From Clostridia bacterium (GTDB lineage: Bacteria > Bacillota > Clostridia > UMGS1810): a stretch of 64,000 nt of DNA. Below, piece by piece: positions 1 through 64,000 of this stretch. The stretch covers positions 1 to 64,000 of the forward strand of contig JAFVUE010000009.1 in NCBI GenBank assembly GCA_017502845.1. Direction: 5' to 3'. A model generated the notes under the pieces. The model searched no databases. It worked only from the letters and a program-made list of their open reading frames with translations, and had not been told where the DNA came from. Made by a program: the position numbers and the translations under genes. Numbering within the stretch: position 1 is the first letter of the stretch; each line of letters begins with the position of its first letter.

Positions 1-1110
1 GCTGATATGGGTGGTAATATATCAACTTACACCTACGATGCTGACGGCATACGAAATGCTATAACATCAAACGGAGTAACCACTAATCTTATCAATCTGT
101 CAGGTAGTGTAATAGGGGAGATTACCCCCAACGGAACTACCATGTATTATCGTGCAGGGGATAGAATACTTTACTCTGATGATGGCACAAACAACACAGT
201 ATACACCTATAACGGACACGGCGATGTTATAAAGGCAGGAACATTTGCTTACACCTATGATGCATTCGGTAATCCTCTCACAGAATCAATCGACGGTCAG
301 CCATTTATGTACTGCGGGGAGTACTACGACCAGGAAACAGGCATGATTTACCTGCGAAATCGCTACTATGATCCGAGTATTGGTAGGTTTATTTCCGAAG
401 ATCCCATCCGAGACGGCTTGAACTGGTATGTGTATTGTGCAGGGAATCCTGTTATGTTTAGTGATCCTACAGGAACCACGAAAGGTCAAATTCCTGACGA
501 AACAGGATATGGAGGCATATACAATCCTTACGATTATGTTAATGACAAGTATGGTAACGGTTGGGAAGAAACTGATACAGAAACATTATCACCTGACACT
601 CAAAAATTTTTAATGAATGACTTAGAACGAAATGTGAATAATTGTACATTAGTTTCAATAACGAGGATTTTTGCCTATCATAGAGATAACAATGGAAAAA
701 CCAATATTCCTGATAATGAAACTTTATACAATGACATAAAAGAAATAGCAGAGAGCCATGGATATAATGGTGAAGATGGGACATTTCCAACCAAAATTGA
801 TAATATAATAGATGATGCGCTCAAAAAATATGGTTATGAAGGCGAAGGGAAAAACATTTATTTGTGGGACTTTAATACTGTAAAACAGGAAATTGATGCT
901 GGAAGACCATTGCTGTTCAATATTCCTTTTGGATATTATGAAAATCATACAGTAACTGTTGTTGGATACAAGGAATACTCAAGAGATGGCTTTTTGTTTT
1001 CTCGAACAAGAAAATTCATTGAAGTATACGATGGCTGGACAAATTCCAAGAGATTCATAGACTATAAACTGATCAATTTTGGAAGTTTTTCAACTGCTAA
1101 TTTTGATTAA
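1..1110 (+). CDS. Rhs-family polymorphic toxin, C-terminal part (5' end outside window)
   Basis: The frame is open from base 1, so the gene starts upstream. Seen: YD/Rhs repeats in the first ~110 codons (YTYDA, YYDQETG, LRNRYYDPSIGRF), then the conserved Rhs core end with ISEDP, the N-WY-Y--NP motif and DPTG at about nt 390-475. After this the sequence changes to a ~200-residue variable tip. The tip has NNC (Cys codon 643-645), ENHTVTVVGY (His codon 946-948) and EVYDGW (Asp codon 1030-1032), the Cys-His-Asp order of C39-like papain-fold peptidases. Known: Rhs proteins carry toxic C-terminal domains encapsulated by the repeat shell and released by self-cleavage near the core end. Inferred: a contact-dependent or secreted effector whose tip is a cysteine peptidase. 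Base composition of the tip is more AT-rich than the core, as expected for swapped tips. Alternatively the C39-like fold could be a processing enzyme rather than a toxin. Confidence 0.85.
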   Translation, partial: ADMGGNISTYTYDADGIRNAITSNGVTTNLINLSGSVIGEITPNGTTMYYRAGDRILYSDDGTNNTVYTYNGHGDVIKAGTFAYTYDAFGNPLTESIDGQPFMYCGEYYDQETGMIYLRNRYYDPSIGRFISEDPIRDGLNWYVYCAGNPVMFSDPTGTTKGQIPDETGYGGIYNPYDYVNDKYGNGWEETDTETLSPDTQKFLMNDLERNVNNCTLVSITRIFAYHRDNNGKTNIPDNETLYNDIKEIAESHGYNGEDGTFPTKIDNIIDDALKKYGYEGEGKNIYLWDFNTVKQEIDAGRPLLFNIPFGYYENHTVTVVGYKEYSRDGFLFSRTRKFIEVYDGWTNSKRFIDYKLINFGSFSTANFD

Positions 1111-1123
1111 GGAGGGGCTAAAA

Positions 1124-1534
1124 ATGAAAACATTATTTTCCTTTGAAAGGAAAACCACTATTGTAATATCAATAGTAATTTTGTGTCTGATTTTATCAAT
1201 AATAGTTTTTTCTTTTGGTGCTGCAGAAGTCAAAAAAATTTCGAAAAGAAAAACTGGTCATAGATATATCATAGACAATACTGCATATTATATACCGTTG
1301 CCGGCAAAAACTTTTTTGAAATACAGAACGTCAGATGAATCAGCAGTATATACGACAAAAACTGATTTAAACGATATAATATCTTTATATGAACACATTT
1401 CTGAAAATGGAACATTTAATAAAATTGACACCAGCGATAACAGCACACTAGCGTTTAAGTATAATGGTTATGACTTTTTAGTTTGTATAAGTGAAAACAA
1501 AAACCAAATAGAATTTTCAATAACAATAAACTAG
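1124..1534 (+). CDS. Small membrane-anchored protein, possible immunity partner of the Rhs tip
   Basis: 136 residues. The ATG at 1124 follows GGAGGGG and starts 14 nt after the Rhs stop, so translation is probably coupled. A longer in-frame start at 1079 lies inside the rhs gene and lacks a ribosome binding site. The N terminus has one hydrophobic segment at about residues 11-32, then a basic KKISKRK stretch and a soluble ~100-residue domain rich in Tyr, Asn and Asp. No family is recognised. Position directly after the variable tip of an Rhs gene, and similarly AT-rich DNA, are what is known for immunity genes. A membrane-bound immunity protein facing outward would suit a peptidase delivered from a neighbour. 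The function is inferred from position only. Confidence 0.7.
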   Translation: MKTLFSFERKTTIVISIVILCLILSIIVFSFGAAEVKKISKRKTGHRYIIDNTAYYIPLPAKTFLKYRTSDESAVYTTKTDLNDIISLYEHISENGTFNKIDTSDNSTLAFKYNGYDFLVCISENKNQIEFSITIN

Positions 1535-1539
1535 GGACG

Positions 1540-1613
1540 GACAAAAGGGACAACGGAAGACAAAAGGGGACGCAACGGAAGACAAAAGGGGACGTACATT
1601 TTTCGTCAACTTT
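1540..1613 (+). repeat. REP-like repeat cluster, copy 1 (partial tandem)
   Basis: Three partial units beginning (G)ACAAAAGGG-GAC follow one another at about 1540, 1559 and 1581. Only the last continues into the full unit (GACGTACATTTTT then GTCAACTTTT). The same unit occurs at 3060-3152, 3221-3256 and inverted at 4130-4189. The full unit can fold, because GACAAAA at its start pairs with TTTTGTC near its end. Confidence 0.85.
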
Positions 1614-1809
1614 TCAGCCACAATCATGACAAGAATCGATAAACTAATTAAAAAACGTAGCTGTGACTACAAAATAAACCTCCTTAATTCAAATTTTTAT
1701 CGTATCGTAAGTTGAAAAAGAGCAAAATAAAGAAAACCTTAACAATATAACAGCTTTCTTCAAATCTATATTATACAACAGATTAACTCTTCAATATGTA
1801 TAATATTTT

Positions 1810-1838
1810 TTGAATTGAAGCATCATATTATTTACTAT
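1810..1838 (+). promoter_or_regulatory. Possible promoter for the 1905-3054 genes
   Basis: TTGAAT at 1810-1815 and TACTAT at 1833-1838 with a 17-nt spacer. The sequence between 1616 and 1900 is otherwise AT-rich, with no gene recognised on either strand. Confidence 0.4.
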
Positions 1839-1904
1839 GGTATGAATATGGAAAATACTCGTACGGTTTATAATAGTATGTTATGGTTAAGGAGGTAAAC
1901 AGTA

Positions 1905-2117
1905 TTGAAAGGAGTTTTAAGAATGGCAGTTAAATTTTTATCTATGAAAGAGAAACATAATTCTGTTTTAGGGAATAAAAGATATGGAGAAAATCCATTT
2001 GACAGAAAGCCACGAGGAAACAGTATATTGGGTTGTAGAAAATACTTTGTTGATAAAAAATTTCACGGGGGAGAACATACAGATGGAACTAATAAAAAAA
2101 GCACTAAAATGGATTAA
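1905..2117 (+). CDS. Small basic ORF of unknown function, possible leader of the next gene
   Basis: 70 codons from a TTG at 1905 preceded by AAGGAGG with a 9-nt spacer. An ATG at 1923 also has AAGGAG with about 8 nt spacing, so translation signals are good. The product is basic and hydrophilic, without a recognised domain. It overlaps the first 35 nt of the following gene in another frame, so it could couple translation to it. It may instead be the non-functional remnant of a longer gene. Evidence for a real protein is only the ribosome binding sites. Confidence 0.35.
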   Translation: MKGVLRMAVKFLSMKEKHNSVLGNKRYGENPFDRKPRGNSILGCRKYFVDKKFHGGEHTDGTNKKSTKMD

Positions 2118-3054
2118 TGGTTTCAATAAAAAACAATGGTTATTTGTTTCTATATTCACAACAACATCAGGCGTTTGGTTTTCTTTAGTCTTAAACTTTT
2201 GGGGAAATTCATTAAATCTTACGAGAATCAATAGTGATGGCAGTAGAGAGTTTACTTTGTTAGGTGCAGCTTTAACTTTGGCAACAATTATTTGGTCTAT
2301 GCTGTCATATGCATCACAGAGATATTGTGAATATCATGCCAGTAATCTAAAGATAGATGAGGAAACCGTTAATCAAACAGAAACCATGTATGAAACTGTT
2401 GGAAGTGGAGTGGCAAATGTTTTTGAAGATGTTGTTTCAAATAAAATATCATACATTGATAATTTGGAAAATGGTGTTGAAAAAATCCCAAAACAAATAT
2501 TCACCAAACCCTGTAACGAATTAAAAAGAATCACAGAGGAAATTTGTAAGAATTTGTCAAAACTATTATCTTACAAGGAATATAATATAAAAGAAAGAGA
2601 TATTTCAGTAAATCTATTCTATAAATTCCAATATCAATGCGATCAGTGGCACCGCATAGATAGTAGTAGAAATGAAACGGGAATGACTATAAATGAACTT
2701 TTTAGTGATGGAACAACTATTCATGAATGTTTGAATTCACCAACAAAGTTTGTATATTACCATAGTAAAGAAGATGCCAAAAATGCAAATCATTATATAC
2801 CTGTCCATTTAGATGAATATGATAACAAGAAAAAATTAAAGGGATCGATCGTGTGCTATGAAGTAGTAGTGTATAAAGGCGATCTTGAGTATATTGATTG
2901 TATGATTTCGATATCTACATATAGAAAGAAGTTTTCTAACAAGGAAGATGGGGATATTATTGCATACAATATAAAAAACAATATTTTGTCAGAGTATATT
3001 CCTTTAATAAAAAGCGCTCTGTGTGACTTGTATGTATATAGAATGAGAAAATGA
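2083..3054 (+). CDS. Two-TM membrane protein with a cytosolic sensor-like domain
   Basis: 323 residues from the ATG at 2083, which has GGGGGAG about 8 nt upstream. In-frame codons back to 1984 add a less plausible N terminus. Seen: a short cytosolic start, two hydrophobic segments at about residues 18-40 and 57-78, a linker predicted helical, then a ~220-residue soluble domain. The end of that domain (VCYEVVVY..., YIDCMISISTYRKKF) resembles the beta strands of GAF-like sensor folds, a weak resemblance. Two-TM plus sensor architecture is found in several membrane effectors of anti-phage and conflict systems, and the neighbours here are conflict genes. The gene stands between REP-like repeat clusters. 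Function not assigned. Confidence 0.7.
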   Translation: MELIKKALKWINGFNKKQWLFVSIFTTTSGVWFSLVLNFWGNSLNLTRINSDGSREFTLLGAALTLATIIWSMLSYASQRYCEYHASNLKIDEETVNQTETMYETVGSGVANVFEDVVSNKISYIDNLENGVEKIPKQIFTKPCNELKRITEEICKNLSKLLSYKEYNIKERDISVNLFYKFQYQCDQWHRIDSSRNETGMTINELFSDGTTIHECLNSPTKFVYYHSKEDAKNANHYIPVHLDEYDNKKKLKGSIVCYEVVVYKGDLEYIDCMISISTYRKKFSNKEDGDIIAYNIKNNILSEYIPLIKSALCDLYVYRMRK

Positions 3055-3059
3055 GGAGA

Positions 3060-3152
3060 CAAAGACGTAAGTGACAAAATGAGACAAAAGGGGACGTACA
3101 TTTTTAGCAAAAGAGCAAAAGGGGACGTACATTTTTTGTCAACTTTTTTAGG
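3060..3152 (+). repeat. REP-like repeat cluster, copy 2 (two units)
   Basis: Two head-to-tail units. The first (about 3083-3105) reads ACAAAAGGGGACGTACATTTTT and then diverges. The second (about 3116-3150) is nearly complete through TTTTTTGTCAACTTTTTT. The cluster begins a few bases after the stop codon of the preceding gene. Confidence 0.85.
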
Positions 3153-3189
3153 TAAATGATAATTAAACCGTCCTCTTTTCATGCTTCGT

Positions 3190-3219
3190 TACTGCGGAGA
3201 GTACTACGACCAGGAAACA
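3190..3219 (+). pseudogene. 30-nt relic of an rhs core gene
   Basis: 29 of 30 bases match nt 310-339 of the Rhs gene at the left edge, the stretch coding YCGEYYDQET. The reading frame of the relic gives RYCGEYYDQET and then stops. It is directly abutted by the REP-like unit starting at 3221. Inferred: leftover of a displaced rhs tip or core after recombination. Confidence 0.75.
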
Positions 3220-3220
3220 T

Positions 3221-3256
3221 GACAAAAGGGGACGTACATTTTTTGTCAACTTTTTG
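3221..3256 (+). repeat. REP-like unit, left boundary of the transposase element
   Basis: A complete unit running GACAAAAGGGGACG, then TACATTTTTTGTC, then AACTTTTT. It is the exact inverse of 4130-4163. The inner GTAC and the pairing GACAAAA/TTTTGTC give an imperfect hairpin. Confidence 0.9.
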
Positions 3257-3289
3257 CGGATTCACAGCAAAAATCAATATATTAGTTAA

Positions 3290-3331
3290 AAACGTGCTTT
3301 AGGTTTTCCCTAAAGCACGTTTGATTTTTTT
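3290..3331. terminator. Bidirectional intrinsic terminator of the transposase gene
   Basis: A 14-bp perfect stem (3290-3303 with 3309-3322; AAACGTGCTTTAGG and its complement) with a short T-rich loop. On the plus strand it is followed by GATTTTTTT. On the minus strand it ends the transposase message, whose stop codon is 18 nt away. Confidence 0.85.
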
Positions 3332-3341
3332 ATGATTGTAA

Positions 3342-4079
3342 TCAGCATTTGTGTATTACACCTCTTGAAATCCCAGTTACTCTTTCCAATTGCCTTATTG
3401 AAAATTCATTTTTTAAGGTGCTTAATATTGCATTGCGTTTTTCTCTTTCCAGTGTGCATATTGATTTTGGCTCTATATTATAGACTTTTAATATTTTTCT
3501 TCTTATCTCATCGTCAGTTATTTTAACTTTATCATCAACTATAAATACAGATGTTTCCTCGTTTTGATGAAACTCCTCAAAATCTTTTTTGTTTATTAAG
3601 TCAAAAACAAATTCTTTATCTACAAGCCCTTGCTTCCCGGATATGTACTCAGGATAACTTGACCATTGATATCCATCAATATTAACAACGATTCCTGCTT
3701 TCACTGGATTCTGGTGTATATACCGCACAACTGACAAAAAATACTCATCAACATCTATAGGTTTGCTTTTATAACGATTTGCTATTAATGCCCCGCTCCT
3801 GCCGTATTTTGTGTTATACCATCTTGCATATCTTGTTAACACACGTTTCATTATTAGAGATATATCTCCACTAATATTCTCTTTTAATAATATGTGAACA
3901 TGGTTGCTCATAAAGCAGTACACATATATTTGATATTTCATTTCTTTTTTCAATTCAATTAATATATTTTTTAACTTTTCATAATCGGATGTATCTTCAA
4001 ATATACGTTGCTTGTTTACGCCTCTAAAAACAATGTGATACAACCCAGTTTTACTGATTTCACGAGCTGCTCGAGCCAT
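3342..4079 (-). CDS. REP-associated tyrosine transposase (RAYT, Y1_Tnp / IS200-like)
   Basis: 245 residues. The ATG at 4079 has AGGTG six bases upstream; a GTG at 4088 would overlap that site. Known family: single-strand HUH transposases that cut with one Tyr and a His-x-His metal site. Seen: YHIVFRGVNKQRIF at the N terminus (beta-1 of the HUH fold), the metal motif NHVHILL at about residues 60-66, KRVLTRYARWYN with GRSGALIANRYKS (target-binding turn), and FLSVVRYIHQNPVKAG carrying the candidate catalytic Tyr near residue 117. A ~90-residue C-terminal extension ends in a DnaA-like or HTH-like stretch (RQLERVTGISRGVIHKC), as in many Firmicute RAYTs. It appears intact. It lies within 34-nt inverted REP-like units. 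Confidence 0.9.
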   Translation of the reverse strand: MARAAREISKTGLYHIVFRGVNKQRIFEDTSDYEKLKNILIELKKEMKYQIYVYCFMSNHVHILLKENISGDISLIMKRVLTRYARWYNTKYGRSGALIANRYKSKPIDVDEYFLSVVRYIHQNPVKAGIVVNIDGYQWSSYPEYISGKQGLVDKEFVFDLINKKDFEEFHQNEETSVFIVDDKVKITDDEIRRKILKVYNIEPKSICTLEREKRNAILSTLKNEFSIRQLERVTGISRGVIHKC

Positions 4080-4129
4080 ATAAATCACCTCACACTAGAT
4101 TGTATCACAAATTCATTAATTATTCAATT

Positions 4130-4189
4130 AAAAGTTGACAAAAAATGTACGTCCCCTTTTGTCAGTCCTTTTGTCAGTCCTTTTGTCAA
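4130..4189 (-). repeat. REP-like unit, right boundary, with three TTTTGTCA(G) tails
   Basis: 4130-4163 is the exact inverse of 3221-3254. It is followed by two extra AGTCCTTTTGTCA repeats up to 4189, mirroring the partial tandem seen at 1540-1580. Confidence 0.9.
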
Positions 4190-4236
4190 GAACCGTATTT
4201 TGTGTTCGTCAACACATCAGAACCGTATTTTGTGTT
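4189..4236 (+). repeat. 18-bp direct repeat
   Basis: AGAACCGTATTTTGTGTT occurs at 4189-4206 and again at 4219-4236, 30 nt apart. It abuts the outer end of the REP-like tail and ends about 30 nt before the stop codon of the oxidoreductase gene. Confidence 0.8.
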
Positions 4237-4267
4237 TTTATTTGTGCTTTTGTGACTTTATTTGACA

Positions 4268-5494
4268 TTATATTAAAGCGCCATCTTCTCTTAATTTGTT
4301 CTGCAATGTTTTAATATCTATATCGTGAGTAGTGGTATTGGCTTTCTGCGCCACTGCAATAGCAGTACCTGCGGCTTCACCCACACAAGCGCAAATAGGC
4401 ATTACCCTTACTGCAGAATGAGCAACATGTGTCGCAGAGAGACAACGACCTGCTACAAGCATGTTGTCATATTCTTTGGGGAGTAAGCAACGGTATGGGA
4501 TGCGATAAAATTCACCGGGATTCAGGTGAAACTGTATAGTTCCCGTTCCCGACGGATTGTGAATGTCGATTCCGTAGTTGCCGAGAGCAACTGTGTCTTC
4601 AAAATCAAGAAATTCCGTTACATCCTTTTCTGTAAGAATGTAAACACCTTTTAACTTTCTGCTTTCTCTTACGCCGATATGACTTGCGATTGAAACAACA
4701 GTACTGTTTTTGAATGCATCGGAATTTTCTTTAAGGAAATCCGCCATTTCATAAACTTGCTTTCTCGCAGTAATTTCGGCTTTGCTTAATTCAAACGGGT
4801 CAACGGGATTGTGCTTTACGATTCTTGTTGTGTTAAAATGTACGATTCCTGCACCAAATCCCAAGAAGAACAAAATGTTTTCTCTTGGGTTTATTATTTT
4901 GTTCTCTTTCTGTAGATTTTCGTATTTTTCCTGCAAAACATCTTTCTCTTTTAAGAATAAATCAATATCAACATTGCTCATTCTGAAACAAGTTGTCATG
5001 GGTTGAGAAAGACCATCGCTTTCTCTGCCGAGTTGATAATCACAACCCGTCATATAGATAAGTTCGCCATCGCCCGATGCATCAATAAAGTAATCTGCTT
5101 CAACACTGATAACACCTGATTTTGTTGCGATTTTGACACTCTTGATTTTTCTGTCTTCTGTTATTGCTTCAAAAACAGTTGAATGGAATAAAACATCCAC
5201 ACCCGATTCCATAAGCATATCATCAAAAACTAATTTGTATGCTTCCCAGGATGTGTCGTTGTATTTTTCTTTTCTATCCACCATTTCGTGAAAGATTTTG
5301 TCTGCGATAACTCTTTTGTTTTTGCTATACATTGATGCACCCGAGTAAGGATACACCAAACTGTTTGACATTGCACCGCCGAGAGAACCGAATTTTTCCA
5401 CTACAAGAACAGAAAGACCTTCTCTTGCCGAACTTACTGCAGCGGCTATACCTGATATACCGCCGCCAACAACTACTAAATCATATTTTTTCAT
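4268..5494 (-). CDS. FAD-dependent oxidoreductase (FAD_oxidored family)
   Basis: 408 residues. The ATG at 5494 is preceded by AAAGGTG with a 6-nt spacer; a GTG at 5503 overlaps that site. Seen: an N-terminal dinucleotide-binding fold with the GGGISGIAAA glycine motif at about residues 10-19 and the acidic end of beta-2 (VVEK). A DYFIDASGDGEL motif sits around residue 140, and a C-terminal VAGRCLSATHVAHSAVRVMP segment with CVGEAAGTA closes the FAD site. No signal peptide, so it is cytosolic. Known: PF12831-type enzymes often sit beside glycoside hydrolases and are suspected to oxidise sugars or sugar acids. It is last in a leftward operon with a GH37-like and a GH20-like gene (24 bp gap). The substrate is unknown. 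Confidence 0.85.
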   Translation of the reverse strand: MKKYDLVVVGGGISGIAAAVSSAREGLSVLVVEKFGSLGGAMSNSLVYPYSGASMYSKNKRVIADKIFHEMVDRKEKYNDTSWEAYKLVFDDMLMESGVDVLFHSTVFEAITEDRKIKSVKIATKSGVISVEADYFIDASGDGELIYMTGCDYQLGRESDGLSQPMTTCFRMSNVDIDLFLKEKDVLQEKYENLQKENKIINPRENILFFLGFGAGIVHFNTTRIVKHNPVDPFELSKAEITARKQVYEMADFLKENSDAFKNSTVVSIASHIGVRESRKLKGVYILTEKDVTEFLDFEDTVALGNYGIDIHNPSGTGTIQFHLNPGEFYRIPYRCLLPKEYDNMLVAGRCLSATHVAHSAVRVMPICACVGEAAGTAIAVAQKANTTTHDIDIKTLQNKLREDGALI

Positions 5495-5518
5495 AATGTT
5501 CACCTTTCAAATGTGTTT

Positions 5519-6733
5519 TTACCTGTTCAGATAATCGTGTAATGTGAGATATGCACCTGCTGTCCAACCAATCATAGCAGGCATTGTGCAACCGTTGTTT
5601 CCGTCAATAACCTCGGTGCTTCCGTTTACAACATTGTACTTTTCCCATAAGTGTCCTGTCTTTTCAAATACACTTTCTGCAAGGGTTACATATTTCTTTG
5701 CAATTCTCTTTGCATCTTCTGTGTAACCATATCTGTCAAGTCCCATTACGGCTATGTAATGAAGAGGTGCCCACCCGTTGGGGTAGTGCCATTGATATCT
5801 TCCGTCAATGTCGTATCTTTCACAGGCAGAAAGTCCGTATTCAAATTCGATTCTGTCAAGAGCGTTAACCATTGCCTTTGCCTGTTCTTCGGTCGCAACT
5901 CCTGCAAATAATGTGTATAGGGATGCACATGAATAAATGCTGTTAAGTTTCTCTGTTTTGAAATTGTAATCTAAGAACAAACCATCTTTCACAAGATACT
6001 TATTCATAAGTTCACGGCGTTTTTCTGCCCGTTCAAGCCAAACTTTTGATTCGCCTTTTTTAAGTTCTTCGGAGAAATAAGCCATATTCTCCTCAAACAT
6101 AAAGAGAAGTGAATTGAGTTCGGGGGATACATAATTGAAACTCTCAAATCCCATTCTCGGATTCATATCCCAACCGCTTTCGCACAATGCGATACAGTGG
6201 CTTGATATAGTTTCAGCATCGAGTTCTTCGGGAACCGCCTGAACTCTGTCTCTGAAAAGATCGGCATATTCTTTCACATCGACATTACCGCTGAAACGGT
6301 TAAGTCCTGTTTCAGTGATTCTTTCTGTCATCCAGAAATTGCATTCTTTTTCAAGGGTTTTGTATGCACCGATAAGCCATTCCTTATCTTTGAAATGGTC
6401 ATATACATCCCTTACCATAAGCGAGAGGACGGGTGGTTGTGAACGACCGAAAAGACATTCTCTTGTTCCGTTTGGCATATGTCCGTATCTTTCAACCATA
6501 TAGAGAATGTTGTCTGTGTTGTTTTTGATAAGTTCCCAACGGTCAAGCAGTTCAATACCCTTGCAGGTAAAATATGTATCCCAATAATACATTTCCTGAA
6601 AGAAATTGGTTTCTGCAACAGACGGAACTGTGTAAGGATAGGGGAGACCTATAAGTCCATCGTCGCCATCCTTTTTGTTTACTCTGATTGTTTTGTCAAG
6701 ATTGATTTTAATGTATTCGGATATTTTGCTCAT
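5519..6733 (-). CDS. GH37 (trehalase-like) glycosidase
   Basis: 404 residues, ATG at 6733 after AGGGAGG. The (alpha/alpha)6 trehalase signatures are visible: LPYPYTVPS with FQEMYYWDTYF at about residues 31-55 and QWHYPNGWAPLHY at 314-326. The candidate general acid is D189 in SGWDMNPR and the candidate base is E364 in LWEKYNV, matching the known Asp/Glu pair of family 37. The protein is about 150 residues shorter than typical bacterial trehalases and has no signal peptide, so it acts in the cytosol. In place of the glycine-rich GGGGEY loop there is VVNGSTEVIDGNNG, which suggests a substrate other than trehalose. It lies between the GH20-like and FAD oxidoreductase genes (23 and 24 bp gaps). 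Likely it trims an imported oligosaccharide; the exact substrate is open. Confidence 0.85.
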   Translation of the reverse strand: MSKISEYIKINLDKTIRVNKKDGDDGLIGLPYPYTVPSVAETNFFQEMYYWDTYFTCKGIELLDRWELIKNNTDNILYMVERYGHMPNGTRECLFGRSQPPVLSLMVRDVYDHFKDKEWLIGAYKTLEKECNFWMTERITETGLNRFSGNVDVKEYADLFRDRVQAVPEELDAETISSHCIALCESGWDMNPRMGFESFNYVSPELNSLLFMFEENMAYFSEELKKGESKVWLERAEKRRELMNKYLVKDGLFLDYNFKTEKLNSIYSCASLYTLFAGVATEEQAKAMVNALDRIEFEYGLSACERYDIDGRYQWHYPNGWAPLHYIAVMGLDRYGYTEDAKRIAKKYVTLAESVFEKTGHLWEKYNVVNGSTEVIDGNNGCTMPAMIGWTAGAYLTLHDYLNR

Positions 6734-6756
6734 GATGCGCCTCCCTGATTTTGTTA

Positions 6757-8631
6757 TTAATAATTACATACAGTAATAATTGATTTGAAATCATTTGTTT
6801 CAAAAATAGGGAAGTTCTGACCGTTTATATATATCCTCTCGGCTTCTAACTCTTCGATTTTATCGATATTACCCTTAAGATAATCACTTACACGGCATAT
6901 TGCAGATTTAACTCTTTCCGTTGCTATTGAAATATAAATATCGCAGCCTTCCCAACCAAGTGGCTTGCAGTATGAGTACCATATTTTTCGGGAAATCTCA
7001 TGGTACTCACCATATAATTTGTAAAGCTTTTTAAGTCGTTTTAAGATCTTGGATAATTCTTCTGTATTATTGTTTTTATATGCTTCTGTAAGTTCGATTC
7101 CAATGGTTGATTTGATATATAAAATATTTACCAGAATTTTAGTTTGGGTAATCATATCGTTGAATTTGCCCATATCACCAACGGAATTTAATTTTTTCAG
7201 GCATTTTCTGTAGTGTGATTTGAAGTTATAACCTGAAAGCGCTTTATCATAAAGGCCCAGTAATATATCATTGAAGAAATGCTGTGCAGACGGGTTCACA
7301 CAAAAAGAAGCGGGTGCTTTATATTTGTTGAGAGTTTTCTTATCAAAATCGTCAATACCGATAGCCATGAAATCATCAAAGCGATAACCTGTACAAACTT
7401 CAAACATATATGAAATCTGTTCATCGGAAACTTCGTAGTTGTAGAGGTTTTCGGCGTACATCTGAAGACCCGGCAGAATGGAATATTCGTTAATGAGAGA
7501 TGAGGTATTGTTCCATGTGGTTGCAAAAACTGTTTTAAGATTGTGATCTTTGCATACTTTCAACTGGCTTCTTGCCGTGTCAAAAGTTTTTTGGTAGCTT
7601 GGTACCAATCTGTCCCATGTCCAGATTCCACCGGCAAAAACACATTCCCTTTTAAGATCTTCCTTATGACTTTTAACAAAAAGATCTGTTACTTTTTTGT
7701 CTTCATAGCAATAATCCCAGTATACAAGTCTGATGTTTTCGGGCAATACCTCGCTGATGTTATCAGGGATAACAGAGGTGTAGTCGTAATCCCCTCCGTT
7801 TTTACCGGATTTATAGAACATATCACTCCACATCATCGGTTCCAGACCGTATTTTTCAGTAAGCTTATAAACTTTTTGAAGATGTTCTACCATTAAATCG
7901 TAGGGCTTTATGTAACCTCTGTTTTTAAGTGTATTTCCAAATGAAATGTCACCTGCCTCGTCGAGACCTATATGAATTTTCTTTGTAGTAAAGCATTCTG
8001 TTACGGATTTGAACATTTCTTCGATAAATTCGTATGTTTTGTCCTTGCCAACCATAAGGCAGTTGTTTGTGGCCCTGAAATCTTTTGCATAACTCCACTT
8101 GAGGGTTGTGTTCAGGTGCGCCAAAGTCTGGATACATGGCACCAACTCAATACCGAGTTTTATGGCATGACGGTCAATTTCTCTGATCTCTTCCTTTGTA
8201 TATCCGCCGCGCATAAATCCGAACATTGGATATTTGCTTATCTCGTAGGTGTCCTCAGTATAAAGCATAAGCATATTGAGCCCCATAAGAGCCATGTATT
8301 CTAACATATCTTTTACAAAATCAACTGTGAAAACGGCGTTTCTTGATGCATCGATCATTGCACCACAGCTTTCGAAATACCTTTTTGAATTGATTTCCTT
8401 TATATACCCTCTTTTCAATCCGTCGACGCAAATTGCCAGTCCCCTTAAAAATTCAGGAATAATGGAATACTCTATGGTATATTCTCCGCTTTTTGATGAA
8501 ATCTTAAGGGATTCACCTTTAACGGCATTTATAACAGTTCCTGAAATTCCTGCGTTGATATCAAGCTTGCCGGCAACGAGTTTAACTGCATCGAGAATAC
8601 AGCTGTCCGCGTTTATTCTTAATTGTATCAT
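6757..8631 (-). CDS. GH20-like beta-N-acetylhexosaminidase family protein
   Basis: 624 residues from the ATG at 8631, with AAGGAG about 12 nt upstream; a TTG seven codons earlier overlaps that site. Seen: an N-terminal alpha/beta domain, then a TIM barrel with the family 20 active-site motif HIGLDEA (Asp-Glu at about residues 224-225), an upstream strand ELVPCIQTLAHLN, a downstream MMWSDMF strand and VYWDYC. Known: GH20 uses substrate-assisted catalysis with the adjacent Asp-Glu and removes terminal N-acetylhexosamines. No signal peptide is seen, so it works on imported fragments. The C-terminal ~200 residues are helical. It is first in the leftward operon and divergent from an AraC regulator. 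N-acetylhexosamine release would agree with glycosaminoglycan-like substrates for the secreted heparinase-like enzymes nearby. Confidence 0.85.
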   Translation of the reverse strand: MIQLRINADSCILDAVKLVAGKLDINAGISGTVINAVKGESLKISSKSGEYTIEYSIIPEFLRGLAICVDGLKRGYIKEINSKRYFESCGAMIDASRNAVFTVDFVKDMLEYMALMGLNMLMLYTEDTYEISKYPMFGFMRGGYTKEEIREIDRHAIKLGIELVPCIQTLAHLNTTLKWSYAKDFRATNNCLMVGKDKTYEFIEEMFKSVTECFTTKKIHIGLDEAGDISFGNTLKNRGYIKPYDLMVEHLQKVYKLTEKYGLEPMMWSDMFYKSGKNGGDYDYTSVIPDNISEVLPENIRLVYWDYCYEDKKVTDLFVKSHKEDLKRECVFAGGIWTWDRLVPSYQKTFDTARSQLKVCKDHNLKTVFATTWNNTSSLINEYSILPGLQMYAENLYNYEVSDEQISYMFEVCTGYRFDDFMAIGIDDFDKKTLNKYKAPASFCVNPSAQHFFNDILLGLYDKALSGYNFKSHYRKCLKKLNSVGDMGKFNDMITQTKILVNILYIKSTIGIELTEAYKNNNTEELSKILKRLKKLYKLYGEYHEISRKIWYSYCKPLGWEGCDIYISIATERVKSAICRVSDYLKGNIDKIEELEAERIYINGQNFPIFETNDFKSIITVCNY

Positions 8632-8776
8632 TCTGACTGTGCTCTCCTTCAAAATAAATAATCTTGTGGTGGGTTAATTCACAACAATCCACATTAATAA
8701 TATCATAAGAAAATCAAACATTCTTCTGCTATTTTGACATCAATTTACGATATATTGGCATACTAATGACTATTCG

Positions 8777-8805
8777 TTGACAATGCAAAATCAAAGAACT
8801 AAAAT
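8777..8805 (+). promoter_or_regulatory. Promoter of the AraC-family regulator
   Basis: TTGACA at 8777-8782 and TAAAAT at 8800-8805 with exactly 17 nt between. The start codon at 8854 has GAGG upstream. No equally clear promoter was found on the minus strand for the GH20-like operon, so that one may depend on activation. Confidence 0.75.
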
Positions 8806-8853
8806 GAAAATGCGGTAGAGACATCAAAAATCGCGAAGTAGAGGTACAAATAA

Positions 8854-9708
8854 ATGTCAATGTATCCAAGCCAATACCCTGAGAAAATAAGTGATGAAAT
8901 TTTTATCAATTTTGTCTCAGAAAATTCAACTTCAATAGAAGAAAAACGGCATTTCCACGAATTGCACTATGAAATATGCTTTATTCTTTCAGGTGCATCA
9001 GAATATTACTTTGATTTTTCCAAATATATTCTCGAATCGCAGGATTGCATTTTCCTTGATAAAAAGGAAATACATTTTTCTTTACAGAAGGAAGAGAATG
9101 CTACAAAAAGGGTTATTGTGAATTTTAATGATGATTTTTTAAGACAATATTCCTTAAATTGGCATTTTCTTAAAGAAATTTTTGAAAAGCCAATGTTCCA
9201 TATCCCGTCAAAATCATGGGGAGAGATATCCCATTTATTAACTGAATTGGTATATGAGGCGGATTATCCATCAATGTTTTCATCTCATCTTATAAGGGGC
9301 AATCTGTATAAACTTCTTATCACAATGTACAGAATCAAAACAAAAACGCAGTTTGATAAGGTGCTCCCGACCAACCAGATTATAGAGGCGGCGACAAAGT
9401 ATATATGCCAGAATTTTTCAAATCGCCTCACACTTGATGAGGTGGCAAACTTCTGCCATGTCAATAAGTATTACCTTTCAAAACTTTTTAAGAAGGTTAT
9501 GAAAGTGAACTTTATAACATATCTCAATTCAATCAGAGTGCAGAATGCATCGCTTTTGCTTCTTGAAAGTAATGATTCGATTCTTGAGATTTCGCAGAAG
9601 TGCGGTTTCAATTCGCAAAACCACTTTTGTGATGTGTTCAGATCGGTAAAGGGTATTTCAGCAAGAGATTTTAGAAATACCAATGACTATAATAGCGATA
9701 AACGGTAG
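8854..9708 (+). CDS. AraC-family transcriptional regulator
   Basis: 284 residues. The N-terminal ~130 residues form a cupin-like sensor (RHFHELHYEICFILSGASEYYF, then DCIFLDKKEIHF), typical of sugar-binding AraC proteins. The C-terminal ~100 residues carry two helix-turn-helix units: LTLDEVANFCHVNKYYLSKLFKK and ILEISQKCGFNSQNHFCDVFR. Divergent placement between the leftward glycosidase operon and the long rightward operon makes it the probable activator of both. The inducer would be a sugar released from the target polymer, which is inference. Confidence 0.9.
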   Translation: MSMYPSQYPEKISDEIFINFVSENSTSIEEKRHFHELHYEICFILSGASEYYFDFSKYILESQDCIFLDKKEIHFSLQKEENATKRVIVNFNDDFLRQYSLNWHFLKEIFEKPMFHIPSKSWGEISHLLTELVYEADYPSMFSSHLIRGNLYKLLITMYRIKTKTQFDKVLPTNQIIEAATKYICQNFSNRLTLDEVANFCHVNKYYLSKLFKKVMKVNFITYLNSIRVQNASLLLLESNDSILEISQKCGFNSQNHFCDVFRSVKGISARDFRNTNDYNSDKR

Positions 9709-9764
9709 TTTTGGTATTTATTTTAATTAAATATATATGATAAATTTTTAAGGAGGAAGTTGTA

Positions 9765-11672
9765 ATGAAATTGAAAAAAATCATTTCATTAGTACTGGTT
9801 GCTATGTTGGTGATGAGTCTTTTCTCAACGCTTACAATAGCTTCCGCAAGTTCAATCGTCGATAAGTTTGAGGTTATCGAATACGGAATTTACGATGCAG
9901 AAGGTAACCCTGCAGAACTTACTGCCGGCACAACTGTTTATGTGAAAACAACATTAAAGAGAGTGTCCGATACTAACAACTCTAATGAATACACTGCATC
10001 TGTTATTAATGCTGTATATTCATCAGATGAGTTGGTTGTTGTTGGCAGTGATACTCAGGTATTCCCATTCTATGGAACAACAAAAACTTTCACATCTGAG
10101 ATTGTAATTCCCGCAGGTAAAACAGACCTTCAGCTTAAAACACTTCTTTGGGATGGCAATGGATATGAAACTCTCAAACCATTGGCAGTTCCCTCTGACG
10201 AAGCGGTTGTTTCTGGCCTTTTGATTAACGGCAAAGTAGTTGAAGATTTTGATGCCAACGGCGGTGCATATACTGTTGAATTTGGCGCAATTCCCGCCGA
10301 AGTAGATGTAAAAGCCGTTTCAAACGGTATTATATCAGTTAATACAACATATGAAAACGGTGTTGCAACAGTAGTTGCTGACGGCGTTACACACACAATC
10401 ACCTGCGTTGAGGAAGAGCTTACTCTTAATGCTACTGCAGTAATTAATGGCGTAGAAACCAATTTCCCCATACCATTCACATATGCTAAATGGACACAGG
10501 ATACAAATCCCGAAAGCGCTACATATGGTAAATGGTATTTTGGTCCCAAAGTAGAAAGCACATATAATGATGTATTTGCTTCAAATCCTCCTACCGCTCT
10601 TCGCCATCAGACTAAATATGGCAATAACGCTACATACTTTGTAGCCGTTAATGGCCCTGCAGAACTTTTAGGAGCAAAGGGCTTTACATGGAATAGTGAT
10701 ACAATGGGTGCAAAGGCATCTGATGTAACATATACCGAAGCATCCGCAACTGTAACAATCGACAGAAACGCTACTGTTTATTTCTCGGCAGATCCTGAAG
10801 TTGCTGAAGAAATGGGTGCAACAGCAATGGACGATATAAAGCTCTATGCAGGTTTTAACTATGGCTCACAGATTCCTGCATTGAATGTAGACGATCCGAC
10901 TACACTTGGTACTGTATATCACGAGGGAAGATTCTTCAAATTGAATCTCGCAGTTCCCGAGGGACAGAATACAGCAACATTTACTATCCCCCTCACATTT
11001 GATAAATGGATAGCACCTTGTTTATACATCAAGCCCAGATCTGATTCTGAACCCCAGCCCGAGCCGGAACTCGCGGCAACAGCTGTAATCAACGGCGTAA
11101 CAACCAACTTCCCCAACACATTCAAATATTTGAAATGGACACAGGACACCGATTCCAAAAGTGCTACATTTGGTAAATGGTTTATGGGTACAAGAGTCGG
11201 CAATGACTATGCTACATTGATTACTAACGGTGCGGTTGAGCAGCAGACAAAAATCGCTAACAACACATCATATTTGTTCCCCCACAGCGGTCCTGCTGAA
11301 ATCGAGGGTGCAAAACAGTTCAAATGGAACACTGCTACAATGGGTGCAAAGGATACCATCGCTACAGCACCTAAAACATCAGCTACTTTAACAATCAATA
11401 GAAATGCCACAGTATATTTCACTGCAGATCCTGCAGATGCTGCCCGTCTTGGTGCAACTCAGATGAGCGATATGATATTTTACATGGGTGTCATTGGTGC
11501 TAGCCAGGTTCCCGGCCATAACGTTGATGATCCTGCAGCAGTAGGTACTTTGTATCACAGCGGCAAACTTTTCAAACTTGAACTTGAAGTTCCCGCAGGT
11601 CAGACATCTGCAACATTTGTTATCCCGCTGAGCTTTGACGGCTGGATCGCACCCTGTTTGTATGTTAAATAA
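9765..11672 (+). CDS. Secreted protein with two copies (A-B) of a ~200-residue novel-looking module
   Basis: 635 residues, ATG at 9765 after AAGGAGG. A signal peptide (KLKKII, hydrophobic core, cleavage near ASA at residues 27-29) is clear. Residues ~30-145 form a beta-rich domain starting FEVIEYGIYDAEGNP. Residues ~150-215 look like a cadherin-like beta strand domain (SGLLINGKVVEDFDANGG). Then come two repeat modules, A at ~223-423 and B at ~438-635, each with KWTQDT, ATYGKW or a variant, HQTK/QQTK, WN--TMGAK, A/TVYF-ADP, VDDP and a closing FDxWIAPCLYIK. A Glu-Pro linker separates them. No catalytic motif is recognised; carbohydrate binding or S-layer assembly is plausible. The next gene codes a related protein with the modules in reverse order. 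First gene of the long operon. Confidence 0.85.
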   Translation: MKLKKIISLVLVAMLVMSLFSTLTIASASSIVDKFEVIEYGIYDAEGNPAELTAGTTVYVKTTLKRVSDTNNSNEYTASVINAVYSSDELVVVGSDTQVFPFYGTTKTFTSEIVIPAGKTDLQLKTLLWDGNGYETLKPLAVPSDEAVVSGLLINGKVVEDFDANGGAYTVEFGAIPAEVDVKAVSNGIISVNTTYENGVATVVADGVTHTITCVEEELTLNATAVINGVETNFPIPFTYAKWTQDTNPESATYGKWYFGPKVESTYNDVFASNPPTALRHQTKYGNNATYFVAVNGPAELLGAKGFTWNSDTMGAKASDVTYTEASATVTIDRNATVYFSADPEVAEEMGATAMDDIKLYAGFNYGSQIPALNVDDPTTLGTVYHEGRFFKLNLAVPEGQNTATFTIPLTFDKWIAPCLYIKPRSDSEPQPEPELAATAVINGVTTNFPNTFKYLKWTQDTDSKSATFGKWFMGTRVGNDYATLITNGAVEQQTKIANNTSYLFPHSGPAEIEGAKQFKWNTATMGAKDTIATAPKTSATLTINRNATVYFTADPADAARLGATQMSDMIFYMGVIGASQVPGHNVDDPAAVGTLYHSGKLFKLELEVPAGQTSATFVIPLSFDGWIAPCLYVK

Positions 11673-11698
11673 TAGCAATAGTTTTATGAGGTAATACT

Positions 11699-14332
11699 AT
11701 GAAAAAACGAATTTTTTCAATTATAACTATGGTTACAATGTTTTTTTCATTATATACCCTGTCAGAAGCAGAGGTGGCTTACGCCTCTGCTTTTGATGTC
11801 CAAAAGGTAGAATATTGTGACCAATACGGCAATCCTGTAGATGAATTAGTCGGCGGAACTACTATATTTGCAAAGGCAACTTTGAAGAAAAACACTTCTG
11901 ATGCAGCTGATGCCACCTTGATTTTTCTTGCTTATCAGGACGGCAAAATAGTCCGTCGTGCAATAAGCAGAGTAGTGTTTGCTGAAAATGAAACTGACTA
12001 TAAAACAGTTTCCGCATCATTTACATTGCCGACAGATGTTTCAGGTTGCAAACTTGTATCGTATATCTGGAAAGACCTTCTCGACCTTGTAACTCTTTCC
12101 GAACCTGCTGTATTTGAATCAGACAATGCAGGTATCTTATCTGTAGATGTCAGCGGTATCAAGGTAAATAGTTTTGACGAGAATTTATCCGCAACCATCG
12201 TTTTACCTGCAAGTGCTAATGCCGAACCCACAGTTAAATCACTTTGCGAAGATGTTAATACTTCCGTAGTTCCCGCATATGAAGATGGTAAGATTACACT
12301 TACTGCCACCTCTTCCGGTGGTGCACAGAAAGTATATACAATCAATTATACAAGGATAGAACCACAGTTAACTGACCTTTCATACAGTGCAAATGGCGCA
12401 ACAGCCGTTACTGTTGAACCAAAAGGCAAGGTTAAAGTGCTTGATTATTCTCAATTGGACACAAACAAAACATATCAGAACCTGTTTGGACTTACCGGTT
12501 ATAAAGACCTTGCAGAATATGTTACAGGTATGTGCAGCGAGCGTTTCCCATATCATCACTATGTAGCAATTCCTGAAAGATTTATAGGTCTTGACTATGT
12601 ACCCGGTCCTTATGCAAGTTATGGAAATCATAAAGATACGATTACATTTACAACAAATAAAAGTGTCAGAGTTTATTATTCCACAAGGGCAGACCATGTT
12701 GACGAAAATGCCGTTTCTATCGGAACTTATGATTTCTCTACTGCGTTGCCCGGCGACACAGCGTCTATAACTACAAAGGTTCAGCAGTTCATCACACCGT
12801 CATCCGAGGGTGGATTGATGACAACACTTTCCACGCCTATGTATGCGATGGATGTTATAGTCCCCGAGGGCGAAGAAAGTACAACGGCAACTGTAAAACT
12901 CAGCGGTCTTGCGGATTGGAAAGCACCTAAATTCTTCTATGAATTTATTGATGAAAATGCCGAACCGCTTCCCGGCACAACTCCCGATCCAACACCCGAT
13001 CCTGAACCGACACCTGATCCCGATCCTGAACCCGAGCCTGAACCCGAGCCTGAGCCGGAACCCACATTCAGTGCGTCGGCGACCATTAATGGTGCGACAA
13101 CTAATTTCCCCAATACATTTACTTATCTTAAATGGACACAGGATACTGACACCGAAAGTGCCACATACGGCAAATGGTTTATGGGTACAAGCGTAGGAAA
13201 CAGTTATGCAACTTTGATTTCTTCAGGTGCGGTTGAACATCAGTCAAAAATCGCGAATAACACTTCATATTTGTTCCCCCATAGCGGTCCCGAAGAGATT
13301 GTAGGTGCAATACAGTTTAAGTGGAACACCAACACAATGGGTGCAAAAGATACTGTCGATACACATCCCAAAACATCTGCTACAGTTACAATCAATGAGG
13401 ATGCAGTTGTGTATTTCTCTGCAGATCCTTCAGATGCAGAAGACCTCGGTGCAACACAGATAGAGGATATGAAGTTCTATATGGGTATCATTGGCGCAAG
13501 TCAGGTTCCTACCCATAATGTAGAAGATCCCACAGCGGTAGGTACTTTGTATCATAGCGAAAAACTTTATAAGCTGAATCTCACAGTTCCCGATGGAGAG
13601 GATTCTGCAACATTTACTATCCCTCTTACATTTGATGGCTGGATAGCACCATGTCTTTATATCAAACCGGCGTCCGAACTTCCGCCTCAGCCAGAGCCGG
13701 AACCCGAACCCGAACCGGAACTTGAAGCAACAGCCGTAATCAATGATGTAACAACTGATTTTTCAAGTCCATTTACTTATGCTAAATGGACACAGGACAC
13801 AGACTCCGAAAGCGCTACATACGAAAAATGGTATATGGGTAATAAAGTAGGAAGCACATATAATGAATTATTTGCATCAAATCCCCCTGCCGCAGTTCGT
13901 CATCAGACAAAATACGGTAATAACAATACATACTTTGTTCCACACAGCGGTCCCGAAGAACTTATCGGTGCAAAATGCTTCCTGTGGAATACGGATACAA
14001 TGGGTGCGCGAGAAACAGGTGTTACACACACCGAAACTTCCGCTACCGTAACAATCAATAAAAATGCAACCGTGTATTTCTCTGCGAACCCCGAGGACGC
14101 AGAAGAACTGGGAGCAACCGCAATTGCTGATATGAAACTTTATGCGGGATTTAATTATGGTTCACAAGTTCCCACATTAAATGTAGATGATCCAACTGTA
14201 CTCGGTACAGTATATCACGAGGGACGGTTCTTCAAATTAGATCTTGTAGTCCCCGAGGGACAGGATACTGCAACCTTTACCATCCCGCTTACATTTGATG
14301 GTTGGATAGCACCATATCTGTATATTAAATAA
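11699..14332 (+). CDS. Secreted protein with a divergent module plus B-A modules, Pro-Glu linkers
   Basis: 877 residues, starting 26 bp after the previous gene. A signal peptide ends near residue 30 (YASA). The N-terminal domain (VEYCDQYGNPVDEL) and cadherin-like strand domain (SVDVSGIKVNSFDENLSA) match those of the upstream gene. A divergent module covers ~222-416 (VRVYYSTRADHVDENAVSIG parallels the VYF-ADP--A--LGAT stretch of the standard modules). A Pro/Asp/Glu/Thr linker covers ~425-457. A type B module spans ~459-656, a second Pro-Glu linker follows, and a type A module spans ~677-877. No SLH domain or sorting signal is seen, so surface attachment, if any, would be indirect. Function unknown; a non-catalytic polysaccharide-binding scaffold is the simplest guess. 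Confidence 0.85.
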   Translation: MKKRIFSIITMVTMFFSLYTLSEAEVAYASAFDVQKVEYCDQYGNPVDELVGGTTIFAKATLKKNTSDAADATLIFLAYQDGKIVRRAISRVVFAENETDYKTVSASFTLPTDVSGCKLVSYIWKDLLDLVTLSEPAVFESDNAGILSVDVSGIKVNSFDENLSATIVLPASANAEPTVKSLCEDVNTSVVPAYEDGKITLTATSSGGAQKVYTINYTRIEPQLTDLSYSANGATAVTVEPKGKVKVLDYSQLDTNKTYQNLFGLTGYKDLAEYVTGMCSERFPYHHYVAIPERFIGLDYVPGPYASYGNHKDTITFTTNKSVRVYYSTRADHVDENAVSIGTYDFSTALPGDTASITTKVQQFITPSSEGGLMTTLSTPMYAMDVIVPEGEESTTATVKLSGLADWKAPKFFYEFIDENAEPLPGTTPDPTPDPEPTPDPDPEPEPEPEPEPEPTFSASATINGATTNFPNTFTYLKWTQDTDTESATYGKWFMGTSVGNSYATLISSGAVEHQSKIANNTSYLFPHSGPEEIVGAIQFKWNTNTMGAKDTVDTHPKTSATVTINEDAVVYFSADPSDAEDLGATQIEDMKFYMGIIGASQVPTHNVEDPTAVGTLYHSEKLYKLNLTVPDGEDSATFTIPLTFDGWIAPCLYIKPASELPPQPEPEPEPEPELEATAVINDVTTDFSSPFTYAKWTQDTDSESATYEKWYMGNKVGSTYNELFASNPPAAVRHQTKYGNNNTYFVPHSGPEELIGAKCFLWNTDTMGARETGVTHTETSATVTINKNATVYFSANPEDAEELGATAIADMKLYAGFNYGSQVPTLNVDDPTVLGTVYHEGRFFKLDLVVPEGQDTATFTIPLTFDGWIAPYLYIK

Positions 14333-14334
14333 TT

Positions 14335-17300
14335 ATGAAAAAACTGTTTATTGCATCAATATTATCAATTTTATTCTCATTTTTTCTCACCTTAACCGTC
14401 AGCGCAACTACAGTTATGATTGAGGCAGAAGATTTTGAAATCAAAAAATACTTCACCATTGAGTCATATGAAGATGCTTCAGGTGGAAAGGTGCTTGTTC
14501 CTCAATCCAACAATTACAATGCAACAGGTGAATCACAGTTCAACGGAGTACAGGCAGAATATAAATTCACGGTTGACTATACTGCCAACCGTGCAATTTA
14601 TATCAGAGTTGCGAATCCATCTTTCAACAATTCCGATTCTTGTTATGTTGTGCTTGACGGAGTTATGTACAGCGTACATTTCGGTTCGGGTGAGATGAGA
14701 TTCAGGTGGATAAGATGCAATGTTTCCAAACTCGCCGAGGGAGAGCATACTATACGTATCTACGGCAGGGAAAAGGGTGCTTTGCTTGATAAGATTATGA
14801 TTACAAGCAATCTTGCGTTTATCCCGCAGGGTAAGGATGATTATCCGTTAAAGGATACATACGATGCCGATGATCTGCCCACTCCGAAACCGGAGGAAAT
14901 TCCTCCAAGCGAACACCCACGCCTTTTAGTTAAAAAAGAAGATCTACCAAAAATCAGAGAAAATCTTAATCATCCGCAAAATGTGAAAGCATACGAGAGA
15001 GTTCTCAAACTTTCAGAGTCAACTGCATCAGCAAGTCAGACCACATATAACTCCAACCTCTTGGAAATTATGCAGGCAAAGGCATTTTTGTATATGGTAA
15101 ATGGCGATGAAGCAAAGGGCAGAGAAGCGGTTAATATGACGATGAACTATGCCCGAAAACTTATCATTGCAACTACCGCCGCCAATCACGATACAATGCG
15201 GCTTTGCGGTAATTTCGTGTTTGCTACATCCTGCGTGTATGACTGGTGCTATGACCTTTTTACTCCCGAGCAAAGAAAAGAGTACATATCACTCTGTGAA
15301 GATTTGATAACTCTGAACTTTGAGGGTGGTTATCCTGTTATAGAATCTGCCACCACAAAAGGCGGTGCATACCACCGTGATGAAAATCCGCTTTTCAAGG
15401 ATTTGCTGGCGTTTGGTATAGCTGTTTATGACGAAAATCCGTTTCCATATGAAAACGCACTTGGCGTACTATATGCCAATTATATTCCATGGCGCAATCT
15501 TACATACCCGTCAGGTTGGAATCCTCAGGGTGTTTCCACATACGGAACATTCCGCAGTTCGTGGGAAGTTTTTTGTGCATATATGCTTGATGTTATCGGA
15601 CAGAATCCATTTACCGATGACCAACAGTATGTACCTTACAAATCTGTGTATATGCGCAGACCCGACGGTACATACATAACCGATGCAGATGAAACCCGCA
15701 AGGTGTTTGACAACACCTTTGTAAAAAACAATCATGGCTTGTACTTTATAATAGGCAATATGTATAAAGACCCTGTTATGAAATGGTATTACTATCACGA
15801 CAAAGCAAGTACATCATATACAGATGTAGGCGTAACCGGAATCACAGCACCAATGTATCTTCTTATGAACGATGTAGATGTTGATATTGAGAATAGGGCA
15901 AACCTGCCTCTTACACGATATTTCGGCTCACCTGTTGGTGCTATGGTTGCCCGTACAAGCTGGGATGAGGGCGCAGATTCATCGGCGGCTATTGCTGTTA
16001 TGAAGCCCTTTGAGAACTATTTTTCAAGTCATCAGCATCGTGAAGTCGGCAATTTCCAACTTTACTATAAAGGTATGCTTGCATTGGATTCCGGCTCATA
16101 TCAGGCACCATCTTATACAAAAGAAGATGGCACAGTTGTTCCTGCTTCCGAGTGGGGAACTGCACACTATACAGGATATTTATCATCCCCGATTGCACAT
16201 AACTGCCTGATTGTATATGATTCCGACAACCCGTCCGAGATGGCCGACGGCGGTCAGCGTATGACAGCACTCGGTTCAACACTTGGTACAATCAGTGAGT
16301 TTGAATCCGGCTCACATAAAACGGGCGAAATCGTCGGATATGACTTCGGACCTGACAAAAATGTGCCTGAGTATAGCTATATAGAAGGGGATTTGAAATA
16401 CGGTTACAGGGATGATCGTGTAAAGGAATACACGCGTTCATATATGTTCCTTAACCTGTTTGACGACGAAATCCCTGCTGCACTTATTGTCTATGACCGT
16501 ATGGAGTCAGTGGATGAAAAATTCACAAAATCATGGCTTCTTCATTCCCAGGAAGAGCCGATTATAATTGACAATACAATTACAATAAACCGCACCGAAC
16601 TCCATAACAACGGCCGACTTATAAATACGGTGTTGCTCCCTACGAACGCCAATATCCAAAAGGTTGGCGGCGAGGGTATGGAGTATTGGAATGGTGTGCA
16701 AAATTTAGAAATATACCGCCAGCCAACAGGCGATGAAAGCGGTACCTGGCGTGTAGAGGTTTCACCTGCCACCAATAACGCTCTGGATTATTTCCTCAAT
16801 GTTATGCAGGTAAGCGATTACAACAATGCGCCGACTCCTTTGGATGTAACATATCAGGAGCAAGGACAGTTTATAGGCATTTTCATTTCGGACAGAGCCG
16901 TATTTATGAAAAAAGATCATGGCACTGTTTCTGATGATTTCACAATAACTTGTGATGGAGATGGAGAAACATCTTATATCATAACCAACCTTTCCGAAGG
17001 GAATTGGTCAGTTAAGGATATGGGCGGTAACTTAATAGAAACTATACCCGTTGCAGATGAACACGGTGTGTTGCGATTCAGAGCACATAGCGGTACATAT
17101 TCCCTGTCAAGGACAGAAGCAACGATATCTCCGAAGACATTTGATATCCATGCCGATATGATTATCAGCGAAGAAATACCCGTAGATGTTTTTGTAAATA
17201 ACAAGCATTATGACGGAGATGCAATATTAAAAGATGAAGTTGTTATGATTTCCTTGTCAGATATGGCACGTTTCACAGGAGAAACATACGAAATTGACGG

Positions 17301-18102
17301 CGACTCGTTTTCTGCAAGTGGCAGAAATGGTTATGTGTCAGGTCAGGTGGGCTCTTATGAATTTGTCAATAATGGCGTGAGCAGGAATATGGATGGCACA
17401 CCGTTATACTATAACGATGTTCTTTATGTGCCACTCAGTATGCTTCACTTTGCGTACGATTTCACATCTGAGTATGATGAACTCACATACATTCTGTATC
17501 TTAACAGTAAGCCATCGGCAAAATTTATGATTGATGACTATATAGTAGAAAATTGCAGATGGTACGATAAAAACGGCGATGAAGCACAGACCTTATCTTC
17601 GGGAAGTGTAGTAAATGCATATTTTCCCATAACAAAAATAATTCCATCCACAGATACGGATACATATGATGTTTCGTTGTATGCAGTGCTTTATGATGAT
17701 GCAACTGTTGTGGATATCAAGAAAATCACAGAAACATTTTCCTATGACATTCAGACGAAATATTATAACCTGACATTCGATATTCCCCATAAAGACGGCA
17801 ACTATAATGTAAAACTTTTTGTGTGGGATGAGGGTTTAACACCACTTTTCAGTGCTTCGGAAAATGATGATATTTCGGGTATCAGTATAAATGGTGTGTG
17901 GCTCAGCAATTTCAAAACTTCCACAACCACATACAATGTAACTGTACCAGATAATAATGAAACATATCCAAGTATTATCTGCAAAACAAACGGACATAAA
18001 ACAAATATTGACATAGAGTACGGCGCAAATAAAGTCGTACTTAATGTAAATAGCAGTAAAGGTACAAAAACCTATACGATAAACTATACCATATCAAACT
18101 AA
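14335..18102 (+). CDS. Large secreted heparinase II/III-like polysaccharide lyase, copy 1
   Basis: 1255 residues, two bases after the previous stop. Signal peptide to about residue 24 (TVSA). Residues ~27-165 resemble a CBM6/35-like carbohydrate-binding domain (MIEAEDFEI start). A conserved EHPRLLVKKEDLPKIRENL segment then opens the (alpha/alpha) toroid, with CVYDWCYDLFTPEQRKEY. The beta-sandwich part has the metal/catalytic pattern H566-x-H568, D585 in LDSGSY and H622 in AHNCLIV, as in heparinase II-type lyases where His/Asp/His hold zinc. C-terminal parts are a copper-amine-oxidase-like stalk domain (~950-1060) and a cadherin-like beta domain ending the protein. Known: such enzymes cleave uronate-containing glycans by beta-elimination. 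The exact PL family and substrate are not determined. The next gene is a paralogue. Confidence 0.9.
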   Translation: MKKLFIASILSILFSFFLTLTVSATTVMIEAEDFEIKKYFTIESYEDASGGKVLVPQSNNYNATGESQFNGVQAEYKFTVDYTANRAIYIRVANPSFNNSDSCYVVLDGVMYSVHFGSGEMRFRWIRCNVSKLAEGEHTIRIYGREKGALLDKIMITSNLAFIPQGKDDYPLKDTYDADDLPTPKPEEIPPSEHPRLLVKKEDLPKIRENLNHPQNVKAYERVLKLSESTASASQTTYNSNLLEIMQAKAFLYMVNGDEAKGREAVNMTMNYARKLIIATTAANHDTMRLCGNFVFATSCVYDWCYDLFTPEQRKEYISLCEDLITLNFEGGYPVIESATTKGGAYHRDENPLFKDLLAFGIAVYDENPFPYENALGVLYANYIPWRNLTYPSGWNPQGVSTYGTFRSSWEVFCAYMLDVIGQNPFTDDQQYVPYKSVYMRRPDGTYITDADETRKVFDNTFVKNNHGLYFIIGNMYKDPVMKWYYYHDKASTSYTDVGVTGITAPMYLLMNDVDVDIENRANLPLTRYFGSPVGAMVARTSWDEGADSSAAIAVMKPFENYFSSHQHREVGNFQLYYKGMLALDSGSYQAPSYTKEDGTVVPASEWGTAHYTGYLSSPIAHNCLIVYDSDNPSEMADGGQRMTALGSTLGTISEFESGSHKTGEIVGYDFGPDKNVPEYSYIEGDLKYGYRDDRVKEYTRSYMFLNLFDDEIPAALIVYDRMESVDEKFTKSWLLHSQEEPIIIDNTITINRTELHNNGRLINTVLLPTNANIQKVGGEGMEYWNGVQNLEIYRQPTGDESGTWRVEVSPATNNALDYFLNVMQVSDYNNAPTPLDVTYQEQGQFIGIFISDRAVFMKKDHGTVSDDFTITCDGDGETSYIITNLSEGNWSVKDMGGNLIETIPVADEHGVLRFRAHSGTYSLSRTEATISPKTFDIHADMIISEEIPVDVFVNNKHYDGDAILKDEVVMISLSDMARFTGETYEIDGDSFSASGRNGYVSGQVGSYEFVNNGVSRNMDGTPLYYNDVLYVPLSMLHFAYDFTSEYDELTYILYLNSKPSAKFMIDDYIVENCRWYDKNGDEAQTLSSGSVVNAYFPITKIIPSTDTDTYDVSLYAVLYDDATVVDIKKITETFSYDIQTKYYNLTFDIPHKDGNYNVKLFVWDEGLTPLFSASENDDISGISINGVWLSNFKTSTTTYNVTVPDNNETYPSIICKTNGHKTNIDIEYGANKVVLNVNSSKGTKTYTINYTISN

Positions 18103-18120
18103 AAGTAAAGGATTGTTTGT

Positions 18121-21100
18121 ATGAAAAAACTATTAATTTCAATGGCAATGTGCATATTTATGATGCTTTCTGTTTCAATAGTTGCTTCCGCTAATTCGGT
18201 AAGCTTTGAAACGGAAGATTTTACATTGCACGGGGGCTTTGCCGTTAGAGAAGATGCAACTGCCTCCGGCGGTAAGTATATGACCGCATTGCTGAACAAC
18301 TGGAATGCTATAACAAATCCGGAACAGTTAGGCGACACTCAGCTTGAATATACATTCGAGGTGGAAAATGAGGGTAATTATATCATTCATTTGCGCATTG
18401 CTGCGCCTGCCTATAATACAGGCGACTCATTCTATTATGCTGTGGATGATGTGCTGTATGCTTGTCATTACAGTATGAATGAACCTGTATTTACATGGTA
18501 CAAGGGTGGCATTTTCAAGCTTCAAGCCGGAAAGCACATCTTCCGTATTTGGTGTCGTGAATCAGGTTCAATGCTTGATAAGGTAATAGTAACAGATAAT
18601 CCTATCTTCACTCCGGTAGATATGGGTGAATTACCAGAGAGGGATATGATTTATTATGAAGGCGGTGAAGGGGATGTTATATCGCCGCTTCCTGCACAAG
18701 TTCCTCCTTCGGAGCATCCGAGAGTACTTGTAAAAAAATCCGATTTGCCCAAAATAAAAGCAAATCTTACTCATCCGCAGAATAAAGCGGCATACGAAAG
18801 AGTATTGGAAAAAGCTCAGTCAACTTTGAATGGCGATCAGTCTGCATATAGTCCCGAACTTTTAGAGGTTATGCAAGCAAAAGCATTTCTGTATATGATA
18901 AACGGCGACGAAGAGATGGGGCGTCAGGCAGTCGAGATGGTTATGAACCATATGAGAAAAGTTGATTTCGGCACAAAAATGGCAGAAACAAACTCAATGC
19001 GCTCAAGCGGTCATGTTTTGTTTGCTACATCGTGTGTATATGACTGGTGTTATGACTTGTTCACTCCCGAGCAGAGAGCAGAATACATTACTCTTTGCGA
19101 AGATATGGTAACATTGAATTTCGAGGGTGGATATCCTATTGTTGAAAAGATAGGTGTGTTTACAGGAAGTTATCATCGTGATGAAAACCCTATCTACAAG
19201 GACTTACTTGCTTTCGGAATTGCGGTATATGATGAAAAACCTTTTGTTTATAACAATGTGGTTGGCGTATTGTATGCGAACTATCTTAATTGGAGAGAAT
19301 GGTATTATCCGTCTCATTGGATGATTAACGGTGTAAATACTTACGGAAACTTCCGTATGACATTTGAGGTTTTCGGCGGATATCTTCTCCATGTTATCGG
19401 TCAGGATCCTCTTTCTCATGATGACCAGAGAAATACAATGTATAAGTCCGTTTATTGGCGCAGACCTGACGGAGCAATATTTGTAGATGCCGATGAAGGA
19501 TCAAGGTCATATAAAAACACCTTTACAAAATACGATAATGCGTCATATTTCATTCTGGGTAATCTGTGTGACGATCCGATTATGAAATGGCAGTATTATA
19601 AAAACAAAGCAAGTACAAATTATTTCGGTCAGGGCTATCTGGAGGTAACAGCACCTATGTACTTGCTGATTAACAATGTAGATGTTCCTTTGGAAAACAA
19701 AGCCGAGCTTCCTCTTACGAAGTACTATCCGTCTCCCATAAATGTTATGATGGCTCGTACAAGCTGGGAAGAAGGAGCAGATTCTCCTGCGATGCTGGTT
19801 GCTATGAAGCCATTTGAAACATATTTCAGCGGCCATGCTCACAGGGAAACAGGTAATTTCCAAATTTATTATAAGGGCGCATTGGCTATGGAAACGGGTC
19901 AATATCAGGCGCCTGGATATACCAAGGCGGACGGAACAAAAGTTCAGACTGCAGAGTGGGGAACTGCTCATCATGCGGCATATAGTTCTGCTCCGATTGC
20001 TCATAACTGTCTTATTGTCTATGACCCGGCATATCCTAATGAAATCACATACGGCGGTCAGTGGCCACAGGCGGCAAGCGGAACAACTTTTTCAAATCTT
20101 CCTGAAGCGATAAAAGGCAGTAATAAAACAGCCGAGCCAATCGGTTATGATTACGGACCTGATAAAAATGAACCCGAATACAGTTATATAGAGAGTGATC
20201 TCACACCGGGATACAGAAGCGACAGAGTGAAAAAATATTCTCGTTCATTTATGTTCTTAAATCTTTTTGATGATGAAATCCCCGGTGCGCTCATCGTGTA
20301 TGACAGAATGGAATCCACCAACAAAGAATATCAGAAATCATGGCTTCTTCACTCACAGGAAGAGCCGAGAGTTGACGGAAATATAGTTACGATCGACCGC
20401 ACAGAACTCCATAATAACGGCAGATTGACCAATACTATCCTCATGCCTACGGAGTTCAAAGTTGATAAAGTTGGCGGACCGGGCTATGAATATTGGGACG
20501 GTGTAACTAACCGTGAAATTTCCCGTCAGCCCACAGGCGACGAAAGCGGTACATGGCGAGTTGAGATTAAACCCGAAAATAAATCCACTACCGATTACTT
20601 CCTTAATGTAATGCAGGTAAGTGATGCTGATGACTCTGTTTCACACCATAAGGTAACCTCGGCCGTTCAGGGCGAATTTATCGGAGTTTTTATAGCTGAC
20701 CGTGCAGTATTTATGAAAAAAGATGTAGGCAGTGTATATAAGCCCTTCACTGTTTCAGCCGAAGGTGAGGGTGATGTTACATATATCATTACCAACCTGA
20801 TTGAAGGCAAGTGGACAGTAACAGATGAAAACGGTAATGTGGTTGACAGTCAACTGATAGCAGAGGAACACGGAGTTCTCCGTTTCCGTGCAAAAGCAGG
20901 TGCATATAATGTAAGTTGGCAGTATGAAGACGGAATCAAGCCCAAATCATTTGATATAGTGGGCGATGCCGAGATTCTTGACTATTCACCCGTAAGCATT
21001 TTTGTAAATGATAAGCATTACAATGGTCAGGCACGTATAGATGATGGTATCCTTATGGTGTCTCTTGACGATATGACCGAACTTACTAGCAGAGCATCCT

Positions 21101-21795
21101 TTACAATAGATGGGGAAACATTTACTGCAAAGGGCAGTTACGGAGAGATAAAAGGTACTGTCGGCGTAGCAGATGCAGATATAAACGGACAGAATGTAAA
21201 ACTCTCATTACCACCAATGATGCATAATGGTAAGATATATATTCCCATAGATGCGGCAAAAGAGGTTTATGAATTTGTAAGCGAATATGACGAACTCACA
21301 TATATCCTTTATTTAAGAGGCGGATATTATATGGTTCCCGGTGCGGATGTGGCAATTATAAATGTTGAGGACAGAAACCGTGCTGATGTTCTGAATACAA
21401 CTTGCAGTTCAATCTTCTCTGAAAGCAATACTGCAGTTATGAGTCTTGATAATGTAAATGGAACTTATTGGTGCAGTGCAGGTAAAGACCAATGGATTCA
21501 GTACGAACTTGCAGAAGCGTATGAACTTACCGGTGTAGGTCTTGCATGGCTTAACGGAACTGCGCGTCAGCAATATTTTGCAGTACATGTTTCCGAAGAC
21601 GGAACTACCTGGAAAGAACTTTTCAGAGGTGCTTCAAGCGGAACTACTGCAAATATAGAAGATACTATGTTTGCAGAACCGATTAAGGCGAAATATGTAA
21701 AAATCGAATGTAACGAAAACTCAGCCAACCAGATGAATTCGCTTAGTGAGATACATATTTACTGTACAAACAAAACGCCTTACTACGAGAAATAA
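18121..21795 (+). CDS. Large secreted heparinase II/III-like polysaccharide lyase, copy 2, with discoidin-like tail
   Basis: 1224 residues, 18 bp after copy 1, with AAAGGA before the ATG. Signal peptide to about residue 24 (VASA). The order is CBM-like N-terminal domain (SFETEDF), toroid (EHPRVLVKKSDLPKIKANL; CVYDWCYDLFTPEQRAEY), beta-sandwich, stalk-like domain (~955-1070) and a C-terminal F5/8 type C (discoidin-like) domain: ESNTAVMSLDNVNGTYWCSA, WIQYEL, AKYVKIECNE. The active-site pattern is H572-x-H574 and H628, but the Asp of copy 1 (D585) is Glu591 here. The two copies are alike through the catalytic part and differ at the C terminus. They probably act on related but different linkages of one polymer. 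Confidence 0.9.
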   Translation: MKKLLISMAMCIFMMLSVSIVASANSVSFETEDFTLHGGFAVREDATASGGKYMTALLNNWNAITNPEQLGDTQLEYTFEVENEGNYIIHLRIAAPAYNTGDSFYYAVDDVLYACHYSMNEPVFTWYKGGIFKLQAGKHIFRIWCRESGSMLDKVIVTDNPIFTPVDMGELPERDMIYYEGGEGDVISPLPAQVPPSEHPRVLVKKSDLPKIKANLTHPQNKAAYERVLEKAQSTLNGDQSAYSPELLEVMQAKAFLYMINGDEEMGRQAVEMVMNHMRKVDFGTKMAETNSMRSSGHVLFATSCVYDWCYDLFTPEQRAEYITLCEDMVTLNFEGGYPIVEKIGVFTGSYHRDENPIYKDLLAFGIAVYDEKPFVYNNVVGVLYANYLNWREWYYPSHWMINGVNTYGNFRMTFEVFGGYLLHVIGQDPLSHDDQRNTMYKSVYWRRPDGAIFVDADEGSRSYKNTFTKYDNASYFILGNLCDDPIMKWQYYKNKASTNYFGQGYLEVTAPMYLLINNVDVPLENKAELPLTKYYPSPINVMMARTSWEEGADSPAMLVAMKPFETYFSGHAHRETGNFQIYYKGALAMETGQYQAPGYTKADGTKVQTAEWGTAHHAAYSSAPIAHNCLIVYDPAYPNEITYGGQWPQAASGTTFSNLPEAIKGSNKTAEPIGYDYGPDKNEPEYSYIESDLTPGYRSDRVKKYSRSFMFLNLFDDEIPGALIVYDRMESTNKEYQKSWLLHSQEEPRVDGNIVTIDRTELHNNGRLTNTILMPTEFKVDKVGGPGYEYWDGVTNREISRQPTGDESGTWRVEIKPENKSTTDYFLNVMQVSDADDSVSHHKVTSAVQGEFIGVFIADRAVFMKKDVGSVYKPFTVSAEGEGDVTYIITNLIEGKWTVTDENGNVVDSQLIAEEHGVLRFRAKAGAYNVSWQYEDGIKPKSFDIVGDAEILDYSPVSIFVNDKHYNGQARIDDGILMVSLDDMTELTSRASFTIDGETFTAKGSYGEIKGTVGVADADINGQNVKLSLPPMMHNGKIYIPIDAAKEVYEFVSEYDELTYILYLRGGYYMVPGADVAIINVEDRNRADVLNTTCSSIFSESNTAVMSLDNVNGTYWCSAGKDQWIQYELAEAYELTGVGLAWLNGTARQQYFAVHVSEDGTTWKELFRGASSGTTANIEDTMFAEPIKAKYVKIECNENSANQMNSLSEIHIYCTNKTPYYEK

Positions 21796-21812
21796 GGAAA
21801 AGGAGAAAGCAT

Positions 21813-23582
21813 ATGAAAAAGAGATTACTTGCTTTGGCTTTAATCATAATATTGTCATCGCTTTGGGCAATACCTGCTTTTGCATCGCCTACATCAGCCG
21901 ATGTCAACTATGAGATTACTGTTGGCGAAGACACAGATAATAAATCGACTCAGTTGATTACAATCTGTGGAAATGATATTGAGGGAATTGCCGACAAGCC
22001 CATCATCCTTAGAATATGGCACGACGGAAAGAGTGAGAGCGATTATGTAGATGTTGTTAATCCCGATGACTCTGTATTGCTCGGCAACTTAGAACTTTTT
22101 GCTACACTCTTGCAGACCCGTTCAAATTCCGAGGGGGATTTTAAGTTTGAATTTTTCTTCGGCGAGGATGCAGCAGATTATCGTGCGGATATAAAGATTG
22201 ATGGCGAAGATTTAATAACAATAACCATCCCGACTGTTGACCTTACTGTTATTGATGTTTTCCTTGCAAAGATCAACGATGCTGCTCAACTGTCTGCTAT
22301 GACATCAGCAGATTTTGACCCTATACTTGCAAATTGCGATGACTATGGCATCAGTACAACTGTATATTCAGAACTTTCTGACGACAATAAGAATGCAGTA
22401 TTAAGAAATGTCATTGATGCTTTTTCTTCCAATAAAAGAGCTGGAAAAAGAAATACAATGGAAACATTTGAAAAAGAATTTTCGGAAGCAACATTGATTG
22501 CAATTTTTAAGCAGACAGATGACAGGGATACACTTCTTGAGGCATTTGAAGTTTATGCTGATTTTATAGGTCTTGACAATCTTCCCGATGCCGCAGGCAT
22601 TGATGAACTGTACGAATCCTTCGGCGATGGCAAAGGCGATGTTTTGTCAGGTATGGGCAATGAGGAATATGCAGACCTTGAGGCACTTCTGGATGAATTC
22701 AAATCAAGAGTATTTGCAAAAGCAATCCGCAATGCAGGATACCATACTGATGTTAAAGATTGCATAGATAATAACCTTGATTATCTTGAAACCGTCATAC
22801 CCAACAGTAAACTTGATGACTATTTAAGCAAAAATGCCGTAGCAACATATGTTTGTAAGGCGATTATTAAACAAAAAGGCCGCATTGCCGACATAGATGA
22901 TTTCAAATCCATCTTCGGTAAAGCCATAGACGATTACGACGAAGAAAAAGGCGGCAGTTCAGGTGGTAGTTCGGGCAGTTCAAGCGCAAGTTTTGATACC
23001 GATATTGTTCCCGATGTCGTAACAAAACCGACCGTTACAGGATATACCGATATGGCAAATCACTGGGCATCGGAGGCCGTAACACACCTTTCTAATGTTC
23101 GTATTATTTCAGGTCGTGGAGACGGGACATTTGATCCCAACGGAAATATAACCCGTGCAGAATTTGTGAAAATCATCGCATTGACATACAATCTGTATGA
23201 TAGTGAAGCAACATGCGAATTCTCGGATGTTAGCTCTGATAAATGGTATTATTCATATATTGCATCTTTGGTTGACGGCGGTGTGATAACAGGTGATGCT
23301 GACGGAAGATTCCGTCCTGACGATTTGATTTCCCGTCAGGATATGGCGGTAATACTTCACAGAGTGTTGCAGAAGAAAGGTTTATTGCCTTTGATTTCCA
23401 ATCTCGAACGAATGTTTGATGACTTTGATGATGTATCGCCATATGCACAGAACAGTATTACATATATGTCAAATATGAAACTTATAAATGGTTATGAAGG
23501 AAAGGTTCGTCCTCATGATCCTTCAACCCGTGCAGAGGCAGCACAGATTATTTATAATGCAATTGCAGGAGGTGAACAGTAA
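21813..23582 (+). CDS. Secreted protein with three C-terminal SLH domains
   Basis: 589 residues, ATG at 21813 after AAGGAG. Signal peptide to about residue 25 (PAFA). Residues ~27-125 are beta-rich; ~135-390 are helical and acidic with no recognised domain. A Ser/Gly linker (KGGSSGGSSGSSSAS) at ~378-395 is followed by three SLH units: DMANHWASEAV with IISGRGDGTFDPNGNITRAE; SDKWYYSYIASL with GVITGDADGRFRPDDLISRQ; and the SPYAQNSI unit with LINGYEGKVRPHDPSTRAE. SLH triplets bind pyruvylated secondary wall polymer, so this is a surface anchor. It follows the lyases in the operon and may tether or organise them; direct binding is inference. Confidence 0.9.
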   Translation: MKKRLLALALIIILSSLWAIPAFASPTSADVNYEITVGEDTDNKSTQLITICGNDIEGIADKPIILRIWHDGKSESDYVDVVNPDDSVLLGNLELFATLLQTRSNSEGDFKFEFFFGEDAADYRADIKIDGEDLITITIPTVDLTVIDVFLAKINDAAQLSAMTSADFDPILANCDDYGISTTVYSELSDDNKNAVLRNVIDAFSSNKRAGKRNTMETFEKEFSEATLIAIFKQTDDRDTLLEAFEVYADFIGLDNLPDAAGIDELYESFGDGKGDVLSGMGNEEYADLEALLDEFKSRVFAKAIRNAGYHTDVKDCIDNNLDYLETVIPNSKLDDYLSKNAVATYVCKAIIKQKGRIADIDDFKSIFGKAIDDYDEEKGGSSGGSSGSSSASFDTDIVPDVVTKPTVTGYTDMANHWASEAVTHLSNVRIISGRGDGTFDPNGNITRAEFVKIIALTYNLYDSEATCEFSDVSSDKWYYSYIASLVDGGVITGDADGRFRPDDLISRQDMAVILHRVLQKKGLLPLISNLERMFDDFDDVSPYAQNSITYMSNMKLINGYEGKVRPHDPSTRAEAAQIIYNAIAGGEQ

Positions 23583-26162
23583 ATGATGTTTAAGAGATTT
23601 TTTTCGTCTTTGCTTATTATCTTTATGGCATCTTCGCTTTGTTTCGTCAGTGCATTTGCAGCAGAAGAAACACCAACAGTTGCAGATACCGAAGAAATAG
23701 AGTTCTTAAAAGCAATCGGCATAATAGATGATGACATTTTAGAGGAAGGTATTATTTCCAGAGGCGTATATGCCAGATACCTTGCAAACTTTTTCGGTAC
23801 TGTTCCCGAGATTTCATCAGATTCCCTTGAATATGCAGATGTCAAAAAAGATGATGACTGTGCAGGTGCAGTATCTCTTCTTACGTCCTATGGTTTATTA
23901 AATGGATACGATGACGGTAATTTCTATCCTGAAAAACCCATAAAACTTACAGATGCTTCAAAAGTAATTGTTGATATGCTGGGATATAAATACGATGCAT
24001 ATGTAAAAGGTGGTTATCCCACGGGCTATATGATTGTATCACAGGAACTGGGGTTGCTCGATAATATCGATGATTCCACCCCTTATCTTACTAAGGAAAA
24101 TCTCATTACTTTGCTTTATAATGCGGTTGATGTAGATTTGCGCCTTGAAAACGGATTGGTTAAGAGAGACGATAAGTTCACTGTAAATACTACTATTGTC
24201 AAGGGTAAAACTCTCTTAACCGAAAACCTTGATCTTTACAGAGAAGAGGGCGTTATAACCGCTAACTCCATCACGAATATTTCAGGGGATTCTGTTGGCG
24301 GAAACGAACTTTTGATTGACGGAGTTTCTGTAACCTGCGAAAACCGAAAATATTGGGATATGGTAGGTTATTATGTAGAATATGTATACCGTCAGGTAGA
24401 GGGTAGCAATAAAAGAGTTTTAGTTTATGCTTCTCCTAAAGATAACAGTTCCATTACACTTACAAAAGAAACTTTCATCGGTTTGGATGATCTGAAAGTT
24501 ACATATAGCGATGATAATGGGAAGATAAAGAAATTAAATCTTGCCGCTGATGTTGATTTCGTATACAACGGAAGATGCGTACCGTTCAATAGCGATTATC
24601 TTGATGGTCTCGGTGTTGGCAAAATAACACTTATAAATAATGATGACGATAATAGCTATGAAGTTGTTTTAATAGAGAATTACACAAGCTTTGTCGTAGA
24701 AAACGCATATCCTTCTCAGAATGAAGTTGACGACGGAATTGGCGACGGAAACAGTATTTTCCTTGATTCAGCCCGTTATGAAAAAATGTTGTTGCTTGAT
24801 ACTGACGGCAACGAGGTATCATTTGATGCAATTTCTGCAGGAAGCACTTTGACATACTTTATAAATAATGGATATTTGAAAGCATATGTGTCGAATAATG
24901 TCGTTTCAGGCGTAGTTGACAGTATTGGAACAGTTAATGGTTCCAAGAAATATGTGATTGGCGGAAAAAATTATTATGAACCTGCAAATTACACAGGTGA
25001 AACAGCGACGGTAGGAGAGAATGTTACATTGTATCTTGATGCCTTTGGCTATATCGCAAAGGCAGAAAAAACAATTGGTGACGGTTTGATTACAGGATTC
25101 CTTTTCGGAAGCGGCCCCGTCGGTGGTTTTTCTAACGAATACGGATTCAGAATCTTATCATCCGACGGCAATGTAGTTGTATTATTTGCACAGGATAAGA
25201 TTATGTTAAACGGTGTTAAGACCAATATTGAGGATTTATCACTTGAACAGGGTGTAATATGCTATAAACTGAATGATAACGGCAGATTGACTGCTTTGGA
25301 AACTCCCGTTGCAAGGGATGATTCCTATGTTGACGGCCGCCTTGTAACATTGGTTGATGCATCTACTGTGTATCACTATGGTCGTATGTTCGATTCAAGA
25401 ATCGCATACGATGGAACAACCACATTATTTGCTATGCCTGAAAAATTTGATGAAAACGGAGTACAACAGTTTTCAGAATATACTGAGGATATGGTAAAGG
25501 TTATCAGGAGCACGGATGTCTCTGACAGTAAAGCATACAAAGTAAGCGCTTATGCTATTTCTAAAGAAGATGTTGCAATTAAGGCGGCAGTTTTCTATCA
25601 GGTTGCACAGTATGCTCTCCCCAAAAGAGACAACCTTGCAACTGTTGCAGATGCTTGTTATACATTGTTGGAGGATGGTTCTGTAGAATATGCCGCAACT
25701 GTTTATGTAGAGGGTGTTAAAAAAGAACTGACCTTTGGAGAAAATGTCGAAGGCATAACGGGAGAGTTAAGCTTAAAACCGGGTGATACTTTCCGTTATG
25801 GAACAGGTTCTGATGGTAAAGTAAGCAGAATTGAAATGGTATATACCATTGATGACGGATGGCAGTATAGTGAATATGATGCAGTGCCAGATACTGATGT
25901 TTCTATTGCATACGGCAAAGTTATTGCAAAGAACGGCTCACACATCAAGGCGATTTTTGATGACGAAACCTTTTCCGGATATATACACGATTACTATGCT
26001 CTTCCCATAAGCCACTATACAAATGTAACAGTGATGACGGTAGGAGACAGAACCTGCACTGTTACATCAGGTAAGATACAGGATGTTGCTGTCGGCGATT
26101 ATATTATCAATTACCGTAACCTGATGTCTGCTGTGGGATTTGTTGTAATCAAACAGGAGTAA
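23583..26162 (+). CDS. Secreted protein with N-terminal SLH-type domains and a large beta-rich region
   Basis: 859 residues. The ATG directly follows the previous stop (TAA then ATGATG) with GGAGGTG upstream. Signal peptide to about residue 24 (SAFA). Residues ~30-190 contain SLH-like units: ISRGVYARYLANFF, AVSLLTSYGLLNGYDDGNFYPEKPI and VSQELGLLDNIDDSTPYLTKENLITLLYNAV. The remaining ~660 residues are beta-rich repeats around ADVDFVYNGR, KITLINNDDD and VYASPKDN with no known catalytic motif, resembling stalk-like surface proteins of Clostridia. It is the second cell-wall-bound member of this operon. Some of the N-terminal units are degenerate, so three functional SLH units is a guess. Confidence 0.85.
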   Translation: MMFKRFFSSLLIIFMASSLCFVSAFAAEETPTVADTEEIEFLKAIGIIDDDILEEGIISRGVYARYLANFFGTVPEISSDSLEYADVKKDDDCAGAVSLLTSYGLLNGYDDGNFYPEKPIKLTDASKVIVDMLGYKYDAYVKGGYPTGYMIVSQELGLLDNIDDSTPYLTKENLITLLYNAVDVDLRLENGLVKRDDKFTVNTTIVKGKTLLTENLDLYREEGVITANSITNISGDSVGGNELLIDGVSVTCENRKYWDMVGYYVEYVYRQVEGSNKRVLVYASPKDNSSITLTKETFIGLDDLKVTYSDDNGKIKKLNLAADVDFVYNGRCVPFNSDYLDGLGVGKITLINNDDDNSYEVVLIENYTSFVVENAYPSQNEVDDGIGDGNSIFLDSARYEKMLLLDTDGNEVSFDAISAGSTLTYFINNGYLKAYVSNNVVSGVVDSIGTVNGSKKYVIGGKNYYEPANYTGETATVGENVTLYLDAFGYIAKAEKTIGDGLITGFLFGSGPVGGFSNEYGFRILSSDGNVVVLFAQDKIMLNGVKTNIEDLSLEQGVICYKLNDNGRLTALETPVARDDSYVDGRLVTLVDASTVYHYGRMFDSRIAYDGTTTLFAMPEKFDENGVQQFSEYTEDMVKVIRSTDVSDSKAYKVSAYAISKEDVAIKAAVFYQVAQYALPKRDNLATVADACYTLLEDGSVEYAATVYVEGVKKELTFGENVEGITGELSLKPGDTFRYGTGSDGKVSRIEMVYTIDDGWQYSEYDAVPDTDVSIAYGKVIAKNGSHIKAIFDDETFSGYIHDYYALPISHYTNVTVMTVGDRTCTVTSGKIQDVAVGDYIINYRNLMSAVGFVVIKQE

Positions 26163-26168
26163 TACGGT

Positions 26169-26684
26169 GTGGTTATGAATGATTTGTCAAAATTAAAAAA
26201 TTATATTTCCCAGTTGCAGAAAGACTACAATATGTCTTTGTCTATCCACATAGATGAGTGTGATGAGGTTACGCGAAATAAGCTCAGTGAACTCATTGTT
26301 CCCTTGTGTGATTCTCTTGGCCTTGTCAATGCCGAGGAAAAAATATCATCTGGCGAAATGAACATTGTGGATCAGGTTAAAAATTACCTGAAAACCTATC
26401 GTTCCCGGAATATAACTTCTGCGGATGTCTGCCGTCATATTGGATGTAGCAGGTCATCCATAAGCCATCAGTTCAAAAATGCGACGGGAACTGGTATCAG
26501 AGAATACCTGACCGCCCTTCGCTTGGAGGATGCCAAAAATCTGTTGAAAAATTCTAACCTCACAGTAACGGAGATAGCATTCATTGTGGGCTTCCGTAGT
26601 TCGCATTATTTTACAAATGTATTCAAGAAAGAAATTGGTATAACACCGGGAATGTATCGGAAGAAGCTTGAGAACCGTAAATAA
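26169..26684 (+). CDS. Small AraC-type regulator
   Basis: 171 residues from a GTG at 26169 with AGGAG nine bases upstream; an ATG two codons later is the alternative. Residues ~75-165 are an AraC DNA-binding domain: two HTH units, NITSADVCRHIGCSRSSISHQFKN and LTVTEIAFIVGFRSSHYFTNVFKK, then the ITPGMYRKK end. The ~70-residue N terminus is too short for a cupin and has no recognised sensor fold. As the last gene of the lyase operon (6 bp gap), it likely feeds back on that operon or responds to a partner. A decayed copy of its 3' end lies about 1.2 kb downstream. Confidence 0.85.
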   Translation: MVMNDLSKLKNYISQLQKDYNMSLSIHIDECDEVTRNKLSELIVPLCDSLGLVNAEEKISSGEMNIVDQVKNYLKTYRSRNITSADVCRHIGCSRSSISHQFKNATGTGIREYLTALRLEDAKNLLKNSNLTVTEIAFIVGFRSSHYFTNVFKKEIGITPGMYRKKLENRK

Positions 26685-26788
26685 AATATTGAGTAATCTA
26701 AAAGTTCCCCCCGTAAATGCCAACCCATTGATAAGGTGAATTGTCGTCTTCCAAGAGAAAGCCGCCTTATCATCACATTATTGCAGAC

Positions 26789-26825
26789 AAAAAGAAGTCC
26801 TACGTACCCGGGACTTCTTTTTGCT
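26789..26825 (+). terminator. Intrinsic terminator of the lyase operon
   Basis: A 12-bp perfect stem, AAAAAGAAGTCC (26789-26800) with GGACTTCTTTTT (26811-26822), and a 10-nt loop. It lies about 100 nt after the AraC stop. The bases between (26685-26788) hold no gene that I can see. Confidence 0.8.
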
Positions 26826-26842
26826 TAATTTATAAATCCTTG

Positions 26843-26871
26843 TTGACACGGTTTTCTGATGATTATATAAT
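26843..26871 (+). promoter_or_regulatory. Promoter of manA
   Basis: Perfect consensus: TTGACA at 26843-26848, 17 nt, TATAAT at 26866-26871. The start codon follows 49 nt downstream of the -10 box, which suggests strong constitutive expression. Confidence 0.9.
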
Positions 26872-26919
26872 AAGTATATAAAATTATGTGCACATTTATC
26901 ATACGAAAGGAAAATATAT

Positions 26920-27864
26920 ATGAAACCACTTAAATTAACACCTGCATATAAGGACTATATCTGGGGTGGAGAGAAACTCCGCAGCATATATGGTAAGGAA
27001 ACTGATCTTTCTCCTGTCGCAGAGAGTTGGGAATTAAGTTGCCATAAAGACGGATATTCCGTTATCTTCGGCGGAGAATATGATGGAATGACTCTTGATG
27101 AATACATAAAGCAAAATCCCTCATCACTCGGAACAAGTGTAAATGGGGGCGAACTCCCCATTCTTATAAAACTTATCGACGCGGCAGATAATCTGAGTGT
27201 GCAGGTTCATCCTAACGATGAACAGGCACGTGAGTGGGAGGGACAAAACGGCAAAACCGAAATGTGGTATGTGGTTTCTGCCGAAGAAGATGCCCGTATA
27301 GTTTACGGACTTAAAGAAGATACAACCCACGAAGAACTTGCCAACGCCATAAAAGAGAAAAGGGTAGAGGGCCTCCTCAATTCCGTTCCGTCAAAAAAAG
27401 GCGATGTATTCTTTGTTGATGCAGGAACTATCCATGCTATCGGCAAGGGTAATCTTATAGCAGAGATCCAGCAGAATTCAAATGTTACATACCGCCTTTA
27501 CGATTACGGCAGAGTTGGTAAGGATGGCAGGGAAAGAGAACTCCATATAGAAAAAGGCGTTAAAGCGGCGAACTGCAATAAACTTGTTCCCAGAGAGATA
27601 ACCATTGATGCTGACGGAACAAGAATATTAGGCAGCTGTGAGTATTTTGTTGTAAAAGAAATAAAACTCAACGACGAAAAAACATTTACCGCAGACGAAA
27701 AAACATATCATGCATTAATTGTAACTGATGGAGAACTGGATATAATCGGAAAAGATTTTTGCATAAGTATGTCCGCCGGAGAAACCGTGTTTATACCGGC
27801 TGAGCTTGGAGAGTACACATTGACAGGTAAAGCAACAGTTTTGCTTACGTCAAATCCAATATAA
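26920..27864 (+). CDS. manA: Mannose-6-phosphate isomerase, class I
   Basis: 314 residues, the usual length of the short Gram-positive class (ManA/Pmi). ATG at 26920 after AAAGGA. It interconverts mannose 6-phosphate and fructose 6-phosphate in the cytosol and needs zinc. Seen: YIWGGEKL at the N terminus, IKLIDAADNLSVQVHPND with the metal-binding His, the Glu in KTEMWYVV, FFVDAGTIHAIGKG with the second metal His, and the catalytic Arg region in SNVTYRLYDYGR. It has its own promoter and stands alone between the lyase operon and the T-box unit, linking mannose catabolism or GDP-mannose supply to glycolysis. Confidence 0.93.
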   Translation: MKPLKLTPAYKDYIWGGEKLRSIYGKETDLSPVAESWELSCHKDGYSVIFGGEYDGMTLDEYIKQNPSSLGTSVNGGELPILIKLIDAADNLSVQVHPNDEQAREWEGQNGKTEMWYVVSAEEDARIVYGLKEDTTHEELANAIKEKRVEGLLNSVPSKKGDVFFVDAGTIHAIGKGNLIAEIQQNSNVTYRLYDYGRVGKDGRERELHIEKGVKAANCNKLVPREITIDADGTRILGSCEYFVVKEIKLNDEKTFTADEKTYHALIVTDGELDIIGKDFCISMSAGETVFIPAELGEYTLTGKATVLLTSNPI

Positions 27865-27906
27865 AAGCCACTTGTTCCATATATGTTTTTTAGGATCAGA
27901 TGAGTG

Positions 27907-28014
27907 TTGAAACGAGTAATAGCATTTATTGTGGGGGTTCGCAGCTAACGCTGTTTTACAAATGTGTTTAAGAAAAAAACAGTTGTTACGTCCTGTGAAT
28001 ATAGAAGGAAATAA
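27907..28014 (+). pseudogene. Decayed C-terminal end of an AraC-family gene
   Basis: Read from 27907 in one frame the sequence gives LKRVIAFIVGVRS, a stop (27946-27948), RCFTNVFKK, a short variable stretch, EYRRK and a stop. This matches the end of the small AraC protein at 26169-26684 (TEIAFIVGFRSS, then YFTNVFKK, then MYRKK). One in-frame stop and one missing codon show decay. The remainder of 27865-28127 shows no gene I can support. Confidence 0.6.
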
Positions 28015-28127
28015 AACGCTTTATCGTTACATTATTGTATGTAAAAATAAGTCTCTGTTTGGCGCCGTCTTTAGTTTTGACTTTTTTGAATTCGCGGGAG
28101 AATCGCCCGGAAAAACGAAAAAACATA

Positions 28128-28156
28128 TTGACAAAATCGTGTTGGTGTGGTAAAAT
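28128..28156 (+). promoter_or_regulatory. Promoter of the leucine T-box / LeuA-like unit
   Basis: TTGACA at 28128-28133, a 17-nt spacer and TAAAAT at 28151-28156, placing the RNA start near 28163, right before the T-box stem I. Confidence 0.85.
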
Positions 28157-28159
28157 ACA

Positions 28160-28441
28160 TCTATTATAAACGCTGTGATGCGGAATAGTACGCAGGTGCT
28201 TTCGCCTTGAGAGAGGTATCGGTTGGTGCGAGATATCGGGAGAGCTTTGCGGAACTCACCGTGGAGCGGCTGCTGTGAAAGTTTATCAGTAATGGCAGAC
28301 GGGTACTCCCGTAACAGAGTTGAGATGTGTTGGCATCCAGAGCGCATCCTTAGTAAGGATGAAGAAGAGTGGTACCGCGGAAACTGTATTTTAGCGTTTT
28401 CGTCTCTTTGTAAAAATCAAATGAGACGGAAACGTTTTTTT
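28160..28441 (+). promoter_or_regulatory. T-box leader, probably leucine-specific
   Basis: The T-box signature AGAGTGGTACCGCGG ends at 28380. It is followed by an intrinsic terminator: CGTTTTCGTCTC (28395-28406) pairs with GAGACGGAAACG (28423-28434) before a T run. Upstream, a stem I region contains GGAACTCACC. CTC at 28255-28257 follows GAA and precedes A, as T-box specifier codons do, and CUC is a leucine codon. Uncharged tRNA-Leu would stabilise the antiterminator and switch on the downstream genes. The specifier choice is by eye; it agrees with the LeuA-like product. Confidence 0.88.
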
Positions 28442-28479
28442 GATTAATCTGTTAATTGACCGAAAGGGGTATTTATAGT

Positions 28480-29868
28480 ATGAAAAAGATCAGTATTGCA
28501 GATGTTACGCTCAAAGCGCTGTCAGGAGAGAGAGAGGTTGCTCTTCTTTTCCGTGAGAAGACGGCTATCGCGGCTTGTGCAGATTCTCTGGGTGCGGATG
28601 CTGTTGAACTTGCACCCATCAAAAATTTAAGAGAAGATACTATTATCTATAAGACAGTTGCCCAGAATGTGAAGAATGCAATTGTTTCCGTTCCTGTTGG
28701 TTTTGCTGCAGAGGACGTTGCTTCTGCATGGGAGAGCATAAAGGATGCGGCAAAGCCCCGACTTCAGGTAGAACTGCCCGTGTCAACAGTGCAGATGGAG
28801 TATACATATCATATGAAAGCCGATAAGATGATTGCAAAAATCGGCGAACTTGTAAGAACGGCAAAAACTTACTGTGCAGACGTGGAATTCTCTGCGCTTG
28901 ATGCAACCCGTGCGGATAAGGAATGCCTTGTTTCTGCAGTAACGGAAGCCGTTTCAAACGGCGCAACCGTTGTTACCGTTTGCGACGATGCTGGTGTATC
29001 TCTTCCTGAGGAGATTGCGGATCTTGTTAAAACTGTTAAAGATGTAGTCGATGTTCCCGTGTATGTTAAGGTTTCTGACCGTATCAGTATGGGTGTGGCA
29101 TCAGCCATTGCCGCTATCGGAAAAGGAGCAGACGGTCTCAAGTGCGCTATGGCAGGTAAGGATGTTCTTCTTGCAGGAAAATTCTGCGATGCAATGACAG
29201 CTTGTTCTGCCCAGATTGGGGCGGAGACAAATCTTGATAAGACAAAGATTCACTCAAGTATCGATGAAATGCTCACAAAAATTAATCACGAAGCATACGA
29301 TGACGAAAGTTCCGTAAGCGAGAAGAAAAAGATTCTTTTGGATTCCGACAGCACAATCGCACAGATTGCACAGGCGGCACAACTTCTCGGCTATGACCTT
29401 TCCGATTCCGATTGCGGAAATGTTCATAAAGCACTTTTGCAGGTTTGCGAGAAGAAGGATGCTGTTGGTGCAAAGGAACTTGAAGCGCTTATCGCAAGTT
29501 CTGCTATGCAGGCACCTTCCACATACCATCTTGAAAGCTATACTACAAACAGCAGTAACCTCACAAGCTCAATGTCCCAGGTTACTCTCAAATGTAATGA
29601 TGAGATCATCTGCGGCGTAAGCACAGGCGATGGTTCTATTGATTCTGCTTTCCGTGCTATTGAGCAGTGTATCGGTCATCATTATGAACTTGATGATTTT
29701 CAGGTACAGTCTGTTACAGAGGGTAAGGAGGCACTTGGTTCTGCTATCGTCCGCCTCCGCAATAACGGCAAACTCTATTCGGGTAACGGTACTTCTACGG
29801 ATATAGTTGCGGCAAGTATCAGGGCGTATATCAATGCGCTCAATAAGATAGTGTTCGAGGAGGCATAA
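28480..29868 (+). CDS. LeuA-like protein: degenerate DRE-TIM barrel with intact leucine-binding domain
   Basis: 462 residues from the ATG at 28480 (GGGG ten bases upstream). The N-terminal ~270 residues align in outline with 2-isopropylmalate synthase (IADVTLKAL..., CADSLGADAVEL, CADVEFSALDATRAD, NGATVVTVCDDAGVSLP). The catalytic TLRDGEQ is replaced by TLKALSGER, and the metal-binding HTHxDxG segment by VKVSDRISMG, so Arg, Asp and both His ligands are missing. In contrast the C-terminal ~120 residues (from about 345) keep the LeuA regulatory domain: GDGSIDSAFRAIE, GKEALGSAIVRL and GNGTSTDIVAASIRAYINALN. Inferred: not a working synthase; it could be a leucine sensor, an enzyme of altered chemistry, or a partner of the next protein. 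It is first in a T-box-controlled operon. Confidence 0.85.
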   Translation: MKKISIADVTLKALSGEREVALLFREKTAIAACADSLGADAVELAPIKNLREDTIIYKTVAQNVKNAIVSVPVGFAAEDVASAWESIKDAAKPRLQVELPVSTVQMEYTYHMKADKMIAKIGELVRTAKTYCADVEFSALDATRADKECLVSAVTEAVSNGATVVTVCDDAGVSLPEEIADLVKTVKDVVDVPVYVKVSDRISMGVASAIAAIGKGADGLKCAMAGKDVLLAGKFCDAMTACSAQIGAETNLDKTKIHSSIDEMLTKINHEAYDDESSVSEKKKILLDSDSTIAQIAQAAQLLGYDLSDSDCGNVHKALLQVCEKKDAVGAKELEALIASSAMQAPSTYHLESYTTNSSNLTSSMSQVTLKCNDEIICGVSTGDGSIDSAFRAIEQCIGHHYELDDFQVQSVTEGKEALGSAIVRLRNNGKLYSGNGTSTDIVAASIRAYINALNKIVFEEA

Positions 29869-29869
29869 G

Positions 29870-32329
29870 ATGAAAATTGTATTTTCAACAAAGAATGTGA
29901 ACCGTGCATCTTTTCTCGATATGTGCCGCTATGCCTACGACTACGGATTTTCGGGATTTGAGATATACGATGCCATAAAGGAACGTAGTCAGCACCACGA
30001 CAGTATCCTCCGCAGAGACCGTGTTGCAGATGCAAAGCGTAAGCTTATCAACCGCAATCTTACCGTATCTGCTCTCCGTATGCCTGATCCTATTGAAAGC
30101 GAAGAAACAACGGTAGAAACAGTTCTTAAATATGTTGATATGGCGGCAAATGCCGGTGTTGAAAACATAATTGTCCGTGTAGAAGAAAAGACAGATTTTG
30201 ATGTAATGGCAGAAAAACTCACTCTTGCTATCAAAAAAGCGGAAAAATCCGATGTAGGCATCCTGTTTGAGACAGTCGGTTATCTTTCACACACAGAAAA
30301 TGTTATTGATATTATTAACTATTTCTCATCAGCCGTAATCGGTGCGGCATGGAATGTAAGAGGAACATATTTCGGTGCAGGGGAAACTGCAGAGACCACT
30401 ATCAAATCTCTCGGTGCATATATTAAATACGTACGTCTTGGCGATATGAAAGACGGTAAAACCGTTCTGATAGGCGAGGGCGAACTTCCTGTAGAAAATC
30501 TTATCAACGCTCTCTCATCCCTTAATTTCGACGGATTTATCTGTGCGGCGTGGAATGAAGACATCAACGATGCAGACATCGTGCTCACTCACTTTGCAAA
30601 CTATGTTTCATCACTTAAACGCGATAAGAAAAATTTCGACACATCATACTATAACAGAGATAAGACAGGCACATTTGTATGGCAGAAGTATGACGTAATA
30701 GATGCCACTTTCTCCGATGTACTTGATAAAATGGTTGAGAAATATCCCGACCAGTACGCATTCAAATACCCCACACTTGACTATACAAGAACATACGAGC
30801 AGTTCCGCCGTGATGTTGATGAGTGTGCGGCAGCCCTTATTTCTCTTGGCGTTAAGGCGGGAGACCATGTTGCGGTGTGGGCAACCAATGTTCCCGAATG
30901 GTTTATCACATTTTGGGCGACAACAAAAATCGGTGCAGTCTTGGTTACTGTAAATACAGCTTATAAAATCCACGAGATCGAGTATCTGTTAAAGCAGTCT
31001 GATACACATACTCTCGTTATGATTGAATTCTGTAAGGATATCAATTACAAAGAGATTATCGCAGAGCTATGTCCAGAACTCGAAACCCTTACTCCGGGCG
31101 AACCCCTGTATTCTAAAAACCTGCCATTCCTCCGTAATGTTGTAACCGTTGGCTTCTCTATGAACGGTTGCCTTACCTGGGATCAGATGCTTTCACGTTC
31201 AGCACTTATTCCCCGTGAAGAGGTGCGCAGACGAGCATCGCTGGTTAAACCCGATGATGTATGCAATATGCAGTATACTTCAGGTACAACAGGTTTCCCC
31301 AAGGGCGTTATGCTTACTCATAGAAACATTGTAAATAACGGCAAGACTATCGGCGATAGAATGGACCTTTCTACTGCAGACCGTATGATGATTCAAGTGC
31401 CTATGTTCCATTGCTTTGGTATGGTTCTTTCGATGACATCAATGATGACACACGGCGGAACACTTTGTCCGATTCCGTATTTCTCGCCGAAATCATCACT
31501 GGCATGTGTGAACGATGAACACATAACCTGCTTCAACGGTGTTCCCACCATGTTCATTGCAATGTTCAACCACCCTGACTTTGCAAAAACAGATTTCTCT
31601 TATATGAGAACGGGTATTATGGCAGGTGCAAACTGCCCTGCAGACCTTATGCGACGTGCTGCAGATGAGATGAATATGCGTGAGATTATCTCTGTTTACG
31701 GTCAGACGGAAGCATCTCCCGGTTGTACAATGGGCGAGGTCAATGAGGATATCGACCACAGAGTTGAGACTGTAGGCAGTCCTTTCCCCGGCGTTGAATG
31801 TAAAGTTATCGACCCCGAGACAGGCGAAGAACTCCCTGACGGAGAAAGCGGCGAATTTATTGCCCGTGGATTTAATATCATGAAGGGTTATTATAAGATG
31901 CCCGAGGCAACTGCACAGGCAATTGATTCCGACGGTTGGCTCCACTCGGGAGATATTTGTTGCCGTACTCCTGACGGTTATTATAAAGTTACCGGTCGTC
32001 TTAAGGATATGATTATCCGTGGAGGCGAGAATCTTTACCCCCGTGAAATAGAGGAATTTTATCTCACTAATCCCAAAGTCCGCGACGTTCAGGTTGTTGG
32101 TGTTCCCGACGAGAGATACGGCGAGGAATGTTGTGCATGGGTTATTCTGCATAAGGGCGAAACAGCGGACGAAAACGAGATGAAAGAATTTGGTAATGCA
32201 TCTATTGCAAGACATAAAGTTCCGAGATACTTTATGTTTGTAGATGAATTCCCCATGAATGCCGCAGGTAAGATTCTTAAGTATAAAATGCGCGATATTG
32301 CCGCAGAAACTCTCGGACTTAAAAAATGA
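29870..32329 (+). CDS. Fusion: xylose-isomerase-like TIM barrel + acyl-CoA synthetase
   Basis: 819 residues; the ATG is one base after the previous stop with GAGGAGG upstream. Residues ~1-255 are a sugar-phosphate isomerase/AP-endonuclease-2-like barrel (YAYDYGFSGFEIYDAI, MAANAGVENIIVRVEEK, GILFETVGYLSHT, YIKYVRLGDMKDGKTVLIGEGELP). Residues ~275-819 are an ANL adenylating enzyme with YTSGTTGFPKGVMLTH (A3), YGQTEASP (A5), GWLHSGDICC (A7), VTGRLKDMIIRGGENLYP (A8) and AAGKILKYKMR (A10 Lys). The ligase part looks active and resembles medium/short-chain fatty acyl-CoA synthetases. No frameshift or separate start lies between the halves, so it is a true fusion. Cytosolic. Its context, a leucine T-box and pseudo-LeuA, suggests a branched-chain or hydroxy acid substrate; this is inference. 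Confidence 0.9.
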   Translation: MKIVFSTKNVNRASFLDMCRYAYDYGFSGFEIYDAIKERSQHHDSILRRDRVADAKRKLINRNLTVSALRMPDPIESEETTVETVLKYVDMAANAGVENIIVRVEEKTDFDVMAEKLTLAIKKAEKSDVGILFETVGYLSHTENVIDIINYFSSAVIGAAWNVRGTYFGAGETAETTIKSLGAYIKYVRLGDMKDGKTVLIGEGELPVENLINALSSLNFDGFICAAWNEDINDADIVLTHFANYVSSLKRDKKNFDTSYYNRDKTGTFVWQKYDVIDATFSDVLDKMVEKYPDQYAFKYPTLDYTRTYEQFRRDVDECAAALISLGVKAGDHVAVWATNVPEWFITFWATTKIGAVLVTVNTAYKIHEIEYLLKQSDTHTLVMIEFCKDINYKEIIAELCPELETLTPGEPLYSKNLPFLRNVVTVGFSMNGCLTWDQMLSRSALIPREEVRRRASLVKPDDVCNMQYTSGTTGFPKGVMLTHRNIVNNGKTIGDRMDLSTADRMMIQVPMFHCFGMVLSMTSMMTHGGTLCPIPYFSPKSSLACVNDEHITCFNGVPTMFIAMFNHPDFAKTDFSYMRTGIMAGANCPADLMRRAADEMNMREIISVYGQTEASPGCTMGEVNEDIDHRVETVGSPFPGVECKVIDPETGEELPDGESGEFIARGFNIMKGYYKMPEATAQAIDSDGWLHSGDICCRTPDGYYKVTGRLKDMIIRGGENLYPREIEEFYLTNPKVRDVQVVGVPDERYGEECCAWVILHKGETADENEMKEFGNASIARHKVPRYFMFVDEFPMNAAGKILKYKMRDIAAETLGLKK

Positions 32330-32334
32330 TTTAT

Positions 32335-32365
32335 AAAACGGAATACAATTATGTATTCCGTTTTT
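32335..32365 (+). terminator. Intrinsic terminator after the fusion gene
   Basis: AAAACGGAATACA (32335-32347) pairs with TGTATTCCGTTTT (32352-32364): a 13-bp stem with an ATTA loop, six bases after the stop codon. Confidence 0.85.
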
Positions 32366-32388
32366 GTGTATACAGAAATTAAATAGGG

Positions 32389-32417
32389 TTGCTTTATTTT
32401 CAAAAATATGATATAAT
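32389..32417 (+). promoter_or_regulatory. Promoter of the acyltransferase / acyl-CoA synthetase pair
   Basis: TTGCTT at 32389-32394, a 17-nt spacer, TATAAT at 32412-32417. The pair therefore forms its own transcription unit, downstream of the T-box operon. Confidence 0.7.
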
Positions 32418-32453
32418 AATTCAGTATGATTTTACTTTTTAAGGAGTGATCTT

Positions 32454-33320
32454 GTGAAAAGACGATGGGGGGACCGATATGATGCAAGTAGAGTCCGTGA
32501 TATAGACGGTGTGCATCATTATATGGCGTACCTTATGCCGAAAAGAACAGATGCAGAAGTGTATCTTAACGAAACGATTGACGTTACAGACCTGCTTAAA
32601 TATATTGCCGAAAAGAACGCTACAGGCGAGAGGAAAGTTACAATGTTCCATTGTGTGATTGCTGCGGTGGCAAGAACAGTTAAGATGAGACCTTTGCTTA
32701 ACCGCTACATATCAGGCAAGAGATATTATGACCGTAACGAGATTACTATGGGATTCACAATCAAGAAAAAGTTTGAAGACCATGCAGAAGAATCACTTTT
32801 TATATACCGCCCAAAGGATGAGGAAAATCTCTGTGCTATCACAGACCGACTTACTCCCCAACTTAAAGAGGCGAAAAAAGATACAGGCGTAAAGGTTGAC
32901 GATATCCTTAATGTCGTTAAGAAGCTTCCGAAACCCATTATGCATCTTTTTATGGCTTTTATGAGATTTGCTGACAGTCATGGACTTATGCCAAAATCAT
33001 TCAGCAGTGTTGATCCCAATTACTGTTCAGTAATGCTTTCAAACCTTGGCAGTATCAAGTGCGACGCTGTGTACCATCATCTTAATAATTTCGGTACTAA
33101 CGGCATAGTTATTACTATAGGCGAGATACATAAGGAATTTGTGCCCGACGAAAATGGCAATCCTTCTTTGCGGGATGTTATGAATATCGGTGCTACATTG
33201 GATGAAAGAATAGCAGATGGCTTTTACTTTGCCCGTTCGCTTAAACTTATAAAACACATCTTCAAAAATCCTGAGTTACTGGATAAAACATTAGGGGAGG
33301 AAATCGATTTTGAGTTCTGA
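32454..33320 (+). CDS. E2/CAT-fold acyltransferase-like protein lacking the catalytic His
   Basis: 288 residues, GTG start with AAGGAG seven bases upstream. The fold is that of 2-oxoacid dehydrogenase acyltransferase catalytic domains and chloramphenicol acetyltransferase: LNETIDVTDLLKYI, FHCVIAAVARTVKMRPLLNRYI, SVMLSNLGSIKCDAVYHHLNNFGTNG and a C-terminal LDERIADGFYFARSLK. That last motif corresponds to DHRxxDG of E2 enzymes, but the His is Glu251, while Asp255 and Gly256 remain. No lipoyl or subunit-binding domain is present. It overlaps the next gene by 11 nt, so the two are translationally coupled. Likely it handles an acyl-CoA made by the neighbouring synthetase, either with different catalysis or as a binding protein. 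Confidence 0.85.
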   Translation: MKRRWGDRYDASRVRDIDGVHHYMAYLMPKRTDAEVYLNETIDVTDLLKYIAEKNATGERKVTMFHCVIAAVARTVKMRPLLNRYISGKRYYDRNEITMGFTIKKKFEDHAEESLFIYRPKDEENLCAITDRLTPQLKEAKKDTGVKVDDILNVVKKLPKPIMHLFMAFMRFADSHGLMPKSFSSVDPNYCSVMLSNLGSIKCDAVYHHLNNFGTNGIVITIGEIHKEFVPDENGNPSLRDVMNIGATLDERIADGFYFARSLKLIKHIFKNPELLDKTLGEEIDFEF

Positions 33321-35007
33321 TGCAAAATGGTTTAAGTACTACGGGGATGTTCCTCACACTCTGAACTATCCCGATATTTCCATGTATGATATGATAAGAA
33401 GAACTGCCAATAAATACAGCGATAATATCGCTTACGATTTTATGGGCAGATCCGTTACATTCAGAGAATTTATTGCAGAGATAGACACTTGTGCAAGAGC
33501 ACTTGTTGCCCAGGGTGTTAAAGCAGGAGAGGCAGTTACCGTTTGTCTGCCCAATACACCCCAGGCGGTTGTTATGTTCTACGCTGTCAATAAGATTGGT
33601 GCTATAGCGAGTATGGTTCATCCTTTATCTGCAGAGAATGAGATACTCTTCTATCTCAATGAGAGTAATAGCCGTGTAGCTATCACTCTTTCACAGTTCT
33701 ATGACAAATTCAAAGCCATCAAAGGTAAAACCTGTCTTGAGAAACTCATCGTTTCAAAGATCGAGGAAGCCCTCCCCCGTGTGAAAGGGTTTTTGTATAA
33801 ATTTGTCGGACATGAACCCAAAGTTGCAGATGAGCCCTGGGTTATCGGCTGGAATACATTTTTGAATTCTGCTGATAAAGTTTCAGAAGATGTTGGCTAC
33901 AGGGGTGTGGGAGAAGATCCTGCAGTTATCCTTTTCAGCGGCGGTACAACAGGAACCTCCAAAGGTATCCTGCTTACTAACCTTAACTTCAACGCACTTG
34001 CAATGCAGACAGCAGCGGCGTCCGGTTGCTTTGCTCCCGGCGATATTATGCTTTCCGTAATGCCTGTGTTCCACGGCTTTGGTCTTGGTGTGGGTATTCA
34101 TACTATCCTTGTTGCTGCAGGTAAGTGTGTGCTTGTGCCGAGAGTACATATAGACGAATTTCCCGGCCTTTTCAAGAAACATAAGATTAATTATATGGCT
34201 GGTGTTCCCACCCTCTTCGAGGGTATGATGCGAAACGAGGGGATGAAGAAAGCAGACCTTTCCTCTCTTAAAGGCCTTTTCAGCGGTGGCGACTCACTTT
34301 CTGTTGAACTTAAAAAGAAAGTGGATGCTTTCCTTAAAGACAGAGGAGCAAATATCCATGTCCGTGAGGGATACGGCACTACTGAGTGCGTAACAGCAAG
34401 TTGCCTGACTCCTATAGACTGTTACCGTGAGGGAAGTATAGGTATTCCATTCCCTGACACATACTATAAAATTGTAATCCCTAATACAAACGAAGAAGCC
34501 GCACCCGGAGAAATGGGAGAGATCTGTATTTCGGGTCCCACACTTATGAAAGAATATATTAATAATCCCAAGGAAACAAGTCTTACACTCCGTGAACATG
34601 ATGATGGCAAGGTGTACCTGCATACAGGCGACCTTGGTCGTATGGATGAAGACGGATTTATCTACTTTGTTCAGCGCCTTAAGAGAATGATTGTAACAAG
34701 CGGATATAATGTATATCCCTCACAGATTGAGAACGTAATCGACTCTCATGAAGCGGTAATGTTCTCCACGGTTATCGGTGTTAAGGATGAGGTAAGAATT
34801 CAGAAGGTAAAGGCATTCATTGTGCTGAAACCGGGATTTACTCCCACAGATGAGATAAAGGAATCTATTAAATCTCTCTGCGAGAAGAATATTGCAAAAT
34901 ACGCTCTTCCGAGGGAATATGAATTCCGTGATAACCTTCCCAAAACACTCGTAGGCAAGGTTGCTTATCGCGAACTTGAGAAGGAAGAAGAAGCAAAGAT
35001 AAAATAA
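33310..35007 (+). CDS. AMP-dependent acyl-CoA synthetase
   Basis: 565 residues from a TTG at 33310 with GGGGAGG nine bases upstream. ANL-superfamily motifs: FSGGTTGTSKGILLT (A3; the usual SGTTG has become GGTTG), GYGTTECV (A5), LHTGDLGRMDEDGF (A7), QRLKRMIVTSGYNVYP (A8) and LPKTLVGKVAYREL with the C-terminal Lys. It activates a carboxylic acid to its CoA thioester through an acyl-AMP, in the cytosol. It differs clearly from the synthetase half of the fusion encoded upstream and is coupled to the acyltransferase-like gene. The substrate cannot be read from the sequence. Confidence 0.9.
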   Translation: MSSDAKWFKYYGDVPHTLNYPDISMYDMIRRTANKYSDNIAYDFMGRSVTFREFIAEIDTCARALVAQGVKAGEAVTVCLPNTPQAVVMFYAVNKIGAIASMVHPLSAENEILFYLNESNSRVAITLSQFYDKFKAIKGKTCLEKLIVSKIEEALPRVKGFLYKFVGHEPKVADEPWVIGWNTFLNSADKVSEDVGYRGVGEDPAVILFSGGTTGTSKGILLTNLNFNALAMQTAAASGCFAPGDIMLSVMPVFHGFGLGVGIHTILVAAGKCVLVPRVHIDEFPGLFKKHKINYMAGVPTLFEGMMRNEGMKKADLSSLKGLFSGGDSLSVELKKKVDAFLKDRGANIHVREGYGTTECVTASCLTPIDCYREGSIGIPFPDTYYKIVIPNTNEEAAPGEMGEICISGPTLMKEYINNPKETSLTLREHDDGKVYLHTGDLGRMDEDGFIYFVQRLKRMIVTSGYNVYPSQIENVIDSHEAVMFSTVIGVKDEVRIQKVKAFIVLKPGFTPTDEIKESIKSLCEKNIAKYALPREYEFRDNLPKTLVGKVAYRELEKEEEAKIK

Positions 35008-35011
35008 AAAT

Positions 35012-35043
35012 AAAGGATGATTTCAAAACGAAATCATCCTTTT
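35012..35043. terminator. Bidirectional terminator between converging genes
   Basis: AAAGGATGATTTC (35012-35024) pairs with GAAATCATCCTTT (35030-35042), a 13-bp stem. It has A-rich sequence on the left and T-rich on the right, so it can end both the synthetase and the leftward HTH gene. Confidence 0.85.
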
Positions 35044-35052
35044 ATATTGGAA

Positions 35053-35472
35053 TCAGTTAAGAGTCCGTAGTTTTTGACTGTATAGCATATCGTCTGTTTC
35101 GAACACACTCATTCCGCTGGTCAACCCGTAGAGAATAACGCTGTCCCGTTTGTCCCTGGAATCAAGTATCGCAAATTTCGATATCCTGAGCAGCAGTTGT
35201 GTTTCCTCCAGTGTAAGTCCCATCCCGAAAGACATAGTAATCATTATGTCTCTTGAGGGATTTCGTTCTCCTGCGAATATCTTATATACATATTCACCTG
35301 CACCTGAACCACTTGCTACGGCAGAAATTTTAATACCCTTTGCAGCGATAAGCTCGTTGAGATAGGTGTGGGGCGTTTTGTTTATAAATTTGTCGTTATG
35401 CTCTTTCAGAAATACCTCTATGTCTGTTGCATTTTTAAGTTCTTTCAGTAAATCCTCGGTAATTGAGTACAT
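35053..35472 (-). CDS. HTH (XRE-like) protein paired with a protein kinase
   Basis: 139 residues from the ATG at 35472 (GGAGG eight bases upstream). The middle ~70 residues look like a divergent Cro/C1-type domain: TYLNELIAAKGIKISAVA, YVYKIFAGERNPSRDIMITMSFGMGLTLEETQLLL, then RDKRDSVILYGLTSGMSV. Proteins of this kind are known in Clostridia next to Ser/Thr kinase genes, and here it is divergent from one with 70 bp between starts. It may be a substrate or regulator of that kinase; the role is inferred from position. Confidence 0.75.
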   Translation of the reverse strand: MYSITEDLLKELKNATDIEVFLKEHNDKFINKTPHTYLNELIAAKGIKISAVASGSGAGEYVYKIFAGERNPSRDIMITMSFGMGLTLEETQLLLRISKFAILDSRDKRDSVILYGLTSGMSVFETDDMLYSQKLRTLN

Positions 35473-35542
35473 TGACAAGTCCTCCGAATTTTAATATAAT
35501 CATAATATCATATTTCGACAAAATCTGCAAGGGGGTGTGGAT

Positions 35543-37048
35543 GTGGATATCGAAACCTTAAGTGAAATCAATGTGTTGAAAGAAACAGAAAGACAAAAGA
35601 TTTCCGTTGTGGTGGGTGCTGACGGTAAACGCTATTTAAGACGTGATATGCTGAACGAAAAGAGGGAAATATATAAAGCTCTTTCCGACGTGAATCACGT
35701 TGGTGTACCGAAGATATTTCATGTATCCCTCACAGACCGCACAACCGTTATAGAGGAGTATATTAACGGGATTCCCCTTTCGGAATATATTGAAAAAAAC
35801 AAGCTGGGAAAGGGTAAGCTTCGCTCACTTGCAATAAAGCTTATTTCAGCCGTTGAAGCAATACACGGAGAAAATATAATCCACAGAGATATAAAACCTC
35901 AGAATGTGCTCATTGACAGGGACGGAAATATTTACCTTGTTGATTATGACATTGCACGTATAGAGAGAAACGAACTGAAAAAGGATACAGATACCCTTGG
36001 CACATTTGGATATGCCCCTATAGAGCAGTTCGGAATTATGCCTACGAATAAGAAAACGGATATATATGCATTTGGCATGACTCTTAAAACACTTCTTGAC
36101 CGATTTGGCGTGAAAGGTAATCTTTACAGAATTGCAAAAAAATGCACACGGCTTGACCCTGACCAACGATACGAAAGTGCATCTGCAGTAAAGAGGGCAC
36201 TGCGATTCGGAAAGGTTAAGAATCTGCTGATTTCTGCTGTTCTTGTGCTTTGTTTGGCTGTGGGAGTGCTTATATATAATACTCTCAAGCAACCCACCCG
36301 GAATACGAATATCCCTAAAACAGAACTCTCATTACAGGATGAACCCCAAAATATTCCCGATGAAGTTATGGCGGATGAGATTCCCCAACCAGAAGAAGCC
36401 ACAACTGAAACGTTAACTTCTCCTGAAGAGGATTGGCGAAGATTCAGGGGCTTTGAAAAAGGCGATAGAGAGAATGGATATTACGAGCTACGGAATAACG
36501 GAGCGATATGCACATTTGCAACCGATTTTCCCTATGAACATATTATTTTTGCAGAGGATATGCGGAAGACGGGTACTATCATCCTTGGGAAAAATGAAAC
36601 ACCTGTGAAAGCAGATGTTTCTCTCAATAACGGCGTTCTTACTTTGTCTCTTGATGACGGAAAAGGTCATAGGTTTAATCATAAATTTTATTATCAGGGT
36701 AACCACCAATACACCGCCTATCAATCCTCCGATATGCGAAAAAATGCAGACCTTATGTGCTATGATTTTGACGGCAACGGATGTAACGAATTGCTTGTAG
36801 GTCTTAATGAATGTGCCCTTACTGTAAATGGAGGAGAACTCTATTCGTCTTTCAACTATTCTGTTGGCTGGTGCATTTGCTACGATGAGCAAAATGGCTT
36901 TACCCTGTGCCAGGGAGATATGTTTTCTGTGAATTCATCCTTTGCCATATATAGTAATAACGATGGCGTGGTAAATTCCCATTGGGTAACGGCAGATCAA
37001 CCCGTGGGTTATTATATGAAAGATAATATGATAATGCCATTATTCTGA
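35543..37048 (+). CDS. Transmembrane Ser/Thr protein kinase with an extracytoplasmic domain
   Basis: 501 residues from the GTG at 35543, chosen because AAGGGGG is seven bases upstream (a GTG two codons earlier would overlap it). The kinase domain covers ~20-222: catalytic loop HRDIKPQN at ~114-121, a metal motif DYD in place of DFG, GTFGYAPIEQ activation/P+1 segment and DIYAFGMTL. The glycine loop is reduced, and the VAxK lysine position reads YLRRD, so an Arg may replace it. One TM helix sits at ~228-248. It is followed by a Pro/Glu-rich stretch and a ~170-residue outside domain (FDGNGCNELLVGLNE resembles FG-GAP-like calcium motifs). No PASTA repeats. Unlike the housekeeping PrkC, it is an accessory membrane sensor kinase. 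Confidence 0.88.
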   Translation: MDIETLSEINVLKETERQKISVVVGADGKRYLRRDMLNEKREIYKALSDVNHVGVPKIFHVSLTDRTTVIEEYINGIPLSEYIEKNKLGKGKLRSLAIKLISAVEAIHGENIIHRDIKPQNVLIDRDGNIYLVDYDIARIERNELKKDTDTLGTFGYAPIEQFGIMPTNKKTDIYAFGMTLKTLLDRFGVKGNLYRIAKKCTRLDPDQRYESASAVKRALRFGKVKNLLISAVLVLCLAVGVLIYNTLKQPTRNTNIPKTELSLQDEPQNIPDEVMADEIPQPEEATTETLTSPEEDWRRFRGFEKGDRENGYYELRNNGAICTFATDFPYEHIIFAEDMRKTGTIILGKNETPVKADVSLNNGVLTLSLDDGKGHRFNHKFYYQGNHQYTAYQSSDMRKNADLMCYDFDGNGCNELLVGLNECALTVNGGELYSSFNYSVGWCICYDEQNGFTLCQGDMFSVNSSFAIYSNNDGVVNSHWVTADQPVGYYMKDNMIMPLF

Positions 37049-37067
37049 TTTTTTAGACAAAAAGTCC

Positions 37068-37117
37068 AAGACCTCATTAGTAATTAATCTATAATTACTA
37101 ATGAGGTCTTTTGCTTT
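37068..37117. terminator. Bidirectional terminator between the kinase and XRE genes
   Basis: An 18-bp perfect stem: 37068-37085 pairs with 37093-37110 (AAGACCTCATTAGTAATT and its complement), loop of 7 nt, then TTGCTTTT. It serves the converging kinase and XRE genes. Confidence 0.9.
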
Positions 37118-37425
37118 TAATCGTTTATATTGAGTAGCGTGTCTACGGCTTTTTGCATATCTTTTCGTGTACGGTATGCGTTGATAATACGAATTTCCTT
37201 TTCGGTAAACTCATCGGCAGATAAATGAATGTCGAGTAATTCGCTGGGGGATACCTCCAAGGTGTTGCAGATATCAGAAAGAATATCCACGTCGGGGCGG
37301 TGTGATCCCTGTTCCCAGTTTGACACACGTGTGTTTGATACGCCAATGAGTTTTGCAAACTCTCTTTGGGAGAGATTCTTTGCTTTGCGATACTTGGCGA
37401 TACGCCCACCGATTTCGTAATTCAT
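37117..37425 (-). CDS. XRE-family (Cro/C1) transcriptional regulator
   Basis: 102 residues from the ATG at 37425 with GAGGTG six bases upstream. HTH_3 domain at ~8-60: IAKYRKAKNLSQREFAKLIGVSNTRVSNWEQGSHRPDVDIL. The C-terminal ~40 residues are helical (TEKEIRIINAYRTRKDMQKAVDTLL) and probably dimerise. It is divergent from another small XRE gene, and the shared 150-bp intergenic region carries paired promoters and palindromes that it probably binds. It may control the zinc-ribbon/RCC1 operon. Confidence 0.9.
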   Translation of the reverse strand: MNYEIGGRIAKYRKAKNLSQREFAKLIGVSNTRVSNWEQGSHRPDVDILSDICNTLEVSPSELLDIHLSADEFTEKEIRIINAYRTRKDMQKAVDTLLNIND

Positions 37426-37445
37426 TTTAATCACCTCAATTAAAG

Positions 37446-37474
37446 ATTATATACAAAAATCTGCACAAAGTCAA
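37446..37474 (-). promoter_or_regulatory. Promoter of the leftward XRE gene
   Basis: On the minus strand: TTGACT (37474-37469), 17 nt, TATAAT (37451-37446). The first bases of the spacer, TTGTG, are the same as in the divergent rightward promoter. Confidence 0.8.
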
Positions 37475-37504
37475 CGAATAATACAGAATAACTGAATTAT
37501 CGGG

Positions 37505-37533
37505 TTGACTTTGTGGTTAATCTGTAATATAAT
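37505..37533 (+). promoter_or_regulatory. Promoter of the small XRE / zinc-ribbon operon
   Basis: TTGACT at 37505-37510, 17 nt, TATAAT at 37528-37533. It overlaps the left arm of a palindrome that covers its -10 box. Confidence 0.85.
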
Positions 37534-37555
37534 AAAAATATTACAGAAATTCTGT
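37521..37555 (+). promoter_or_regulatory. Palindromic operator over the -10 box
   Basis: TCTGTAATAT (37521-37530) is the exact inverse of ATATTACAGA (37538-37547). A second palindrome, ACAGAA-A-TTCTGT, overlaps it at 37543-37555. A further ACAGAA half-site lies at about 37483-37488. Repression by an XRE protein encoded on either side is likely. Confidence 0.6.
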
Positions 37556-37577
37556 ATTTTGAAGGAGCGGTGTCGCA

Positions 37578-37796
37578 ATGCTTGTGCATGAGAAAGTGCA
37601 TAGATACATACAGGAACAGGGGATAGATATCATGGAACTGTCGTCGGAGTGTGATATTCCGTATCAGGTGTTTGCCGATATGATGAACGGAAGACGAAAG
37701 ATGTACGCTGAAGATTTGCGTAATGTATGCCGTGCACTTGGGGTATCGCCCGAGTTATTTATAGAGTATAGAAAAGGAGGGTTTTCCGATGAATGA
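37578..37796 (+). CDS. Small XRE-type HTH protein
   Basis: 72 residues, ATG at 37578 after GAAGGAG. Almost the whole protein is an HTH: VHRYIQEQGIDIMELSSECDIPYQVFADMMNGRRKMYAEDLRNVCRAL split over residues ~6-53, followed by GVSPELFIEYRK. It heads the operon of small membrane proteins and overlaps the next gene by 8 nt. Probably an autoregulator acting at the palindromes upstream. Confidence 0.85.
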   Translation: MLVHEKVHRYIQEQGIDIMELSSECDIPYQVFADMMNGRRKMYAEDLRNVCRALGVSPELFIEYRKGGFSDE

Positions 37797-37941
37797 TAAA
37801 GAAACTTTGAAAGAACTGCTTCCCGATGAAAACACACCAAAGGTTAAGACGGCGAAAGCAATGCGATATGTGTGGTATGTGGTGGGGTTGATCAGTATTA
37901 TTGTCTATATTGTGCTCACCCTTGAAGAATGTATGATGTAA
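37789..37941 (+). CDS. 50-residue single-TM protein
   Basis: A short gene whose ATG at 37789 follows AAAGGAGGG by about eight bases and overlaps the end of the XRE gene. The product begins MNDKETLKELLPDENTP, has a Lys-rich stretch, then one hydrophobic helix at ~27-44 (YVWYVVGLISIIVYIVLTL) and a short tail ending CMM. No family is recognised. Position and a strong ribosome binding site support it as a real membrane miniprotein, perhaps a partner of the HTH protein or of the zinc-ribbon proteins that follow. Confidence 0.7.
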   Translation: MNDKETLKELLPDENTPKVKTAKAMRYVWYVVGLISIIVYIVLTLEECMM

Positions 37942-37958
37942 TCATGGAGGAAAATGTT

Positions 37959-38564
37959 ATGGCAAACTTTTGCAGTAATTGCGGAAATCCGCTTAACGGA
38001 AATAAATTCTGTACCGAATGTGGTCTTAAAGCAGAAACGAGAGCTGAAGTGAGAACACCTGTGCCTGTTCAGAATACTATCGATGAGGTTCAGTCGGATA
38101 CGGTTGAGAATACATATACAAATCCATCTGTTCCCATGAAACGTAAAAGCAAGAATTGGATAAAGTGGGTTGTGATATCAGGCGTTGCTACTGTTCTGGC
38201 GGTCGTTGTTTTTCTAATAATTGCTTCATCGAATTTCAAAATACGTTTTATGGAATATGCTGATAAAGAGGGCGTCAGAGTAGAAGAGCAGTATATTGAA
38301 ATAACTGCTACACAGGATCGTTTATATCCGGAAAAAGAAACACGATATGGTGATACGAAATATATTAGAGAAGTGGCAGAAAATCTTAATATCCCCGATA
38401 AAATTATAAATAATCTTTGGCGTGAACCACCGGGTCTTGGATATAATGAATATAATGTTCAGGAAACAGATGATGTGAGAATTCGTTCGAGACATTATTA
38501 TGATTTGAAACGTGGGTATATAGTCGAGGTAATATTTGAGCTAAAAGATAAAAGTGCAGATTGA
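37959..38564 (+). CDS. Zinc-ribbon single-TM protein
   Basis: 201 residues from the ATG at 37959 (GGAGG eight bases upstream). The N-terminal zinc ribbon is FCSNCGNPLNGNKFCTECG with four Cys at about residues 4-22. A flexible linker, a basic KRKSKNWIK stop and one TM helix (~70-90) follow, then an extracytoplasmic ~110-residue domain without a known family. This layout (cytosolic zinc ribbon, TM, outside domain) recurs in many Clostridia membrane proteins. It is part of a run of similar small genes; its function is unknown. Confidence 0.85.
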   Translation: MANFCSNCGNPLNGNKFCTECGLKAETRAEVRTPVPVQNTIDEVQSDTVENTYTNPSVPMKRKSKNWIKWVVISGVATVLAVVVFLIIASSNFKIRFMEYADKEGVRVEEQYIEITATQDRLYPEKETRYGDTKYIREVAENLNIPDKIINNLWREPPGLGYNEYNVQETDDVRIRSRHYYDLKRGYIVEVIFELKDKSAD

Positions 38565-38604
38565 TGTGAAATGAATATATAACATAATCACGGAGGGAAA
38601 TGCT

Positions 38605-39138
38605 ATGGCAAAATTTTGTGGTAATTGTGGAAATGCACTCAATGAAGGAACAAAATTCTGTGGCGAGTGCGGATTCAAGGTGGCGGAAAATAATGTTCAG
38701 GTTGCTCCTGCACCTGTGCAGACCGAATCCGTGGCTAAGGATATCCCTGCACCTTCACAGGAAACAGAAAAGGAATTTGTCCGCAAAGAAGTGCTTCGCA
38801 TAAAGTGTGTAGGTGCCACCACTTTTCAGGAGAGATTGCTTGTTATCTACACTGACCATATAGAATTCTGGAAAGGGGAGCAGTCATCCCTTTTGTTCAG
38901 CGAGACTTATGACAATATAGTAAGCGTAACGGGCTCTGACAGTAAGATTGCCTATAATAAATTTTTCATACATCTTAAAAACGGAGAAACATTTAAGTTT
39001 TCGCCGGATATCCGTTATGATCTGAAAGGCAAATATTATGTGAAGCCCATATTCAATACAGATATAAAGCAACTTACAAAAACACTTCCCGGATATATAA
39101 ATAAGCTTATTGCCGAGTATAAGAACATGAGAGATTGA
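38605..39138 (+). CDS. Zinc-ribbon protein with a PH-like domain
   Basis: 177 residues, ATG at 38605 after GGAGGG. The zinc ribbon FCGNCGNALNEGTKFCGECG is at residues 4-23, with a Pro/Gln linker to ~55. From there a beta-rich domain (LLVIYTDHIEFWKG, YDNIVSVTGSDSKIAYNKFFIHLKNGETFKF) with a C-terminal helix resembles a bacterial PH-like fold. No TM helix. Such proteins may act as membrane-associated adaptors. 40 bp after the previous gene. Confidence 0.8.
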   Translation: MAKFCGNCGNALNEGTKFCGECGFKVAENNVQVAPAPVQTESVAKDIPAPSQETEKEFVRKEVLRIKCVGATTFQERLLVIYTDHIEFWKGEQSSLLFSETYDNIVSVTGSDSKIAYNKFFIHLKNGETFKFSPDIRYDLKGKYYVKPIFNTDIKQLTKTLPGYINKLIAEYKNMRD

Positions 39139-39139
39139 T

Positions 39140-39652
39140 ATGAGAAAAACAAATTTTATAACAAAGATTATATGCCTTATTCTTGCAATGTTGCTTATGT
39201 CAGCAACATTTTGCGGATGTTCAGAAAAGGATACAAGCAGCAAGTTGCAAGGTTCACGTTTTGATAGCAATATCTCAATGGTAAAAAATGGTCATCCCGA
39301 ACTTATTCCCGATATAACTTATGAAGAGGCATATGATAATTTCTTTGCCAATCCGCAGTGGAGAGGATTTGAAGCGGATGACGGCTCGGAAGTTGTTGAG
39401 TTTAGCGGAGAATGTACATATGATGGTGAAGATGCAGAGGTGTATATTCAGTTTGTAATTGAGGACGAAGAAAGTTTTTCAATGTACTATGCCGAAATGA
39501 CGGTAGGCGATGAAACATTTGAAGTAGATGAACAAACTTTTATAGAGTTAGTATATACACCTTTTGAAACATATTCACAGGAAGTATTGGGTAAAGATTT
39601 AGACCGGGATGTGCAGGATGCTTTCGCTGAAATTTATGCTGCAATAGAATAA
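39140..39652 (+). CDS. Small lipoprotein of unknown function
   Basis: 170 residues, starting one base after the previous stop. The signal peptide ends in a lipobox-like ATFCGC with the modifiable Cys at about residue 29, so it is probably attached to the outer membrane leaflet. The mature part is acidic, with a pseudo-repeated layout (PQWRGFEADDGSEVVEFSG, YIQFVIEDEESFSMYYAEM). No known domain. It belongs to the zinc-ribbon operon. Confidence 0.8.
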   Translation: MRKTNFITKIICLILAMLLMSATFCGCSEKDTSSKLQGSRFDSNISMVKNGHPELIPDITYEEAYDNFFANPQWRGFEADDGSEVVEFSGECTYDGEDAEVYIQFVIEDEESFSMYYAEMTVGDETFEVDEQTFIELVYTPFETYSQEVLGKDLDRDVQDAFAEIYAAIE

Positions 39653-39687
39653 AAAAGTAGGTTCCTACGGGAAAAAGGAGAATTATT

Positions 39688-40845
39688 ATGGATAATAATG
39701 AGATTTTACATAACGAAAATCCTGATGTTTTGAATGAAATGGCAGAAGAAAATGCTTTGCCACATAAGCCAAAAAAGAAAAGATGGCTCATATGGACAGT
39801 CATAGTGGTTATTGTTGCAATTTTAGCAGGTTGTGCTGCGTTTTTCGTTCCGAAACTTTTGAAAAAGCCAAGTAATCACAAAACTCTTGCTACGGGAATG
39901 GATCATACGGTTGCGTTGCTTGATGACGGTACTGTTGTGGCAACAGGCAGAAATGAATACGGTCAGTGTAATGTTTCCGACTGGGAAGATATAATTTCGA
40001 TAGATGCCGCTTATTCCTATACCGTGGGACTTAAATCTGACGGAACTGTTGTTGTGGCAGGATTTATTGACGGAGATGTTTCAGGCTGGACGGATATAGT
40101 CGAAGTGTATGCTATGCCGCAAAGATTGATTGGTTTGAAATCCGACGGAACTGTTGCGATCACAAATGATACATATCCTGTATATGTTGAGCCGGGAAAA
40201 ACCGAAGAGAGAAAATACGGACTTGATTCCTGGACCAATATAGTTGATATTGCGTTTCATGACTTGGGAAAGGTCGTCATAGTCGGCTTAAAAGAAGATG
40301 GCACGGTAGTCGCTGCCGGAGAAAACACTTCCGGACAATGCGATGTTTCCGGATGGACGGATATTGTATCTGTAAGTACAGATGGTAGTCATACATTAGG
40401 TCTTAAAAAGAACGGAACTGTTGTTGCTACAGGAAACAATGAAGACGGTCAGTGTGATGTGGCTGACTGGGAAGATATTGTAAGCATAACTGCAGGTTAT
40501 GGAATGACAATAGGCGTTAAAAAAGACGGAACTGTCCTTATAGCGGGAGATACCTCATATGGACAGTATGATGTTGATGACTGGGAGAATGTAGTTGCCG
40601 TATACGGCGATTTTCTCAAAGCATATGCTTTGCAGTCTGACGGAACAGTTTTAACTCCTTATCCGGAAATGAAAGATTGGACGGATATAGTAAGCATTTG
40701 CGTTGAGGCAGACCGTATAATCGGATTGAAGAAAAATGGTACTTTGGTGTGCAACGAATTAATTGATGATTCAAACAAATACGGAGAGTGCGATATTGAT
40801 GAATGGAACGGTATCAGAATACCCGAAACAAAAACCATCAGATAA
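39688..40845 (+). CDS. Single-TM protein with RCC1-type repeats, copy 1
   Basis: 385 residues, ATG at 39688 after AAAAAGGAG. A short cytosolic N terminus, KPKKKR, one TM helix at ~30-51, then an outside region of about seven RCC1-like repeats of ~45 residues. Each repeat holds a variant of GLKSDGTVVAAG then GQCDVSGWTDIVSVS. The repeats should form a beta propeller for protein or ligand binding. It forms a paralogous pair with the next gene. In this operon it may work as an envelope sensor or adhesion scaffold; no enzyme motif is present. Confidence 0.87.
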   Translation: MDNNEILHNENPDVLNEMAEENALPHKPKKKRWLIWTVIVVIVAILAGCAAFFVPKLLKKPSNHKTLATGMDHTVALLDDGTVVATGRNEYGQCNVSDWEDIISIDAAYSYTVGLKSDGTVVVAGFIDGDVSGWTDIVEVYAMPQRLIGLKSDGTVAITNDTYPVYVEPGKTEERKYGLDSWTNIVDIAFHDLGKVVIVGLKEDGTVVAAGENTSGQCDVSGWTDIVSVSTDGSHTLGLKKNGTVVATGNNEDGQCDVADWEDIVSITAGYGMTIGVKKDGTVLIAGDTSYGQYDVDDWENVVAVYGDFLKAYALQSDGTVLTPYPEMKDWTDIVSICVEADRIIGLKKNGTLVCNELIDDSNKYGECDIDEWNGIRIPETKTIR

Positions 40846-40865
40846 ATATATGAGGGGGAAAAACT

Positions 40866-41987
40866 GTGTTTGGTAATGAGTTTGAAAATATGAACGAACA
40901 GAATATATACGAAAAAGCAGTTGAAATCAAGCCAAGGAAAAAGAAAGGCAAGAAGATTATAATAATAGTTGCAATTGTTCTTGTACTTGCAATACTTGCG
41001 GCAGCTGCTGCATTCGTTTTCTTTCGCAGTGCCGATGCAAATGATAATTACGTAACTCTCTCTGCCGGCTTGGAATGTACCTTGGGGGTATGCCCTGACG
41101 GAACCGTTGTTGCAGTAGGCAGAAATAATATGGGACAGTGTGATGTTGAGGACTGGAAAGATATTGTTTCTGTCGATGCCGGAAATTTTGGAACAATTGG
41201 AATGACTTCGTATGCAGTGGGACTTAAATCCGACGGAACTGTCGTTGTGGCAGGTCTTTCAGATGACGAAACTGTCGGACAGATTACCGATGATATAGAG
41301 GAATTCTGGGAGGACGAAGTCGGAAACTGGGAAGATATCGTTTCTGTTTCTGCGGATGAACTGATTCTTGGTGTCAAATCCGATGGAACCGTTGAGATGT
41401 GGTATCCATGGTTTATGTATAATGAAGATGATGACGCTGTAAAGGAATGGAATAAGATTAAAAAGTGGAAAGACATCGTTGAGGTTGATCAGGGACCTAA
41501 CTATGGTGCTTGTGTAGTTGGTCTTAAATCAAATGGTACTGTAGAAATAGCCGGACCACATACAGACGACGATTTCGATGTTGATGGCTGGAAGGACATT
41601 GTTGATATTTCTGTAGGATGTCCGGCAGGTTATTTTGCCAGTTCTCATATAGTTGGTTTGAAAAAAGACGGAACTGTGGTCGCTACAGGAGAAAATATTG
41701 ACGGCAGGTGTGATGTTTCTGACTGGACAGATATAATTGCTGTTGAGGCAGGAAGCAATTATACAGTAGGTCTTAAGAAAGACGGAACAGTTGTTTGCAC
41801 TATGGAAGTCGGAACACACAACTGGGAGAATATTGTTGCAATATCTGCAGGTACGAATCACCTGGTCGGATTGAAAGCCAACGGTCACGTGGAAACTGCA
41901 GGGAATAATGATGCAGGTCAGTGTTCAGCAGATGACTGGACTTACATAAAAACTCCCGGATTTTCTCTTAAAAATCTTTTCAGATGA
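40866..41987 (+). CDS. Single-TM protein with RCC1-type repeats, copy 2
   Basis: 373 residues from a GTG at 40866 with GAGGGGG upstream. A basic KPRKKKGKK segment precedes a TM helix at ~36-57. RCC1-like repeats follow with the same GLKSDGTVVVAG and GRCDVSDWTDIIAV wording as copy 1, but with longer acidic inserts (SDDETVGQITDD; FMYNEDDDAV). Starts 20 bp after copy 1 and is the last gene before the pheS T-box; no clear terminator lies between. Confidence 0.87.
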   Translation: MFGNEFENMNEQNIYEKAVEIKPRKKKGKKIIIIVAIVLVLAILAAAAAFVFFRSADANDNYVTLSAGLECTLGVCPDGTVVAVGRNNMGQCDVEDWKDIVSVDAGNFGTIGMTSYAVGLKSDGTVVVAGLSDDETVGQITDDIEEFWEDEVGNWEDIVSVSADELILGVKSDGTVEMWYPWFMYNEDDDAVKEWNKIKKWKDIVEVDQGPNYGACVVGLKSNGTVEIAGPHTDDDFDVDGWKDIVDISVGCPAGYFASSHIVGLKKDGTVVATGENIDGRCDVSDWTDIIAVEAGSNYTVGLKKDGTVVCTMEVGTHNWENIVAISAGTNHLVGLKANGHVETAGNNDAGQCSADDWTYIKTPGFSLKNLFR

Positions 41988-42004
41988 AATACACTATAAT
42001 CCCC

Positions 42005-42033
42005 TTGACAATTTGAGAAAATTAAGGTATCAT
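42005..42033 (+). promoter_or_regulatory. Promoter of the pheST leader
   Basis: TTGACA at 42005-42010, 17 nt, TATCAT at 42028-42033. A TATAAT-like string further downstream is too far from the -35 box. Confidence 0.75.
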
Positions 42034-42039
42034 ATATAA

Positions 42040-42299
42040 TTGCAGACGTAGAAGATGTGTAAGTAGTTTTTCGTCCACCTGCCAAAGAGAGAACGGTTGT
42101 CAGCGGCTGAGAGCAACCGGACAGAGCGAAAAATGAATTTCAGCATCGGAGTCTTTTGCGAAAGTCGTTTTTGATATAAGCAGGGTGTTAGTGCACACGC
42201 CAAAAGCATATTAAAGTGCAGAAATTTTTTCTGAATTCAGGGTGGTACCGCGGGTTATAATGCAGCTCGTCCCTATTTATGGGATCGGGCTGCTTTTTG
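42040..42299 (+). promoter_or_regulatory. T-box leader, phenylalanine-type, of pheST
   Basis: The T-box signature AGGGTGGTACCGCGGG is at 42239-42254. It is followed by an intrinsic terminator: GCAGCTCGTCCC (42262-42273) pairs imperfectly with GGGATCGGGCTGC (42281-42293), then TTTTT. The stem I region shows TTTTTCG/CGAAAAA pairing and an inner CGGTTG/CAACCG helix. The specifier candidate is TTC at 42139-42141 in GAATTTCAGC, a Phe codon, as expected upstream of pheS. Confidence 0.92.
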
Positions 42300-42351
42300 T
42301 TTTGCCGTTTCCCTGAGGCAATCGTATATAATTTAGAAAGGAATAGATATT

Positions 42352-43404
42352 ATGACTCCAAAAACACTTGAAGTTAAGCAGAATTTCCTTGCTTCTCTTG
42401 AGAAAGCCACCAATATGGAAGAACTTGAGCAGATCCGTGTTGAATACACAGGTAAAAAAGGTTATGTTACCGAACTGCTTAAGGACATGAAAAATCTCTC
42501 CAATGAGGAGAAGAAAACTTTCGGTCAGGAAGTTAATGTACTTAAAAATGAAGTAAACGACAAACTTGCCGAGAAGAGAGAGGAACTCCACCGCAAGGAA
42601 ATCGAGCTTGAAAACAGCCGTATGCCTGAGTTTGACATTTCAATCCCCGCAGACCTTAAACGTGGTTCATACCATCCTATCACATTGGTTCAGCGCCAGT
42701 GTGAAGAGGTATTCAAATCTATGGGATTCGTGGTAGAGGATTACAGCGAGATTGTTACTGACTATGAATGCTTTGAGGCACTCAATATCCCCAAGACACA
42801 CCCTGCAAGAGATATGCAGGATACTTACTATTTGAGTAACGGTCAGCTTCTCAAATCCCACACATCTGCGGCACAGAATGCTATCTATAAGAAATACAAA
42901 GATGCCCTTATCAATGAGGGTAAGGCAATCAAGGCAATCTTTCCCGGAAGATGCTTCCGTAACGAGGCAACAGATGCCTGTCATGAGAATACATTCTTCC
43001 AGATGGAGGGTATTATGGTAGATAAAAATATCTCCATATCAAACCTTATCTTCTTTATGAAGACAATGCTCTCCGAAGTGTTCAAGAAAGATATTAAAGT
43101 TCGTCTCCGTCCCGGTTTCTTCCCATTTGTGGAACCCGGTTTTGAGCTTGATATCAGTTGCCTTATCTGTGGCGGAGAGGGTTGCCCCTCATGTAAGCAC
43201 AGCGGTTGGCTTGAACTCTGCCCCTGCGGTATGATTCATCCCGAAGTGCTTAAAGCAGGTGGAATTGATCCTGAAGAATATACCGGTTTCGCATTCGGTC
43301 TCGGACTTACACGTCTTGCCATGATGAAATTCGGTGTTAAAGATATCCGTGATCTTAATGGCGGAAGCTTAAAGACACTTTCGCAGTTTACTGACGACAA
43401 ATAA
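42352..43404 (+). CDS. pheS: Phenylalanyl-tRNA synthetase alpha subunit
   Basis: 350 residues, ATG at 42352 after AAAGGA. It forms the (alpha-beta)2 enzyme with PheT and charges tRNA-Phe in the cytosol. N-terminal coiled coil at ~1-90. Class II motifs: HPARDMQDTYYL and SHTSAAQ (motif 1/2 region), FPGRCFRNEATDACHENTFFQMEG (motif 2), AFGLGLTRLAMM (motif 3). A Cys-rich insertion, CLICGGEGCPSC with CPC, near residues 269-292 could hold zinc; it also occurs in other Firmicute PheS proteins. Controlled by the T-box in front. Confidence 0.96.
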   Translation: MTPKTLEVKQNFLASLEKATNMEELEQIRVEYTGKKGYVTELLKDMKNLSNEEKKTFGQEVNVLKNEVNDKLAEKREELHRKEIELENSRMPEFDISIPADLKRGSYHPITLVQRQCEEVFKSMGFVVEDYSEIVTDYECFEALNIPKTHPARDMQDTYYLSNGQLLKSHTSAAQNAIYKKYKDALINEGKAIKAIFPGRCFRNEATDACHENTFFQMEGIMVDKNISISNLIFFMKTMLSEVFKKDIKVRLRPGFFPFVEPGFELDISCLICGGEGCPSCKHSGWLELCPCGMIHPEVLKAGGIDPEEYTGFAFGLGLTRLAMMKFGVKDIRDLNGGSLKTLSQFTDDK

Positions 43405-43423
43405 TTAAAGGAGGGCGAAAAAT

Positions 43424-45784
43424 ATGTTTTTATCATTAAACTGGATTTCAGACTTCGTTGATTTAACAGGTCTGGATAAAATGGAACTTATCAATAAATT
43501 TTCACTCTCCACAGCAGAGGTTGAAAATGAAATTTTCTTCAAGGGCAGCGATATCGATGGTATCGTTGTTGCAGAGATCAAGAGCGTAGAGGATCATCCC
43601 GAATCAAAGAAACTCCACCTTCTTAAAGTGGATATCGGCGAGGCAGAACTTGTTGATGTTGTCTGCGGTGCACCTAACGTTAAAGTTGGTCTTAAAACTG
43701 CATTTGCAAAACTTGGTGCACGTATCGGTGATATTACAATCACACCCCGTAAACTTGCAGGGTATACCTCCAATGGTATGTGCTGTTCCGAGAAAGAAAT
43801 CGGTATCAGCGACAACGGCGACGGTATTATGGAGATTACAGATGATGTGGCTCTCGGTACAGACCTTAAGGACATCTATGCCATTGAGGATATTATCTTC
43901 GAGGTTGATAATAAATCCCTCACAAACCGCCCCGACCTTTGGGGACATTACGGTATCGCAAGAGAATTTGCGGCAATTGCCGGCAGAGAACTCAAACCTC
44001 TCGATGTGGCAGATCTTTCTGCTTATGATAAACTGAAAAAAGTCGATCTTAAGATAGAAGACCCCCTTTGCCAGAGATATTCCTGCCTTGAGTTCGGTAA
44101 TATCGGCGTTCATACAAGCCCTGTCAATATGCGAATCCGCCTTTACTACTGCGGTATGAGAGGAATCAACTTCCTTGCCGACCTTACCAACTACTTAATG
44201 CTCGAAATGGGTCAGCCGATGCACGCATTTGACTCACGTAAGGTAGAAAAGATAAGAATCAAACGTTTCGATAAACCTTTCAAATTCCAGACACTTGACG
44301 GAGTAGAACGTGATATTGATGAAAATACACTTATGATCTGCAACGATAATACTCCCGTTGCAATCGCAGGTATTATGGGCGGTCTTGATTCGGAGATCGT
44401 GGAAGATACATCTTCACTTACTCTCGAATCTGCAACATTCGACGCCACATCAATCCGTAAATCCACAGTTCGTCTTGCTCACAGAACAGATGCATCTGTC
44501 CGCTATGAGAAGTGCCTCGATCCGGAAATGACAGTAACCGCAATTGCGAGATTTGTAAAACTTTTAACAGATATCGACAGCGGTGCCGTTGTAACATCAG
44601 CACTTACTGATGAGTACGCTTTCAAGTACGATGATATTTCTCTCACATTTGATAAGCCATTTGTCAATAAGTACACAGGTATCGAAATCGGCAACGATAC
44701 AATTGTGAAAACTCTTGAATCCCTCGGTTTCGGTGTAACTCTTTCAGGGGACGAATTCACAGTAACCGTTCCCAGTTGGAGAGCAACAAAGGACGTTACA
44801 CTCAAAGCCGATATTATTGAGGAAATCACACGTATCTACGGTTATGATAACTTTGATGTTCACACCCTTGCACTTCCTCTGTATCCTATCAGAACTGCAC
44901 AGGAAAAGGATGATGAAGAGAGAATTAAGGATATCCTCGTTAAGCGCTATTCAATGCACGAACTCCATTCATATGTTTGGGCGTACCACGATGAATATAA
45001 GGCACTCGGTATTGAGATAGAGGATAATATTGAGCTTGTCAATGCAACAAACCCCAATATCCAGACAATCCGTAAATCAATCATCCCCACACAGCTTTGT
45101 CAGGTTAAGTATAATACAACATACGCAGCAGACTTCGGTGTGTTTGAAATCGGCAGAGTAGTAGATGGTCTTAAAGATGACGGTATGTGCAATGAGCAGA
45201 AGAAACTTGCCATAACTCTGTTCAGTAAAACAACCGATATGGAAAAACTCTACTATAAACTCCGTGATGTTCTTGCAGTTATTGCAGATGAACTGAAGCA
45301 TAAGCCGCTCACATTTGAAAAGGCGGAGGCAACACATTCATATGAGCATCCCAAGAATCTTAATAAGATTTATTGCGACGGCATTCTCCTTGGCGAAATC
45401 GGTATCGTGAATTCCGTAGTAGGCAAGAAGATTGATAAGAAAGCCAATATTGTATTTGCAGAGATTGATGTTAAGGAGTTTGCAAAGATTGCAAACGCTT
45501 CCATCTCTTACGAAGAACCCTCAAAGTTCCCCGAGATCGAGATTGACTTATCGTTTGTGTCCGACAAATTTTCTCCAATAGCAAAAGCAATAGAGGATGC
45601 GGCTTGTCCTATGATTAAGGATGTAAGCGTTACAGATATCTACACAGACGAAAGCGGCAAATCAATCACAACAAAGATTCGCTTTGCGGATAATGAGCGT
45701 ACATTAACTCGTGAAGAAGTTATGAAAGTTGTTGACGGTATTATAGAATCTCTTGCTGCTGAAGGTATTAACTTAAAGAACTGA
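43424..45784 (+). CDS. pheT: Phenylalanyl-tRNA synthetase beta subunit
   Basis: 786 residues, ATG at 43424 after AAAGGAGGG, 19 bp behind pheS. Domains in order: N-terminal and EMAP/OB-type tRNA-binding domain (~40-150; VVAEIKSVEDHPESKKLHL, VCGAPNV, GICCSEKE-like GMCCSEKEIG), B3/B4 editing domain (~210-380; GMRGINFLADLTNYLMLEMGQPMHAFD), B5 domain (~400-475), a catalytic-like core (~480-670; IRKSIIPTQL) and the C-terminal FDX-ACB anticodon-binding domain (~690-786). Length is typical. Confidence 0.96.
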   Translation: MFLSLNWISDFVDLTGLDKMELINKFSLSTAEVENEIFFKGSDIDGIVVAEIKSVEDHPESKKLHLLKVDIGEAELVDVVCGAPNVKVGLKTAFAKLGARIGDITITPRKLAGYTSNGMCCSEKEIGISDNGDGIMEITDDVALGTDLKDIYAIEDIIFEVDNKSLTNRPDLWGHYGIAREFAAIAGRELKPLDVADLSAYDKLKKVDLKIEDPLCQRYSCLEFGNIGVHTSPVNMRIRLYYCGMRGINFLADLTNYLMLEMGQPMHAFDSRKVEKIRIKRFDKPFKFQTLDGVERDIDENTLMICNDNTPVAIAGIMGGLDSEIVEDTSSLTLESATFDATSIRKSTVRLAHRTDASVRYEKCLDPEMTVTAIARFVKLLTDIDSGAVVTSALTDEYAFKYDDISLTFDKPFVNKYTGIEIGNDTIVKTLESLGFGVTLSGDEFTVTVPSWRATKDVTLKADIIEEITRIYGYDNFDVHTLALPLYPIRTAQEKDDEERIKDILVKRYSMHELHSYVWAYHDEYKALGIEIEDNIELVNATNPNIQTIRKSIIPTQLCQVKYNTTYAADFGVFEIGRVVDGLKDDGMCNEQKKLAITLFSKTTDMEKLYYKLRDVLAVIADELKHKPLTFEKAEATHSYEHPKNLNKIYCDGILLGEIGIVNSVVGKKIDKKANIVFAEIDVKEFAKIANASISYEEPSKFPEIEIDLSFVSDKFSPIAKAIEDAACPMIKDVSVTDIYTDESGKSITTKIRFADNERTLTREEVMKVVDGIIESLAAEGINLKN

Positions 45785-45802
45785 AATTAAATATCTTTTT
45801 GT

Positions 45803-45831
45803 AAAATCCCCGTATTTTATACGGGGATTTT
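45803..45831 (+). terminator. Intrinsic terminator of pheST
   Basis: AAAATCCCCGTAT (45803-45815) pairs with ATACGGGGATTTT (45819-45831): a 13-bp stem, 3-nt loop, 19 nt after the pheT stop. The 130 bases that follow show no gene; a TATAAT at 45928-45933 lacks a good -35 box. Confidence 0.9.
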
Positions 45832-45963
45832 GCGTATACTCAAATGTACATTTACTATACTTCGCAACCTGCGGTTGCAGGAAAAATCAAGGTAAAGTTG
45901 GTATATATCTCTGATCGGATATGGTAATATAATCATGAAAAAACAAGAAAAGGTGAATTAACT

Positions 45964-47574
45964 ATGATGACTATAGGTGAAAAGATATTAAACTTAAGAA
46001 CTGCTATGCAGATGTCGCAGGAACAACTTGCAGAAAAGGTTTCTGTATCAAGACAGTCAGTTTCAAAATGGGAGATGGATCAGGCACTGCCTCAGATAGA
46101 TAAAGTATTGCAACTTTGTGAACTGTTTGGTGTTTCTGCTGATGAACTTCTCAATGAAAAAGAGATTCCGAAAAAAGACAGAGGACACAATAAATATTTC
46201 GGCACAGACGGTTTCCGCGGCGAAGCCAATGTGAACCTCACATCATTACAGGCGTATAAAGTAGGAAGATTTCTGGGTTGGTACTATACAGTACATTCCA
46301 ATAAAAGACCGAATGCATCTGAACGTCCTCGAATAGTTATAGGCAAAGACACACGTCGTTCAAGTTATATGCTGGAATATTCTATTGCGGCAGGTATTAC
46401 CGCTTCGGGAGCAGATGCTTATATGCTCCATGTTACGACTACACCAAGTGTGTCCTATGTAACCCGTCAGGATGAGTTTGACTGCGGAATAATGATTACT
46501 GCATCTCATAATCCTTTTTATGATAACGGCATCAAGATAATAAACAGATACGGAGAGAAATCGGACGACGCTTTAACAGATCTTATAGAATCTTATATAG
46601 ACGGAGATATGTCCTTTCTCGGAACAGACGGAGAGGATTTGCCTCTTGCCCGTGGAGAACGGCTTGGCTGTATAGTTGATTTTGTGTCGGGCAGAAATAG
46701 ATATGTGGGTTATCTCATATCACTTGCATCCCATTCATACAAAAATTTAAGAATAGGTCTTGACTGTGCAAATGGTGCTTCCTGGATGATTGCCGACTCT
46801 GTTTTCAGTGCGTTGGGAGCGCAGACAGAGGTTATCGGTGCAGAACCCGACGGACTTAATGTTAATATGGATTGCGGTTCTACCCATATAGAGAAACTCT
46901 GTCAGCTTGTAAGGGAAAAGCACCTTGATATTGGATTTGCTTTTGATGGAGATGCTGACCGTTGTATTGCTGTAGATGAAAACGGCAATATTGTAGACGG
47001 AGATGCTATGCTCTATATCCTGGGCAAAAGGTTAAAGTCCAGGGGTATGCTCAATGATGATACTGTTGTGGCAACTGTTATGTCAAACAGCGGACTTATA
47101 AATTCCCTTGAAGAGTCAGGCATCAGATGTGTGCAGACTACAGTAGGCGACAGATTCGTGTATGAGTGTATGCAGAAAAATGATTACAGTATAGGCGGAG
47201 AACAGTCGGGACATATTATACTTAAAAAGTACGCTACCACAGGAGACGGATTGCTTACGGCTATAATGATTGCGGAGGAAATCTGTGATAGCAAGATGCC
47301 CCTTTCTGCCCTTACGAGGGGATTGAAACTTTATCCCCAACATACCGTTAATATCCCTGTTCGTGATAAGAAAGGGGTTATGGAGGATGAAGCGGTGCTT
47401 GAAGAAATGAAAGCGGTGGAGATTTTAATAGGTGGTAAGGGAAGAGTTTTGCTTCGCCCAAGCGGAACAGAACCGGTTATCCGTGTGATGGTAGAGTGTG
47501 AAAGTGAAGAGAATTGCCGCTTGTATGCCGACAGGGTAGGCGGTATGATAATATCAAGGGGGTACGGTTTGTGA
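45964..47574 (+). CDS. Fusion of an XRE HTH domain with a phosphoglucosamine mutase-like enzyme
   Basis: 536 residues, ATG at 45964 after AAAGGTG. Residues ~5-65 form a Cro/C1 HTH (ILNLRTAMQMSQEQLAEKV, VSRQSVSKWEMDQALPQID, then GVSADELLNE). Residues ~75-536 are an alpha-D-phosphohexomutase of GlmM type: YFGTDGFRG at 78-86, active-site loop TASHNP with phosphoserine S181, metal loop DGDADR at 328-333, sugar loop GGEQSGH at 411-417 and phosphate loop RPSGTEP near 500. All catalytic elements are present, so the enzyme should interconvert glucosamine 6- and 1-phosphate (or another hexose phosphate). A DNA-binding domain on this enzyme is unusual and suggests a moonlighting regulator of its own or cell-wall genes. 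Followed by a GTGA-overlapping acetyltransferase. Confidence 0.9.
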   Translation: MMTIGEKILNLRTAMQMSQEQLAEKVSVSRQSVSKWEMDQALPQIDKVLQLCELFGVSADELLNEKEIPKKDRGHNKYFGTDGFRGEANVNLTSLQAYKVGRFLGWYYTVHSNKRPNASERPRIVIGKDTRRSSYMLEYSIAAGITASGADAYMLHVTTTPSVSYVTRQDEFDCGIMITASHNPFYDNGIKIINRYGEKSDDALTDLIESYIDGDMSFLGTDGEDLPLARGERLGCIVDFVSGRNRYVGYLISLASHSYKNLRIGLDCANGASWMIADSVFSALGAQTEVIGAEPDGLNVNMDCGSTHIEKLCQLVREKHLDIGFAFDGDADRCIAVDENGNIVDGDAMLYILGKRLKSRGMLNDDTVVATVMSNSGLINSLEESGIRCVQTTVGDRFVYECMQKNDYSIGGEQSGHIILKKYATTGDGLLTAIMIAEEICDSKMPLSALTRGLKLYPQHTVNIPVRDKKGVMEDEAVLEEMKAVEILIGGKGRVLLRPSGTEPVIRVMVECESEENCRLYADRVGGMIISRGYGL

Positions 47575-48233
47575 TAAGGAAAGTACACACAAAAGATCTG
47601 TATGAGTGTAATGTCCCGTATCTTAATGAGTTGTTTGAAAATTCTGTTTATCCCTGGGATATGCTTCCACGCATAAAGGAATTTGCATTAAAACAGATTG
47701 CTCTTGGGTTAGACGGTTTCCGATGTGTGAGTGAGGGAGTACTTGTGGGTGAAGACGTGAAGATTCACCCATCGGCAGTTATCGAGGGCCCTGCAATTAT
47801 CGGACCGGGAACGGAAATTCGCCCCGGCGCATATATCCGTGGCTCTGTTATAACAGGAAAAAACTGTGTTATCGGCAACTCCACAGAACTTAAGAACTGT
47901 ATACTTTTAGATAATGTTCAGGTACCTCATTATAATTATGTGGGAGACTCTGTCCTCGGAAACAAAGCCCATATGGGCGCAGGTTCCATCTGTTCAAATC
48001 TCAAATCCGGCGGTGGTAATGTGGTAATACACGGCGATGAGGAATACCCTACAGGGCTTCGCAAAGTGGGGGCTTTTCTGGGAGATGGAGCCGATGTGGG
48101 TTGCGGCTGTGTCTTAAATCCCGGAACTGTGGTGGGAAAGGGAACATCTGTTTATCCCCTTACATCGCTTCGAGGAGTATACCCTCCCGAGTGCATTGTG
48201 AAAACTTGTGCTGAATATGTAAAACGAAGATAA
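47571..48233 (+). CDS. Left-handed beta-helix acetyltransferase (GlmU C-terminal-like)
   Basis: 220 residues from the GTG at 47571, which overlaps the preceding stop as GTGA and has AAGGGGG eight bases upstream. Hexapeptide repeats are seen from ~65: VKIHPSAVIEGPAIIGPGTEIRPGAYIRG split over several turns, then VIGNSTELKNCILLDNVQVPHYNYVGDSVLG, GAGSICSNLKSGG, and VGCGCVLNPGTVVGKGTSVYP. These match the GlmU acetyltransferase half and related sugar-nucleotide acyltransferases, including the HYNYVGDS region. The pyrophosphorylase half is absent. The tight link to the GlmM-like gene suggests both work on amino-sugar phosphates for cell-wall precursor synthesis. Confidence 0.87.
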   Translation: MIRKVHTKDLYECNVPYLNELFENSVYPWDMLPRIKEFALKQIALGLDGFRCVSEGVLVGEDVKIHPSAVIEGPAIIGPGTEIRPGAYIRGSVITGKNCVIGNSTELKNCILLDNVQVPHYNYVGDSVLGNKAHMGAGSICSNLKSGGGNVVIHGDEEYPTGLRKVGAFLGDGADVGCGCVLNPGTVVGKGTSVYPLTSLRGVYPPECIVKTCAEYVKRR

Positions 48234-48239
48234 AATTCA

Positions 48240-48268
48240 TTGCAATAATCAAAAGGATGCTGTATAAT
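48240..48268 (+). promoter_or_regulatory. Promoter of the sugar kinase gene
   Basis: TTGCAA at 48240-48245, 17 nt, TATAAT at 48263-48268. The -10 box lies within an inverted repeat that may also act as the terminator of the gene before it. Confidence 0.7.
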
Positions 48269-48292
48269 TAAGTTATACAGCATTTTGTTTTT
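48257..48292 (+). terminator. Inverted repeat: terminator and/or operator
   Basis: ATGCTGTATAA (48257-48267) pairs with TTATACAGCAT (48273-48283), then TTTGTTTTTT. It has the form of an intrinsic terminator for the acetyltransferase gene, yet it also covers the -10 box of the kinase promoter, where a regulator could bind. Confidence 0.65.
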
Positions 48293-48307
48293 TGAGGAGG
48301 AACTCAT

Positions 48308-49336
48308 ATGGATTTTATCAAAAAGAGTGCAGAATTTGATCTTATCAGTTTTGGCGAGGTAATGCTTCGTCTTTCTCCGCCTGATAAAGATAAGATTTCC
48401 CAGAGTGAGATTTTTGAGAAGAACTGCGGCGGCTCGGAGTTCAACGTAGCTTCCGGTGCGGCAAATCTTGGAATCCGTTCTGCTATGATAACAAAACTCC
48501 CCAAGAACAAACTTGGCCATTTTATTGCAAGACGTATCCGCTACGGAAATGTTTCGGATGATTATGTTATCTGGGACGACAGCGACAGTAAACGATTGGG
48601 TATATATTTCTACGAAAGCGGTGTGTATCCGAGAAAGTCTGCCGTTGTTTATGACAGGGCGAATGCGTCTGTATGTTCGCTGAAACTTTCTGAACTTCCC
48701 GATGAGATTTATGATAGGACAAGGATGTTTCATATAAGTTCAATATCACTTGCGCTTGGAACACAACTGCGTGAAACAGCACTTGCGGTTATTAAACAGA
48801 TGAAGAAAAGCGGTGTTGCCATAAGTTTTGATGTGAACTACCGTGCGGCACTCTGGAGCGAAGATGAAGCGAGGAAAACCATTGAGAAGATTCTTCCTTT
48901 GGTTGATGTACTTTTCGTTTCGGAAGAAACCTCAAGGCGTATGCTTCAGCGCACAGGTACACTTGATGAAATCATGAAAGGTTACGCCGATACATATGGT
49001 TGTAAGGTGGTTGCAACAACACGCCGTGATGTGGTAAGCCCTACAAAGCACAATTTCGGCTCACGTATCTACTGCGACGGTAAATTCTATGAAGAACCCC
49101 ATTATATGAATATAGAGGTTATAGACCGTGTGGGTAGTGGTGATGCATATGTGGCAGGTGTACTCTATGGCATCCTTTCAGGTAAAGATATTGAGGAAGC
49201 GATGCGCTACGGAAACGCTTTGAGCGCTATTAAAAACACCGTTTCCGGCGATATGTCCGTAAGTTCCATTGACGAGGTTGAATCCGTAATGAAATCACAC
49301 CGTGCTGAAGGCCCACAGGACGAAATGGTAAGATGA
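48308..49336 (+). CDS. PfkB-family sugar kinase, probably 2-keto-3-deoxygluconate kinase
   Basis: 342 residues, ATG at 48308 with GAGGAGG upstream. Ribokinase-fold signatures: an N-terminal GEVMLRLSPPDKDKI, NCGGSEFNVASGAANLG sugar/phosphate site near residues 42-58, KDG-kinase-like RLGIYFYESGVYPRKSAVVYDRA, and the C-terminal DRVGSGDAYVAGVLYG with the catalytic Asp. The sugar-binding wording matches KDG kinases better than fructokinases. KDG arises from unsaturated uronates made by polysaccharide lyases, so this cytosolic step could finish the path begun by the heparinase-like enzymes. The link is inferred. Confidence 0.85.
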   Translation: MDFIKKSAEFDLISFGEVMLRLSPPDKDKISQSEIFEKNCGGSEFNVASGAANLGIRSAMITKLPKNKLGHFIARRIRYGNVSDDYVIWDDSDSKRLGIYFYESGVYPRKSAVVYDRANASVCSLKLSELPDEIYDRTRMFHISSISLALGTQLRETALAVIKQMKKSGVAISFDVNYRAALWSEDEARKTIEKILPLVDVLFVSEETSRRMLQRTGTLDEIMKGYADTYGCKVVATTRRDVVSPTKHNFGSRIYCDGKFYEEPHYMNIEVIDRVGSGDAYVAGVLYGILSGKDIEEAMRYGNALSAIKNTVSGDMSVSSIDEVESVMKSHRAEGPQDEMVR

Positions 49337-49348
49337 TAAATGATATTG

Positions 49349-49378
49349 AAAACGGTTCATCAGAGCCGTTTTTGTTTT
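49349..49378 (+). terminator. Intrinsic terminator after the sugar kinase
   Basis: AAAACGGTTC pairs (one G-T wobble) with GAGCCGTTTT over 49349-49372, followed by TTGTTTTT; 13 nt after the stop. Confidence 0.8.
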
Positions 49379-49424
49379 TGATGCTTCCGTGATTTTATGA
49401 AATGTTTCATTTATGTAAAAAGTA

Positions 49425-49453
49425 TTGAATTTTGTCAAAATATGATATATAAT
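49425..49453 (+). promoter_or_regulatory. Promoter of the zinc-ribbon gene
   Basis: TTGAAT at 49425-49430, 17 nt, TATAAT at 49448-49453. Confidence 0.8.
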
Positions 49454-49499
49454 GCATATATCAGAAGTTTAATTTCTTGAAACCAAGGAGGAAACAAAT

Positions 49500-50351
49500 A
49501 TGTTTTGTGGAAATTGTGGTCAGGCAAATCCTGACGAAGCATTATTCTGTGAGAATTGTGGCGAAAGACTTCATCCGTTAGCACCGGAAGGCGCTGTTTA
49601 TGATGCTCCTGAAGCACCTGTTGCTCCTGAAGCACCTGTTGCTCCCGAAATACCTGTAGAGAATTTTGAATATGCCGCTCCCGTGGCACCCATTCCCCCG
49701 TTGCCCCCGAAATCTGGCGGATTTACTGCTTTTATCGGTGCTGTTTGGGAATTCATTAAGAAATACCTGCTCTGGTTCATTATTGCCGGTGCAACATTAA
49801 CTCTTATTGTTTTACTTGCTGTTTTCGGCGTGTTCAAGTCCGGTTCTGATAAGGCAATAGAGAAATACATATCTGCTGATTTCAAGGGCAATGGTAAGGT
49901 CGAGTTTGAGTTGACGTATGACCCCGAAAAACTTGATATTGCAATTTTGGACGGCGAATTCATGGATAGAGAAGATGCTATTGATGTATATAAGTATATC
50001 GGAGAAGAAGAAAAGGAAGAGAATGAATATAGATTCGGCAAGGGCTTGAGAATCACAAGATTCAAAATCGAACCTATCAACAGGTATAATAAAGGCAGTG
50101 AACCTGTTATAGCCGTCAACAGATACCTTTATGAAGTGCATGGCTACCCGGAGAATTACGTAAGTGCTCTCCATGTTATGAGAGTTGGTTATACAAAGAA
50201 GGGCAGATATGGTTCTGAGCGTGTTTCGGGCAGAGAAATTGTTGCTGCAAAGATTAAGGGTAAATGGTATGTAAACTCCCTTCCCGGCTATTATGGGGAC
50301 GATGCAATCGACACCTGGAATGAAGTAAGAGAAATCACGAAGAATTACTGA
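49500..50351 (+). CDS. Zinc-ribbon single-TM protein
   Basis: 283 residues, ATG at 49500 after AAGGAGG. Zinc ribbon FCGNCGQANPDEALFCENCG at residues 2-21, an Ala/Pro/Val/Glu linker with short repeats (APVAPE) at ~34-66, one TM helix at ~92-112 and a ~170-residue extracytoplasmic domain (FELTYDPEKLDIAILDGEFMD; TKKGRYGSERVSGREIVAAKIKGKWYV) resembling DUF4878-like or NTF2-like lipoprotein domains. It has the same layout as the product of 37959-38564 but stands alone with its own promoter and terminator. Function unknown. Confidence 0.85.
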   Translation: MFCGNCGQANPDEALFCENCGERLHPLAPEGAVYDAPEAPVAPEAPVAPEIPVENFEYAAPVAPIPPLPPKSGGFTAFIGAVWEFIKKYLLWFIIAGATLTLIVLLAVFGVFKSGSDKAIEKYISADFKGNGKVEFELTYDPEKLDIAILDGEFMDREDAIDVYKYIGEEEKEENEYRFGKGLRITRFKIEPINRYNKGSEPVIAVNRYLYEVHGYPENYVSALHVMRVGYTKKGRYGSERVSGREIVAAKIKGKWYVNSLPGYYGDDAIDTWNEVREITKNY

Positions 50352-50367
50352 TATCATTCAAATTCTG

Positions 50368-50399
50368 AAAACGGTTCCGTTTGGAACCGTTTTTCTTTT
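50368..50399 (+). terminator. Intrinsic terminator after the zinc-ribbon gene
   Basis: AAAACGGTTCC (50368-50378) pairs with GGAACCGTTTT (50383-50393), followed by TCTTTT. Confidence 0.88.
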
Positions 50400-50408
50400 C
50401 TGCAAATA

Positions 50409-50437
50409 TTTACTTTTCATCCGATTTATGGTATGAT
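50409..50437 (+). promoter_or_regulatory. Promoter of the radical SAM gene
   Basis: TTTACT at 50409-50414, 17 nt, TATGAT at 50432-50437; the start codon is 29 nt further. Confidence 0.65.
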
Positions 50438-50466
50438 ATAACATATATTTCGAGAGAGGTTTTGCT

Positions 50467-51447
50467 ATGGAAAAACGGCATTATAATATACCTGTTTTTG
50501 TGCCTCATGTGGGGTGTCCTCATGATTGCGTTTTCTGTAATCAGAAGCATATCACAGGCGCAGACAGTAATATCACGGCAGACAATGTTTCGCACATTAT
50601 TGAGGAACATCTGCAATATATAGATAAAAGTAATTCTACTGTAGAAGTAGCGTTTTTCGGCGGTAGTTTCACAGGGATTGATGTTAAACTGCAGACGGAA
50701 CTGATGAGCGCGGCTTATGAATATATCAGATCGGGTAAGGTTGACAGTTTAAGGTGTTCAACCCGCCCCGACTGTATAAACCGTGATATACTTGAAAATT
50801 GCAGGAAATATAGCATGAAAACCATTGAACTCGGTGTTCAGTCATTGGATAGTGAGGTGCTCATAAAATCGGGCAGGGGTCATGGCAGGGATATAGTTTT
50901 TGAAAGTTCGGCACTTATTAAGGAATATGGGTTTTCGTTAGGATTGCAGATGATGCTGGGCCTACCCGGAGATACTTACGAAAAGAGTATCGCAACAGGA
51001 AGAGATATCATTTCCATAAAACCCGATTTTGTGAGAATTTACCCTACATTGGTTGTAGAGGATACTGCACTTTGCCGCATGTATAATTCCGGAGAATACA
51101 CGCCCCTGACAGTTGACGAAGCGGTAAAACTCGGTGCAGAACTTACGGAGATGTTTGAAGAAAATGGGATAGAGGTTATCCGAATCGGTCTGCAGACGAC
51201 GGATAATATCAACGAATCAACTGTTAAAGGTCCGTATCACAGCGCGATGGGAGAACTTGTGCGGAGTGAAGTTTACAGACGTAAGATTGAGAGGAATATT
51301 CATCTTGCAGAAAACGGTGTTCTCACATATCCTGTTCCAAAAGGAGAAGTATCAAAAGCAATTGGACATCACAGGTCTAATGCAGAGTATTTTAAGACAC
51401 GCTATGGCATCCAATTAAAAATAATAGAAATGCAAGATGAGTGTTGA
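50467..51447 (+). CDS. ELP3-like radical SAM protein
   Basis: 326 residues, ATG at 50467 with GAGAGG upstream. The [4Fe-4S] motif CPHDCVFC (Cys-x3-Cys-x2-Cys) is at ~17-24, preceded by VFVPHVG. EVAFFGGSFTGID at ~61-73 is the SAM-contacting GGS region, and LGLQMMLGLPGDT follows at ~158-170. The C-terminal part has the ERNIHL and HHRSN wording of the short ELP3-related bacterial family. No acetyltransferase domain is present. Members are regularly found just upstream of smc in Firmicutes, as here. Proposed tRNA or other RNA modification is not proven for this family. Confidence 0.88.
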   Translation: MEKRHYNIPVFVPHVGCPHDCVFCNQKHITGADSNITADNVSHIIEEHLQYIDKSNSTVEVAFFGGSFTGIDVKLQTELMSAAYEYIRSGKVDSLRCSTRPDCINRDILENCRKYSMKTIELGVQSLDSEVLIKSGRGHGRDIVFESSALIKEYGFSLGLQMMLGLPGDTYEKSIATGRDIISIKPDFVRIYPTLVVEDTALCRMYNSGEYTPLTVDEAVKLGAELTEMFEENGIEVIRIGLQTTDNINESTVKGPYHSAMGELVRSEVYRRKIERNIHLAENGVLTYPVPKGEVSKAIGHHRSNAEYFKTRYGIQLKIIEMQDEC

Positions 51448-51472
51448 AAAAATATATAAAATATGTTATACT
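51444..51472 (+). promoter_or_regulatory. Promoter of smc-ftsY
   Basis: TTGAAA at 51444-51449 overlaps the stop of the radical SAM gene; 17 nt later TATACT at 51467-51472. Confidence 0.75.
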
Positions 51473-51510
51473 GAAATGTGGTAATTATTATATTTTTAAG
51501 GAGTATGTAA

Positions 51511-54500
51511 ATGTACTTAAAAGGCATATCGGTGCAGGGATTTAAGTCCTTTGCAGATAAGATAGATTTGGAGTTCGGTTCTGGTATTACGGCAATCGTA
51601 GGCCCTAACGGAAGCGGTAAGAGTAATGTGTCCGATGCGGTCCGTTGGGTTCTTGGCGAACAGAGTGCCAAAACCCTTCGTGGTTCTAATATGCAGGACG
51701 TAATTTTTGCAGGTACACAGAAGCGTAAGCCCCTGGGTTTTGCAAGTGTTACCATTACTCTTGACAACAAGGGTAAGAATTTTCCTATAGAAACTTCCGA
51801 GGTTAAGGTTACACGTCGCGTTCATCGTAGCGGCGAGAGCGAATATCTTATTAATAACGCCCCTTGCCGACTTAAGGATATTCATGAACTGTTTATGGAT
51901 ACGGGTCTTGGTAGAGACGGTTATTCCATGATCGGTCAGGGTAAGATTGACGAGATTCTCTCATCCAAATCCGAAGATCGCCGACGTATATTCGAAGAAG
52001 CGGCAGGTATCAGTAAATATAAATATAAAAAACTTGAGGCGGAACGCAAACTTGATCAGACAGAGGACAATCTTCTCCGTATCAAGGATATGATTGTTGC
52101 GTTGGAAGATCAGGTGGGTCCTCTTGAGGAACAGAGCAGAAAAGCACGTACATATCTTGACTTAAGAGAGAAACTGAAAGGCCTTGATGTTAATATTGCC
52201 ATAAACAATATTGACCGCGCCAGAGAGAATATCAGAAAGAGTGAAGAAGGACTCTCAATTGCTGTGGCTCAACTCAATGACGAGAAATCCAAGGCAGTCC
52301 GTATGGATGCAGAGGCAGAAAAAGCGGATGCGGCACTTTCTGCACTTTTAGAGGAGATTAATTCTCTTACAGAGCAGATGTATCAGCTTGAGAGAGACAG
52401 CAGCGGAGCGAAGAACAGAATAGAACTCCTTGAAAATAACATTGCCAATAACGATGCCAATATACTCCGTATAGACGAAGAGATTGCCATAATTGACGAG
52501 AAAATTACCATGACAGAGGCGGAGATTGTCAAGCAGAATGAATTGCTTGAAACAAGACGTGGCGATGCGAAATCACTTTCCGATAAGATTACAACTATCG
52601 AAGCAGACGGCAAAAAACTCGATGAGGAGATAAAGGCATATCACACAGATATTGAAGCAAAGAAGAATGCCATTGCCGAGAGCATAGCAGGTATTTCCGA
52701 TCTTCGAGCGCGAAAGCACAGTATGGAAATGCTTGTGGAGAACTTTGACCAGCGAAAAGCAGGTATCAAAGGCGAACTTGAAGAGAAGAAAGCCCTCCGT
52801 GATGCAGAAGCAAAAGCAATTGATGATATAAAGGCGAAACTTGATGCCAATGGTGCAGAGAAGAAAAAGCACCTTGACGAACTTGAAAAACTCAAAAAAG
52901 AGTATTTCGGCATAACAGACGAACTTACAAAGGTTAAGGAAAAACTCAACGGCCTTGCAACAGAGTTCAATGAGAAACAGTCAAAGAAGAATGCCTTGGA
53001 GGATCTTGAGAAAGGTTATGAGGGTTACTTCAGAGGTGTTAAGGAAGTACTTAATAAAAATTTCAAAGGTGTTCACGGCGTAGTTTCAAAACTCATTGAG
53101 ATGGATGCCCGATATGCCGTTGCTATCGAGATTGCCCTCGGTAATGCGGTACAGCATATTATAGTAGATACAGAAGACGATGCTAAGAAGTGTATCGAAT
53201 ACTTAAAGTCCACTAATGTGGGCAGAGCCACATTCCTACCCGTTGCTACTGTTAAAGGCACAACAATGGAGAAGGAGCCCAAGGGCGAGAAAGGTTATCT
53301 CGGTCTTGCCTGTGATCTTATCACTTATGATAAGAAGTATGACGGTATATTCAAACAGGCACTTGGCAAAACTGCAATTGTTGATAATATTGATAACGCC
53401 GTTAAGATTGCAGGTAAGTACGGATATAAATTCAAGATTGTAACTCTTGCGGGAGAAGTGGTTAATGCAGGTGGTTCTATCACAGGCGGTAGCATCAGCC
53501 AGAACCAGAAACTTTTGAGCCGTTCCAAGGATATAGAACGCCTTAATGAAGAACTTGCAAAACTGCAGAAAGAAATTGACAAAAACGAAGATATTATTGA
53601 TGAGGCAAACGAAAAGATAAAGGTTATTGCCGAGAAGAAACAGGTTTGTGATGATGCAGTTGCAGAGTGTAACCATGAAGATGTACGCCTCATCGCATCA
53701 CTTGAGCAGAAAACTATTTCTGTTGAGGAACTTGATAAAACTGTTGCATCACTTACAGATGAAAGCGGTAATATATTAAAAGAACTTGACGGTATCGCAG
53801 ATAAAACCGTTGAATTCAATAACGAGATTTCTGCCCTTGAGAGCAGTATAGAATCATCACGCAGAGAGCTTACGGAAACAGAACTTGCCTATATCTCGTT
53901 GGAGAATAAGAAAGACGATGTTGCCCGACTTCTTACCGACAGTAAGATTGACTTCGGTAATATCTGTAAGGATATGGAACTTATTGGCGAGAGAATAGAG
54001 GCAATGAAGACCAATATTGGCGCCCACAATGCGGATAAAGTTGCAAAAGACGGAGAGAAAAAATCTATTGCGGAAAATACAGAATCAATCCGCGCAGAGA
54101 TTGAGCAGGTAAAACTCTCTGCAAATGCATCTGCTGACGGAAGCGGACAACTTGCCCAGGAGATTGCCGCAGGTAAAGAGAAGTATGAAAAAGATGCGGC
54201 GGCACTTAAACTTCTGCAGAAGAAGTCCAAGGAACAGAGTGAGATAATCTATACTGTTCAGCAGGAGATTGCCCGTATTGAGAATAAGAACGCCCGTTAT
54301 GAGATGGAATCCGAACAGGCAATCAACCGTCTGTGGGAGGATTATGAACTTACATATTCCACAGCGTTGGAGTATAAGAGAGCGGATATCAATCTTGTTG
54401 AAGCCGCAAAAGATGCCGCAGAACTCAAGAAGAGCATCAAGGCACTAGGTAATATCAATATCGACGCAATAGACGAGTATAAGGCAGTTAAGGAAAAATA

Positions 54501-55059
54501 CGACTTTATGTCAGAACAGAAAACTGACCTTGACGAAGCGAAAGCGAAGTTAGAAAACATCATCGCCGAGATGCAGGCAGAGATGACTGTGCGATTCAAA
54601 GAGTGCTTTGCACAGATTAAATCCAAATACGACTCTGTGTTCAAAGAACTTTTCGGCGGAGGTACTGCAAAACTTGAACTCAGCGACCCCAACGATGTGC
54701 TTGAAAGCGGTATAGAGATAGAGGTGCAGCCCCCCGGAAAGAAGCTCCAGAGTTTGCTTCTTCTTTCTGGTGGAGAGAGAGCATTTGCTGCAATTGCACT
54801 TCTCTTTGCGGTTCTCGAAGTCCGTCCCACACCTTTCTGTATTCTTGACGAGGTTGAGGCGGCACTTGATGATGTAAACGTGTACCGTTTTGCAGATTAT
54901 GTTAAGAAATACAGCGAGAAGACACAGTTTATAGTTGTAACACACCGTAGAGGTACTATGGAGGCATCGGATATTATGTACGGTGTAACCATGCAGGAAA
55001 AAGGTGTGTCCAAGATATTGAAATTACAGATTAAAGATCTGGAGGAAGAAAATGTTTAA
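51511..55059 (+). CDS. smc: Chromosome segregation ATPase SMC
   Basis: 1182 residues, the normal length, ATG at 51511 after AAGGAG. Walker A GPNGSGKSNV at ~32-41 with AVRWVLGEQSAKTLRG; long coiled coil to ~500; hinge at ~505-660 (YEGYFRGVKEVL, AVAIEIALGNAVQHIIV, GGSITGGS); return coiled coil; LLSGGERAFAAIALLFA signature (~1090) and Walker B FCILDEVEAALDD. It dimerises at the hinge, works with ScpA/ScpB and organises the nucleoid. It overlaps ftsY by 8 nt. Confidence 0.97.
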   Translation: MYLKGISVQGFKSFADKIDLEFGSGITAIVGPNGSGKSNVSDAVRWVLGEQSAKTLRGSNMQDVIFAGTQKRKPLGFASVTITLDNKGKNFPIETSEVKVTRRVHRSGESEYLINNAPCRLKDIHELFMDTGLGRDGYSMIGQGKIDEILSSKSEDRRRIFEEAAGISKYKYKKLEAERKLDQTEDNLLRIKDMIVALEDQVGPLEEQSRKARTYLDLREKLKGLDVNIAINNIDRARENIRKSEEGLSIAVAQLNDEKSKAVRMDAEAEKADAALSALLEEINSLTEQMYQLERDSSGAKNRIELLENNIANNDANILRIDEEIAIIDEKITMTEAEIVKQNELLETRRGDAKSLSDKITTIEADGKKLDEEIKAYHTDIEAKKNAIAESIAGISDLRARKHSMEMLVENFDQRKAGIKGELEEKKALRDAEAKAIDDIKAKLDANGAEKKKHLDELEKLKKEYFGITDELTKVKEKLNGLATEFNEKQSKKNALEDLEKGYEGYFRGVKEVLNKNFKGVHGVVSKLIEMDARYAVAIEIALGNAVQHIIVDTEDDAKKCIEYLKSTNVGRATFLPVATVKGTTMEKEPKGEKGYLGLACDLITYDKKYDGIFKQALGKTAIVDNIDNAVKIAGKYGYKFKIVTLAGEVVNAGGSITGGSISQNQKLLSRSKDIERLNEELAKLQKEIDKNEDIIDEANEKIKVIAEKKQVCDDAVAECNHEDVRLIASLEQKTISVEELDKTVASLTDESGNILKELDGIADKTVEFNNEISALESSIESSRRELTETELAYISLENKKDDVARLLTDSKIDFGNICKDMELIGERIEAMKTNIGAHNADKVAKDGEKKSIAENTESIRAEIEQVKLSANASADGSGQLAQEIAAGKEKYEKDAAALKLLQKKSKEQSEIIYTVQQEIARIENKNARYEMESEQAINRLWEDYELTYSTALEYKRADINLVEAAKDAAELKKSIKALGNINIDAIDEYKAVKEKYDFMSEQKTDLDEAKAKLENIIAEMQAEMTVRFKECFAQIKSKYDSVFKELFGGGTAKLELSDPNDVLESGIEIEVQPPGKKLQSLLLLSGGERAFAAIALLFAVLEVRPTPFCILDEVEAALDDVNVYRFADYVKKYSEKTQFIVVTHRRGTMEASDIMYGVTMQEKGVSKILKLQIKDLEEENV

Positions 55060-56167
55060 GTTTCTGAAAAAAGACAAGAATAAAGAAGAAACAATAGTTA
55101 CTGTTGAAACTCCCCCCATAACCGAGGAAGAGGAAAAAAGGTATATTGATGTTTTTCTTTCCGAAAATCCCGATGCGGTTCTGGTAGAGGAAGAACCTGA
55201 AGAAATATCCGAAGAACCGACCGCAGAACCTGTGGCAGAAGAACCGGGTCAAAAGAAAGGTTTCTTTGCCCGTCTTAAAGGCGGACTTGACAAAACCCGT
55301 GCATCCCTCAACGATAAGATAAACAGCGTACTCAAAGCATTCGTAAAGGTTGACGAAGAACTTTTTGAAGAACTTGAGGAAGCACTTATCTCAGCAGATG
55401 TGGGTGTCAATACATCACTTTATATAATCGAACGTCTCCGCGATACTGTTAAGGAACGCCGTATAACGGAAAGTGTTGAGGTTCGTGAAGTAATTGAAGA
55501 GATCATCTGTGAGATTCTCGCCGGTGGCAATAACGAACTTGTTATGGAGGGTAAACCTGCCGTTATACTTGTTATCGGTGTAAACGGTGTTGGTAAAACC
55601 ACATCAATAGGCAAGATGGCAGCTCGTCTTACTGCACAGGGAAAGAAAGTTGTCCTCGGTGCAGCAGACACATTCCGTGCCGCTGCGGCTGATCAGCTTC
55701 AGATATGGGCAGAGAGAGTGGGATGTGATATAATCCGTCTCCAGGAGGGGGCCGATCCTGCGGCTGTTGTGTTTGATACGGTAAATGCCGCAAGAGCAAG
55801 AGGCGCTGATGTTGTTATTATAGACACAGCAGGACGTCTCCATAATAAGAAAAATCTTATGGATGAGCTCAACAAAATTTCCCGAGTACTTGAACGCGAA
55901 CTCCCCGAAAGTTCCAAAGAAGTTCTTCTCGTTATAGATGCCACCACGGGTCAGAATGCTGTATCGCAAGTGCAGCAGTTCCAGGAAGCGGCAGGAATCA
56001 CGGGTATAGTTCTCACAAAACTTGACGGTACTGCAAAAGGCGGTATCGTTATAGCCATCGCTCATGACAGGCAGATTCCCGTAAAATTTGTCGGCGTGGG
56101 AGAGGGCATTGATGATATGCAGGAATTCAATCCCGAGGATTTCTCCAAAGCACTTTTCGGAGAATAA
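55052..56167 (+). CDS. ftsY: Signal recognition particle receptor FtsY
   Basis: 371 residues. The ATG lies inside the end of smc with GGAGGAAG upstream. An acidic A domain (~15-65, rich in Glu) is followed by the helical N domain and the GTPase G domain: GVNGVGKTTSIGKMAARL (G1), DTFRAAAADQL, DTAGRLHN (G3), TKLDGTAKGG (G4) and the closing FNPEDFSKALFGE. It docks the SRP-ribosome complex at the membrane. The smc-ftsY order is usual in Firmicutes. Confidence 0.97.
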   Translation: MFKFLKKDKNKEETIVTVETPPITEEEEKRYIDVFLSENPDAVLVEEEPEEISEEPTAEPVAEEPGQKKGFFARLKGGLDKTRASLNDKINSVLKAFVKVDEELFEELEEALISADVGVNTSLYIIERLRDTVKERRITESVEVREVIEEIICEILAGGNNELVMEGKPAVILVIGVNGVGKTTSIGKMAARLTAQGKKVVLGAADTFRAAAADQLQIWAERVGCDIIRLQEGADPAAVVFDTVNAARARGADVVIIDTAGRLHNKKNLMDELNKISRVLERELPESSKEVLLVIDATTGQNAVSQVQQFQEAAGITGIVLTKLDGTAKGGIVIAIAHDRQIPVKFVGVGEGIDDMQEFNPEDFSKALFGE

Positions 56168-56203
56168 ATCCCATTTTGTATTTGATTGACAGGAGATGAT
56201 ACC

Positions 56204-58954
56204 ATGGACTACTATGATGCAAATCTTGAGGGCAAGATGAAGAAAATAACGTATACTATTGTTATCACGGCAATCATCCTGTTCCTTATCGTTTTTGCTG
56301 TCAACACCTATGTGCAGATGATTGAGGTAAAAGAACTTGGCGAAAAATTCTTAACAGTTTTCTGGACTAATTTTACAGTTCGTTCTGTCGCCCAGATCAT
56401 CAGTTTTGCATTATGCTTTATTATGTTCTATGTAAGCACCGTCATAGTTACCCGTGTTATGAAAGAGAGCAGAAGTCCCGTCCTTTCAATTATCGGCAAA
56501 CCGATTGGCAGGATACTCGTCTGCATCCTTCTTTCAATCATTGCAAGTACGTTTATAAGTGAAACCGTATACAGCCGATATCTTATGTTTGTATATAGCA
56601 CTCCTTTTGGATTAACAGACCCCATATTCGGCAATGATATCGGATATTATATATTTCAGCGTCCGTTTCTTGAAGCGGTGATTGGTAGTCTGGCTTCGGT
56701 GTGGGTTGTTGTTATCATTTACTGTGCTTTGGCGTATGCTATTATACATTCCGTAAATGGACTTCTTGAATTTGGCGATATTACGAGCAAAAAACATGTT
56801 GTGTATCACAATATCATCAATATTGCAATATGGCTTGTAATTCACACTCTTTCATACAAATACCGTTCCGAGGGGCTTCTGTATTCGACCATCGGCGAAT
56901 TTTCGGGCGCAGGATATACAGAGATAAATATATGGTATAATTTCAACCGTATTGCTCCGTTTCTTATTATAGCGGCAGTAGCGCTCATGCTTTTCTTTAT
57001 GTTCAGGAACAGGTATAAGGCGATGATTCTGTCTGCTGCCATATATCCCATAGCCCTTATTATCGTGGCAATCGTTGCATTTGGTGTGCAGAAACTTGTT
57101 GTTGCGCCCAATGAGGCGGTTAAGGAAATGCCCTATATTCAGCATAATATCAACTATACCAAGATGGCATACGGTATTGATAATGTTATGCAGTACGAAT
57201 ACCCTGCAGACAACAATCTCAATGCCACAGTAATAGATGCAAACAGCAGAACATTTGATAGTATACGGATTGTGGATTTCAATGCTAACCTCGCGGCTGT
57301 AAATTCTCTTCAAAGTATCCGTAATTACTATAAATTCAATGATTCCGACGTTACGCGTTATAATATTAACGGTGTACCGACTCTCGTTACAATATCCCCC
57401 AGAGAGATTGATAAGACTTTCCTTCCCGAAACAGCCAAGAGTTATGCCAATGAGAAATTCCGTTTCACTCATGGCTTCGGCGTGGTAATGAATCCTCTCA
57501 ATAAAGTTACTCAGGAGGGACAACCGGAATTTTATATTAAAGATATTCCGTCTGTTTCTGTAGAGGGTGCGCCCCAGGTTACACAACCGAGAATATATTA
57601 CGGGGAAATGGATGACAGTTATGTAGTTGTTAATTCCAACCTCAGCGAGATTGACTATTATGAGGGTTCGGAAGAAGTTGCGTACAATTATGAAGGGGAT
57701 GGCGGTATTCCTCTTAATTTTATGAATAAACTCATATACTCCTTTAAGAATCCGGATTTTCGCCTTCTTATATCTCAGTATGTAACTCCCCAGAGCCGTA
57801 TTCTTATAAACAGAAATGTTAAGACCCGTGTTTCCAAGGCGGCGCCTTTCCTTATGTTTGATGAGGACCCGTATATGATTATAGATGGAGCGGGTAATCT
57901 TAAATGGGTTATAGACGGATATACAACTTCCACCTATTACCCCTATTCACAAAATCAGAATGGATATAACTATATCCGCAATTCCGTAAAAGCGGTAGTG
58001 GATGCGTATAACGGAGATATAGATCTGTATGTTGTTGATAAATCCGATCCGATGATACAGACATATATGAAGATGTACCCCGGCATATTTAACGAAGGAC
58101 CTGTTCCTGCGGATATAAGTGAGCATATTGTATATCCGGAATATCTTTTCACAGTTCAGGCACAGATTTATGCAAGATACCATGTTGCTAATCCCAATAC
58201 ACTTTATAATAAATCCGACCTTTGGGCGTTCTCCAAAGAGAAATACGGTTCTCAGGAGCAGGAGATAGTACCTTATTATAACCTTATGAATGTTCCTGAA
58301 CTTTCCGGCGGCGAAGATTTCATCATTATGGTTCCCTATACACTTGCCAATAAAGATAACATGGTTGCGTGGCTTGCGGCAGGTTGCGACGGAGAAAATT
58401 ATGGTAAACTGATATCCTACCACTTCCCCAAGGGCAAGAATGTTTACGGCACTATGCAGATTGAGAACAGAATAGACAGTGACCCCGCTATTTCCCGTGA
58501 GATGACTTTGTGGGGGCAGGGCGGTTCCAATGTTATCAGAGGTAATACGCTTGTTGTTCCGATCGGCGGCTCGATTATATATATAGAACCCATTTATATC
58601 TCGTCTAATGCCAACAGTTCCACAAACAGCTCTATCCCGGAACTGAAACGTGTTATCGTGGCTTACGAGGATAAGATTGTGATGAAACCTACACTGGATG
58701 AAGCACTTTACGAAATTTTTGGAAGCGTGTCTTCGGACGATGCTGCGCAAACACCCGAAACAGGTAATCCCCCGACTCAGTCATCAAATGGCGAAATTAC
58801 TGTTGATATGGCGATAGACAGAGTTATAGAAGGGTATAATAATGTGAAGATAAGCAGTGCAAACGGGGACTGGAATGCTTTCGGTACAAATATGGCTATT
58901 CTGGACGAAGCGATTGCCGAGTTGGAGAAAGTTCGTAACGGCGGTAGTCAATAA
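56204..58954 (+). CDS. UPF0182 family integral membrane protein
   Basis: 916 residues from the ATG at 56204 (AGGAG eight bases upstream; a TTG at 56186 lies before this site). About seven TM helices fill residues ~15-310: AIILFLIVFAVNTYVQM, ISFALCFIMFYVSTVIV and others. A large outside domain follows with the family wording VAPNEAVKEMPYIQHNI, FTHGFGVVMNPLNKVTQEGQPEF, PRIYYGE, DEDPYMIIDGAGNLKWVIDGYT and LWGQGGSNVIRGNTLVVPI. The C-terminal ~60 residues form a helix-rich tail after a Gln/Thr/Pro linker. The family is widely conserved in Firmicutes, Actinobacteria and Cyanobacteria, with no settled function. Confidence 0.92.
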   Translation: MDYYDANLEGKMKKITYTIVITAIILFLIVFAVNTYVQMIEVKELGEKFLTVFWTNFTVRSVAQIISFALCFIMFYVSTVIVTRVMKESRSPVLSIIGKPIGRILVCILLSIIASTFISETVYSRYLMFVYSTPFGLTDPIFGNDIGYYIFQRPFLEAVIGSLASVWVVVIIYCALAYAIIHSVNGLLEFGDITSKKHVVYHNIINIAIWLVIHTLSYKYRSEGLLYSTIGEFSGAGYTEINIWYNFNRIAPFLIIAAVALMLFFMFRNRYKAMILSAAIYPIALIIVAIVAFGVQKLVVAPNEAVKEMPYIQHNINYTKMAYGIDNVMQYEYPADNNLNATVIDANSRTFDSIRIVDFNANLAAVNSLQSIRNYYKFNDSDVTRYNINGVPTLVTISPREIDKTFLPETAKSYANEKFRFTHGFGVVMNPLNKVTQEGQPEFYIKDIPSVSVEGAPQVTQPRIYYGEMDDSYVVVNSNLSEIDYYEGSEEVAYNYEGDGGIPLNFMNKLIYSFKNPDFRLLISQYVTPQSRILINRNVKTRVSKAAPFLMFDEDPYMIIDGAGNLKWVIDGYTTSTYYPYSQNQNGYNYIRNSVKAVVDAYNGDIDLYVVDKSDPMIQTYMKMYPGIFNEGPVPADISEHIVYPEYLFTVQAQIYARYHVANPNTLYNKSDLWAFSKEKYGSQEQEIVPYYNLMNVPELSGGEDFIIMVPYTLANKDNMVAWLAAGCDGENYGKLISYHFPKGKNVYGTMQIENRIDSDPAISREMTLWGQGGSNVIRGNTLVVPIGGSIIYIEPIYISSNANSSTNSSIPELKRVIVAYEDKIVMKPTLDEALYEIFGSVSSDDAAQTPETGNPPTQSSNGEITVDMAIDRVIEGYNNVKISSANGDWNAFGTNMAILDEAIAELEKVRNGGSQ

Positions 58955-59037
58955 AGCACAAGTTCACATACAAACTGCTGTAAATGAGACGAATATTAGA
59001 GGTATTATATAAACTTAAAAATTTTTGCAAAATACAC

Positions 59038-59066
59038 TTGAAATTCGTCGCAAAAAAGCATACAAT
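59038..59066 (+). promoter_or_regulatory. Promoter of prs
   Basis: TTGAAA at 59038-59043, 17 nt, TACAAT at 59061-59066. The rest of 58955-59037 shows nothing recognisable. Confidence 0.8.
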
Positions 59067-59092
59067 ATAGAGTGTGGACTTATGTGTCCCGA

Positions 59093-59150
59093 GAAATTTT
59101 GCTGCCACTGTTGTGGCGTTAAAACAAAAGCGAGCGACAAAATTTTGAGG
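59093..59150 (+). promoter_or_regulatory. Hairpin in the prs leader
   Basis: AAATTTTG near 59094 can pair with CAAAATTT near 59139, enclosing CTGCCACTGTTGTGGCG and a purine-rich stretch; inside it GCCAC and GTGGC also pair. The long stem ends just before the GAGGAGG ribosome binding site. It may affect translation or mRNA stability. It does not match a riboswitch class I know. Confidence 0.4.
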
Positions 59151-59163
59151 AGGTTTTTTACTA

Positions 59164-60120
59164 ATGATAGCTCACGGTAAGAATATTAAGGTTTTCACAG
59201 CTAATTCCAATCCCGAATTTGCTAAGGGTATTGCAGAGTATCTGGGTACAACTCTGGGTAAATCCGAAGTAGGCAAATTTTCTGACGGAGAGATTTTCGT
59301 AAATATTGGCGAGACGGTTCGTGGTAGTGATGTGTTTGTAGTGCAGTCTACATGCTCACCTGTTAATGACAATCTCATGGAATTGCTTATTATGATTGAT
59401 GCGTTCAAACGTGCATCTGCAGGTCGTATTACAGCGGTTATTCCTTATTTTGGTTATGCACGTCAGGATAGAAAAGCGAAAGCAAGAGATCCGATTTCTG
59501 CAAAACTCGTAGCAGACCTTATTGCTACAGCAGGTGCAGACAGAGTTCTTACAATGGACCTTCACGCTCCTCAGATTCAGGGCTTTTTCAACGTTCCCGT
59601 TGACCACCTTGTAGGTATGCCCGTACTTAGCAAATACTATAAAGAAAAGTTCAAAGATTCCAAGGAGGATACAGTTGTTGTATCTCCTGACCTCGGCAGC
59701 GTAACACGTGCAAGAGGTTTTGCACAGAAGATAGATGTTCCGATTGCTATTGTTGACAAACGCCGTCCCAAGGCAAATGTTTCAGAAGTTATGAACATCA
59801 TCGGTGATATTAAAGATAAGAACGTTATCTTAGTTGACGATATGATCGACACAGCTGGTACAATCGTAAACAGCGCACAGGCACTCCGCGACCGCGGTGC
59901 GAAGAAAGTATATGCTTGTTGCACACATGCAGTTCTTTCCGGTCCTGCTATTGAGAGAATTGAGAATTCAGTTATTGACGAACTCGTTGTTCTGGATACA
60001 GTTCCGCTCACAGAAGGTAAGAAACTCGATAAGATCAAAGTTCTCAGCGTAACAAATGTATTCGGCGAAGCAATCGAGAGAATTTACGAGGATTTGTCAG
60101 TAAGTACATTGTTTGTTTAA
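59164..60120 (+). CDS. prs: Ribose-phosphate pyrophosphokinase
   Basis: 318 residues, ATG at 59164 after GAGGAGG. It makes PRPP from ribose 5-phosphate and ATP for nucleotide, His and Trp synthesis. Class I signatures: [43 protein letters not shown] (ATP loop), [13 protein letters not shown], the flexible KRRPKAN loop and the PRPP motif [13 protein letters not shown]. Complete and of normal length. Cytosolic. Confidence 0.97.
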
Positions 60121-60140
60121 TATTTACATATAATTTTAAG

Positions 60141-60172
60141 AATAGAGTACATCTAACCATGTACTCTATTTT
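60141..60172 (+). terminator. Intrinsic terminator after prs
   Basis: AATAGAGTACAT (60141-60152) pairs with ATGTACTCTATT (60159-60170) around a 6-nt loop, then TT. The T run is short, so read-through into pth is possible. Confidence 0.75.
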
Positions 60173-60189
60173 AATAATCAGGAGTTGTT

Positions 60190-60762
60190 ATGTATATAAT
60201 CGCAGGTCTCGGCAATCCCGAGGCAAAATACGATCACACAAGGCATAATATCGGCTTCCACGCCATAGATGTACTGTGTGATAAATATAATATTAAGCTT
60301 AATAAATTAAAATTCAAAGCTACATTCGGCGACGGTTTTATCGGCGGGGAGAAGGTTATACTTGCAAAGCCCCAGACGTATATGAATTTGAGCGGCGAAG
60401 CAATCCGTGATATGGCATCGTTCTATAAAGTTCCGACAGAGAATATTATCATAATATTCGACGATGTCAGTTTGGAGTGCGGTCGCACCCGCATTCGTCC
60501 AAGTGGTTCTGCAGGTGGTCATAACGGGATTAAGTCCATAATCTATCAACTTAATTCCGATCAGTTTCCCCGAATCAAGCTTGGTATAGGCGCACCTCCT
60601 CATGCAGACTATGACCTGGCGGATTATGTTCTCGGCAGATTTACCCCTGATGAGATTAAGATTTTAGAGCCCGTTCTCCTTAATGCTGCCGATGCAGTAG
60701 AATGTATTATAAAAGACGGTGTACAGACCGCAATGAATAAGTTTAACGGAAAGAGAGAATAA
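60190..60762 (+). CDS. pth: Peptidyl-tRNA hydrolase
   Basis: 190 residues, ATG at 60190 with AGGAG upstream. It releases stalled peptides from tRNA. Seen: AGLGNPEAKYDHTRHNIGF with the catalytic His, the substrate-site Asn in QTYMNLSGEA, DDVSLECGRTRIRPSGSAGGHNGIKSI with the catalytic Asp and conserved GGHNG, and the C-terminal DYVLGRF lid helix. The usual Firmicute neighbour order pth-mfd is kept, with a 2-bp gap. Confidence 0.96.
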   Translation: MYIIAGLGNPEAKYDHTRHNIGFHAIDVLCDKYNIKLNKLKFKATFGDGFIGGEKVILAKPQTYMNLSGEAIRDMASFYKVPTENIIIIFDDVSLECGRTRIRPSGSAGGHNGIKSIIYQLNSDQFPRIKLGIGAPPHADYDLADYVLGRFTPDEIKILEPVLLNAADAVECIIKDGVQTAMNKFNGKRE

Positions 60763-60764
60763 GT

Positions 60765-63700
60765 ATGAAGGCCTTTTCCGCAATGCTTGGGGATATGGCG
60801 GAGTTTTCTCAAGTCTGCGATTGTGTAAATTTGGGCAAAACTCCCGTATCTGTAACAGGTACAACGGGTAGTCAGAAGAGCCATTTCATATACGGATTAG
60901 CGGAGGCGCTTGATAAGAAGTGCCTCGTTATCGCTTCGGATGAGATGGAAGCACTTAAAATCTTTGACGACCTTTCATATTTTTACCCGGATAACGTATT
61001 GCTTTTCAAAACAAAGGAATACGTTTTTTATGATGTGGATTCTTCCTCAAGACGTGGAGAAACAGACCGTATCAGGACTCTTGCCAATATGAAAAATGCC
61101 CGTGCTGTAGTAACGAGTATTCAGGCGCTTATGCAGTATACCCTGCCGAAGAAACTTTTTGAAGAATACACTTTTTCCGTTGCTGTGGGCGATACGCTTG
61201 AGCGAGACGAATTTACTGAAAAACTGAATTTCGCAGGTTATAAGAGAGTTCCAACTGTTGAGGGAGTAGGGCAGTACGCTGTCCGCGGCTCAATTGTTGA
61301 TGTGTTCACTCCTACGGAATCAAGCCCCGTTCGCATAGAACTTTTCGGAGACGAGGTGGATTCTGTTCGCCTTTTCGATGTTATAACCCAGGTTTCCACG
61401 GATAAAAAGGACAGCGTACTTGTCTGCCCTGTCCGTGAACTTTTGTATACAGCAGATGAAGCGGAAAATGTTGTTGAACTTATACGGAAACAGAAAAATG
61501 AAAATTTGGGTACTGATATAGAGAAATTCTCCAATCAGCATTATTTTGCATCCCAGGATAAATACATGCCTTTTTTCTATAAGGAATTTCCATCCCTTAT
61601 GGACTATATCGATGATGATTGTCTTGTGTTTACCGATGAGGTAAATGAGGCCAACGAAAGGGCAAAGGCATATGCCGATGAGAATGAGAGCACAATATGC
61701 GATTTGCTTGATAAGGGCGTTTTCCCGAAATTCAAAGGGAACTTTCTTATGTCCTATTCTGATATTATCCGTCATGCAGTGAAGCATCCTCTTGTGTCAA
61801 TGAGTATGCTTTCATACTCCACTCCCGAATTCCGTCCGAAAGAACTTATCACAATCACAGCCAAGACACTCCAGTCCTACGGAGGTCAACTTAGTTTCCT
61901 CCATGACGATATAGAATTCTGGAGGAAAAACGGTTATCGCATGATTATGGTAACATCTACACTCTCCAAGGCAGAGGCGTTTTCAAGAGAATTTACGGAC
62001 CGTGGTTATGTTCACCGTATAAGCGAAACGGCTGATAAACTTCCAGACAAAGGTGAAATACTCATCACAATCGGCAGTATCTCCAAGGGTTTTGAATACC
62101 CCACAACTTCCACCGTTGTTATAAGCGACGGTGAGATTGTCCGAGCAGTCAGGAAACGTAAAAACCGCCCCTCCAATTCACGGAAAGCAATCAAGAGTTT
62201 TGATGAACTTTCCGCAGGGGATTATGTAGTCCATCAGACACACGGTATCGGTCAGTACGTTGGGATAGAGCAACTTACCGTTGATAAGGTTATCAAAGAC
62301 TATATCAAGATAAAATATAAAAACAGCGATATTCTTTATGTTCCTACAGGACAACTTGAGAGTATCCATAAATATATCGGTTCCGAGGCAAAGAGCGTAA
62401 AACTCAACTCTCTTGGCGGTACAGACTGGCAACGTACAACAGGCAGGGTAAAGCAAAGCGTTGAGGAACTTGCAGAGGATTTAATACGTCTTTATGCAGA
62501 ACGCAGCAGTATTCAGGGACATATTTACCCACCCGATACACCGTGGCAGAGAGAGTTCGAGGACGGATTCCCATATGAAGAAACTGCGGACCAGACAAAA
62601 TCCATCGCCGAGGTCAAGGCAGATATGGAGCAGGGTAAGAGTATGGACCGACTTCTCTGCGGAGATGTTGGCTACGGCAAAACGGAAGTTGCTATGCGCG
62701 CTGCATTCAAGTGCGTTATGGATTCAATGCAGGTGGCATATCTTGTGCCAACCACAATCCTTGCACAGCAGCATTATAATAACTTTTGTATGCGAATGAA
62801 AGATTTCCCCATAAAGATTGAGATGATGTCCCGCTTCAGAACGAAGAAAGAACTCGCCGATATTGCGAAGAGAGTCTCCGAGGGACAGGTTGATATCGTT
62901 ATCGGAACTCACAGAATCTTGCAGAAAGACGTTAATTTCAAAAATCTCGGTCTTCTTATCATTGACGAAGAACAGCGTTTCGGAGTGGGGGATAAGGAAC
63001 GCCTTAAAGAAATGAAAACAAATGTGGATGTGCTGACTTTGAGCGCAACTCCTATTCCGCGTACACTCCATATGGCAATGGTGGGCATACGTGATCTGAG
63101 TGTGCTCACAGAACCGCCACAGGACAGATACCCTGTGCAGACTTTCGTTCTTGAACGTAATGATGCGATACTTCAGAATGCCGTTGAGAGGGAACTTGCC
63201 CGAAGAGGACAGGTATATTATCTCTATAACAGGGTAGAGGGTATCGAGAGAAAAGCCGCTGAACTTAAAGAAAAATTCCCTGACGCCAATATAGCGGTTG
63301 CCCACGGTAAGATGAATGAAACCCAACTTGAGAAGATAATGATGTCTCTTATGGAGGGGGAAATTGATATTCTCGTCTGCACCACTATTATCGAAACGGG
63401 ACTTGACGTGTCCAATGTAAATACTATCATAATCGAAAATGCCGACCGCCTCGGACTTTCCCAACTTTATCAACTCCGTGGACGTGTGGGCAGGTCAAAC
63501 CGCCTTGCCTATGCTTATCTCACTTATGAGCGCAGTAAGATTTTAGATCCCGTTGCCCAGAAACGGCTTCAGGCGATACGTGAATTCACAGAATTCGGTT
63601 CGGGCTTCAAGATTGCAATGCGCGACCTTGAGATTCGCGGAGCAGGTAATCTGCTTGGAAAACAACAGCACGGCAATATGAACCTTGTGGGTTATGATAT

Positions 63701-64000
63701 GTACTGTATGCTTTTAGAACAGGCAGTAAATAATATCAAAGGTATCGAATCAAATCCAAAAACAGAGGTGCTTGTTGAGATTCAGACGGATGCATATATC
63801 CCCAAGGAATATATTGAGTATGAATGGCAACGCGTTGAGATGTATAAGAAGATTTCTGCCATTGAAAGTGAAGAGGATTATTATGATGTAACGGATGAAT
63901 TCATCGACCGTTACGGAGACATTCCCCAACCCGTCCTCAATCTCCTTGAGGTGGGTTATATTAAATTCCTTGCCCGAAGATGCGGTGTGGATGAGATCGT
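60765..64000 (+). CDS. mfd: Transcription-repair coupling factor (3' end outside window)
   Basis: Open from the ATG at 60765 to the window edge (1078 codons visible). Mfd removes RNA polymerase stalled at DNA damage and recruits UvrA. The order seen is a UvrB-like N-terminal region (PVSVTGTTGSQKSHFIYGL; YDVDSSSRRGETDRIRTL; RVPTVEGVGQYAVRGSIVDVFTP), the polymerase-interacting domain (~470-560; GDYVVHQTHGIGQYVGIEQL), and the translocase with Walker A GDVGYGKTE at ~633-641, DEEQRFG at ~734, SATPIPRT, then RecG-like TRG motif (RDLEIRGAGNLLG). The Walker A of the degenerate UvrB part is not functional (GTTGSQKS), as usual. Confidence 0.95.
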   Translation, partial: MKAFSAMLGDMAEFSQVCDCVNLGKTPVSVTGTTGSQKSHFIYGLAEALDKKCLVIASDEMEALKIFDDLSYFYPDNVLLFKTKEYVFYDVDSSSRRGETDRIRTLANMKNARAVVTSIQALMQYTLPKKLFEEYTFSVAVGDTLERDEFTEKLNFAGYKRVPTVEGVGQYAVRGSIVDVFTPTESSPVRIELFGDEVDSVRLFDVITQVSTDKKDSVLVCPVRELLYTADEAENVVELIRKQKNENLGTDIEKFSNQHYFASQDKYMPFFYKEFPSLMDYIDDDCLVFTDEVNEANERAKAYADENESTICDLLDKGVFPKFKGNFLMSYSDIIRHAVKHPLVSMSMLSYSTPEFRPKELITITAKTLQSYGGQLSFLHDDIEFWRKNGYRMIMVTSTLSKAEAFSREFTDRGYVHRISETADKLPDKGEILITIGSISKGFEYPTTSTVVISDGEIVRAVRKRKNRPSNSRKAIKSFDELSAGDYVVHQTHGIGQYVGIEQLTVDKVIKDYIKIKYKNSDILYVPTGQLESIHKYIGSEAKSVKLNSLGGTDWQRTTGRVKQSVEELAEDLIRLYAERSSIQGHIYPPDTPWQREFEDGFPYEETADQTKSIAEVKADMEQGKSMDRLLCGDVGYGKTEVAMRAAFKCVMDSMQVAYLVPTTILAQQHYNNFCMRMKDFPIKIEMMSRFRTKKELADIAKRVSEGQVDIVIGTHRILQKDVNFKNLGLLIIDEEQRFGVGDKERLKEMKTNVDVLTLSATPIPRTLHMAMVGIRDLSVLTEPPQDRYPVQTFVLERNDAILQNAVERELARRGQVYYLYNRVEGIERKAAELKEKFPDANIAVAHGKMNETQLEKIMMSLMEGEIDILVCTTIIETGLDVSNVNTIIIENADRLGLSQLYQLRGRVGRSNRLAYAYLTYERSKILDPVAQKRLQAIREFTEFGSGFKIAMRDLEIRGAGNLLGKQQHGNMNLVGYDMYCMLLEQAVNNIKGIESNPKTEVLVEIQTDAYIPKEYIEYEWQRVEMYKKISAIESEEDYYDVTDEFIDRYGDIPQPVLNLLEVGYIKFLARRCGVDEI

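Follow-up and report, generated by a model that had tools for sequence, protein, structure and literature searches.

A LeuA paralogue of gut bacteria, without catalytic residues, as a probable leucine sensor in the rumen route from isovalerate to leucine

The leucine T-box leader and the two genes behind it

The window analysed here is a stretch of 64,000 nucleotides from a Clostridia bacterium (assembly GCA_017502845.1, contig JAFVUE010000009.1, positions 1 to 64,000). It contains a T-box leader followed by two genes which are 1 nt apart (Table 1). The first, LEUX, encodes a paralogue of 2-isopropylmalate synthase (LeuA); the second, LIG, encodes a fusion of a TIM barrel and an acyl-CoA ligase. 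LEUX is taken to start at the ATG at 28480, and its stop codon ends at 29868. The TTG at 28456, which appears in the list of open reading frames, is a less likely start.

Table 1. Features of the LEUX-LIG locus (positions in the window)
Feature	Position	Strand	Basis
Promoter-like site TTGACA-17-TAAAAT, extended TG	28128..28156	+	Consensus scan, 11/12 matches; immediately 5' of the T-box
Leu T-box leader	28166..28410	+	Stem I, AGAGA/GGTG loop, Stem II/III, antiterminator; RF00230 covariance match
Specifier codon CTC (Leu)	28255..28257	+	Specifier-loop alignment, text GAA-CUC-ACC; position read from sequence
T-box sequence TGGTACCGCG	28370..28379	+	tRNA 3'-end pairing, antiterminator; covariance alignment and sequence reading
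Competing intrinsic terminator CGTTTTCGTCTC ... GAGACGGAAACG and T run	28395..28441	+	Read by eye from sequence
LEUX, catalytically silenced LeuA paralogue, 462 aa	28480..29868	+	Pfam HMGL-like and LeuA_dimer; AlphaFold model
TLKALSGER replacing TLRDGEQ (Arg and metal Asp lost)	28507..28533	+	Alignment
VKVSD replacing the HxH(N/D) metal motif	29065..29079	+	Alignment
LeuA_dimer (leucine-binding, allosteric) domain, residues 331-457	29470..29850	+	PF08502, 109.3 bits
LIG, xylose-isomerase-like TIM barrel fused to AMP-forming acyl-CoA ligase, 819 aa	29870..32329	+	PF01261, PF00501 and PF13193
LIG N-terminal barrel, metal ligands lost (WNVR, VRLGD, AAWN)	29870..30664	+	Alignment/inspection
LIG acyl-CoA ligase domains, motifs intact (YTSGTTGFPKG, GRLKD, NAAGKILK)	30728..32272	+	Profile search and alignment

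The initial annotation had proposed a leucine T-box with a CTC specifier. The covariance search bears this out: RF00230 matches the leader at 134.3 bits (cut-off 93; E 1.1e-29), and the specifier loop carries CUC at the position given in Table 1. T-boxes 5' of leuA were already known, and T-box specifiers agreed with gene function in every verified case (PMC2494555). The terminator was missed by a simple terminator scan, the loop limit of which (8) is exceeded here. About one match as good as the promoter-like site is expected by chance; its support is chiefly positional.

The leader is a property of the family. Among LEUX loci with enough upstream sequence to be counted, 69 of 85 have a T-box upstream, with CTC (or CTG) at the same offset as in the window. 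A Leu codon was parsed in 62 of the 69, and Leu plus Ile in one (L083); the other six were misparsed and are CTC by eye. Specifier parsing was extended to GTACCGTG-type T-boxes, and Rfam confirmed T-boxes at some loci which the initial pattern had not caught. The L083 locus has tandem T-boxes, Leu (CTC) at 4475-4691 and then Ile (ATC) at 4793-5002, both Rfam-confirmed, 5' of a complete operon. In at least seven genomes, LIG genes of this type which have no LEUX beside them are also preceded by CTC (Leu) T-boxes. The window's genome assembly has two T-boxes including the LEUX leader. The second (42040-42277; 81.6 bits, below cut-off) lies directly 5' of pheS (42352-43404) and pheT (43424-45784); it is presumably an ordinary Phe T-box, the specifier of which was not read.

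A LeuA paralogue with its regulatory domain kept and its active site lost

Both domains of LEUX score above their Pfam cut-offs: LeuA_dimer (PF08502) at 109.3 bits and HMGL-like (PF00682) at 96 bits. The leuA equivalog model TIGR00973 gives 229 bits, which does not reach its cut-off of 598.7. The AlphaFold model of LEUX (pLDDT 85, pTM 0.59) informs on fold only; in the PDB it agrees best with MAM/LeuA structures, among them 3fig, the Leu-bound LeuA of M. tuberculosis. The LeuA_dimer domain, previously described as retained, is indeed intact and is the best-conserved part of the family. Mean column conservation is 0.76 in the regulatory domain versus 0.56 in the barrel (67 representatives, <80% identity).

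In LeuA-type enzymes the metal is held by Asp90, His288 and His290 and the substrate by Arg89 and Thr257; the base is His388 with Tyr399 (PMC11532901). Alignment to 6e1j, a LeuA-type structure, places Lys12-Ala13 of LEUX at Arg89-Asp90, and Lys197 and Ser199 at His288 and His290. The replacements pointed out in the initial annotation (TLRDGEQ to TLKALSGER, and the His-x-His segment to VKVSDRIS) are real, and two further losses had escaped it: the GERAGN loop and the general-base segment with His388 and Tyr399 are deleted in the window copy.

These losses are common to the whole family. Of the 86 full-length members, one still has the metal Asp, one the first His and none the second; the complete triad is absent throughout. 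The general-base segment is deleted in 86/86 (reference columns H300 and Y311, equated with His388 and Tyr399 of the PMC11532901 numbering by the mapping made in this analysis). Metal ligands supplied from other conserved positions were considered and rejected, as no conserved His or Asp pair substitutes; the conserved acidic residues E43, E136, D141 and D169 are present in true LeuA too. Residues at the barrel mouth are at least 94% conserved (E43, P100, S102, M106-E107-Y108, K113, E136, D141, R144, D169 and K221) and several are family-specific. E43, E107, K113, D141, R144 and D169 are invariant. This suggests, on sequence conservation alone, that the barrel still binds something.

Relatives of LEUX with the same substitutions and the leucine T-box form a large family, found at 33-82% identity across Clostridia. 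They also occur in metagenome-assembled genomes (MAGs) named Spirochaetales, Salinivirgaceae, Solobacterium and others (the names may be imprecise); nearly all come from animal guts. A tree of 64 proteins places the 45 LEUX rows, without exception, on one side of a branch with support 100/100, nested among true LeuAs, and homologues with intact motifs fall in the true-LeuA group outside this clade. The simplest reading of the tree is that LEUX was derived once from LeuA. No description of the family was found in the open-access literature searched.

A survey of 291 genomes of the class found LEUX in 35 and bacterial-type LeuA in 93. The two occur together in 2 genomes versus about 11 expected (Fisher p 1e-4, uncorrected for phylogeny). 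Within one genus (g61), two genomes (G074, G230) have LEUX and three (G125, G170, G210) have LeuA instead. Frames of about 560 aa point to a probable second, longer type of LeuA in this class. Absence of bacterial-type LeuA is for this reason a weak statistic, and LeuB was therefore used as the pathway marker. In an 80-genome panel LeuB scores above cut-off in 5/36 LEUX carriers, 25/26 true-LeuA genomes and 11/18 others; it is missing in 31/36 LEUX carriers, and two of the five which keep it also have bacterial-type LeuA.

The ligase partner and the neighbouring pathway genes

LIG (about 820 aa) is the constant partner of LEUX. It is the next gene 3' in 87/91 loci, some of which duplicate one genome, and the genes mostly overlap or lie no more than 20 nt apart. 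Of the four exceptions, three are cut off where the contig stops; the fourth, L088, is unresolved. In the class survey, too, a match to the LIG barrel adjoins LEUX in carriers, as a comparison of coordinates shows. The ligase domains score 321 bits (PF00501) and 60 bits (PF13193); the ligase motifs, P-loop and catalytic Lys, are invariant in 24 diverse members, and over its whole length the LIG of the window shares no less than 55% identity with that of distant carriers. The AlphaFold model of LIG (pLDDT 72 overall, about 90 in the barrel, weak in the ligase core) supports no conclusion drawn here.

LIG is widespread without LEUX; ligase activity in itself therefore does not require LEUX. By inspection, the metal ligands of the LIG barrel (Glu, Asp/His, His, Glu) are kept in the LEUX-free LIGs that were fetched; they are partly kept in some LEUX-paired LIGs, and none remain in the window clade. 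The intact barrel of LEUX-free LIGs may catalyse something unidentified. A plausible history is that a LeuA copy landed beside a leucine-controlled ligase and that the chemistry of both barrels then decayed. LEUX-free LIGs with intact barrel ligands lie right behind Leu T-boxes at L138-L144, and such LIGs are also found in true-LeuA genomes.

Several loci contain complete operons which add a branched-chain aminotransferase (BCAT) and a VorB-type 2-oxoacid:ferredoxin oxidoreductase (VOR). The order is LEUX-LIG-BCAT-NTPase-VORabg in some (L054, L079, L082, L083, L085 and L097 have LEUX-LIG-BCAT-NTPase and then the VOR genes) and VORabg-BCAT-LEUX-LIG in others (VOR genes and BCAT 5' of LEUX-LIG in L101, L112 and L127). 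The BCAT and the VorB alpha subunit (NF005507) of these operons score above their curated cut-offs. VorB is present in 33/36 LEUX carriers and also in 19/26 true-LeuA genomes; an enzyme this frequent in the class says little by its mere presence. The NTPase is a ParA/CbiA-like P-loop protein of about 222 aa, found between the BCAT and VOR genes or nearby (L054:10663-11352 and 23 other loci). A gene of the amidohydrolase_2 family (about 268 aa) recurs beside LEUX-LIG in 29 loci, including L039, L046 and L126.

Many LEUX loci also have a fusion of HTH, cupin and acyl-CoA ligase domains nearby, behind an Ile or Val T-box. One protein group reads Ile (ATC) in 24/24 readable cases and the other Val (GTA or GTC) in 15/15. 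Since the parser chose among candidate positions, this concordance is provisional. Examples are L112:519-2783, L081:16745-19168 and L127:15455-17719, among others. Their HTH-cupin part may sense amino acids or acyl groups within the protein itself and so play a role like that proposed for LEUX. Most obviously, isovalerate, 2-methylbutyrate and isobutyrate would each have a ligase of their own, and all three would feed a common VOR and BCAT.

In the window's own organism the rest of the route is unproven, because neither VorB nor a type-II BCAT was found in its assembly (0.82 Mb, 72% complete) or in the same-genus relative G001 (88% complete). The co-presence of ligase, VorB and BCAT thus rests on operons of other carriers. 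For this genus there are three possibilities: other enzymes complete the route, the missing genes lie in sequence absent from the assemblies, or the cassette serves fatty-acid synthesis. In G001 a ligase with an Ile T-box adjoins LIG, and the window's assembly has a PFOR-sized frame at C9:96470.

Proposed role of LEUX in an isovalerate route to leucine

Rumen bacteria classically need branched-chain volatile fatty acids as growth factors, and labelling showed decades ago that these acids are carboxylated to leucine, isoleucine and valine. The conversion of isovalerate to leucine in the rumen is established biochemically (Allison et al. 1962, 1966, cited in PMC7356843), and 2-methylbutyrate and isobutyrate are known precursors of isoleucine and valine. 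The constant ligase partner, the VOR and BCAT genes and the parallel Ile and Val T-box ligases, none of which the initial annotation had noted, place LEUX in a pathway. The preferred reading, with a probability of roughly 0.6, is that LEUX is a non-catalytic leucine sensor of LIG in an isovalerate-carboxylation route to leucine. LIG would activate exogenous isovalerate, its most likely substrate, to isovaleryl-CoA; VOR, running in the carboxylating direction, would convert this to 4-methyl-2-oxopentanoate, and BCAT would form leucine. LEUX would have arisen from a true 2-isopropylmalate synthase by loss of the metal site and general base, with the leucine-binding domain kept. Control would be exerted at two levels: uncharged tRNA-Leu would open transcription through the T-box, and leucine bound to LEUX would throttle LIG through LEUX-LIG contacts (feedback inhibition). 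Sequence shows the T-box and its specifier, the loss of catalytic residues, the retained regulatory domain, the constant gene pair, the complete operons and the near-absence of LeuB. That isovalerate is the substrate, that flux runs towards carboxylation, and that LEUX binds leucine and touches and controls LIG are inferences. The route itself is an inference, and the sensor role of LEUX is less certain than the route.

The components resemble known systems to different degrees. LEUX has the two-domain architecture and fold of LeuA (TIGR00973; DRE-TIM metallolyase plus LeuA_dimer), carries the GDGxID and GxGxSTDI motifs in its regulatory domain and nests inside the true-LeuA group. It differs from LeuA in having no metal ligands, general-base subdomain or GERAGN loop, in being about 50 aa shorter, and in being paired with an acyl-CoA ligase rather than LeuBCD. 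HisZ-type regulatory subunits are enzyme-derived pseudoenzymes which confer feedback control. The likeness lies in a catalytically silent enzyme paralogue acting as feedback sensor of another protein, as proposed for LEUX; however, the parent enzyme, effector and partner are different, there is no homology to LEUX, and a physical partnership of LEUX has not been shown. The operon alpha subunit meets the curated cut-off for VorB (3-methyl-2-oxobutanoate:ferredoxin oxidoreductase), which is usually assigned to amino-acid oxidation but here lies under a Leu T-box with a ligase. Rumen isovalerate carboxylation involves activation of the acid, its reductive carboxylation and an amination, steps that LIG, VOR and BCAT could perform. 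That process was described by labelling. The open-access literature searched yielded neither a gene assignment for the isovalerate route nor any mention of T-box control or of a LeuA-derived component in it; subscription work on rumen volatile fatty acids was outside the scope.

Other readings have to be weighed. The interpretation in the initial annotation is supported, as the refuting conditions that it set out itself do not hold. Of the two roles it raised, the leucine-sensing subunit remains an inference and new chemistry is not excluded. LEUX could be an enzyme with a new metal-free chemistry, for example on the acyl-adenylate or acyl-CoA of LIG, with leucine as allosteric effector. The barrel mouth has not been free to drift, as its conserved and partly family-specific residues indicate, but the metal Asp, both metal His, the general-base His and its partner Tyr have all gone; moreover, LEUX-free LIGs behind the same Leu T-box leave no obviously missing catalytic step. 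This reading is unlikely. Leucine is the usual source of the isovaleryl-CoA primer for iso-branched fatty acids, and a cassette which supplies this primer at leucine shortage, without leucine as product, would suit a Leu T-box too; the window genome and G001, with LEUX-LIG and neither VorB nor type-II BCAT found, fit it. It is nevertheless rather improbable in view of the complete operons, which include VorB and BCAT in several gene orders, the loss of LeuB in most carriers, and the parallel Ile and Val T-box ligases, the presumed substrates of which are known precursors of those amino acids.

Leucine degradation is a very unlikely function. BCAT and VOR would work oxidatively and the ligase in reverse, yielding isovalerate and ATP, and VorB-type enzymes are indeed reversible and run oxidatively in peptide fermenters. 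However, a Leu T-box turns genes on when leucine is short, AMP-forming ligases work preferentially towards acyl-CoA, and most carriers lack LeuB. That LEUX is a pseudogene or a lone decayed leuA is consistent with the lost motifs of the window copy, but the family data reject it almost completely: the full-length members share the losses in open frames, and operon, T-box and regulatory domain are conserved.

LEUX appears to be a case of a biosynthetic enzyme which lost its catalytic function and was retained for the sake of its allosteric domain. The cassette provides candidate genes and a regulatory logic, with three cognate T-boxes, for branched-chain-acid carboxylation, and a genomic marker for gut organisms able to live on isovalerate. 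The odds are put at about even for the more general proposal that gut anaerobes make leucine, isoleucine and valine from branched-chain volatile fatty acids with one cognate-T-box ligase for each, and that LEUX is a non-catalytic leucine-sensing subunit gating the isovalerate ligase, the barrel of which has lost its metal site.

The window contains further genes 3' of LIG. A lone 2-oxoacid dehydrogenase acyltransferase-like domain protein is encoded at 32454-33320 and a second, unfused acyl-CoA ligase at 33310-35007; the relatives examined do not share this arrangement. The protein encoded at 45964-47574 is unusual in joining a DNA-binding domain, an N-terminal HTH_3 (Cro/C1), to a sugar-phosphate enzyme, phosphoglucomutase/phosphomannomutase.
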